A DNA stretch of 35,214 bases. Origin: Alphaproteobacteria bacterium (GTDB lineage: Bacteria; Pseudomonadota; Alphaproteobacteria; Ferrovibrionales; Ferrovibrionaceae). Below the pieces are notes generated by a model. That model did not search any database. It was given only the letters and a program-made list of their open reading frames with translations, and was not told the DNA's origin. The number at the start of each line of letters is the position of its first letter. The stretch's first letter is position 1. A program made the position numbers and the translations under genes. Shown piece by piece: positions 1 through 35,214 of the stretch. Where the stretch lies: positions 1 through 35,214 of the forward strand of contig CANJGB010000033.1 in NCBI GenBank assembly GCA_947473805.1. The letters run 5' to 3'.

Positions 1-43
1 CTCGCTGCAGTACCGGCCACCGGCGCCGGAAACCATCTTGCCG

Positions 44-92
44 CGTCCTGTCGGTCCCGCCTACGCTACGCTCCGGCGCGACCGACAGGACG
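44..92. repeat. Perfect 13-bp inverted repeat (REP-like hairpin)
   Basis: Arms CGTCCTGTCGGTC (44-56) and GACCGACAGGACG (80-92) are exact reverse complements around a 23-nt GC-rich spacer. It lies just past the stop codon of the minus-strand TadE-like gene. There is no T-run on either side, so it fits a REP-type palindrome or mRNA 3' stabiliser better than a classical terminator. Only one copy is visible in this window. Confidence 0.6.
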
Positions 93-398
93 AATCACAC
101 GGGCTGAATCTCTCACAACCCTTGGATCACCGTTAGGGGTCAGACCACTCTGCTCGCGGGTCTGGCCTGCATCGCTGCCGCCGGTCTTGCCGAGGCGGGA
201 GGCGCTGAATGTCGCGCCCTCCATGACATGCTGGGCGAACATCGCCAGCGCGACCTCAATGATTCCGGTCATGAACAGCATCAGCACCGGCGCCACGAGC
301 GCGAAGTCGAGCGAACTGATGCCCTCCTCGCGCCGCCAGAGGCGGGTGAGCAGGCGCTGTGGTCCCATTGGGTGGATATTTGCTTTGCGCATGTCCAT
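66..398 (-). CDS. TadE-like pseudopilin-assembly protein, shortened C-terminus
   Basis: The 110-residue product has the N-terminal hallmark of TadE/TadG-like proteins: a basic stretch (residues 15-24), a Gly, then DFALVAPVLMLFMTGIIEV (31-49) forming the single membrane helix. TadE proteins assist assembly of Flp/Tad pili at the inner membrane and are usually about 150 residues or more. After about residue 82 the sequence turns polar and unlike the family, and the change coincides with a GGGGTCAGACC motif (+ strand, 136-146) near the hairpin at 44-92. I infer that the C-terminus was replaced or truncated. No other tad genes are in view. ATG at 398 is used; ATG at 392 is equally possible and neither has a clear Shine-Dalgarno. 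Confidence 0.6.
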   Translation of the reverse strand: MDMRKANIHPMGPQRLLTRLWRREEGISSLDFALVAPVLMLFMTGIIEVALAMFAQHVMEGATFSASRLGKTGGSDAGQTREQSGLTPNGDPRVVRDSARVIRPVGRAGA

Positions 399-492
399 GA
401 CGGTGACGGTCTGGACATGCTTGTGCCGCGGCGCCGCTTAAAGCCGGTCTAAACGATCCATGCGCTTTGCATCTATTCTGTACGGATTGCCC

Positions 493-816
493 TCAGACAG
501 GCCGGTTATACCGCCGGGATAGCGCGTCCAGTTCGGCCCGGCCGCGGCGCATTCTTCGGTACCGCCACAGGGTACGACCCAGGCCCAACGTCAGCGCTGT
601 CGCGCTGCCCAGTAAAACCGCGATGATCACGATCGGAGAGGCCGTCAGGATCGAGGCCATAGCTGCTGTACCAACCGCCGCGAGAGCCATGGCCAGCCAG
701 GATGCCGTGCGCGCAGCCCGTTGTATCTGGCCGTTCAGCGCCTTACGTGCCGGCACTGAAAGGATCAGCGCCAGGTTCTCGTCCCGGATGGGATTGTCAG
801 CGGCGCTGCCGCGCAT
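493..816 (-). CDS. Small membrane protein, two predicted helices
   Basis: Hypothetical protein of about 107 residues from the ATG at 816. A longer reading starts at 858, but its extra N-terminus is low-complexity and Cys/Pro rich. Two hydrophobic helices (about residues 38-57 and 60-78) are followed by a strongly basic tail, so a small inner-membrane protein with a cytoplasmic C-terminus is likely. It overlaps the upstream gene by 20 bp, which suggests translational coupling, and both follow pgi on the same strand. I recognise no family. The length and basic tail resemble the upstream neighbour, so the two may be a co-functioning pair; that is inference. Confidence 0.5.
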   Translation of the reverse strand: MRGSAADNPIRDENLALILSVPARKALNGQIQRAARTASWLAMALAAVGTAAMASILTASPIVIIAVLLGSATALTLGLGRTLWRYRRMRRGRAELDALSRRYNRPV

Positions 817-1141
817 TGGCGTCGGTCTGCAGCAGGCGCTCGATGTCGCGCCGGTCACGGCGCAGGGCCATGTCGTTCATCAGGCACAGGGCAAAGCGGC
901 CGCCGACCCAAAGCAGGAGTAGACCGGACGGGAGCGTCACGAATGGCAGCCAGTCACGTCGCCCGCCCGAAAAGGTGTCTGGGCCCAGCAGGCTGGCAAT
1001 TGCCAGAACGGCCAGCGCCAGGGTGTAGAGGCCGGTCAGGATCATGGTGCGGCGGTTGGCCTGGTGCCTTGCGGCGACGGCACCCAGGGCCCCGGCACGG
1101 GGCACGGTGGCACCGGAAATCGATTCGCTGAAATCGCTCAT
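797..1141 (-). CDS. Small membrane protein downstream of pgi
   Basis: Hypothetical protein of 114 residues from the ATG at 1141. A GTG at 1189 overlapping the pgi stop as GTGA is an alternative start by coupling. It has two hydrophobic helices (about residues 33-52 and 66-86) separated by a short Gly/Arg/Asp/Trp loop. The last 25 residues are highly charged and possibly helical (DMALRRDRRDIERLL). This organisation resembles small 2TM proteins of unknown role. It is in the same transcriptional direction as pgi with almost no gap and overlaps the next small membrane gene. No catalytic motif or named domain is recognised. Confidence 0.5.
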   Translation of the reverse strand: MSDFSESISGATVPRAGALGAVAARHQANRRTMILTGLYTLALAVLAIASLLGPDTFSGGRRDWLPFVTLPSGLLLLWVGGRFALCLMNDMALRRDRRDIERLLQTDANARQRR

Positions 1142-1185
1142 GTCCCAGCACAGCATGACCGGCGGGGCTGGTGCCGTGACGACCG

Positions 1186-2808
1186 TCACGGCTTGGCGCG
1201 CCAGCGGCCAATCTGGTCAAGCAAGCCTGAGGTCGAACTGTTGCCGGCAACCGCCGTCCCGCCTTCAAGCGTCGGCAATATCCGACCGGCCAACACCTTG
1301 CCCAGTTCAACGCCCCACTGGTCGAACGAGTTGATGCCCCAGATCACGCCTTGCGCGAAAATCTTGTGTTCGTAGAGGGCGATCAGCATGCCCAGTGCGT
1401 GCGGGTCCAGCGTCCGGAGCAGGATCGAGTTGCTGGGCCGGTTGCCGGGGAAGACCTTGTGCGGAACCAGGGCAGGCGCCACGGGCTCGGCTTCCACCAC
1501 CTCGACCAAGGTCCGGCCAAAGGCCAGGGCCTCGCTTTGCGCCAGGAAATTCGCCAGCAGCAGCGGGTGGTGCCGACCGGTCTCGGTCGCGCTGGTTGCC
1601 GCGGCGATGAAATCGGCGGGCACAATCTGCGTGCCCTGGTGCAACAACTGGTAGAAGGCATGCTGCCCGTTGGTGCCCGGTTCACCAAACAGGATCGGCC
1701 CGGTCGCATGTGACACCGGCTTGCCGTCGCGCGTCACGCCCTTGCCGTTGCTCTCCATGTCGGCCTGTTGCAGATAGGCCGGGAAACGCGCCAGCCGCTG
1801 TTCGTAGGGCAGCACCGCATGGTGCGACCAGCCGAAGAAATTCACATACCAGATGCCGATCAGCGCCAGCGTCAGCGGCAGGTTCTGCTCCGGCGGCGCA
1901 GTGCGAAAATGCTCGTCCATCTCGTGCGCCCCGGCCAGGAAGTTGCCGAACTGCGTTGGCCCGATGGCCAGCATCAGCGACAGGCCCACTGCCGACCACA
2001 GCGAATAGCGCCCGCCGACCCAGTCCCAGAAGCCGAACATGTTGTCGGACGCAATGCCGAAGTCGCGCACCTTGGCCGCGTTGGTAGAGACAGCCACGAA
2101 GTGTTTTGCAACGGCATCGGCGCCGAGTGCGCGAACCAGCCAATCCCGCGCCGTGCCGGCATTTGCCATCGTCTCCTGCGTCGTGAACGTCTTGGAGACG
2201 ATCACGAACAGCGTGGTGGCGGGGTCGAGTTTCTCCAGCGTGTCGGCGATGTGCGCGCCGTCGACGTTCGACACGAAATGGAACGTCAGGTTCTTCTGCT
2301 GGTACGGCGACAGCGCCTGCACCGCCATGGCGGGGCCGAGGTCGGAACCCCCAATGCCGATGTTGACCACATCGCGGATTAGATTGCCGGTCGCGCCCTT
2401 CCACGTGCCACCGCGCACGGCGTCTGCGAACGCGCCCATGTGCGCCAGGACCGCGCGCACGCCCGGCATCACGTCCTTGCCGTCAACAAGCATTGGCCGG
2501 TCCGACCGGTTGCGCAGCGCCACATGCAGCACGGCACGGTTTTCGGTGTTGTTGATCGCTTCCCCGCCGAACATCTTGGCGGTGGCGCCGGCGACATCGG
2601 CCTCGACGGCCAGCGTGCGCAGCAGGCGCAGCGTCTCGCCATCCAGCCGGTTCTTCGAGAAGTCCAGAAACAGGTTTCCCAGGCTCAGGCTGAACTTGGC
2701 GAAACGTTGCGGGTCACCGGCGAAGAGGTCACGCAGATGAACCCGCTCAATGGCCCGTTTATGGGCGGTGAGGGCGACCCAGGCGGGGGTCTTGGATATG
2801 TCTTTCAT
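1186..2808 (-). CDS. pgi: Glucose-6-phosphate isomerase
   Basis: Interconverts glucose 6-phosphate and fructose 6-phosphate in the cytosol, linking glycolysis/Entner-Doudoroff flux to gluconeogenesis and envelope sugar supply. The 540-residue protein is full length. Both family signatures are present: [17 protein letters not shown] (261-277) and [17 protein letters not shown] (491-507). Expected catalytic residues are Glu352 in ADMESNGKG, His383 in NGQHAFYQ and Lys504. The phosphate-binding segment [11 protein letters not shown] (149-159) and the SKTFTTQET loop (205-213) are intact. The gene is divergent from an MHS transporter across 180 bp and leads a short run with small membrane genes. 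Start ATG at 2808. Confidence 0.97.
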
Positions 2809-2971
2809 GGCTTTAACTATATCCGCATTGGTCGCGAGGAACCGGGTTGTTGCATTGCAGCATGGCGGATTTCGGGCGGAACTAGGCGCTTATCCGTATT
2901 GATCGACTACGAACAAGGTGCAATGCTTTTGAGCGCCGGTCGATAAATAAGGGCCGGTCAGTCAAGAATCG

Positions 2972-2980
2972 AGGGAGGGG
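2972..2980 (+). promoter_or_regulatory. Strong ribosome binding site for the MHS transporter
   Basis: AGGGAGGGG lies 8 nt before the ATG at 2989 and fixes the start. In the same leader the heptamer GCCGGTC occurs twice, 18 bp apart (2935 and 2953), in the divergent pgi/transporter gap. Whether that is an operator is unknown. Confidence 0.6.
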
Positions 2981-2988
2981 TTGATATC

Positions 2989-4671
2989 ATGAGCGCAATG
3001 GCTGAGGCCGGATCGGGCCGCGTGGTGACGCCGAAGGAAGAGCGGAAGGTAATTTTCGCCTCCTCGCTGGGTACCGTCTTCGAATGGTACGATTTCTATC
3101 TTTACGGCTGGACGGCGGCACAGATCGGCAAGGCCTTCTATTCCGCGTTTGACGCCAACACCCAGTTCATCTTCGCCCTCCTCACCTTCTCCGCCGGCTT
3201 CCTCGTGCGTCCGTTTGGCGCGCTGGTGTTCGGCCGCCTCGGCGATCTTGTCGGGCGCAAATACACCTTCCTCGTGACCATCACCATCATGGGCCTCTCG
3301 ACGTTCCTCGTCGGTCTGGTGCCGGGTTACGCAACGCTCGGCTGGCTCGCGCCCGCCATCCTCATCTTCCTCCGGTTGCTGCAGGGCCTTGCCCTTGGCG
3401 GTGAATATGGCGGCGCGGCAACCTATGTGGCGGAGCACTCGCCGCGGGGCCGGCGCGGCTTCTTCACCTCGTGGATTCAGACGACGGCAACCATCGGCCT
3501 GTTCATGTCGCTGCTCGTGGTCTACATCGTCCGCAACAACGTCACACCGGCGCAGTTCGAGGATCCGGGCCTGTGGTCGGGCTGGCGCATTCCGTACCTG
3601 CTCTCCATCGTCCTGCTCGGTGTATCGATCTGGATCCGGTTGACGCTGAGCGAATCTCCCGCTTTCCAGAAGATGAAGGATGAGGGCAGGCGCTCCAAGG
3701 CGCCGTTGTCCGAAGCCTTCGGCAACTGGACGAACGGTCGGATCGCGCTCATAGCCCTGTTCGGTCTGACGGCCGGCCAGGCGGTGATCTGGTACGGCGG
3801 TCAGTTCTACGCCCGCCTGTTCCTGGTCAATACGCTGAAGGTGCCGGCAAACACGGCTGACGAGGCGCTGATCATCGCGTTGATCATCGCCACCGTCGGC
3901 TTCCTGTTCTTCGGCTGGCTTTCCGACAAGATCGGCCGCAAGCCGATCATCCTCGCAGGCTGCCTCCTCGGCGCGGTGACCTACCACTGGACGTTCGCCA
4001 TGATCACCCACGCCTCCAATCCGGCGCTGGAATCGGCCTTGGCGAGTGCACCGGTGTCTGTGGTTGCCGATCCGGCGGACTGCAACCTGCTGTTCGACCC
4101 GGTCGGCGGTCGCGTCTTCAAGAACTCCTGCGACGTCGCGCGTCAGGCACTCATTGCCTCGTCCGTGAACTTCCAGATGGAGAAGGCGCCGCCAGGTACG
4201 GTTGCCAAGGTCCGCGTGGGTCAGGCGTCGTTCGACTCCGTCAACGGCAACCCTCTCGACGGGGCCGCTTTTGCCACCCAGCGCGCCGCCTTCGTGAAGT
4301 CGGTGACGGACGCCGTCAGGGCCGCTGGCTATCCCGCCAGTGCCGACCCCAAGGCGATCAACACGCCGCTGCTGATCGCGCTGCTCGTTTACCTGGCCAT
4401 TCTGGTGACCATGGTGTACGGGCCGATCGCCGCGGCGCTGGTTGAACTGTTCCCGACCCGCATCCGATATACCGGCATGTCACTGCCGTACCACATCGGC
4501 AATGGCTGGTTTGGTGGTCTGTTGCCGCCAATCGCTGTCGCCCTCGTGGCGGCAACTGGCGACATCTATGCTGGCCTTTGGTATCCGATCGCGATTGCGT
4601 CGATGACCTTCGTCATCGGCCTGATCTTCGTGCCGGAGACCAAGGACCGCGACCTCACCGCGGACGACTAG
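2989..4671 (+). CDS. MHS-family (MFS) metabolite:H+ symporter with large periplasmic insertion
   Basis: Inner-membrane secondary transporter of the metabolite:H+ symporter branch of the major facilitator superfamily (ProP/ShiA/KgtP-like). MHS features are GTVFEWYDFYLYG in helix 1 (28-40), the loop 2-3 motif GRLGDLVGRK (82-91), RLLQGLALGGEYGGAATYVAEH (129-150) and the second-half motif GWLSDKIGRKP (309-319). At 560 residues it is over 100 longer than typical. The excess is one hydrophilic block, about 341-457, between helices 9 and 10, a loop that should be periplasmic. It carries two cysteines (365 and 381) that could form a disulfide. The substrate cannot be told, though organic acids or osmolytes are typical of the family. 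It is monocistronic, with a strong ribosome site and its own terminator. Confidence 0.9.
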   Translation: MSAMAEAGSGRVVTPKEERKVIFASSLGTVFEWYDFYLYGWTAAQIGKAFYSAFDANTQFIFALLTFSAGFLVRPFGALVFGRLGDLVGRKYTFLVTITIMGLSTFLVGLVPGYATLGWLAPAILIFLRLLQGLALGGEYGGAATYVAEHSPRGRRGFFTSWIQTTATIGLFMSLLVVYIVRNNVTPAQFEDPGLWSGWRIPYLLSIVLLGVSIWIRLTLSESPAFQKMKDEGRRSKAPLSEAFGNWTNGRIALIALFGLTAGQAVIWYGGQFYARLFLVNTLKVPANTADEALIIALIIATVGFLFFGWLSDKIGRKPIILAGCLLGAVTYHWTFAMITHASNPALESALASAPVSVVADPADCNLLFDPVGGRVFKNSCDVARQALIASSVNFQMEKAPPGTVAKVRVGQASFDSVNGNPLDGAAFATQRAAFVKSVTDAVRAAGYPASADPKAINTPLLIALLVYLAILVTMVYGPIAAALVELFPTRIRYTGMSLPYHIGNGWFGGLLPPIAVALVAATGDIYAGLWYPIAIASMTFVIGLIFVPETKDRDLTADD

Positions 4672-4692
4672 ACCGTCGCTGCATCCACGACG

Positions 4693-4726
4693 ACGGCCGT
4701 CCCGCAAGGGGCGGCCGTTTTCGTTT
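4693..4726 (+). terminator. Rho-independent terminator after the MHS transporter
   Basis: An 11-bp GC-rich stem (ACGGCCG-T-CCC, 4693-4703, pairing with 4708-4718 through one G-U) is capped by a GCAA tetraloop and followed by TTTTCGTTT. It sits 21 bp past the transporter stop and abuts the stop of the convergent DMT gene. Read on the minus strand there is no T-run, so it serves the + strand. Confidence 0.9.
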
Positions 4727-5601
4727 CAGCGGGTCCGGCGCTGCGTCACCTGCGGCAGGAAGGCGCCAGTAAGCATAAGCGCCAGTGCGGCAAGGGCGTT
4801 GCCTGTGACCGGTTCCGCCAGCCACACCGCAGCGAGCAACGTGCCGATCGGCGCGACCATCGGCAGGAACAATCCCATTCTCGCCACCGGCACGGTGCGA
4901 AGGGCGTAATTGTAGAGCACAAAGGGCAGGCCGTTGGCGAAGACGCCCAGGCTGATCACCAGGACAAAGATGCCTGGCGTCATGGCGGGAAGCGGCGAAC
5001 CGCCAATTGCGGGCATGGCGACGAGGGCCAGGACCATGGCGACGGTAATCTGCATGGCCGAGGTCACCATGGGGTCGCCGCCGCCGGTTGCCACCTTCCG
5101 GCCGAGGACCTGGTTGAGGCAAGAGACGAAGACACTCAAGATAAACATCGCATCGCCGATCAGCGAGGTGGCACCGAGCGTATTGCCACCGACCAGCACG
5201 AACGCACCTGTGAGAGCGAGCGCCGCGCCGATCCAGATCGTGACGCCGATACGTTCACCCAGAAATACGCGGCCCATCACGGGCGCCACCGTGGGCGAGA
5301 TGGCCCAAAGCACAACCGCGTGGGTGGCGGAACTGTACGCCATGCCGCCGATCAGCAGCATGCTGACCAGGAAAGGCTCGCAGATGCCCATGATGAACGG
5401 CGCCCGACCAGCGCCGCGCACACGCTTGAGCCGGCCAGTAAGCGCCACGATGAGCCACAGCACCAGCGCAGAGGCTGCGAAGCGCAGGAAGGCGATCTCG
5501 GTCGAGGCCAGGTCATCGACCAGCGCCTTGATGCCGACCGTGCCGAAGGCCCAGCAGGTGCAGGCCAGCACCATCGCGGCGGGCGGCAGCAGGGCCCTCA
5601 C
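4726..5601 (-). CDS. EamA/DMT-family transporter
   Basis: Drug/metabolite transporter superfamily protein, a 10-helix inner-membrane permease that commonly exports amino acids or metabolites. The 291-residue product from GTG 5601 has the usual EamA length and two repeated halves. The first opens AMVLACTCWAFGTVGIKAL and carries the ASTEIAFLRFAASALVL pattern. The second begins near the GDAMFILSVFVSCLNQVLGRK segment. The frame stays open upstream to 5847, but that extension is hydrophilic and low-complexity and would run into the start of the divergent slipin gene. GTG 5601 has AGGT 7 nt upstream and overlaps the stop of a tiny membrane ORF as GTGA. Substrate unknown. Confidence 0.85.
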   Translation of the reverse strand: MRALLPPAAMVLACTCWAFGTVGIKALVDDLASTEIAFLRFAASALVLWLIVALTGRLKRVRGAGRAPFIMGICEPFLVSMLLIGGMAYSSATHAVVLWAISPTVAPVMGRVFLGERIGVTIWIGAALALTGAFVLVGGNTLGATSLIGDAMFILSVFVSCLNQVLGRKVATGGGDPMVTSAMQITVAMVLALVAMPAIGGSPLPAMTPGIFVLVISLGVFANGLPFVLYNYALRTVPVARMGLFLPMVAPIGTLLAAVWLAEPVTGNALAALALMLTGAFLPQVTQRRTR

Positions 5602-5711
5602 GGGCTGACCTGCCGCATGTACGTCCGGCTCCCGACATGCCGGAGGAAGGCCACGCCACAGGTCCAGCACCACGCGGCGAGGACCAGACCGGCGACAGGC
5701 AGCAAAAGCAT
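5598..5711 (-). CDS. Possible 37-residue membrane peptide coupled to the DMT gene
   Basis: Short ORF starting at ATG 5711 with GAGG 6 nt upstream. It encodes one hydrophobic helix (MLLLPVAGLVLAAWC, then WTCGVAFL) and a basic tail. Its TGA overlaps the GTG start of the DMT gene by GTGA, the classic arrangement for translational coupling. Either a true small membrane protein or a coupling leader would fit. The alternative is chance: GC-rich frames stay open easily. No family can be recognised at this length. Confidence 0.35.
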   Translation of the reverse strand: MLLLPVAGLVLAAWCWTCGVAFLRHVGSRTYMRQVSP

Positions 5712-5820
5712 CACGCACCTCGTTGGGGCGGGAGTGTGGTGCGGCATCGTTCCCGCCGCAACCGGTTTGCGCGCGGCGGTTGAGTGCCGGGCCAAGCGCC
5801 GCCATACTGCGGGCAGCCCC

Positions 5821-5826
5821 GGGAGG
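5821..5826 (+). promoter_or_regulatory. Ribosome binding site fixing the slipin start
   Basis: GGGAGG lies 4 nt before the ATG at 5831 and supports that start over the upstream in-frame ATG at 5723, whose extra residues lack hydrophobic or conserved character. Confidence 0.6.
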
Positions 5827-5830
5827 CCCC

Positions 5831-6781
5831 ATGACCGTCGCGCTCACCGTCGTCCTCGTTCTCGTCTTTCTCGTTCTTTTCGTCCTCTATCTCGGCATCA
5901 AGATCGTGCCGCAAGGCTATCAGTGGACGGTCGAGCGGTTCGGCCGCTACCGCACGACGCTGAAGCCGGGCCTGAACCTGATCATCCCGTTCGTCGACCT
6001 GATCGGCCACCGGATGAACGTGCAGGAGCAGGTGCTCAACATCCCGTCGCAGACGGTCATCACCAAGGACAACGCGACGGTCACCGTCGATGGCGTGGTG
6101 TTCTACCTGGTCATGGTGCCCGAGCAGGCGGCCTACCAGGTGGCCGACCTCAACTCGTCGGTCATCGCCCTGGCGCTGACCAACATCCGCACGTCGATCG
6201 GCGCCATGGACCTGGACGAGGTGCTGTCGCGGCGCGATGAGATCAACGTCCGCCTGCTGAATGTGCTGGACGCCGCCACTGGACCCTGGGGCACCAAGAT
6301 CACCCGCGTCGAGCTGATGGACGTGCGCCCGCCGGACGACGTGGTGGCCAGCATGGCCAAGCAGCTCAACGCCGACCGCGAGAAGCGCGCCCGCGTGCTC
6401 GAGGCCGAGGGCTATCGCCAGGCGGAGATCCTCAAGGCCGAGGGCGAGAAGCAGGCGCAGATCCTGGCCGCGGAAGGCCGGCTGGAGGCCGCCACCCGCG
6501 ACGCCTCGGCGCGCGAACGCCTGGCCGAGGCCGAGGCCATGGCGACCAAGGCGGTCTCTGAGGCCGTCGGTGCCGGCAACGTGCAGGCGCTGAACTATTT
6601 CGTAGCGCAGAAATATGTCGAGGCGCTGCACGCCATCGGCACCGGGCCGAACGCCAAGCTGGTCATGCTGCCGGTCGAGGCCAGCGGCCTGGCCGGCTCC
6701 ATCGGCGGCATCAGCGCGCTGGTCAAGGACGCGCTGGGGCCTGATGCCGTCGCAAAGGTCGGCCCGTGGAACCGGACCTGA
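5831..6781 (+). CDS. Slipin/stomatin-like SPFH (band 7) protein, QmcA type
   Basis: Inner-membrane scaffold protein of the SPFH/band-7 superfamily, thought to organise membrane microdomains and membrane proteases. The 316 residues start with one membrane helix (2-22), then the band-7 domain from IVPQGYQWTVERFGRYRTTL (25-44) through the KITRVELMDVRPP strand. A long charged coiled-coil follows (about 180-250, ADREKRARVLEAEGYRQAEI and on), which mediates oligomerisation. The hydrophobic GLAGSIGGI segment lies near the C-terminus. It is followed 3 bp later by an NfeD gene, the conserved partner of slipins, so they almost certainly form a complex. ATG 5831 has GGGAGG upstream. Confidence 0.93.
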   Translation: MTVALTVVLVLVFLVLFVLYLGIKIVPQGYQWTVERFGRYRTTLKPGLNLIIPFVDLIGHRMNVQEQVLNIPSQTVITKDNATVTVDGVVFYLVMVPEQAAYQVADLNSSVIALALTNIRTSIGAMDLDEVLSRRDEINVRLLNVLDAATGPWGTKITRVELMDVRPPDDVVASMAKQLNADREKRARVLEAEGYRQAEILKAEGEKQAQILAAEGRLEAATRDASARERLAEAEAMATKAVSEAVGAGNVQALNYFVAQKYVEALHAIGTGPNAKLVMLPVEASGLAGSIGGISALVKDALGPDAVAKVGPWNRT

Positions 6782-6784
6782 GCC

Positions 6785-7231
6785 GTGGCTGACTTCGCGT
6801 CACTGCTGCCGGATGCCGGCTGGTGGGCCGTGGCCGGCGGCCTGCTGCTGTGCCTTGAGCTGCTGTCGCCGGGCATCTTCCTCATGTGGCTGGGCATCGC
6901 GGCGGGGATCACGGCGCTGGTCGTCGTAGCGGTGGCCATGCCGCTCTGGACCCAGTTCCTGCTGTTCGCCGTTCTTGCTCTGGCGTCCGTCTACGTTGGC
7001 TGGCGCTGGTACCGTAGCCGGCCCATGGGCGGGCAGGGTCAGTTGCGCGAACCGTCGGACCTGATGATCGGCAGCACGGGCACGGTGGCCGATCCGATCC
7101 GCCATGGCCGCGGCAAGGTCAGGGTCAACGACTCCCTGTGGCTGGCCGAGGGCCCCGACCTCGACACCGGCGCCGCGATCCGCGTCACCGGCCAGAACGG
7201 CACCACGCTCAGGGTGGAAGCCGCGCCATAA
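6785..7231 (+). CDS. Short NfeD-family membrane protein
   Basis: Partner of the upstream slipin: short-form (1b-type) NfeD lacking the N-terminal serine-protease domain. Two or three membrane helices (about 10-62, including SPGIFLMWLGIAAGITALVVV) are followed by a soluble C-terminal OB-fold domain (about 88-147). The domain begins LMIGSTGTVADPIRHGRGKVRVNDSLW and ends TTLRVE, the typical NfeD ending. The GTG start is 3 bp after the slipin stop, so the pair is translationally linked. At 148 residues it matches the family. Its role is probably assembly or stability of the SPFH scaffold and membrane quality control. Confidence 0.92.
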   Translation: MADFASLLPDAGWWAVAGGLLLCLELLSPGIFLMWLGIAAGITALVVVAVAMPLWTQFLLFAVLALASVYVGWRWYRSRPMGGQGQLREPSDLMIGSTGTVADPIRHGRGKVRVNDSLWLAEGPDLDTGAAIRVTGQNGTTLRVEAAP

Positions 7232-7253
7232 GACGAAACGCCAAAGAGGAAAC

Positions 7254-7994
7254 ATGTCGATCAAGTGGATTTACCTGGCCAAGCGGAACCCGGCGACCGA
7301 CCACATGGAGTTTCGCAAGCGCTGGCGCGAACATTCGGCGCTGGCCAGCCAGTTTGCCGCCACCATGGGCAAGCATTTCACCGGTGTGCGCCAGTGCGCC
7401 AAGGTGCAGCGCGCCGACCTGCCGCCGGAACTGGTCAACGACTATGACGGCGTCGCCTTGTTGTGGCTGCGCAGCATGGAGGACATGCGCGGTGTCTGGA
7501 CCGACCCCAGCACCACTGGCACGATGATCCCGGACGAGCCGCGTGTCTTCTCGACCCAGGTGCTGAAGTTCAGCCTGTTCTGCCAGGAATGGGCGGAGTT
7601 CGACCGCGGCGAGGGGGCGTTCGCGCTGCTCGCCTTCGTCAAGCGCAAGGCCGGCACCTCGCGCGCCGACTTCATCGCCCGCTGGCGCGACCAGCACGCG
7701 CCGATGCTGCTCAAGGTGCCGGCGGCCGACCGGCTGGTGCGGCGCTACCGCCAGAACCACGTCTTCATGGACCCGCCGCCGGGTTACGACTTCGACGGTG
7801 TCGCCGAATTGTGGTTCGACAGCGTTGATGACGCGCTGGCGCTACTGCGCGATCCCGATTATCGCGCTAGTATCGTCGGCGACCTCGCCACGTTCACCGA
7901 ACCGTCTGCCGCCGTCACGCTGCTGATCGAGATCAACCATCGCAAGGTCGATCCCAGCGCACCGGCGACCGGCCCGCTCGTCCTCTCGCGCTGA
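7254..7994 (+). CDS. Tandem EthD-like (dimeric alpha/beta-barrel) protein
   Basis: A 246-residue protein with two ferredoxin-like EthD-type modules. The first is about 1-120 (IKWIYLAKRNPATDHMEFRKRWREHS with its VNDYDGVALLWLRSMEDM strand). The second is about 125-230 (AFALLAFVKRKAGTSRADFIARWRDQHAP with YDFDGVAELWFDSVDDAL). The pattern of a strand, then xxFxxRWRxxHxP, then FDGVAxLWF is the EthD signature seen beside oxidoreductases and monooxygenases in catabolic clusters. The biochemical function of EthD domains is poorly defined. Start ATG 7254 has AGAGGA just upstream. It is 22 bp behind NfeD and 11 bp ahead of an OYE gene, so it is co-transcribed with both. Confidence 0.8.
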   Translation: MSIKWIYLAKRNPATDHMEFRKRWREHSALASQFAATMGKHFTGVRQCAKVQRADLPPELVNDYDGVALLWLRSMEDMRGVWTDPSTTGTMIPDEPRVFSTQVLKFSLFCQEWAEFDRGEGAFALLAFVKRKAGTSRADFIARWRDQHAPMLLKVPAADRLVRRYRQNHVFMDPPPGYDFDGVAELWFDSVDDALALLRDPDYRASIVGDLATFTEPSAAVTLLIEINHRKVDPSAPATGPLVLSR

Positions 7995-8005
7995 AGGTAA
8001 GTTCA

Positions 8006-9130
<1,125 letters not shown>

Positions 9131-9132
9131 AA

Positions 9133-9160
9133 ATTTCCGACGAGCGAAGTCGCGGAAATC
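9133..9160 (+). repeat. Imperfect hairpin after the OYE operon
   Basis: ATTTCC pairs with GGAAAT and the inner GAC with GTC across a short loop, 3 bp past the OYE stop. There is no T-run, so it is a possible 3' stabiliser or Rho-independent-like end with low certainty. Confidence 0.4.
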
Positions 9161-9183
9161 CGCCATTCCCGTGGCGACAGCCA

Positions 9184-9283
9184 GCTTAAACCCGCTATCT
9201 CCCGCTTAGATTCGCCACGCCCCGCTTAGAATCGAGCGATCTGGCTTAGATTCCACAGCTTCCGCTTAAATCCGCTATCGCAG
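9184..9283. repeat. Five tandem 20-bp degenerate repeats
   Basis: The motif GCTTA(A/G)A(A/C/T)(C/T)C recurs at 9184, 9204, 9224, 9244 and 9264, exactly 20 bp apart. Each copy is followed by 10 bp of mostly variable sequence. Five units in perfect register inside a non-coding gap of 282 bp are unlikely by chance. The strict spacing, near two helical turns, would put every core on one face of the helix, as in a multi-site protein-binding array. Alternatively this is a decayed minisatellite. It lies 130 bp upstream of the glyoxalase start. Confidence 0.75.
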
Positions 9284-9412
9284 CAGCGGCGCAAAATCGC
9301 TTCACGATGGGCAAGAACGAAGACCCTTGGGGCGGCGCAAGACTAGCGCAATATAGGAATAAAGTCAAGATCAAACTGGCGCGTCCGGCGCGGGCGTGGT
9401 AAAATCTGAGCC

Positions 9413-9829
9413 ATGAAATATCTCCACACCATGGTGCGGGTCAGTGACCTCGACGCCTCGATTGCCTTCTTCAATTTGCTGGGCCTGAACCTGATCGACC
9501 GGCGCGACTATCCTCAAGGGCGCTACACGCTGGCGTTCCTTGCCGCACCGGGCGACGAGAGCGCGCAGGTCGAGTTGACCTACAACTGGGACCCGGAGGT
9601 TCTTGGCGGCGCGCGCAATTTCGGCCACCTGGCCTATCGTGTCGATGACATTTACGCCGCGTGCCAGCGGCTGCAGGACGGCGGCGTCACCATCAACCGT
9701 CCGCCGCGCGACGGCCGCATGGCCTTCGTGCGCTCGCCCGACAACATCTCGATCGAACTGCTGCAAGCCGGCGCGTCGCTGCCGCCGCAGGAGCCGTGGA
9801 AGTCGATGCCGAATACCGGGGTGTGGTAA
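9413..9829 (+). CDS. gloA: Lactoylglutathione lyase (glyoxalase I)
   Basis: Isomerises the methylglyoxal-glutathione hemithioacetal to S-lactoylglutathione, the first step of cytosolic methylglyoxal detoxification. The protein has 138 residues, as usual for bacterial GloA. Two beta-alpha-beta-beta-beta halves are visible, and the four metal ligands sit as in the E. coli enzyme: His5 (MKYLH), Glu54 (AQVELTYN), His72 (NFGHLAYRV) and Glu115 (NISIELLQ). The family ending PPQEPWKSMPNTGVW is slightly extended. No strong Shine-Dalgarno is visible before ATG 9413. The upstream gap carries the 20-bp repeat array, and the gene ends at a palindromic element. Confidence 0.85.
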   Translation: MKYLHTMVRVSDLDASIAFFNLLGLNLIDRRDYPQGRYTLAFLAAPGDESAQVELTYNWDPEVLGGARNFGHLAYRVDDIYAACQRLQDGGVTINRPPRDGRMAFVRSPDNISIELLQAGASLPPQEPWKSMPNTGVW

Positions 9830-9843
9830 CGGTTTTACGCGCC

Positions 9844-9920
9844 TCACGCTTCGACAGGCTCAGCATGAGGCAAATTAAATATTTCTAGACCTTCCTCATC
9901 CTGAGCTTGTCGAAGGGTGA
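9844..9920. repeat. Palindromic intergenic element, copy A
   Basis: Arm 9849-9870 (CTTCGACAGGCTCAGC...) and arm 9894-9915 (CCTCATCCTGAGCTTGTCGA...) are inverted repeats matching at 20 of 22 positions around an AT-rich 23-nt loop. It lies between the 3' ends of the convergent gloA and LLM genes. A second copy with the arms in swapped order is at 11789-11867. This is a familiar type of dispersed palindrome in alphaproteobacterial genomes. Confidence 0.85.
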
Positions 9921-9929
9921 CGACGCCTC

Positions 9930-10886
9930 TCAGGCGACGGCCGCCTTCTTCTTCACCTTTGGCCAGCGTGCCGCGGCCTTGGGCAGGATCTGTTCCACCA
10001 CGAGGCGGGTCTGCGCCAGCACGTCGTCCTCGCCGCTGGCCACCGGCCGCAGCACGAATTTCGACAGGCCGGCATCCACATAGGCGCTGATGCGGTCCAT
10101 CACGGTGGTGGCGTCGCCGATGGCGAAATAGTCCAGCGGGTCGCGCTGCACGCGCTTGCGATAGGCATCCATCACGCGCGCGACGCCCGGATCGTCGGGC
10201 CGGCCGAAGCGAAACGGAATGCCGATGCCGAAATGGTCCTCGTCGATGCTGCGGCCGAGGGCCGCGGCCTGGGTGCGGATCGCCTGCACCAGTGGTGCGA
10301 TCTCGGCCGGCGTCTCGGCGGCGGCCTGCCAGCCGGTGCCGATCCGCGCGGTGCGCTTGATCGCGGCCTCGGACGAGCCGCCGATCCACAGCGGCAGGTC
10401 GGCCTGCACCGGCTTCGGATTGATCGTGGCCTTGTCCAGCTTGTAGAAGCGGCCATCGAACGTGACCTCGTCCTCGGCCCACAGGCGACGGATGATCTCG
10501 AGTCCCTCGTCGGTGCGGGCGCCGCGCGTCTTGGTGTCGATGTTCATCGCCGCCCATTCCAGCCCGGTCGGGCTGCCGATGCCGAAGGCCGGCAGCAGGC
10601 GGCCGCCGGACAGCATGTCGATGGTGGCGCACTGCTTGGCGACCAGTACCGGGTCGCGCAGCGCGACCGACAGCACGTTCATGCCGAACTTCATCTTCCT
10701 CGTGCGGCCGGCCAGCGCCGCCATGACGGTCATGGTTTCCAGCACCGGTTCGCGGCTGATGATGCGGTCGCTCTGCCACAGGGAGTCGATGCCGCCGGCT
10801 TCGCACAGGTCGACCCAGCGCCAGAAGCCGGCGCCGTCCCTGAACGGCAGTTCCATGATGCCCATGCCGACGCCGATGTTGCGCAT
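9930..10886 (-). CDS. LLM-class (luciferase-like) flavin-dependent oxidoreductase
   Basis: A 318-residue TIM-barrel protein of the luciferase-like monooxygenase family, using reduced FMN or F420. Family landmarks are FWRWVDLCEAGGIDSLWQSDR near the N-terminus, LSVALRDPVLVAKQCATIDMLSGGRLLPAFGIG (the conserved central LSxGR motif) and LPLWIGGSSEAAIKRTARIGTGW. The C-terminus is Lys-rich. It follows a crotonase gene by 2 bp, so the two are one operon, perhaps acting on the same acyl or terpenoid substrate; that is inference. ATG 10886 has AAGGGGA upstream. The cofactor cannot be settled from sequence alone. The gene pair is bracketed by two palindromic elements. Confidence 0.85.
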   Translation of the reverse strand: MRNIGVGMGIMELPFRDGAGFWRWVDLCEAGGIDSLWQSDRIISREPVLETMTVMAALAGRTRKMKFGMNVLSVALRDPVLVAKQCATIDMLSGGRLLPAFGIGSPTGLEWAAMNIDTKTRGARTDEGLEIIRRLWAEDEVTFDGRFYKLDKATINPKPVQADLPLWIGGSSEAAIKRTARIGTGWQAAAETPAEIAPLVQAIRTQAAALGRSIDEDHFGIGIPFRFGRPDDPGVARVMDAYRKRVQRDPLDYFAIGDATTVMDRISAYVDAGLSKFVLRPVASGEDDVLAQTRLVVEQILPKAAARWPKVKKKAAVA

Positions 10887-10888
10887 GG

Positions 10889-11716
10889 TCAGATCCCCTT
10901 GAACACGGGCGGGCGCTTCTGCGCCATGGCGCTCAGCGCCTCGCGGAAATCCTCGGTGCGGCCGGCGCGCGCCATGCCGTAGCTTTCCTTATCGATCACC
11001 GTCTCGACGCTTTCGGTTTCAGCGGCCAGAAGGTTCTGCTTGATGAGGCGCGTTGCGACGGGCGAGCCGGCGGCAAGGCGGCGGGCCAGGGCCATGGTTT
11101 CCTGCATCAATTCCCCCTCGGGGACGACCTTGCTGACGATGCCGAGGCGGAGCAGCTCCGCCGCGTCGACGCGGTCCCCCAGCCACATTAACTCGCGCGC
11201 CTTGGTGGGTCCGACAAGGTGGTGCAGGTAATAAGTTATGCCGCCATCGCCGGGCAGGCCGATCCTGGCATAGGCCGTGGCCATGAACGCGGCATCGGAC
11301 GCAATGCGAAAATCGCAGGCCAGGGCATAGGCGGCGCCCATGCCGGCCGCCGCGCCATGCCACATGGCGATGGTTGGCTTGGGCATGGCATGCATCAGGC
11401 GCACCGCGTCGCTGCCGCGATCAACCAGGTCGGTGCGGATTTCGATTTCGCCCCAGACCGGCGTGCCGGCCCATTTCTGCGCAATGGCGTCGTTCGGGTC
11501 CAGCGTGCCGAAGCTCTTGATGTCGCCGCCGGCGCTGAAGGCGCGGCCGGCGCCGGTCATCACCACGACGCGCACGCCGGGGTCGAGCGCGGCATCGCGC
11601 ACCGCCTTGTCCAGCTGCGGCCAGGTGACGCCGTTGATGGCGTTCAGCGCCTCGGGCCGGTTCACGGTGATGGTGCAGATGCCATCGCCATCCAGCGACG
11701 TGAGAACCTCGGACAT
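10889..11716 (-). CDS. Enoyl-CoA hydratase/isomerase (crotonase) family protein
   Basis: Crotonase-fold protein of 275 residues that should act on an acyl-CoA thioester. The oxyanion-hole segments are present: AFSAGGDIKSF (59-69) and HGAAAGMGAAYALACDFRIA (120-139). By eye alignment to rat mitochondrial enoyl-CoA hydratase, Glu144 corresponds to Ala129 and Glu164 to Ala148, so both classical hydratase glutamates are absent. The segment IGLPGDGG (152-159) offers Asp157. Such members can be isomerases, hydrolases or other thioester lyases, so simple hydratase activity should not be assumed. ATG 11716 follows GGGGAAA. It leads the two-gene operon with the LLM oxidoreductase. Confidence 0.85.
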   Translation of the reverse strand: MSEVLTSLDGDGICTITVNRPEALNAINGVTWPQLDKAVRDAALDPGVRVVVMTGAGRAFSAGGDIKSFGTLDPNDAIAQKWAGTPVWGEIEIRTDLVDRGSDAVRLMHAMPKPTIAMWHGAAAGMGAAYALACDFRIASDAAFMATAYARIGLPGDGGITYYLHHLVGPTKARELMWLGDRVDAAELLRLGIVSKVVPEGELMQETMALARRLAAGSPVATRLIKQNLLAAETESVETVIDKESYGMARAGRTEDFREALSAMAQKRPPVFKGI

Positions 11717-11788
11717 GGACGTTTCCCCGCAGCGTTTTGCCGAGGATACACGAAGCCCGGGCGAACTCTAATGGCCCGTCAAAGTCGG

Positions 11789-11867
11789 CCTCATCCTGAG
11801 CTTGTCGAAGGGTGAGGCCGCCGCACGGCCGGTGCCGCCGTCACGCTTCGACGGGCTCAGCATGAGG
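11789..11867. repeat. Palindromic intergenic element, copy B
   Basis: Arm 11789-11810 (CCTCATCCTGAGCTTGTCGA...) and arm 11846-11867 (CTTCGACGGGCTCAGCATGA...) match as inverted repeats at 19 of 22 positions. The first arm plus its next 5 bases (11789-11815) is identical over 27 bp to 9894-9920 in copy A, giving a direct repeat around the LLM-crotonase pair. It lies between the crotonase start and the uvrC stop. Confidence 0.85.
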
Positions 11868-11889
11868 AATGAAAGAATGGAGGGTGGCG

Positions 11890-13767
11890 TCAGCCCTCGC
11901 CGTGGAAGTGGTCGTAGATGCGCTTGGCGACGCCGGTGCTGATGCCGGCGACCTTTTCCAGGTCGGCAAGGCCGGCCTCGGCGATGCCGCGGGCGGAGCC
12001 GAACTGCATCAGCAGCGCCTTTTTGCGCGTCGGTCCGATGCCGGGAATTTCGTCGACGGTGGAAATGCCGACCGCCTTCGAGCGGCGCGCGCGGTGGCCG
12101 CCGATGGCGAAGCGGTGCGCCTCGTCGCGCAGGCGCTGCAGGAAATACAGAACGGGGTGGCGCGGTTCCAGCGTGAAGGGCGCGCGGCCCGGGCGGTGGA
12201 ACTGCTCGCGGCCGGCATTGCGGTCGGGGCCCTTCGAGATCGCGATGAGCGCCACGTCCACGATGCCGAGTTCCGCGAGCACCTCTTCGCCGACCTTCAA
12301 CTGGGCCGGGCCGCCGTCGATCAAGACAAGGTCGGGCCAGTTCTCGGTCTTCTGTTCCGGGTCCTCCTTCACCAGGCGGCCGAAGCGGCGCAGCAGGACC
12401 GAGCGCATCATGGCGTAGTCGTCGCCGCCCTTGGCGATTTCATCGGACAGGTTGAATTTGCGGTAGGCGTTCTTGATGAAGCCGTCGGGCCCGGCGACGA
12501 TCATGCCGCCAATGGCCTGGCGGCCCTGGATATGGCTGTTGTCGTAGACCTCGATGCGGTTTGGCGGCCCGTCGAGGTCGAACAGTTCGATCAGGCCGTC
12601 GAGCAGCAGGCGCTGCGAGGCGCTTTCGGCCAGGCGGCGGGCCAGGGCCTCGCGCGCATTGGTCAGCGCGTGCTCAACGAGTGACTTGCGGGTGCCGCGC
12701 TGGGGCACGGCCAGTTCGACCCTGTGGCCGGCCTTGATGCCCAGCGCCTCGGCGATCAGCGCCGGCCCCTCTGGCGCGACCGACAGCAGGATCTGCTTCG
12801 GCACCGGGCGGCCGTCGTAGAACTGGGCCAGGAAGGCGGCTATGATCGCATCGACCGGCTCGTCGGCGCCGTGCCGCGGGAAATAGGCGCGGTTGCCGAA
12901 ATTCTGTCCGGCGCGGAAGAAGAAGATCTGGATGCAGGTCTGGCCGGCATCCTGGTGCAGGGCGACGACATCGGCCTCGCCGAGCCCTGAGACATTCACG
13001 TCCTGGTGCGCGGTGATGTGGGCGAGCGCGCGGATGCGGTCGCGGTACAGCGCCGCCTCCTCGAACTCCTGCCGTTCGCTGGCGGCCTGCATGCGCTGGT
13101 TCAGCGCCTTGGTTGGGTCGTCGTTGCGGCCGGTGAAGAAGTCGCGCGCCTCTTCCACGATGGCGAGATAGTCGTCACGGCCGATGCGGCCGGTGCATGG
13201 CGCGGTGCAGCGCTTGATCTGGTACTGCAGGCAGGGCCGCGTGCGCGTCGCGAAGTCGCTGTCGGTACAGGTGCGCAAAGGGAAGGCGCGGGCCAGCGCG
13301 GAGAGCGTGCGGTTCACCGCCCAGGTTGAGGCGAAGGGACCGAAATAGTCGCCGGGCCGTGCACGCGCGCCGCGATGCTTGGCCACCTGCGGATAGTCAT
13401 GGTCGGCAGTGATCATGATGTAGGGGAACGACTTGTCGTCGCGCAGGAAGACGTTGTAGCGCGGCTTCAGCCGCTTGATCAGGTTGGCCTCGAGCAGCAG
13501 GGCTTCCGGCTCGGTATGGGTGGTGACGATCTCCATCGAGGCGGTGCGCTCGACCATCCGCAGGATGCGTTCGGTCAGGCCGGTCAGGCGGGTATAGCTC
13601 GTCACCCGGTTCTTGAGGTTGCGCGCCTTGCCGACGTACAGCACCTCGCCATCGGCGGCGAGCATGCGGTAGACGCCCGGGCTGCCCGGGAGAGTCGCGA
13701 GCTGGGCGCGGATCACCTCCACGCCCTGGCGCGGTGTCTCGGTTGCCGGAAGCTCGTCGTCGATCAT
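11890..13767 (-). CDS. uvrC: UvrABC excinuclease subunit C
   Basis: Makes the dual incision in nucleotide excision repair after UvrB loads at damage. The 625 residues show the full order: GIY-YIG nuclease (about 28-105, with GVYRMLAADGEVLYVGKARN); four cysteines at 167, 179, 187 and 191, spaced as in the E. coli protein (12, 8, 4) and expected to bind an Fe-S cluster; UVR domain (about 217-250) that contacts UvrB; RNase H-like 5' nuclease (IEVYDNSHIQG, Asp409; LVLIDGGPAQL); and a tandem helix-hairpin-helix C-terminus (TVDEIPGIGPTRKKALL). Complete. uvrB lies about 20 kb to the right on the same strand. The start has only a weak ribosome site. Confidence 0.98.
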   Translation of the reverse strand: MIDDELPATETPRQGVEVIRAQLATLPGSPGVYRMLAADGEVLYVGKARNLKNRVTSYTRLTGLTERILRMVERTASMEIVTTHTEPEALLLEANLIKRLKPRYNVFLRDDKSFPYIMITADHDYPQVAKHRGARARPGDYFGPFASTWAVNRTLSALARAFPLRTCTDSDFATRTRPCLQYQIKRCTAPCTGRIGRDDYLAIVEEARDFFTGRNDDPTKALNQRMQAASERQEFEEAALYRDRIRALAHITAHQDVNVSGLGEADVVALHQDAGQTCIQIFFFRAGQNFGNRAYFPRHGADEPVDAIIAAFLAQFYDGRPVPKQILLSVAPEGPALIAEALGIKAGHRVELAVPQRGTRKSLVEHALTNAREALARRLAESASQRLLLDGLIELFDLDGPPNRIEVYDNSHIQGRQAIGGMIVAGPDGFIKNAYRKFNLSDEIAKGGDDYAMMRSVLLRRFGRLVKEDPEQKTENWPDLVLIDGGPAQLKVGEEVLAELGIVDVALIAISKGPDRNAGREQFHRPGRAPFTLEPRHPVLYFLQRLRDEAHRFAIGGHRARRSKAVGISTVDEIPGIGPTRKKALLMQFGSARGIAEAGLADLEKVAGISTGVAKRIYDHFHGEG

Positions 13768-13884
13768 TGCGGGGCGTCAGCTTGCTGCATTGCGGGAAGT
13801 AGCGGCTTTTTCAGGCAGAATGACCGTCGGATGACAGGTGCAATTTGGGGGTAACAAATGGCCTCGTTGCGGCACTGCAAAACC

Positions 13885-13906
13885 TATCCACGGAATCTGT
13901 GGATAA
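13885..13906. promoter_or_regulatory. DnaA-box dyad
   Basis: TGTGGATAA at 13898-13906 is a perfect DnaA box (TTATCCACA on the minus strand). TATCCAC (13885-13891) forms an inverted repeat with GTGGATA (13899-13905), so a second, imperfect box faces it. A third weaker match, TGTGTACAA, is about 190 bp to the right at about 14096. It could bind DnaA for control of uvrC or folB, or belong to an origin. Confidence 0.4.
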
Positions 13907-14101
13907 ATCTGTGAGCAGGTATGCGCCAAGGCAATGATTCCAAGCTAAACCCGGCAGTTTGAACGCCTTGATCAAAAAATAGGCAAAATACAAGTATTTG
14001 AAAACACTGGTAAATTTTTTGCCCCGTCATTCGATTGTCGTGCTCCCGCCACAATCACGCAGCGATTCGCTATTACCACCGGGCGGAAACACCGCTGTGT
14101 A

Positions 14102-14128
14102 CAAAACCCGTCGACCGGGCCCGACGGG
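14102..14128 (-). terminator. Rho-independent terminator of the folB operon
   Basis: CCCGTCG (14107-14113) pairs with CGACGGG (14122-14128) around an 8-nt GC-rich loop. Read on the minus strand, the hairpin is followed directly by TTTT. It is about 75 bp beyond the folB stop. Confidence 0.75.
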
Positions 14129-14201
14129 GGTCCGGAGCAGCGGTGAAGTCAAGAAAAAATCGTCGGTCATTTGACGAATTTATGATGCCCGTAGGGGAAA
14201 G

Positions 14202-14549
14202 CTAGCGTTCCCGGTGCAACAGGACGCCGACACCGTCGGCGGCCGGTACGGCTTCGGGCTTATCGATCCGCACCCGGACCTTTTCCACCCTCGGATCGCC
14301 CAGGCAATGGTCGGCAATCCGCTCCGCCAGGGTTTCGACAGTGTCGATATGGCCGGCTGCAACCAGCCGTGTGGCGGCCTCGGCCGCTAGGTCGTAGCGG
14401 ACAAGGTCGGCCAGGCGGTGGGAAACCGGGTGGCCGGTGGCGAGGTCCATTTCGATGTCGATGACGATAGGCTGCCGGCGGCCTTTTTCCTGGTCCCAGA
14501 TGCCGATCTCGGCCTCGAGCCGGAGGCCGCGCACGAAGACGGTGAACAT
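14202..14549 (-). CDS. folB: Dihydroneopterin aldolase
   Basis: Converts 7,8-dihydroneopterin to 6-hydroxymethyl-7,8-dihydropterin and glycolaldehyde in folate synthesis; cytosolic, octameric in known members. The 115 residues start MFTVFVRGLRLEAEIGIWDQEK, matching the family's opening with Glu21 at the substrate-binding position. Further hallmarks are DLVRYDLAAEA, the central DTVETLAERIADHCL and VRVRIDKPEAV with the catalytic Lys. ATG 14549 is chosen: the upstream extension to 14606 overlaps the preceding gene and is unrelated to the family. The gene is 7 bp behind a pteridine-reductase-like SDR, so both act on pterins, and it has a terminator downstream. Confidence 0.93.
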   Translation of the reverse strand: MFTVFVRGLRLEAEIGIWDQEKGRRQPIVIDIEMDLATGHPVSHRLADLVRYDLAAEAATRLVAAGHIDTVETLAERIADHCLGDPRVEKVRVRIDKPEAVPAADGVGVLLHRER

Positions 14550-14556
14550 GCTCGTC

Positions 14557-15306
14557 CTACTTGTCGAGTTGCGGGCCGGGGACCAGCGGCAGGTGCTGGC
14601 CGCCATCGAGCGCGATCATCTGGCCGGTAATGCTGCGGGTATCCACCAGGTAGCGCACCGTGGCGGCAACCTCGTCGGGCGTCGCGCCCCGCTGCAGCGG
14701 CGTGGCCGCGACCTGGCGTTCGAACTGGCCCGGCTTCTGGTGCGCGTTCGCCAAAGTGGGGCCGGGGCCGATGCCGTTGACGCGGATGCGCGGCGCCAGC
14801 GCCATGGCCAGCGTCTGGGTCAGCGTCCACAGGCCCGTCTTGCTGACGGTGTAGGACGCGAAGAAGGGCGACAGCTTCCACACCCGCATGTCGATCAGGT
14901 TGACGATATTGCCCTCGGCCGCGTCGGCGGGCAGTTGCTTGGCAAAAGCCTGGGACAGGAAGAATGGCGCGCGCAGGTTGATGTCGAGCTGCCGGTCCCA
15001 GCCGCCGACCGTAGCGCTGTCGGCCGTGTCGTACTCGAAGATCGAGGCGTTGTTCACCAGCAGGGTCAGCGGGCCGATGGCCTGCTCGGCCTCGGGCACC
15101 AGGGCGGCCACGGCGGCGGCATCGGCGAGGTCGGCCTGGACGGCAGCGGCCTTGCCGCCATGGCTGCGGATCTCGCGCACCACGGCGGCGGCATCATGGC
15201 CCGAGCCGTTGTAGTGCACGGCGACCGCCCAGCCGTGGCGGGCGAGGTCGAGGGCAATGGCGCGGCCGATGCGGACGCCGGCGCCGGTGACCAGGGCGTT
15301 CTTCAT
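14557..15306 (-). CDS. Pteridine reductase-like SDR (PTR1/FolM type)
   Basis: A 249-residue short-chain dehydrogenase with the pteridine-reductase variants of the SDR motifs. The NADPH-binding loop is TGAGVRIG (7-14), fitting TGx3RxG rather than TGxxxGxG. The usual catalytic Ser is replaced by Asp139, 13 residues before Tyr152 in YTVSK (Lys156), exactly the Asp-Tyr-Lys spacing of Leishmania PTR1. NNAS (85-88) and the C-terminal TGQMIALDGGQHL are standard. Probable reaction: NADPH reduction of dihydrobiopterin-, dihydromonapterin- or dihydrofolate-like pterins. The 7-bp gap to folB supports a pterin role. ATG 15306 starts right at the nucleotide-binding strand; ATG 15330 is an alternative. Confidence 0.85.
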   Translation of the reverse strand: MKNALVTGAGVRIGRAIALDLARHGWAVAVHYNGSGHDAAAVVREIRSHGGKAAAVQADLADAAAVAALVPEAEQAIGPLTLLVNNASIFEYDTADSATVGGWDRQLDINLRAPFFLSQAFAKQLPADAAEGNIVNLIDMRVWKLSPFFASYTVSKTGLWTLTQTLAMALAPRIRVNGIGPGPTLANAHQKPGQFERQVAATPLQRGATPDEVAATVRYLVDTRSITGQMIALDGGQHLPLVPGPQLDK

Positions 15307-15506
15307 GGGCAGGGAAATAGCATGCCGCATGCCCTCCCGTAACCGCGCATTGCCGCACCGCAACCGGAATGCGCGAAACATCGTCCAGTAAATTCTCTGG
15401 CAATTTAGCGGGAAAACCCCAATAATTCGCTTTTTTCGGCGGGTTTTGCGCCGGACACCTTCTCGCCCCTAGGCGGCCTACTGGTCTCCTGTGCGCTGGC
15501 AGGTTC
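15307..15506. other. Gene-free leader region left of the riboswitch
   Basis: About 200 bp between the divergent pteridine reductase and the riboswitch. It contains a GC-poor patch (TTCGCTTTTTTCGG near 15426) and must hold both divergent promoters. No convincing -35/-10 pairs or operators were identified. Confidence 0.4.
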
Positions 15507-15598
15507 GATAAAGGCAAACCGTTCGAGAGAGCGGGACGCAAAGCCTCCGGCCCAAGGACTGTCCGTCAGGACGCCGTCCGGGTAGCGGGGCTGCCGAT
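15507..15598 (+). ncRNA. Cyclic di-GMP-I (GEMM-I) riboswitch
   Basis: The RNA matches the GEMM-I aptamer core in order: AAGGCAAACC (15511-15520), a stem CCGTTC/GAGCGG capped by a GAGA (GNRA) tetraloop, GGGACGCAAAGCCTCCGGCC (15533-15552), a variable second hairpin, and GGTAGCGGGGCTGCCGA (15581-15597). GGCA near the 5' end pairs with TGCC at the 3' end to close P1. The invariant GGCAAACC, GACGCAAAGCC and GGTAGCGGGG blocks carry the c-di-GMP contacts of the Vc2 structure. It lies in the leader of a gene for an EAL phosphodiesterase-type protein. Whether binding turns expression on or off cannot be read; no intrinsic terminator is seen before 15687, so translational control is more likely. Confidence 0.93.
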
Positions 15599-15666
15599 CC
15601 GGATGCTGGCAATTTGGCGAGTCTCATTCCGTCCGATAACCAGTTCCCGACAGCGTCCCTTCCTCG

Positions 15667-15680
15667 CGCGTACGCGGAGT
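15667..15680 (+). promoter_or_regulatory. Palindrome next to the ribosome site (possible expression platform)
   Basis: The perfect palindrome CGCGTACGCG (15667-15676) runs into GGAG (15676-15679), the probable ribosome site of ATG 15687. Refolding driven by the upstream riboswitch could mask or free this site. This is inference from position only. Confidence 0.3.
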
Positions 15681-15686
15681 CGGGGC

Positions 15687-18077
15687 ATGGACGGCACAAG
15701 GATGGCGCGGCGTCACAGGTTGGAGAGCAGGCGGTTCCTGTTCTGGTCGACGGGCGTTGCCGTCACGGCCCTCGCGGCGTCCGCGTTGATCACCTTTTGG
15801 ATGGCCGGCGCCCTCGGCGTGTGGCTGGCCGTCATGCCGGTCCTGCTCTGCGGGATGGCGGCGGTGAAATATCTTGGCTGGCGTTATATCGACATCCTGG
15901 CGCGCGAGAACACGTTTCTCGACGACCAGAACATGCGCATGTCCGAGACCATCGCGACCCAATGGGCGGTCATGCACGCGGTGCCGGCGCAGATCGCGCT
16001 GCTCGACCGCGACGGCAACGTGGTGGCGCTGAACCGCGCCTGGCAGCAGTTCGGCATGCGGGTCGGCAAGGGCGATGCCGATTACGGCACTGGCGCCAAT
16101 CTCATCGACCTGTGCGAGGCGAGCGACGGCCCCTACGGGCGCGACGGCGCCGAGATCGCCCTGGCCCTGCGCGAAGTGGTGAGCAAGCGCCGCCCGTTGC
16201 AGGCGCTGGAATACGCCAACCGCTGGACCGCCGAGCAGAGCTGGTTCCGCCTGATCTTCGCGGCGCTTGACCACGAGGGCGACACCGCCGCGGTCGTCGT
16301 GCAGCTCGACATCACCGACATGAAGCGCGCCGAAATCCAGTTGAAGCAGAAGACCATCGCGCTGCAGAACGTGACCAGCGGCATTCCCGGCATCGTCTAT
16401 CAGTTCATCGCGCACGGCGCCGGCGATGTGCGCTTCACCTTCGTCAGTCCGCAGATCACCCGCATCCTGGGCTACGAGGCGGACGCCATCGTGCCGCATA
16501 GCGGCCTGCCGTTCCATGCCATCGCCCATCCCGACGATCGCGAGTGGATGACGCGCTCGAAACAGGACTTCGTGCGCGACGGCATCGACGGCGACACCTG
16601 GCGGGCCGAGTTCCGCGTCCTGGCCCGGACCGGCGAGGTGCGCTGGGTGCAGGCCTTCGCGCGTCTGACGATTGCGGAGACGGGCGACAAGATTGTCGAC
16701 GGCGTGATGCTGGACGTGTCCGAGTATCACGCGGCGGCCGAGAAGATCACCGAACTGCAGCACAACGATCCGCGCTCGGGCCTGTTCAACCGGCAATACC
16801 TGCTGGGCCAGATCGGGGCGACGCTGAAAGGGTTGCAGGACGGCGGCGATCCCTGCGCGCTGATCATCGTCGAAGTCGGCGACTTCAACGATATCGTCTC
16901 GACCTACGGCGTGCCGTTCGGCGATGACGTGCTGCGCCTCGTCGGCGCGCGTCTGACGGAGCTGGTGCGGCGTCACGACACCGTCGGGCGGATCGAGAGC
17001 GCGCGGTTTGGCGTACTGGCGACCGACATCTCTAGCGCTGATGTGGCGGTGAAGCTGGCCAACAAGCTGACCAGCGGCCTGCGCGGCATGTACGCACTGC
17101 CGGGACAGGAAGTGTCGATCCGGGTGCGCGTGGGCCTGACCTTCACCGACCGCGCCGGCCGCGTGCCGGTCGAGATCCTGCGCCAGGCGATCGTGGCCCT
17201 GAACCATGCCACCCGCGATTCAAGCGACGGTGTGGTGCTGTACGCCGACCATATGGGCCAGGAACCGGAACTGCGCATCCGCATCCGCAGCGCGCTGGCG
17301 ACGGCGCTGTCGCGCAACGAATTGTTGTTGCGCTACCAGCCGCGGGTCGACATCAAGACCGGGGTGGTGGTCGGCTGCGAGGCGCTGATCCGCTGGAATC
17401 ATCCGGTGTTCGGCATCCAGCCGCCGAACCGTTTTATCGCCATCGCCGAGCAGTCGGGCATCATCATCGAGATCGGCCGGTGGGTGATCAACGAGGCTTG
17501 CCGCCAGGTGGCGGCCTGGCGCCGCGCCGGCCTCGAAAACCTCGTGGTCTCGGTCAACATCTCGGCGGTGCAGTTGCAGCAGGACTACCTGCCGGCAGTG
17601 CTCGAGGATGCGTTGGCCGCGGCGGGGGTGCCGGCGGCCAGCCTGCAGCTGGAGATCACCGAGTCGGCGTTCGTCGGCGCCGACGGCGACATGGCGAAGC
17701 ATCTGGCGGCGATCAACGACCTGGGCATATCGCTGGCGATCGACGATTTCGGCACTGGCTATTCGTCGCTGTCATATTTGCGCGAACTGCCAGTCGAGAT
17801 GGTCAAGATCGACCGCGCCTTCATCGTCGATGCCGCGACCAGCCAGAGCGATGCTGAAATCGTCCGTTCCATCGTGGCGATCTGCCGGACGCTGGGGCTG
17901 CAGGTCGTGGCCGAGGGGGTCGAGACGCAGGAACAGCTGGCGTTCCTGGCCAGTGCCGGCGTCGATGAGGCGCAGGGCTTCTACCTGGCCCACCCGATGG
18001 AGGCCGCGGACTTTGTCGCCTTCGTGCGGGATTTCCGGCCCGCATCGCTGTCATCACCGCCGGCCCGGCGGGCCTAG
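15687..18077 (+). CDS. Membrane PAS-GGDEF(degenerate)-EAL c-di-GMP signalling protein
   Basis: Probable c-di-GMP phosphodiesterase of 796 residues. Two membrane helices (about 17-41 and 44-61), a PAS-like segment (92-210), a clearer PAS domain (230-347, with FVSPQITRILGYEAD and HPDDREWM), a GGDEF domain (357-520) and an EAL domain (532-784). The GGDEF motif reads ESARF (437-441), so cyclase activity should be lost, yet the inhibitory-site RxxD (428-431) is kept at the canonical 5-residue spacing. EAL catalytic residues look complete: EAL (565-567), NIS, LEITES, DDFGTGYSSL (Asp686/687), Lys707 and EGVET (Glu743). ATG 15687 is preferred for its GGAG; ATG 15603, right after the riboswitch, would add 28 basic residues. 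A c-di-GMP riboswitch precedes it. Confidence 0.92.
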   Translation: MDGTRMARRHRLESRRFLFWSTGVAVTALAASALITFWMAGALGVWLAVMPVLLCGMAAVKYLGWRYIDILARENTFLDDQNMRMSETIATQWAVMHAVPAQIALLDRDGNVVALNRAWQQFGMRVGKGDADYGTGANLIDLCEASDGPYGRDGAEIALALREVVSKRRPLQALEYANRWTAEQSWFRLIFAALDHEGDTAAVVVQLDITDMKRAEIQLKQKTIALQNVTSGIPGIVYQFIAHGAGDVRFTFVSPQITRILGYEADAIVPHSGLPFHAIAHPDDREWMTRSKQDFVRDGIDGDTWRAEFRVLARTGEVRWVQAFARLTIAETGDKIVDGVMLDVSEYHAAAEKITELQHNDPRSGLFNRQYLLGQIGATLKGLQDGGDPCALIIVEVGDFNDIVSTYGVPFGDDVLRLVGARLTELVRRHDTVGRIESARFGVLATDISSADVAVKLANKLTSGLRGMYALPGQEVSIRVRVGLTFTDRAGRVPVEILRQAIVALNHATRDSSDGVVLYADHMGQEPELRIRIRSALATALSRNELLLRYQPRVDIKTGVVVGCEALIRWNHPVFGIQPPNRFIAIAEQSGIIIEIGRWVINEACRQVAAWRRAGLENLVVSVNISAVQLQQDYLPAVLEDALAAAGVPAASLQLEITESAFVGADGDMAKHLAAINDLGISLAIDDFGTGYSSLSYLRELPVEMVKIDRAFIVDAATSQSDAEIVRSIVAICRTLGLQVVAEGVETQEQLAFLASAGVDEAQGFYLAHPMEAADFVAFVRDFRPASLSSPPARRA

Positions 18078-18149
18078 TTCCGCCAAAGGGGGCAAAACCG
18101 CGCCTAAACCCTTGACCGGGAGACGCGGCGGGAGTCCACTGCGCTTCCC

Positions 18150-19076
18150 ATGCCGATCTATTTCCCGATCGCCGAACTTTCGATCGATGCGTTCCTTTTG
18201 CTCGCCATTGGCGGCTTCGTCGGATTCCTGTCCGGCGTGTTCGGCGTGGGCGGCGGCTTCCTGCTGACTCCGACCCTGATCTTCCTCGGCGTGCCGCCAC
18301 CCGTCGCCGTCGCCACCCAGGCGCCCCAGATCGTCGCCAGTTCGATGTCCGGCATGATCCCGCACTGGCGCAACGGCAATGTTGATTTTGCCATGGGGGG
18401 CGTGCTGGTCGGCGGCGGCGTGATCGGCGCCGGTCTAGGCGTCTGGCTTTATGCCTTCTTGCGCGATGTGGGCCAGATCGACCTGGCGATTTCGCTGCTC
18501 TACGTCATCCTGCTCGGCTCGGTCGGCCTGTTGATGCTGATCGAGGCGGTGCGCGCGCTGGTCGAGGTCAAGCGCCCCGGTGCGCCGCGGCGTCGACGGC
18601 TGCACGAGCATTACTGGCTGCACAGCATGCCGTGGAAGGTGCGCTTCCGCGTGTCGCGCCTTTACATCAGCGTGCTGCCGGTGCTGGGCATCGGCATGTT
18701 CGCGGGCATCCTGGTTGCCATCATGGGTGTCGGCGGCGGCTTCCTGCTTGTGCCGGCGATGATCTTCATTCTCGGCATGCCGACCATGGTCGCGGTTGGC
18801 ACGTCGCTGTTCCAGATCATCTTCGTCACGTCGGTCGTCACCGTGCTGCATTCGACCTCGAACTACACGGTCGACATCCCGCTGGCCCTGCTGGTCGCTG
18901 CCGGCGGCGTGGTCGGGGCGCAATGGGGCGTCAAGGTCGGCCAGCGGCTGAAGGCCGAGCAGTTGCGCATCCTGTTCGCGCTGCTGGTCCTGGCGGTGGC
19001 GATCAAGATTGCCGTCGACCTGACGCTGACGCCTGACGAGCTTTATTCAATCATTCCGGTCCTGCAGGCCTCCTAG
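18150..19076 (+). CDS. TauE/SafE-family permease (sulfite/organosulfonate exporter type)
   Basis: Inner-membrane permease of 308 residues with about 8 helices in two homologous halves. Each carries the family motif near its start: SGVFGVGGGFLLTPTLIFLGVPP (28-50) and AIMGVGGGFLLVPAMIFILGMP (second half). A charged cytoplasmic linker (about 140-170, with RRRRLHEHY) separates the halves. Family members move sulfite, sulfoacetate or related anions, generally outward, but most are uncharacterised. It starts 72 bp after the EAL gene and 160 bp before amt on the same strand; a functional tie to either is not evident. Confidence 0.88.
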   Translation: MPIYFPIAELSIDAFLLLAIGGFVGFLSGVFGVGGGFLLTPTLIFLGVPPPVAVATQAPQIVASSMSGMIPHWRNGNVDFAMGGVLVGGGVIGAGLGVWLYAFLRDVGQIDLAISLLYVILLGSVGLLMLIEAVRALVEVKRPGAPRRRRLHEHYWLHSMPWKVRFRVSRLYISVLPVLGIGMFAGILVAIMGVGGGFLLVPAMIFILGMPTMVAVGTSLFQIIFVTSVVTVLHSTSNYTVDIPLALLVAAGGVVGAQWGVKVGQRLKAEQLRILFALLVLAVAIKIAVDLTLTPDELYSIIPVLQAS

Positions 19077-19236
19077 GCCTCGCCGCGATAACCGCCCTTG
19101 CGTTATGCAGGTTGCCGGTTTATTCGGCTGAAATACTGCCTGTTCGACGGGCGGGACTGGATCGCCGCTCGTCCAATCGGCAGTTTCCACCCCGATGCCC
19201 GCGAAAATGGCAGCGGCAATTCGGGGGAACGCCACA

Positions 19237-20529
19237 ATGCCTAAAATCCTATCGCTCGTCGGCATTGCCGGCTGTGGTGTCGCTGCGGCCGGCGCCCCGG
19301 CTATGGCGGCGGTCGAACCCTCGGCCGGCAGCACCGCCTGGGTGCTGACATCCACGGCGCTGGTGCTGTTCATGACCTTGCCGGGCCTGGCGCTGTTCTA
19401 CGGCGGCCTGGTGCGGGCGCGGAACGTGCTGTCGGTGCTGATGCACTGCTTCGCCATCTGCTGCGTCGTGTCGCTGCTGTGGGCGCTGGTCGGCTACAGC
19501 CTGGCGTTCGGCGAGGGTGGCTCGTTCATCGGCGACCTCAACCACGTCTTCTTGCGGAACCTGGCCGTGGTTCGCGCCGGCACCGAGGTGCCCGAAGGCG
19601 TGTTCGCCATGTTCCAGATGACCTTCGCCATCATCACGCCGGCGCTGATCGTTGGCGCGTTTCCCGAGCGGGTGAATTTTCCCTTCGTCGTGCTGTTCAG
19701 CGCCGCGTGGCTGCTGTTCGTCTATGTCCCGGTGGCACATTGGGTCTGGGGCGGCGGCTGGCTGGCGCAGATGGGCGTGCTCGACTTTGCCGGCGGCATC
19801 GTCGTGCATACCACCGCCGGCATCTCCGCCCTGGTGGCGGCGGTGATGGTGGGCGCGCGCAAGGGCTTTCCGGCGACGCTCATCCCGCCACACAGCCCGA
19901 TCCTGACCATGATCGGCGCCGGCATGCTGTGGGTGGGCTGGTTCGGCTTCAACGGCGGCAGCGCGCTGGGCGCCACCAACGTTGCCGGCAATGCCATCCT
20001 CGTCACCCACCTGGCCGCGGCGGCCGGCGCGGTGACGTGGCTGGCCGCGGAATGGATCAAGGTCGGCAAGCCGACCTCGGTCGGCATCGTCACCGGCTGC
20101 ATTGCCGGGCTGGCCACCGTCACGCCCGCCTCGGGCTATATCGGGCCGGGCGGCGGCATGGCGATCGGCGCGGCCGCCGGCCTTGTCTGCTTCAACATCA
20201 CCTTGGTGGTGAAGCAGCGTTTCAAGATCGACGATTCACTCGACGTCTTCGCCGTCCATGGCGTTGGCGGCATGCTGGGCTCGCTGCTGCTGTCCGCCTT
20301 CGCGCTGCCGTCCCTCGGCGGCGTCGGCCTTGCCGAAGGCATGGACGGCCTGCACCAGCTGGGCGTGCAGGTGCTGGCGGTGGTGGTGGTCGGCCTGTGG
20401 TCGGGCATCGCGACCTACGTTCTGGTCAAGCTGCTGGGCGCGGTGACGCGGGTGCGTGTCACCGAGGAGCAGGAGCGCGAGGGACTCGATCTGGTCAGCC
20501 ACGGCGAGCGCGGCTACGACCTGAACTGA
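19237..20529 (+). CDS. amt: Ammonium transporter
   Basis: Trimeric inner-membrane ammonium channel of the Amt/Rh family, 430 residues. It begins with a cleavable signal-like segment (1-24, ending PAMAA), as in other bacterial Amt proteins with 11 helices. Key residues map onto E. coli AmtB: Asp183 (DFAGGIVVH) for Asp160, His191 for the first pore His and His341 (FAVHGVGG) for the second. FYGGLVRARNVLSVL and WVGWFGFNGGSAL are conserved. The C-terminal tail ends DLVSHGERGYDLN, the site that normally contacts PII protein. ATG 19237 is set by GGGGGAA. No glnK gene adjoins it, which is unusual. It ends at a strong hairpin. Confidence 0.95.
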   Translation: MPKILSLVGIAGCGVAAAGAPAMAAVEPSAGSTAWVLTSTALVLFMTLPGLALFYGGLVRARNVLSVLMHCFAICCVVSLLWALVGYSLAFGEGGSFIGDLNHVFLRNLAVVRAGTEVPEGVFAMFQMTFAIITPALIVGAFPERVNFPFVVLFSAAWLLFVYVPVAHWVWGGGWLAQMGVLDFAGGIVVHTTAGISALVAAVMVGARKGFPATLIPPHSPILTMIGAGMLWVGWFGFNGGSALGATNVAGNAILVTHLAAAAGAVTWLAAEWIKVGKPTSVGIVTGCIAGLATVTPASGYIGPGGGMAIGAAAGLVCFNITLVVKQRFKIDDSLDVFAVHGVGGMLGSLLLSAFALPSLGGVGLAEGMDGLHQLGVQVLAVVVVGLWSGIATYVLVKLLGAVTRVRVTEEQEREGLDLVSHGERGYDLN

Positions 20530-20540
20530 GCGGCGTGACG

Positions 20541-20576
20541 CGGGCTACCTGGCTGTACTGAACACCAGGTAGCCCG
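20541..20576. terminator. 12-bp perfect hairpin between amt and a convergent gene
   Basis: CGGGCTACCTGG (20541-20552) is the exact reverse complement of 20565-20576. Inner TGT and ACA can pair as well. There is no T-run, so it may be a bidirectional stem-type terminator or processing site. It overlaps the last codons and the stop of the minus-strand protease-like gene. Confidence 0.6.
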
Positions 20577-21216
20577 GCGCGCCATCGGGCAGCACCGCAA
20601 CCGGCACGTTGCGGACGGACAGTTCCTGCAGCGCGATCTTCTCGGCCTTGACCAGAATCACCTTTATCGTGCCGTTCGCGGTCGCCGCCTCGAGGCTGAT
20701 ACCCTTGGTGCTATCCACGCCGGCGCGGCGCGAGAAGGCGTGGCTGAGCAGGACCATCGACGCGCCGGTATCGACGACGAAGCGGCCCGCAACGCCGTTC
20801 ACCTCGACGGTCGCAAGGATGACTTTTGTGTCAGGCGGAAAACGCAGTTCCGCGCGCGCGCCGGCTGGCACCGGGCAATTGCCCAGCCTCGACAAGCGGT
20901 TCAGCGTTGAATCGATCTGCGGCGTGCGCCGGCCCGCGGGTTCGAACGACACATAGGTACGCACCGGCACCATGGCCTCGCAATACCGCTTCTGCCGTTC
21001 CAGCAGGTTGGCCAGCTTGTACCAAGACTCGCGCACAATATATTGCGGCTGCGGGAAGATGGAGATGGCCTGCTGATAGTCGGCGGCGGCGTTCTCGAGC
21101 TGGCCCAGGCGTTCATAGGCCTCGCCGCGCGACGCCCAGGCGCGCCCACCGCCGCCGCGGGACGGCTTGTAGGGGGCGAAGCGGGGCTCACTTTTAAGCT
21201 GGGGACGATCAATCAT
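20545..21216 (-). CDS. TPR plus retropepsin-like aspartic protease, probably truncated
   Basis: A 223-residue product. Residues 25-55 resemble one TPR repeat (AWASRGEAYERLGQLENAAADYQQAI). Residues 125-215 are a retropepsin-like domain with the catalytic DTGAS (149-153) and VEVNGVAGRFVVDTG opening. Family members normally have a signal peptide or membrane anchor and a C-terminal hydrophobic LLG-type motif closing the fold. Here there is no signal sequence and the protein stops just where that motif should follow, inside a perfect hairpin. Both ends therefore look eroded. A functional short protease cannot be excluded. The gene is convergent with amt and divergent from a secreted protein. Confidence 0.65.
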   Translation of the reverse strand: MIDRPQLKSEPRFAPYKPSRGGGGRAWASRGEAYERLGQLENAAADYQQAISIFPQPQYIVRESWYKLANLLERQKRYCEAMVPVRTYVSFEPAGRRTPQIDSTLNRLSRLGNCPVPAGARAELRFPPDTKVILATVEVNGVAGRFVVDTGASMVLLSHAFSRRAGVDSTKGISLEAATANGTIKVILVKAEKIALQELSVRNVPVAVLPDGAPGYLVFSTAR

Positions 21217-21319
21217 GGAGCGAAGAATATATTTCGGATCAAATTCTATCCCAGGTTATAGCCCTTCGGGGATGAACTCAACCATGACCTGCGCGTTCCC
21301 CCCGGGTGGAGGACATGAC

Positions 21320-21730
21320 ATGGGTTTTCCCGTCGCTGCTTTCGGTTTCATCGTCTGTCTGGCCACCACGGGCGCCCTGGCGCAGGTGGCGGTGCCGGCC
21401 GGCATGACCATGACGTGTCAGTTCAGCGCCGGTCCGCGGGCAGGCCAGATGCGCGATCTTGCCGGCCTGCCCGGCATGGCGCCGTTTGCCATTGGCGGCG
21501 CCTGTTCCGACAGCAACGGCAGTACCGGCATCGGGGTCACACCCTCTGCCGCGCCTGGTGTTCCGCCTGGTGCGCCACTGCCCGAGAACATGACCCTGTC
21601 CTGCCAGTTTTCCGCCGGCCCGCGCTCGGGACAGGTCGAGCGTTTCGGCGCGGCATCTGGCGTCACGCCCTTTGCGGTGGGTGAGGCCTGCGCCGACGGG
21701 CGCGGCAGCACGGGCCTTGGCGTCAAGTGA
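21320..21730 (+). CDS. Secreted protein with two ~48-residue repeats
   Basis: A 136-residue protein with a clear signal peptide (MGFPVAAFGFIVCLATTGALA, cleaved before QVAV). The mature part is a tandem duplication of a small module. Copy 1 (about 25-74) starts PAGMTMTCQFSAGPRAGQ and copy 2 (about 87-135) starts PENMTLSCQFSAGPRSGQ. Both continue to PFA(I/V)G(G/E)AC and end GSTG(I/L)GV. Each module has two cysteines, possibly an internal disulfide, and a Pro/Ala-rich linker joins them. ATG 21320 has GGAGGA upstream; the longer frame from 21215 lacks support. I recognise no named family; periplasmic or extracellular location follows from the signal peptide. Confidence 0.75.
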   Translation: MGFPVAAFGFIVCLATTGALAQVAVPAGMTMTCQFSAGPRAGQMRDLAGLPGMAPFAIGGACSDSNGSTGIGVTPSAAPGVPPGAPLPENMTLSCQFSAGPRSGQVERFGAASGVTPFAVGEACADGRGSTGLGVK

Positions 21731-21808
21731 ACCGCGCGGGCGGCGCTAGCCATGGACCAGGGCCGGGCAACCGGCTTATGGTTCGCCGGATTTGAACGGG
21801 AGGTACGC

Positions 21809-22084
21809 ATGGCCGGCAAGGTGATCGACAACACCGCGAAGAACCGCTTCGAGCTTGAGGTCGAGGGCCACACCGCCTTCATCACCTACCGCCGCGACGG
21901 CAAGACCGTCGACATGCTGCATACCGAGGTGCCGAAGGAGCTGGGCGGCAAGGGGGTTGGCGGCACGCTGGCCCAGGGCGCGCTGGACATGGTTCAGGCG
22001 AGCGGCGACAAAGTAAAGCCGTCGTGCCCGTTCATCGCGAAGTACATCGACAAGAACCAGCAGTACAAGGCGCTGCTGGCCTGA
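21809..22084 (+). CDS. Small GNAT-like N-acetyltransferase (Acetyltransf_CG type)
   Basis: A 91-residue minimal GNAT-fold protein. It shows the family pattern RFELEVEGHTAFITYRRDGKTV, LHTEVPKELGGKGVGGTL (the acetyl-CoA pyrophosphate loop) and the conserved C-terminal block KVKPSCPFIAKYIDKN with the SCPF motif near the end. Homologues are tiny acyl-CoA-binding proteins of unclear substrate. ATG 21809 has GGGAGG upstream and is preferred over ATG 21752. It is 23 bp ahead of the ketopantoate-reductase-like gene, so they are probably co-transcribed. Confidence 0.85.
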   Translation: MAGKVIDNTAKNRFELEVEGHTAFITYRRDGKTVDMLHTEVPKELGGKGVGGTLAQGALDMVQASGDKVKPSCPFIAKYIDKNQQYKALLA

Positions 22085-22107
22085 CGGCGGCGCGGCCGGG
22101 GGAACCA

Positions 22108-23097
22108 ATGAAAAAATTCTGCGTGTTCGGCGCCGGCGCCATTGGCGGCCATTTGGCTGGCCGGCTGTACAAGGCCGGCTTTGACGTCTCCGTCGTCGCG
22201 CGTGGGCCGCATCTTGAGGCGATGAAGAAAAACGGCCTGAAGGTGAAACTGCCCGACGAGACGATTGAGGCGAAGGTCCGCGTTGCCGGCAATGCCAGCG
22301 AACTGGGCCCGCAGGACGCGGTGATCGTGGCGGTGAAGGCGCCGGCCATTCCCGGCACGGCGAAGGACGTCGCCACGCTTCTGGGCCCAGACACGCCGGT
22401 GGTCTATGTGCTGAACGGCATTCCCTGGTGGTACCACTACGGTGAAAAGGGTGCGAACAAGGACAAGCGCCTGCCCCTGCTGGACGCGGATGACGCGGCG
22501 TGGAACGCCATCGGGCCGCAGCGCGTGATCGGCGGCATTGCCTGGTCATCGTGTACGGTGACCGAGCCGGGCGTGGTGTTCGTCGAGCGCAACATCAACC
22601 GCTTCGTGCTGGGCGAGCCGGACGGGTCGATCTCGCCGCGCGTGCAGGAAATTGCCCGCGCGCTCGAGGCTGGCGGCGTGACGGCGCCGGTCACCGCGCG
22701 CATCCGCGACAATATCTGGGAGAAGCTGGTCCTGAACGCCGCCACAGGGCCGATGTCGATTCTGGTGCAGGCCGCCTTGCGCGACCTGTTCGCCGAAACG
22801 GCCGCCGTCGACATCAGCCGTGCGATGATCGCCGAGGGCCAGGCCATGGCGCGCGCCATGGGCTGTACGACCGAGCCGGACAAGCCGTTCGACTTCGATG
22901 CTTTCCTCAAGCAGGTCGGCGCCAGCAAGCACAAGCCCAGCATCCTGCAGGACCTGGAACTGGGCCGGCCGATGGAGATCGATGCGATCTACGAGGTGCC
23001 GCTGCAGATGGCGCGTGCGGCTGGTGTGCCGGCGCCGGTGTCCGAGATGATGGTCGGCCTGGCGAAGGTGCGCGCGCGGGCGGCCGGGATCTACTAG
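22108..23097 (+). CDS. Ketopantoate reductase family protein (ApbA/PanE-like)
   Basis: NADPH-dependent 2-dehydropantoate 2-reductase family enzyme, 329 residues. The Rossmann motif is at the N-terminus (FGAGAIGGHLAGRL, 6-19). The middle has AVKAPAIPGTA, the IWEKLVLNAATGP segment carries the catalytic Lys, and KHKPSILQDLELGRPMEIDAIY is the C-terminal substrate signature. It could make pantoate for CoA synthesis, but many alphaproteobacteria carry several paralogues acting on other 2-oxo acids, and its placement beside a GNAT and a Bug binding protein argues for caution. ATG 22108 follows GGGGGAA. Confidence 0.88.
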   Translation: MKKFCVFGAGAIGGHLAGRLYKAGFDVSVVARGPHLEAMKKNGLKVKLPDETIEAKVRVAGNASELGPQDAVIVAVKAPAIPGTAKDVATLLGPDTPVVYVLNGIPWWYHYGEKGANKDKRLPLLDADDAAWNAIGPQRVIGGIAWSSCTVTEPGVVFVERNINRFVLGEPDGSISPRVQEIARALEAGGVTAPVTARIRDNIWEKLVLNAATGPMSILVQAALRDLFAETAAVDISRAMIAEGQAMARAMGCTTEPDKPFDFDAFLKQVGASKHKPSILQDLELGRPMEIDAIYEVPLQMARAAGVPAPVSEMMVGLAKVRARAAGIY

Positions 23098-23216
23098 GCC
23101 GGCTTTATCCGCGCTGGTCCGGCCAGCCACAGGCAAAGAGAACCGCTTCAGAAAAGGTCGATCCTCCTCTAGTCTTTTCCCGCGCAATCCATAAGCGACA
23201 AAGAAAAGGGGAAGAA

Positions 23217-24230
23217 ATGACCAAAGAAAGGGCCGGCCTTATTCAAGGCTTTCCGGCGAGGATGACGTCGTTTGCCGTGGCGGCGTTGCTCGCGGCATCG
23301 GTCGCTCCCGACGCGTGGGCGCAGTCCTATCCGACCAAACCCATCAACCTGATCATTCCCTTCGCGACCGGCGGCGGTTCCGAGCGCGTGTCCCGCCTGA
23401 TCGCGGCGGAGGTGGAAAAGACCCTGGGCCAGCCGATGATTCCGGAGTTCCGTCCGGGCGCGTCGGGCTCGCTCGGCGCGGCCGCTGCGGCCAAGGCCGC
23501 ACCCGACGGCTACACGCTGACGCTGGCGGCGGCCGGCACCATGACGGTGCTTCCGCAAGTCGATAACAGCCTGGGCTACGACCCGGTGAAGGACCTGCAA
23601 CCGGTCGTCAACATCTACTCTGCGGAAATCCCGATCAGCGTGCGGGCGGACTCGCCCGCCAAGAACCTGAAGGAACTCATCGCGCTGGCGAAGGCCAGTC
23701 CGGGCAAGCTGACCTACGGCCATTCGGGCAATTTCGGCATTCCGCACATCGCGATGGAATTGCTGAAGAACGTGACCGGCACCCAGATTCTGGCCGTGCC
23801 GTACCGCAGCGAGGGCCCGGCAGCACTCGGCTTCCTCAGCGGCGATACCGACATCGGGACAGTCGGCTATGCCTCGATCGCTGGGCACATCAAGGAGGGC
23901 AAGGTCAGGGTCCTGGCGCAGCTGGGCCGTACCCGCGTCGCGCAGATGGCCGATGTGCCGACCGCCATCGAGCAGGGCTTTCCGAACCTCACGATCAGCT
24001 CGTGGGTCGGCATGCTGGCACCGGCGAAAACGCCGCCCGACATCGTCGCCAAGCTCAACGGCGCGGTGGTCAAGGCGTTGCAGGTCTCGACGATCAAGGA
24101 CGCGATCGAGGGCCTTGGCTATGGCGTGATCGGTAACAGCCCGCAGGAATATGCGGCACAGATCGGCTCGGAGATCGCCGCGTTGAAGAAAGTCATCGAC
24201 GAGCAGAACCTGGCGAAGCTCGAACGCTAG
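23217..24230 (+). CDS. Bug-family (TctC-like) periplasmic solute-binding protein
   Basis: Substrate-binding protein of the tripartite tricarboxylate transporter family, 337 residues. A signal peptide with a long n-region (1-36) ends DAWAQS. Bug hallmarks follow: YPTKPINLIIPFATGGGSERVSRLIA, PEFRPGASGSLGAAAAAKAAPDGYTL, LGYDPVKDLQPVVNI, AKASPGKLTYGHSGNFGIPHIAMELL and VPYRSEGPAALGFLSGDTD. These proteins bind carboxylates or aromatic acids in the periplasm. No tctA or tctB membrane genes adjoin it, as for most members of this large family. ATG 23217 with AGGGGAAG fixes the start. It precedes a catabolic region. Confidence 0.92.
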   Translation: MTKERAGLIQGFPARMTSFAVAALLAASVAPDAWAQSYPTKPINLIIPFATGGGSERVSRLIAAEVEKTLGQPMIPEFRPGASGSLGAAAAAKAAPDGYTLTLAAAGTMTVLPQVDNSLGYDPVKDLQPVVNIYSAEIPISVRADSPAKNLKELIALAKASPGKLTYGHSGNFGIPHIAMELLKNVTGTQILAVPYRSEGPAALGFLSGDTDIGTVGYASIAGHIKEGKVRVLAQLGRTRVAQMADVPTAIEQGFPNLTISSWVGMLAPAKTPPDIVAKLNGAVVKALQVSTIKDAIEGLGYGVIGNSPQEYAAQIGSEIAALKKVIDEQNLAKLER

Positions 24231-24238
24231 AAAAGCCG

Positions 24239-24266
24239 GCGGCGGAAGCTAGATTGCTTCCGCCGC
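24239..24266 (-). terminator. Hairpin between Bug gene and convergent flavoenzyme
   Basis: GCGGCGGAAGC (24239-24249) pairs perfectly with 24256-24266 around a 6-nt loop. On the minus strand it is followed within 4 nt by TTTT, so it can terminate the flavoenzyme gene, whose last codons lie in the stem. It may also slow + strand readthrough. Confidence 0.65.
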
Positions 24267-26393
24267 GACGGCGGCGCCCTTCATGGCGCCATCGATGTAG
24301 CCGACGCCCTCGCAGTCGCCGACGGTGAAGACATCCAGCCCCGCGCCGCGCAGCGCGGTGGCCAGCGTCAGGTCGCCGCGCGCGCCCTTGGCGACGATGA
24401 CGTGGTCGGTGCCGATGGAGCGCCGCTGGCCGGTGTCGGTAAGGTAGTTGACGCTGCGCTCGCCGATGCCGATGTCCTGCACGCCGCGCAGCAGGGGCAC
24501 GCCCATCTCCTTCAGTTCGTGCAGCATGCGGTAGCGCCGGACGATGGGCATGCCCGCGCCGAACCGGGGGATGTCGTCGATCACCGTCACCGTGCGGCCC
24601 CGGTGGCGCAGGAATTCGGCCAGTTCGAGGCCGACAAGATCGCCGCCGATGATGACGATGCGCTTGCCCAGCGGCATCCACGCCTTGCTCGACTCGCGGA
24701 TGAAGCCCGGCATGGCGGTGAGGCCCGCCACCGCGCCCAGCTTCGATGCCAGGCGCGCGCCAGCACCGATGCGGCCGGCAAGCCCGGGCGCTGATGGGTC
24801 GGCCAGCAGGTTGCGCAGATCGTCGCCGGTCAGCACGCAGGGGCTGTCCACGCCGGGAATGGCCGGTGCTGCGCGCACCGCGCCGGTGGCGACGACAATG
24901 GCGTCGGCGCCGAACGCGCGGACGCTGTCGATGGTGGCCTCGGTGCCGAGCTTCACCTCGACGGGCGATTGCTCCAGTTGCCGGTGCAGCCAGCGCAGCA
25001 GGCGTTCATTGGGTTCGTACGCAATCGACGCCAGGCGCAGCGTCCCACCCATGCGCCGCCCGCGCTCGACCAGGGTGACGGCATGGCCCTTCAGCGCCAG
25101 GCGTCGCGCGGTCTCCATCCCGCCTGGACCGGCACCGACGACGACAACCCGTTTCTTGCGCGGTGCGGCGGCGACGGCGGGCACATCGATTTCGTTGCCC
25201 GTTTCCGGCCGCACGGCGCAGCGGATCGAACCGCCGAAGGTCAGCTGGCTGATGCAGGTATAGCAGTAGATGCAGGGGCGAATGTCGTCGCGCTTTCCCG
25301 CCGCCAGCTTGTTCGGCAGGTGCGGTTCGGCCAGCAGCTTGCGGCCCATGGAAACGAAATCGAACCTGCCGTCGGCGATGCCGCGGTCGGCCACTTCCGG
25401 TTCGATCCGGCCGGGCGTAATGACCGGAATGTCGATGGCCGACTTGATGATCGCGGCATTGGCGATCAGCAGGCCCGGGATATGCGGCGTGTGCGAGTTC
25501 GACTGGCCCAGGCCGAAGGCGGGGTTGTGATAGGCGCTGGCGGTGATGGCGTTGGCGCCGGCCTCCTGCGCGAGGCGCGCGGTAATCTTCGCGTCCTCGA
25601 CCGTGATGCCGTGATCCTGGAAGAATTCCTGTGAGTCGATCTTGCACCAGACCGGAAAGTCGCGCCCGACCGCGCTGCGGATGCCCTTCAGAACCTCGAC
25701 CAGCATGCGCGCGCGGTTTTCGACCGAACCGCCATATTCGTCGGTGCGCTGGTTGGTATTGGGCGAAATGAACGAGGAGATGAGATAGCCGTGGGCCGCG
25801 TGCACCTCGACCCCATCGGCGCCGGCCGCCTGCGCCCGCGCGGCAGCGGAGGCCCACATGTTGACGGCCTTGCCGATATCCTCGTGGGACAGCGGATTGT
25901 AGGTGAGGGGCGGGGCGCCCGCGCCGCCGGTCATGGCGATGGTGCCGGAGCCCAGCGCAATCTCGCTCTCCAGCATGGCCTCGCCGACGTCGGACGGTTT
26001 CAGGCGGGGTTTCGAGGATGTCCACAGCGGCCGGACCGCCTTGATGTCCTGGCGCGCGTTGGGGCCGGTGTGGTTGAGCTGCACTGCGATCTTGCCGCCA
26101 TGCTCGTGCACGCCCTCGACGATGACGCGCATCCCGTCGATATGGCGGTCCTCGGACAGGGCGAGCACGTTCGGCCGGCCCGCGCCGAAGGGATAACCGA
26201 CGGAGACGGCCTCGGTCATGATAAGGCCGACACCGCCTTTCGCGCGCTCGGCGTAATACGCGCGCAGGCGCGCGCCACCGATGCCGCCGCCTTCGGCAAG
26301 GTCGGAGCCCATCGCGGTCATGACGATTCTGTTCCGGAGCGTCATCGAGCCGATCCGGCCGGGCGACAGCAGGTGCGCAAAACTGGAAGCCAT
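24249..26393 (-). CDS. FadH/TMADH-type iron-sulfur flavoprotein (enoate or dienoyl-CoA reductase-like)
   Basis: A 714-residue three-part reductase. An OYE-type FMN barrel (about 1-370) has FAHLLSPGRIGSMTLRNRIV and VEVHAAHGYLISSFISP (196-211). A cysteine cluster at 374, 377, 380 and 392 (C-x2-C-x2-C-x11-C) binds [4Fe-4S]. A C-terminal FAD/NAD(P) module has VVGAGPGGMETARRL (418-432) and a second Rossmann motif RIVIIGGDLVGLELAEFL. Electrons would pass NAD(P)H to FAD, Fe-S and FMN, then to a C=C bond. The Cys spacing resembles trimethylamine dehydrogenase relatives more than E. coli FadH. ATG 26393 is chosen, since the frame continues to 26573 without family-like sequence. It is divergent from a SnoaL-like gene; substrate unknown. 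Confidence 0.9.
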   Translation of the reverse strand: MASSFAHLLSPGRIGSMTLRNRIVMTAMGSDLAEGGGIGGARLRAYYAERAKGGVGLIMTEAVSVGYPFGAGRPNVLALSEDRHIDGMRVIVEGVHEHGGKIAVQLNHTGPNARQDIKAVRPLWTSSKPRLKPSDVGEAMLESEIALGSGTIAMTGGAGAPPLTYNPLSHEDIGKAVNMWASAAARAQAAGADGVEVHAAHGYLISSFISPNTNQRTDEYGGSVENRARMLVEVLKGIRSAVGRDFPVWCKIDSQEFFQDHGITVEDAKITARLAQEAGANAITASAYHNPAFGLGQSNSHTPHIPGLLIANAAIIKSAIDIPVITPGRIEPEVADRGIADGRFDFVSMGRKLLAEPHLPNKLAAGKRDDIRPCIYCYTCISQLTFGGSIRCAVRPETGNEIDVPAVAAAPRKKRVVVVGAGPGGMETARRLALKGHAVTLVERGRRMGGTLRLASIAYEPNERLLRWLHRQLEQSPVEVKLGTEATIDSVRAFGADAIVVATGAVRAAPAIPGVDSPCVLTGDDLRNLLADPSAPGLAGRIGAGARLASKLGAVAGLTAMPGFIRESSKAWMPLGKRIVIIGGDLVGLELAEFLRHRGRTVTVIDDIPRFGAGMPIVRRYRMLHELKEMGVPLLRGVQDIGIGERSVNYLTDTGQRRSIGTDHVIVAKGARGDLTLATALRGAGLDVFTVGDCEGVGYIDGAMKGAAVAAEAI

Positions 26394-26565
26394 TCGGCTG
26401 TTTCCCCCGGTTCTTCCGGCCGCTTTTGCGCGGCTCTGCGGAAATGTTAGCTGGGGGCTGTGGGCCCGGCAACGCTTCTTTGCCGCAGCGCCGCGTTGCG
26501 ACCGCGCGGGGACGGGGCTAACCTGATCAGGCCATGAAATAACAAAGAACCGATGGAGGGAACGC

Positions 26566-26607
26566 GTGGCCAATACATCGACACATCTCTACGGGTGCGC
26601 CCGATGA
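26566..26607 (+). CDS. Possible 13-codon leader ORF before the SnoaL-like gene
   Basis: GTG 26566 has an ideal ribosome site (GGAGGG, 5 nt before). It opens a 13-residue peptide whose TGA overlaps the ATG at 26604 as ATGA. The best ribosome site in the region thus drives this short frame, not the main gene, suggesting a coupling leader. A frame error joining it to the main gene is the alternative. Confidence 0.35.
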   Translation: MANTSTHLYGCAR

Positions 26608-27080
26608 CCGACATGGAGCGGATGTTCATCCAGCATGAATGCATGCAGCTCATCGTGGCGTTTCACCGCTACGCCGACGAGTGGAACCACGAGGGCATGC
26701 TGAACCTGTTCGCGGAGGATGCCACCTTCCATCACTACCGTATGGGCGATCTGGTGGGTCACAAAGCCATCAAGGCCTACCTCGACTCGAAGGAAACCTC
26801 GTCGGCGACAACCAAGCACGTCACGACCAACATGTTGGTCCAGGTCCATGACGGCGATACGGCCAGCGGCTCGTGCTACTGGACCTTCTACGTGTCGCCG
26901 CCAGGCAGTACCGAATTGCCGCACCTGCTCAAGGGGCCGGCGTCGCTCGGCATCTACGAGGACCGCTATGTCCGCACGCCCAAGGGCTGGCGGTTCTCCT
27001 ATCGCCGCAACCAGCCGATCTTCAGTGCGCCGCACCGGGCGGACTACCAGCACCTCAAGGCTGATCGCCCGAAGGCCTGA
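26604..27080 (+). CDS. SnoaL-like/NTF2-fold protein
   Basis: A 158-residue protein of the SnoaL/NTF2 fold, a cone-shaped alpha+beta barrel used by small hydratases, isomerases and cyclases. The opening MERMFIQHECMQLIVAFHRYADEWNHEGMLNLFAEDATFHHYR is typical of the SnoaL-like subgroup beside ring-hydroxylation and dehydrogenase genes. The GDLVGHKAIKAYLDSK helix and the C-terminal IYEDRYVRTPKGWRFSYRRN strands complete the fold. Its reaction is unknown. ATG 26604 is used; ATG 26553 is in frame, and a 13-codon ORF with a better ribosome site overlaps this start. The 3' end overlaps the convergent NIPSNAP-like gene by 26 bp. Confidence 0.8.
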   Translation: MTDMERMFIQHECMQLIVAFHRYADEWNHEGMLNLFAEDATFHHYRMGDLVGHKAIKAYLDSKETSSATTKHVTTNMLVQVHDGDTASGSCYWTFYVSPPGSTELPHLLKGPASLGIYEDRYVRTPKGWRFSYRRNQPIFSAPHRADYQHLKADRPKA

Positions 27081-27828
27081 TCCAGTCGGTCAGCGCGGCT
27101 TCTTCCCAGTCGGGCGGGCCATAGACCGTATTGGGCAGCGGCGTCATGATGTGGGTGTCGCCGCCGGTGACGAACTCCGCCGAGCGGCGCTCCCAGTCGA
27201 CAATGCGCTGATCGGCAACGCCTTCGTCGGACAGGCCGCGTGTCGTGTCGCGGTCCTTGTGGAACTGCACCCGCGCCGGCACCGAGGTCGCCCACACCAT
27301 CACAACTTCATGCTGGTTGTTGGTCACCTCGTACAGGCCGGTGGGCTCGTGGCCATGGGCGCGCATCATCGGCACGCGTTCCTCGGCCACGGCGGCGAGG
27401 AAGTCGAACTGCGATCCGGGGCGGACGGTCAGCAGTTCATGCATGAACAGCGTGCCGCGAATGCCGCGTTCCTTGATCTGCTCGGTCGTCGGGCTGCCGG
27501 GCACGCCGGCCAGCAGGCGGTCGAAACCGCTGGTGCGCCACTTCGCCGCCTTGTCCCACCAGTCGCCGTAAAAGGCCTTGCGCCGCTTCAGGTTCAGGCG
27601 GTCCACATTGCTGGCCCAGCCGTCCCAGCCGCGGGTGCCGATGTCCCAGATGTTGATGACCTGCGGCCAGCGGCCGCCGCCCATCGAGCAGATGTAGAAG
27701 GTGCCCTGCAGCTTGTGCATTTCGGGCATCTGCTGGACCGGGTCCTGCCACAGATGCTCCATATAGGCGTACTGGCCCTGGCCGACGATATCGATGATCT
27801 CGTGGAGATAGATGCTCCGTTTGGCCAT
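27055..27828 (-). CDS. NIPSNAP-like tandem alpha/beta-barrel protein, last gene of the catabolic operon
   Basis: A 257-residue protein of unknown function. The N-terminal half (AKRSIYLHEIIDIVGQGQYAYMEHL, then VINIWDIGTRGWDGWASNV) and C-terminal half (FMHELLTVRPGSQFDFLAAVAEERVPMMRAHG, then LYEVTNNQHEVVMVWATS) both fit a ferredoxin-like strand-helix-strand layout resembling NIPSNAP or EthD modules. The family call is tentative. Trp and Arg are abundant. ATG 27828 lies 11 bp past the SDR stop, so it is co-transcribed with the TauD-SDR-amidohydrolase genes. It may be a binding or cofactor-free accessory protein; that is inference. Confidence 0.65.
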   Translation of the reverse strand: MAKRSIYLHEIIDIVGQGQYAYMEHLWQDPVQQMPEMHKLQGTFYICSMGGGRWPQVINIWDIGTRGWDGWASNVDRLNLKRRKAFYGDWWDKAAKWRTSGFDRLLAGVPGSPTTEQIKERGIRGTLFMHELLTVRPGSQFDFLAAVAEERVPMMRAHGHEPTGLYEVTNNQHEVVMVWATSVPARVQFHKDRDTTRGLSDEGVADQRIVDWERRSAEFVTGGDTHIMTPLPNTVYGPPDWEEAALTDWIRPSGDQP

Positions 27829-27839
27829 GGCGCTTCTGC

Positions 27840-28742
27840 CTATTTCTTCTTGTCCCAGTCCAGAAAGCTGTTCGACGGATCGAAGCCGGAGGCGGGGCCA
27901 AAGATCGGCGCGCCGTATTTCGCGCGTCGCGAAACAGGCTTTTGGCCGTCGGCATCCATCACGCCATAATGTTCCGCCAGTTCCGCGGTCCAGAACGTGC
28001 TGCCGGAAATCTTCATCAGGTCGGCATCGCGCCACGCCGCGTCGATAATGCGGCCGCCAAACTCAGGCGTCTCCGTGACCTGCTCGCCGCCCGAGGCCTT
28101 GACCCATTCAGGGGAAAGTTTCATCGCCTCGATGGTGCGATCGGTGCGCACCAGGCCGTGCCAGAACGACAAAGTGGCCACGTTGTGCGGCACGACCTCG
28201 TGGGCGATGTCGTGCGCCAGCTTGTCATGGCCGACCTTGCCAACGCCATAGGGCAGGGGATGCATGTGCCGGTTGGCGCCGGGGCCCGACGTGAACACGA
28301 TGAGGCCGCGGTTCTGCCGGATCATCATGGGGATCGCATAGTACGAGGCGACGTAGGAACTGCGCAGGCCGATATCGATGGTGGAGTGCCACAGGTCCAG
28401 CGACCGCTCCCAGTATTTGCCGGGGCTGGATGCACTGTCGGGCATGCCGAACGCGTTGTTGACCAGCACGTCGATGCGGCCCTGTTCACGCTGCACCTGC
28501 TCAAACAACGCCTTGGTCTGCCCGTCGTCGGCGTGGTCGCAGGCGACGGCGATGCCCTTGCCGCCGCGCCGCGTGATCTCGGCCGCGGTATCGGCCAGCG
28601 TGCCCTGCCACTTGCCGGTGGCCTGGGTCATGCCGCGGCCGGTCACGTAAACGGTGTCGCCGCACGCGCCCAGCGCCAGCGCGGTACCCCGGCCAATGCC
28701 CCGGCTGGCGCCGGTGACGACCACGACGCGGTTCGATGTCAT
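27840..28742 (-). CDS. Short-chain dehydrogenase/reductase (DHRS1-like)
   Basis: NAD(P)-dependent SDR of 300 residues. The nucleotide-binding TGASRGIGRGTALAL (10-24) and NNAFGMPD motif are present, with the catalytic tetrad residues in FTSGPGANRHMHPLPYGVGK (Ser, Tyr, Lys). The C-terminal extension of about 50 residues (HYGVMDADGQKP to the end) is longer than in classical SDRs and resembles the DHRS1-like group. ATG 28742 has GGGGGAA upstream. It sits 34 bp behind the amidohydrolase and 11 bp ahead of the NIPSNAP-like gene. Probable role: alcohol/ketone interconversion in the same pathway. Confidence 0.88.
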   Translation of the reverse strand: MTSNRVVVVTGASRGIGRGTALALGACGDTVYVTGRGMTQATGKWQGTLADTAAEITRRGGKGIAVACDHADDGQTKALFEQVQREQGRIDVLVNNAFGMPDSASSPGKYWERSLDLWHSTIDIGLRSSYVASYYAIPMMIRQNRGLIVFTSGPGANRHMHPLPYGVGKVGHDKLAHDIAHEVVPHNVATLSFWHGLVRTDRTIEAMKLSPEWVKASGGEQVTETPEFGGRIIDAAWRDADLMKISGSTFWTAELAEHYGVMDADGQKPVSRRAKYGAPIFGPASGFDPSNSFLDWDKKK

Positions 28743-28776
28743 GCCGCTTTTCCCCCGATGTTCGATTGGCCCTGGC

Positions 28777-29985
28777 TCAGTTCGGCAGCAGCCACGAGCA
28801 GTTTTCGACGAACACCTTTTTCATCACTTCGGGGCCGAAGCGCAACAGGCGATTGCTGACGTCGCCCATCGGGTTGCGGCCGCCCTCGGGGTGCGGGTAG
28901 TCGCTGGCGTAGCAGTAGACTTCCGGCATGTTGAACTGGTCGATGTAGATATCGACCGGCTCGATATCGAACAGCGAGAAGCGGCAGTTGCGGCGGATAT
29001 AGTCCGACGGCTTCATCGACAGGCGCAAGTTGCCCTCCATGTTGCCGAGCGAGAACTTGCGCTGGTGCTCGTGCCAGAAGTCGAGATTCTGCGCCAGCGG
29101 GCCGACCCACTGCGCGGTCACTTCGCAGGCGCCGAAGCGCAGGCCCGGGTGGCGCTCGAACACGCCGCCCAGCACCATGGTCGCCAGGAAATTCTGCACC
29201 GGCAGGTGCAGGGTGGACAAAGTCCATGGGTCCATCTGGAATTCCTCGCCGGCCTTCCAGCCCTGGAACTGTGGTGCGTCGCGCCACTTGGCCGTCTTGA
29301 GGAATTCGAAGTCGGCGCCGACATGGGCCAGCAGCGGCACGTTGGCCGCCGCCAGCAGGTCCCACAGCGGGTCGAGCCTGGGATGCGCCGGCGACACGCC
29401 GCCGGGCAGGGCGGCGCTCGGGATCCACACGGCGCGTACGCCGGCATCGACGACACGCTTCACTTCCGCATAAAGGTCTTCGACATTGTCGGCCAGCGCG
29501 ATGCCGACCTGGCGCAGGCGGTCGGACTTGCGCGCGATGCGGATGCAGAAGTCGTTGTGCGCCTTGATCAGCTTCAGGGCATAGGCCTTACGGTCGCCCT
29601 CAATGCTGCGGTACATGTTCGGGAACGCATCGGCGCGGAAGAAGAAGCTGGTGCCATACAGGCCGACGCTGCCCGAGAAGACGAGCTGGCGGTCGATGCC
29701 GGTGAAGTCCATTACCTCCAGCCGGCGGTCCCAGTCGAATGCGCCGGGCGCCTTGGCGAACTTGGTGTTCCACACGGTGTCGGCGCTGATCTCGGTATCG
29801 TCGGCGGCGACGAAGGCGCGGATCGGCATTTTCGAATTCTCGTGCGCCTCGACAAACGGGCGCACCACGGAACCGAACTGCTCCTCCCACATGTTCACCG
29901 GGGTGTATTCATGGCTGTCGGCATCCAGGATGGTGCCGGCATAGGGCTGCAGGACGGTCGGAATGGGGCTGGTGGTCTGGGTCAT
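28777..29985 (-). CDS. Amidohydrolase-2 family metal-dependent hydrolase or decarboxylase
   Basis: A 402-residue TIM-barrel enzyme of the amidohydrolase_2 (ACMSD-like) family. Likely metal ligands are Asp23/His25 in ILDADSHEY, the His in PLLAHVGADFEF and the Asp in CYASDYPHPEGGRNP. Members hydrolyse amides or lactones or decarboxylate aromatic and 2-hydroxymuconate-type acids. The long conserved middle (RRLEVMDFTGIDRQLVFSGSVGLYG) matches environmental family members of unknown substrate. ATG 29985 follows GGGAGAG. It is the fourth gene of the TauD-headed operon and the only one with a plausible ring- or carboxyl-processing role. Confidence 0.87.
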   Translation of the reverse strand: MTQTTSPIPTVLQPYAGTILDADSHEYTPVNMWEEQFGSVVRPFVEAHENSKMPIRAFVAADDTEISADTVWNTKFAKAPGAFDWDRRLEVMDFTGIDRQLVFSGSVGLYGTSFFFRADAFPNMYRSIEGDRKAYALKLIKAHNDFCIRIARKSDRLRQVGIALADNVEDLYAEVKRVVDAGVRAVWIPSAALPGGVSPAHPRLDPLWDLLAAANVPLLAHVGADFEFLKTAKWRDAPQFQGWKAGEEFQMDPWTLSTLHLPVQNFLATMVLGGVFERHPGLRFGACEVTAQWVGPLAQNLDFWHEHQRKFSLGNMEGNLRLSMKPSDYIRRNCRFSLFDIEPVDIYIDQFNMPEVYCYASDYPHPEGGRNPMGDVSNRLLRFGPEVMKKVFVENCSWLLPN

Positions 29986-30044
29986 TATTGCTCTCCCTTG
30001 AATCATTCTACGCCCGATCCTCGGGCACCACATTACGCTTCCTG

Positions 30045-30820
30045 TCAGGCCGCCGCAGCGAGTTGCACGCCGTCATCGTCGAAGCGCGCCACGCCGCCCG
30101 TAACGTCGGCGCGCCCCAGGGCCAGCAGCATCGTCGCCGGATCGGGCGGCAGGGCCGACCAAATCTGGCGGGCAACCACATCGACCGGCACCGCGCCCCC
30201 GGCCTCGATCCGTTGCCGCATCGCGGTGGCGGCAGGATAGAGGCTGGCATCCATGGTGGCGACGGCCCGGCTCATGGGCGTATCGACAAAGCCGGGGCGC
30301 ACGGCGACGAGCCACGGCGCGCCCGTCCGGCCCGCATATTCCCGCCGCACCACCCGGACCCATTGCTCGATGCCGGCCTTGGCGGCGCAATAGCCGGAAT
30401 GGCCGGGGAAGGGCACGGCGGCGCCGCCCGCCGACATCATGACCAGGCCCATTTCGACGTCCGGCCGGGCGGCGCGGAGGAAGGCGGCGCCGAGCGCAAT
30501 CGGCGCCACCGCGTTCGCCACCAGTGCATCGGCGTAGTCGCCGGCATCGACCTTGTCGAGCAGGCCGACACCGCGCGTGGAAACGGCATTCTGGATAAAG
30601 ATCGCGCGCCGGCCGCGAAAGGCGGCAAGTTCAGTGGCGAAATGGCCGCGACCGCCGCCCAGCTCGCCCGGTCGCCGAGGTCGAGCGGTAAATTCTCCAG
30701 GTCGGGATGACGGCCGCGCGACAGGTTGACGATGCGCGCACCGGCGTGCGGCACATGGCGCGCAAGCGCCGCGCCGATGCCCTGGGTCGCGCCGCTGATC
30801 CAGACCAGCGTGTCAGTCAT
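30045..30820 (-). pseudogene. Short-chain dehydrogenase disrupted by a single frameshift
   Basis: Two frames together encode one SDR. Residues 1-60 from ATG 30820 give WISGATQGIGAALARHV, the nucleotide-binding motif. After about 30640-30660 the match moves to another frame, reading HFATELAAFRGRRAIFIQNA, then VANAVAPIALG, then the catalytic region GLVMMSAGGAAVPFPGHSGYCAAKAG and VRPGFVDTPMS down to 30045. One missing base (or two extra) in the GC-rich stretch explains it. Either a sequencing or assembly error or a recent inactivation is possible; the rest is well preserved. Its start overlaps the stop of the upstream SDR by 8 bp, so it belongs to the same operon. Confidence 0.82.
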
Positions 30821-31772
30821 TGGCAACCGGCCGCGCTACCGAGGCGATCTTTCCCGTCGACTTGTAGCCCAGCACATCCATGAAATAGGCGAGGGCGTCC
30901 TCGCACGAGGCGGGCTGGCTGGCTGGCGGTTCCGACATAATTTCGCCCATGCGGTCGCGCAGGCTTTCGACGGTCATGCCGGCGTCGATATGCCCGCGGG
31001 TTTCGCCAATGACGGTGCGGGCGACGCGGCCGCCACCCACGACGAAGAACTCGCCCGTTACCGGGCAGTCGTCGTGGCCCAGCAGGGCGACCAGGGGGGA
31101 GGTCAACTCGGGCCGCATGGTCTTCAGGAACCAGGTGCGGAACTCGGACTCCGACATGTTCTCGGCCATGCGCGTCGCGCCGGCCGGCGCCGTGCCGTTC
31201 ACCTTGATATTGCGCGCCGCACCTTCGTGCGCGAGGCCGCGGACAAGGCCGATATACGACGCCTTGGCGGTAGAGTAGGGGATGCTGCCGCCCATGCCGT
31301 ACATCGCACCCGAACCGACGATGACAACGCGACCGTAGTTTTGCTCGCGCATCAAGGGCCAGGCCTCCTGCACGATGGCGTAGGCGGCGCGGGTGTTGAT
31401 GGCCAGCAGGCGTTCCAGCCGGTCGAGATTCTCTTTTTCGAATGGCATGCCACCCAGGGTGAAGCCGGCGTTGTGGACGACGGCATCGATCCGGCCGAAG
31501 GCGGCCACGGCCGCCTTGACCGCACCGCGCGCGCCGGCCTCGGTGCTGAGGTCTTCGACATAGGGCACGGCCTCGCCGCCGGCCTCGCGGATCAGCCGCA
31601 CGGTCTCCTCGGCATGGGTGGTGTCCGCGCCGGTGCCGAACAACGTCGTGCCGACATCGCTGACGACGACCTTCGCGCCACGCTTTGCGAACAGCAGGGC
31701 ATGCTCTCGCCCCATGCCCCGGCCCGCGCCGGTGACCAGTACCGCCCGCCCGTCGAACCGCAATTCAGCCAT
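30813..31772 (-). CDS. SDR related to peroxisomal multifunctional-enzyme (3-hydroxyacyl-CoA) dehydrogenases
   Basis: A 319-residue SDR. FDGRAVLVTGAGRGMGREHALLFAKRGAKVVVSDVG resembles the dehydrogenase part of MFE-2/17-beta-HSD4-type enzymes, with the typical REHALLFA helix. HNAGF, the catalytic Ser in VIVGSGAMYGMGGSIPYSTAKAS and Tyr/Lys of YSTAK are present. A C-terminal tail of about 60 residues (VARTVIGETRGHIDAGMTVESLRDRMGEI and on) goes beyond the classical fold. Likely role: oxidation of a secondary alcohol, possibly on a CoA ester. ATG 31772 lies 2 bp after the TauD stop, and the stop overlaps the next SDR. Confidence 0.88.
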   Translation of the reverse strand: MAELRFDGRAVLVTGAGRGMGREHALLFAKRGAKVVVSDVGTTLFGTGADTTHAEETVRLIREAGGEAVPYVEDLSTEAGARGAVKAAVAAFGRIDAVVHNAGFTLGGMPFEKENLDRLERLLAINTRAAYAIVQEAWPLMREQNYGRVVIVGSGAMYGMGGSIPYSTAKASYIGLVRGLAHEGAARNIKVNGTAPAGATRMAENMSESEFRTWFLKTMRPELTSPLVALLGHDDCPVTGEFFVVGGGRVARTVIGETRGHIDAGMTVESLRDRMGEIMSEPPASQPASCEDALAYFMDVLGYKSTGKIASVARPVAND

Positions 31773-31774
31773 GC

Positions 31775-32617
31775 CTATTCCGCCACGCCTTCGAACTGGC
31801 GCAGCTTGCGGCGCTGGCCCGGCGGCATGGCGTCGCGGCGGTGCTGCAGGCCCACATTGTCCCACACGCAGATGTCGCCCACCTGCCAGTGGTGCGTAAT
31901 CACCGGCGCATTCTCCCGCGCATGGGCCAGAAGTTCGTCGATCACCTGCTTGCTGGCGTCCAGGTCCATGCCGGCGATGCGATGGGTAAATTCGTTCACG
32001 TAGAGACAGCGCCGGCCGCTGTGCGGATGCGCCCGGAACACCGGATGCATGCTGTCAGCCAGGCGGGGATACTTCTTCGTATCCATGGTGCGCGGGTCGA
32101 GGTTGACCGTCTGCTTGTACTCAAGCGGCCCGCGCTTCTCGAGCGGCAGCATTTCGTAGGCCGTGTACATGTCGCGGAACTGGGTCGGCACCGAGCCGGG
32201 CTCGAACTCGATCGCCTCCAGGATGCTCATGATCTTCGCCTGCGGGCGCTGGAAGTGGTCGCTGTGCCAGACCAGTTCGGTCTGCCCCTCGTCGGTATTC
32301 ACGACGTAGTTGAACTGGCCCTTGCGGTGCACCTGGTCGGCATCCTTGTCGGTAAAGGTGCCGTAGTGGAACCTGCCGTCGAACGTCTCCGACACCAGCT
32401 TGCCAAAGGGCCGGAAGAAGTCATCCAGCTGGTCGTGGGTCGGCGAGACCTGGCCGCGGAAAATCAGCAGAAGGTGCCGGCGCAAGGCGCGCGTCAGGGT
32501 CTGCACCAGGGCACGGCTGGGCACGCCCCATTGCAGGCCGTGGATTTCGGCGCCGAACGGCGCGGACAATGGCCTGACCTCGACGGCGTCGGCGCGAATT
32601 TTCACCATGCTGTTCAT
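31775..32617 (-). CDS. TauD/TfdA-family Fe(II)/2-oxoglutarate dioxygenase
   Basis: A 280-residue non-haem iron hydroxylase that couples 2-oxoglutarate decarboxylation to substrate oxidation in the cytosol. Metal ligands are visible: His118 and Asp120 in VWHSDHF and the distal His259 in DNVGLQHRRD. The co-substrate Arg lies in the RRKLRQF segment (269-275). The opening VRPLSAPFGAEIHGLQWG is the TauD/TfdA signature. Substrates in this family range from taurine to phenoxyacetates; nothing here decides. ATG 32617 has GGGAGGAAA. It heads the six-gene operon and is divergent from a LysR regulator across 100 bp, its likely controller. Confidence 0.92.
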   Translation of the reverse strand: MNSMVKIRADAVEVRPLSAPFGAEIHGLQWGVPSRALVQTLTRALRRHLLLIFRGQVSPTHDQLDDFFRPFGKLVSETFDGRFHYGTFTDKDADQVHRKGQFNYVVNTDEGQTELVWHSDHFQRPQAKIMSILEAIEFEPGSVPTQFRDMYTAYEMLPLEKRGPLEYKQTVNLDPRTMDTKKYPRLADSMHPVFRAHPHSGRRCLYVNEFTHRIAGMDLDASKQVIDELLAHARENAPVITHHWQVGDICVWDNVGLQHRRDAMPPGQRRKLRQFEGVAE

Positions 32618-32707
32618 TGCGGTTTCCTCCCGTATCGGCGCTCACCATGAAGCGGCCGGTGGGGCAGCGTCCAATGCTTTTTGTTTACCGGCCTATAGGA
32701 TTATTGC

Positions 32708-32722
32708 ATCATCGGGCATGAT
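32708..32722 (+). promoter_or_regulatory. Candidate LysR operator (T-N11-A dyad) over the regulator's start
   Basis: ATCAT-CGGGC-ATGAT is a perfect 5-bp dyad containing T-N11-A, the LysR-type recognition form. It spans the ATG at 32718, as expected for autoregulation. A second palindrome, CCTATAGG (32692-32699), lies in the same divergent gap. Assignment is by pattern only. Confidence 0.35.
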
Positions 32723-33635
32723 CATAAGACATTTGCCGTATTTCGTGGCCGCCGCCGAGGAGGAGAATTTCCAGCGCGCGGCGGCCCGTCTGAGCATCAG
32801 CCAGCCGGCCCTGTCGCGGCGCATCCAGGACCTGGAATCCGAACTGGGCGTGACGCTATTCGAACGCGCGCAGGGTCGCGTGCGTCTGACGGAAACCGGC
32901 CGCGCCTTCGCGGCGGAAACGCGGCGCATTGTCGATGAGGTCGAGACGCTGACCCAGCGGATGCGGCAATCCGCCAAAGGCCTGCGGCAGATCCTGCGCA
33001 TCGGCTTCAACGAGAACGCCATAAGGCACCGCATCGTCACCGACGCCATACGCACCTTCCGCACCGCCAACACAGATGTCGATCTGCAACTGGTGCCGCT
33101 GTCGTCGGCCGAGCAGCTTGTCGCATTGCGCGCCGGACGCATCAGCGCCGGGTTTCTCCACCTGGCGCGGCACGACGTGACCGATCTCGCCCGCCGGCAG
33201 ATCCGCGATGACGACCAGTATGTCCTGGCCATGCGCAAGGATCACCCGCTGGCGGGCAAGGGAGCGATCCGGCTGGCAAGCCTGGCCGACGAAGAGATGA
33301 TCTGGCCGTCGCACGACCTGGTGCCGGCGCTGCACGACCGGCTGATCGAGGCGTGGACGCGGGCTGGCCTTAAGCCGCGCATTTCCATGGAAACGACCAG
33401 CAGCGACACCACGTTCAGCGCGGTATCGGCGGGCCTCGGCATTGGCCTGGTCAGGCTGTCGCAGTCTGGGCGCGAGCCGTCCGATGTGGTGCTGCGCAAG
33501 CTGGCCGATCTCGCCATCCCCTTGCACTTCGATGTCGCGTGGCTGCGCAGCAACCGCTCACGCCTGCTGCGCAAGCTGCTCGACGCGTTTCCGGCCGCAA
33601 GTGCCGGCGGAAAGGTCAGAGCGGCGAGCGGTTGA
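32718..33635 (+). CDS. LysR-family transcriptional regulator
   Basis: A 305-residue LTTR. The N-terminal winged helix-turn-helix spans 1-60: MIIRHLPYFVAAAEEENFQRAAARLSISQPALSRRIQDLESELGVTLFER, with the conserved A-A-x-L-x-x-S-Q-P-A-L-S recognition helix. A linker helix and an effector domain follow (about 90-295: LRIGFNENAIRHRIV, AGFLHLARHDV, DDDQYVLAMRKDHPLA, SAVSAGLGIGLVRLS). By family logic it controls the divergent TauD operon in response to a pathway metabolite. The frame is open from 32400, but only the ATG at 32718 starts the DNA-binding domain. Its 3' end overlaps the convergent small gene by 20 bp. Confidence 0.93.
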   Translation: MIIRHLPYFVAAAEEENFQRAAARLSISQPALSRRIQDLESELGVTLFERAQGRVRLTETGRAFAAETRRIVDEVETLTQRMRQSAKGLRQILRIGFNENAIRHRIVTDAIRTFRTANTDVDLQLVPLSSAEQLVALRAGRISAGFLHLARHDVTDLARRQIRDDDQYVLAMRKDHPLAGKGAIRLASLADEEMIWPSHDLVPALHDRLIEAWTRAGLKPRISMETTSSDTTFSAVSAGLGIGLVRLSQSGREPSDVVLRKLADLAIPLHFDVAWLRSNRSRLLRKLLDAFPAASAGGKVRAASG

Positions 33636-33849
33636 GCGTCTTGATCGGGCCGCGCGGCCGGCCGGACAATTCGGCGATCTTGCGGTCCTGCGCCTCGATG
33701 ATCGCCTTCGCGGGTTCGTCGCCATCCAGGCCGCCCAGCTCGATGCTCGGCACCTTGCGGTTCGAGGTGCGCGAGCCGTCCTGGTAGTAAACGTCGAACA
33801 TGACGAACTCGCCCTCAGGCGCTTTCTTCTTCTTCTGTGACTTGGCCAT
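33616..33849 (-). CDS. Small charged hypothetical protein
   Basis: A 77-residue soluble protein with a Lys-rich start (MAKSQKKKKAPEGEF), then VMFDVYYQDGSRTSNRKVPS, which looks like a pair of beta strands, and an acidic helix (DGDEPAKAIIEAQDRKIAEL). No cysteine or membrane segment. AGGA lies about 8 nt upstream of ATG 33849, and codon use looks like its neighbours. I know the sequence type only as a conserved-looking hypothetical protein; no function is proposed. It lies between convergent lysR and the uvrB end. Confidence 0.65.
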   Translation of the reverse strand: MAKSQKKKKAPEGEFVMFDVYYQDGSRTSNRKVPSIELGGLDGDEPAKAIIEAQDRKIAELSGRPRGPIKTLNRSPL

Positions 33850-33995
33850 GGTGAAATCCTGTCCGCGGCCAAAGGCCGCCCGGGCGCTGCGTGCGCGAAA
33901 TGGGGTTGGGTTGGAGTTGACCCATTATCGCATGGCGGCCGGTTCAAGGGCAACCGCAGCTGCCGGAATCTGCCGTTTCCGGTGCTTTTCGCTGG

Positions 33996-35214
33996 CTAAA
34001 CGCCCCGCCGCGTCTTTCCTCCCGCGCTTTTTCCGCCGGCGCCCTTGAAGCTACGCGAGCCGGCGCGGCCCTTGGTGCTGCGGCCGCGCAGCGGCGGGCC
34101 GGCGCGGCCTTCGGAGAACCCCGCCGCGAAGGACGGCTGCTGGATGGCGATTTCCAGGTCGGCGGCTTCCAGCCGCTTGACCTCGTCGCGCAGCCGCGCG
34201 GCCTCCTCAAACTCAAGGTTGCCGGCCGCCTCGTGCATACGCTTCTCGAGGTCGGCGAGGTGGGCCTTGAGATTGTGGCCTACTAGGTTCTGGCCCTCGG
34301 AATCGACCGCGACGGTGTAGTGGTCCTGCTCATAGACGGTCTGCAGCACGTCGCCGATATTCTTCTTGATGCTCTCCGGCGTAATGCCGTGCTGCTCGTT
34401 CCAGGTGCGCTGCCGGTTGCGCCGGCGCTCGGTTTCCTTCAGCGCGCGGTCCAGGCTCCCGGTCATCTTGTCGGCATAGAGGATGACGCGGCCGTCCACG
34501 TTGCGCGCGGCGCGGCCGATGGTTTGCACCAGGCTGGTCTCGCTGCGCAGGAAGCCCTCCTTGTCGGCATCGAGAATGGCGACCAGCGCGCATTCCGGTA
34601 TGTCGAGGCCCTCGCGCAGCAGGTTGATGCCGATCAGCACGTCGAACACACCTAAACGAAGGTCGCGGATGATCTCGATGCGCTCCAGCGTATCGATGTC
34701 GCTGTGCAGGTAGCGCACGCGCACGCCGTTCTCGCCCAGATACTCGGTCAGGTCCTCGGCCATGCGCTTGGTCAGCGTCGTGACGAGTACGCGCTGGCCC
34801 TTGGCGGCGGCGCTCTTGCACTCGCCCATCAGGTCGTCCACCTGGTGTTCGACCGGGCGGATGATGGTCACCGGGTCGATCAGGCCCGTCGGGCGGATGA
34901 TCTGCTCCACGAACACGCCGCCGGTGCGCTCCATCTCCCACGCGCCAGGCGTGGCCGAGACGAACACCGTCTGTGGCCGCATGATGTCCCACTCCTGGAA
35001 ACGGAGCGGGCGGTTGTCGATGCACGACGGCAGGCGGAATCCGTATTCGGCCAGCGTCGCCTTGCGCCGGAAGTCGCCGCGGAACATGCCGCCGATTTGC
35101 GGCACCGTGACGTGGCTCTCATCCGCAAATACGAGTGCGTTATCCGGCAGGTATTCAAACAGCGTTGGGGGCGGGTCGCCCGGTCTGCGCCCTGTGAGGT
35201 AGCGCGAATAGTTC
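33996..35214 (-). CDS. uvrB: UvrABC excinuclease subunit B, C-terminal part (5' end outside the window)
   Basis: DNA-damage verification helicase of nucleotide excision repair. The window holds roughly the last 405 residues; the frame runs off the right edge. The first visible residues read [40 protein letters not shown] is motif II (Walker B). Motifs IV-VI follow: [30 protein letters not shown] and [22 protein letters not shown]. The UVR domain ([28 protein letters not shown]), which contacts UvrC, is near the C-terminus, followed by a Gly/Arg/Ser-rich basic tail. Starts at 35105 inside the gene are not real. Confidence 0.98.

Follow-up and report, generated by a model that had tools for sequence, protein, structure and literature searches.

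The closest described systems to the locus reported here are, on the RNA side, the class I c-di-GMP riboswitches Vc2 and Vc1 of Vibrio cholerae (RF01051) and, on the protein side, the GGDEF-EAL phosphodiesterases MucR and MorA. In Vc2 the ligand is contacted by G20, A47 and C92 (PMC4744006). Both ON and OFF switches are found among the class I switches of known sign, and c-di-GMP riboswitches rarely control c-di-GMP enzymes (PMC6366702).

We analysed a stretch of 35,214 nucleotides from an alphaproteobacterium of the family Ferrovibrionaceae, referred to as the window. It carries an element that shares with Vc2 and Vc1 the three-helix layout, the GNRA loop, the conserved blocks and the three ligand contacts, but this element heads the gene of a probable phosphodiesterase, whereas published RF01051 riboswitches rarely head genes for c-di-GMP enzymes (PMC6366702). 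We consider it quite likely that a class I c-di-GMP riboswitch here heads the mRNA of a membrane PAS-PAS-GGDEF-EAL protein which acts as a phosphodiesterase.

The aptamer

15504 to 15599, plus strand: GEMM-I (c-di-GMP-I type) riboswitch aptamer, identified by matches to RF03167 and RF01051 and by the count of invariant blocks

The first-pass annotation had placed a GEMM-I aptamer with a GNRA-capped stem in the leader of the gene. In the Rfam scan of the whole window the sole match above cut-off was c-di-GMP-I-GGC (RF03167), with 69.9 bits at 15504-15599 on the plus strand (E = 9.6e-15; gathering cut-off 59 bits). The plain c-di-GMP-I model (RF01051) gave 69.2 bits at 15503-15598, compared to a gathering cut-off of 35 bits, so that both models scored well over their thresholds. 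The window has a single occurrence of the two invariant blocks in order, GGCAAACC and then GGGACGCAAAGCC, and 100 shuffles gave none. The P2 loop reads GAGA and is of the GNRA type, as in RF01051, and the base pairing of P1, P2 and P3 agreed with the covariance model. The annotation was thereby confirmed on both points, and we concluded that this is a genuine class I c-di-GMP (GEMM-I) riboswitch aptamer. A covariance-model search of the 3.3-Mb genome (58 contigs) found it in a single copy.

Translation start and expression platform

15397 to 15426, plus strand: promoter-like site 77 nt upstream of the aptamer (CTGGCA-18-AATAAT), assigned by consensus match only
15600 to 15686, plus strand: expression platform of 87 nt, non-coding by codon usage and without an intrinsic terminator in the site scan
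15653 to 15659, plus strand: possible anti-aptamer GCGUCCC, an exact 7-nt complement of the aptamer core GGGACGC at 15533-15539 (weak)
15676 to 15679, plus strand: Shine-Dalgarno sequence (SD) GGAG, predicted by folding to lie in a hairpin with the upstream CUC/CUUCC
18150 to 19076, plus strand: TauE/SafE family permease by Pfam domain search, the next gene on the same strand and perhaps co-transcribed

The first in-frame ATG, which is the start given in the list of open reading frames, is found at 15603, 3 nt behind the aptamer. The codons from 15603 to 15686 had a log-odds value of -0.335 per codon versus a gene mean of 0.439, and a GC3 of 0.61 versus 0.89; no SD precedes 15603, and this start was rejected. 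The GGAG at 15676-15679 is located 7 nt 5' of the ATG at 15687. Since the segment 15603-15686 looks non-coding and an SD precedes 15687, a start at 15603 is improbable and translation most likely begins at 15687, as judged from the sequence. The aptamer had been described as standing directly before the gene; its position and strand held, but with the likely start at 15687 a platform of 87 nt lies in between.

Upstream of the aptamer the promoter-like site at 15397-15426 matched the consensus in 9 of 12 positions, with 0.1 such sites expected in shuffles, and was the only one in 15300-15800. An intrinsic terminator was not found in the same interval and a terminator-type platform was rejected, thus control is probably exerted at the level of translation. 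Behind the phosphodiesterase gene the genes of the TauE/SafE permease and of an ammonium transporter follow on the same strand (18150-20529). No promoter- or terminator-like site was detected between the phosphodiesterase gene and the permease in 18000-19300, and co-transcription of the two transporter genes with the phosphodiesterase gene is possible.

In the mechanism that we propose, c-di-GMP would bind to the aptamer, the binding would alter the access to the SD at 15676-15679 via the 87-nt platform (translational control), and the encoded enzyme would hydrolyse c-di-GMP and so close a feedback loop. That the messenger controls the enzyme which degrades it had been proposed before; the reasoning appears sound. 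Aptamer class, position, strand and gene type held. As to the sign of this feedback, folding gives at most a hint of an OFF switch; the loop would then be positive, not homeostatic.

The strongest competitor is the opposite sign, in which the ligand would turn the phosphodiesterase ON and the loop would be a homeostatic negative feedback. We place this reading somewhat short of an even chance. Metabolite riboswitches usually work by negative feedback, and an ON switch has a precedent in the class I c-di-GMP riboswitch Bc2 (PMC6366702). It also agrees with the longer RNA, which when folded without constraints took up a third structure in which most of the SD was paired. On the other hand, the SD stayed mostly paired when the aptamer was forced, and in the single alternative helix that was found the SD becomes exposed once the aptamer is broken.

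This alternative helix is formed by the anti-aptamer at 15653-15659. When the RNA was folded to 15680 the helix was part of the lowest-energy structure, and the aptamer fold was 1.6 kcal/mol higher. When the RNA was folded to 15695 with the anti-aptamer forced, the GGA of the SD was approx. 98% unpaired, compared to 8-60% with the aptamer forced. As the SD is exposed with the anti-aptamer and less so with the aptamer, folding suggests an OFF switch and slightly favours it. According to this model the aptamer would form in the presence of ligand, an anti-SD CUC would pair with the GGAG and less enzyme would be made. The riboswitch would then turn the phosphodiesterase OFF at high c-di-GMP via the anti-aptamer helix and constitute a positive-feedback, possibly bistable switch on one mRNA. 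We hold this full version tentatively, at clearly less than an even chance. The folding hint is weak: a complement to the aptamer core of the same length arose in 376 of 2000 platform shuffles (19%), and the stability of the leader was no better than that of shuffled sequences (z -0.15). Comparative support for the platform was sought through orthologues with the same leader, and none were found in the family and class protein searches; thus the platform has no comparative test.

We regard it as improbable that the element is a relic whose aptamer still folds and binds, with the control of the gene lost. Non-functional c-di-GMP riboswitches do occur in C. difficile (PMC6366702), and the long platform shows no demonstrable structure. 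In addition, an SD-like sequence within 14 nt behind the aptamer was present in 37 of 54 aptamers of the class and is absent in the window, where the platform is longer. Against a relic, the conserved letters and pairs of the aptamer are all kept, which would not be expected under long neutral drift.

The encoded protein

15687 to 18077, plus strand: membrane PAS-PAS-(degenerate GGDEF)-EAL protein of 796 aa, likely c-di-GMP phosphodiesterase, from Pfam domains and motifs
16968 to 16979, plus strand: RRHD at the I-site position, by motif reading
16995 to 17009, plus strand: degenerate GGDEF motif ESARF, residues 437-441, by motif reading
17376 to 17927, plus strand: EAL catalytic motifs CEALIRW, VSVNIS, LEITES, IDDFGTGYSS, VKIDRAF and VVAEGVET, by alignment

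The gene had been annotated as PAS-GGDEF-EAL with an intact EAL motif. PAS_4, PAS_3, GGDEF (73 bits) and EAL (256 bits, PF00563) were all found above the Pfam cut-offs, and two hydrophobic N-terminal stretches precede the PAS domains. In an alignment with the solved phosphodiesterases MucR (5m3c, 5m1t) and MorA (4rnh) all EAL catalytic motifs were intact. The gene type therefore stood, with one refinement: the GGDEF domain is degenerate, as ESARF takes the place of the GG(D/E)EF active site of diguanylate cyclases. Cyclase activity is thus unlikely on sequence grounds. With the EAL motifs intact and the GGDEF motif lost, the protein is probably a c-di-GMP phosphodiesterase. It has the EAL catalytic motifs and the GGDEF-EAL tandem in common with MucR and MorA (5m3c, 4rnh), but differs from them in the lost GGDEF motif, the two N-terminal hydrophobic stretches and the two PAS domains.

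A degenerate GGDEF domain with RxxD at the I-site position would also suit a c-di-GMP receptor or trigger enzyme without significant phosphodiesterase activity, since such hybrids can be regulatory. However, every EAL catalytic motif is intact and matches those of active enzymes, and we give this explanation a small probability only.

Ligand, relatives and the c-di-GMP circuit

15513, plus strand: G equivalent to Vc2 G20, ligand contact, by model alignment (numbering of PMC4744006)
15540, plus strand: A equivalent to Vc2 A47, by model alignment; the RF03167 consensus has G here
15594, plus strand: C equivalent to Vc2 C92, ligand contact, by model alignment

All three pocket letters (G, A and C) are canonical for RF01051, and c-di-GMP is therefore the likely ligand, as read from the aligned positions. 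The G at 15513 argues against the c-AMP-GMP (GEMM-Ib) subclass, in which the base corresponding to Vc2 G20 is an A. The GGC variant reportedly goes back to the 2017 variant-riboswitch paper of Weinberg, its likely source, and its name presumably stands for the three pocket letters, as far as the consensus of the RF03167 model indicates. That consensus is GACGCGAAgCC; the window reads GACGCAAAGCC, with A at 15540 instead of the marking G in the GACGC-N-AAGCC block. It is very unlikely that the aptamer is a c-di-GMP-I-GGC variant with a ligand possibly other than c-di-GMP, for although RF03167 is the top Rfam match and over its cut-off at 69.9 bits, it was preferred over plain c-di-GMP-I by only 0.7 bits, and the class-mates that pass its cut-off likewise have A at the GGC-marking position. 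With this margin and this A the GGC label tells little about the ligand and was rejected as a hint to it.

In three other loci (L007 at 1501-1615, L117 and L121) the basal G-C pair of P2 is swapped, giving GCCAAACC with a partner block of the GACGG/GGCTG type, which looks like a compensatory change adjacent to the pocket.

Among 17 other genomes of the family no aptamer was detected with the GGC model at the sensitivity used, and no c-di-GMP-I match in those of them included in the class search. A protein search of the same 17 genomes returned no long relative above 37% identity; a few partial hits, confined to the conserved EAL domain, had up to 42% identity. Across the class, a protein search at E 1e-95 gave general GGDEF-EAL relatives, the best with 32-39% identity. 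Aptamers of the c-di-GMP-I type were present in 33 of 385 genomes of the class and in 23 of 299 genomes of the phylum sample.

The class-mates share the aptamer consensus, but in most of them the SD follows the aptamer immediately, whereas in the window it is located 77 nt further on. Their targets, named by eye from sequence motifs, are mostly ParA-like, transglutaminase/LapG-like peptidase, flagellin-like and response-regulator genes, in contrast to the phosphodiesterase of the window. At class loci, among them L012, L017, L020 and L024 (aptamers at 1501 onward, minus strand), an AGGAG is often found directly behind the aptamer with the start codon approx. 11 nt on. UCCUCG is frequent in the class as the 5' strand of P1, so P1 itself might hold the SD, which would be a compact OFF design; 10 of the 37 class aptamers with an SD-like sequence had 4 or more uninterrupted pairs. 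A ParA-like ATPase gene is a recurrent target (L016, L017, L019, L020, L021, L024 and L030), and the product of the gene after it carries the motif SLTAG(L/I)(L/M)ARKGEA. In L092, L096 and L097 the aptamer is placed 14-16 nt before a flagellin-like gene.

A GGDEF/EAL gene was found behind the aptamer in 2 of 83 sampled Pseudomonadota loci, a count for which usually 1.5 kb of downstream DNA were read (3 kb in some loci, less in a few), so that domains beginning farther out would be missed, and in which the tandem loci L114 and L123 were placed only roughly. The two are the window and L106, where a protein whose GGDEF motif is intact, likely a cyclase, is encoded 202 nt behind the aptamer. This count fits the published rarity of c-di-GMP enzymes as targets (PMC6366702).

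A domain search of the genome gave 9 GGDEF and 5 EAL domains. Five of the other GGDEF domains have an intact GGDEF or GGEEF, hence c-di-GMP is very likely made in this organism, judging by these motifs. The number of domains also means that the riboswitch-led enzyme is not alone in turning over c-di-GMP, but one of several. The earlier description of the loop as self-contained was thus overstated; the feedback loop is direct, yet not self-contained.

The locus presents a familiar riboswitch class in a less usual place. Its parts are ordinary, but the arrangement, with a sensor RNA and the messenger-degrading enzyme on one transcript, is uncommon. The one question of interest here is the sign of the loop, which decides between homeostasis and self-reinforcement, and such a minimal case would allow both the sign and the dynamics of a direct second-messenger feedback at the RNA level to be measured.
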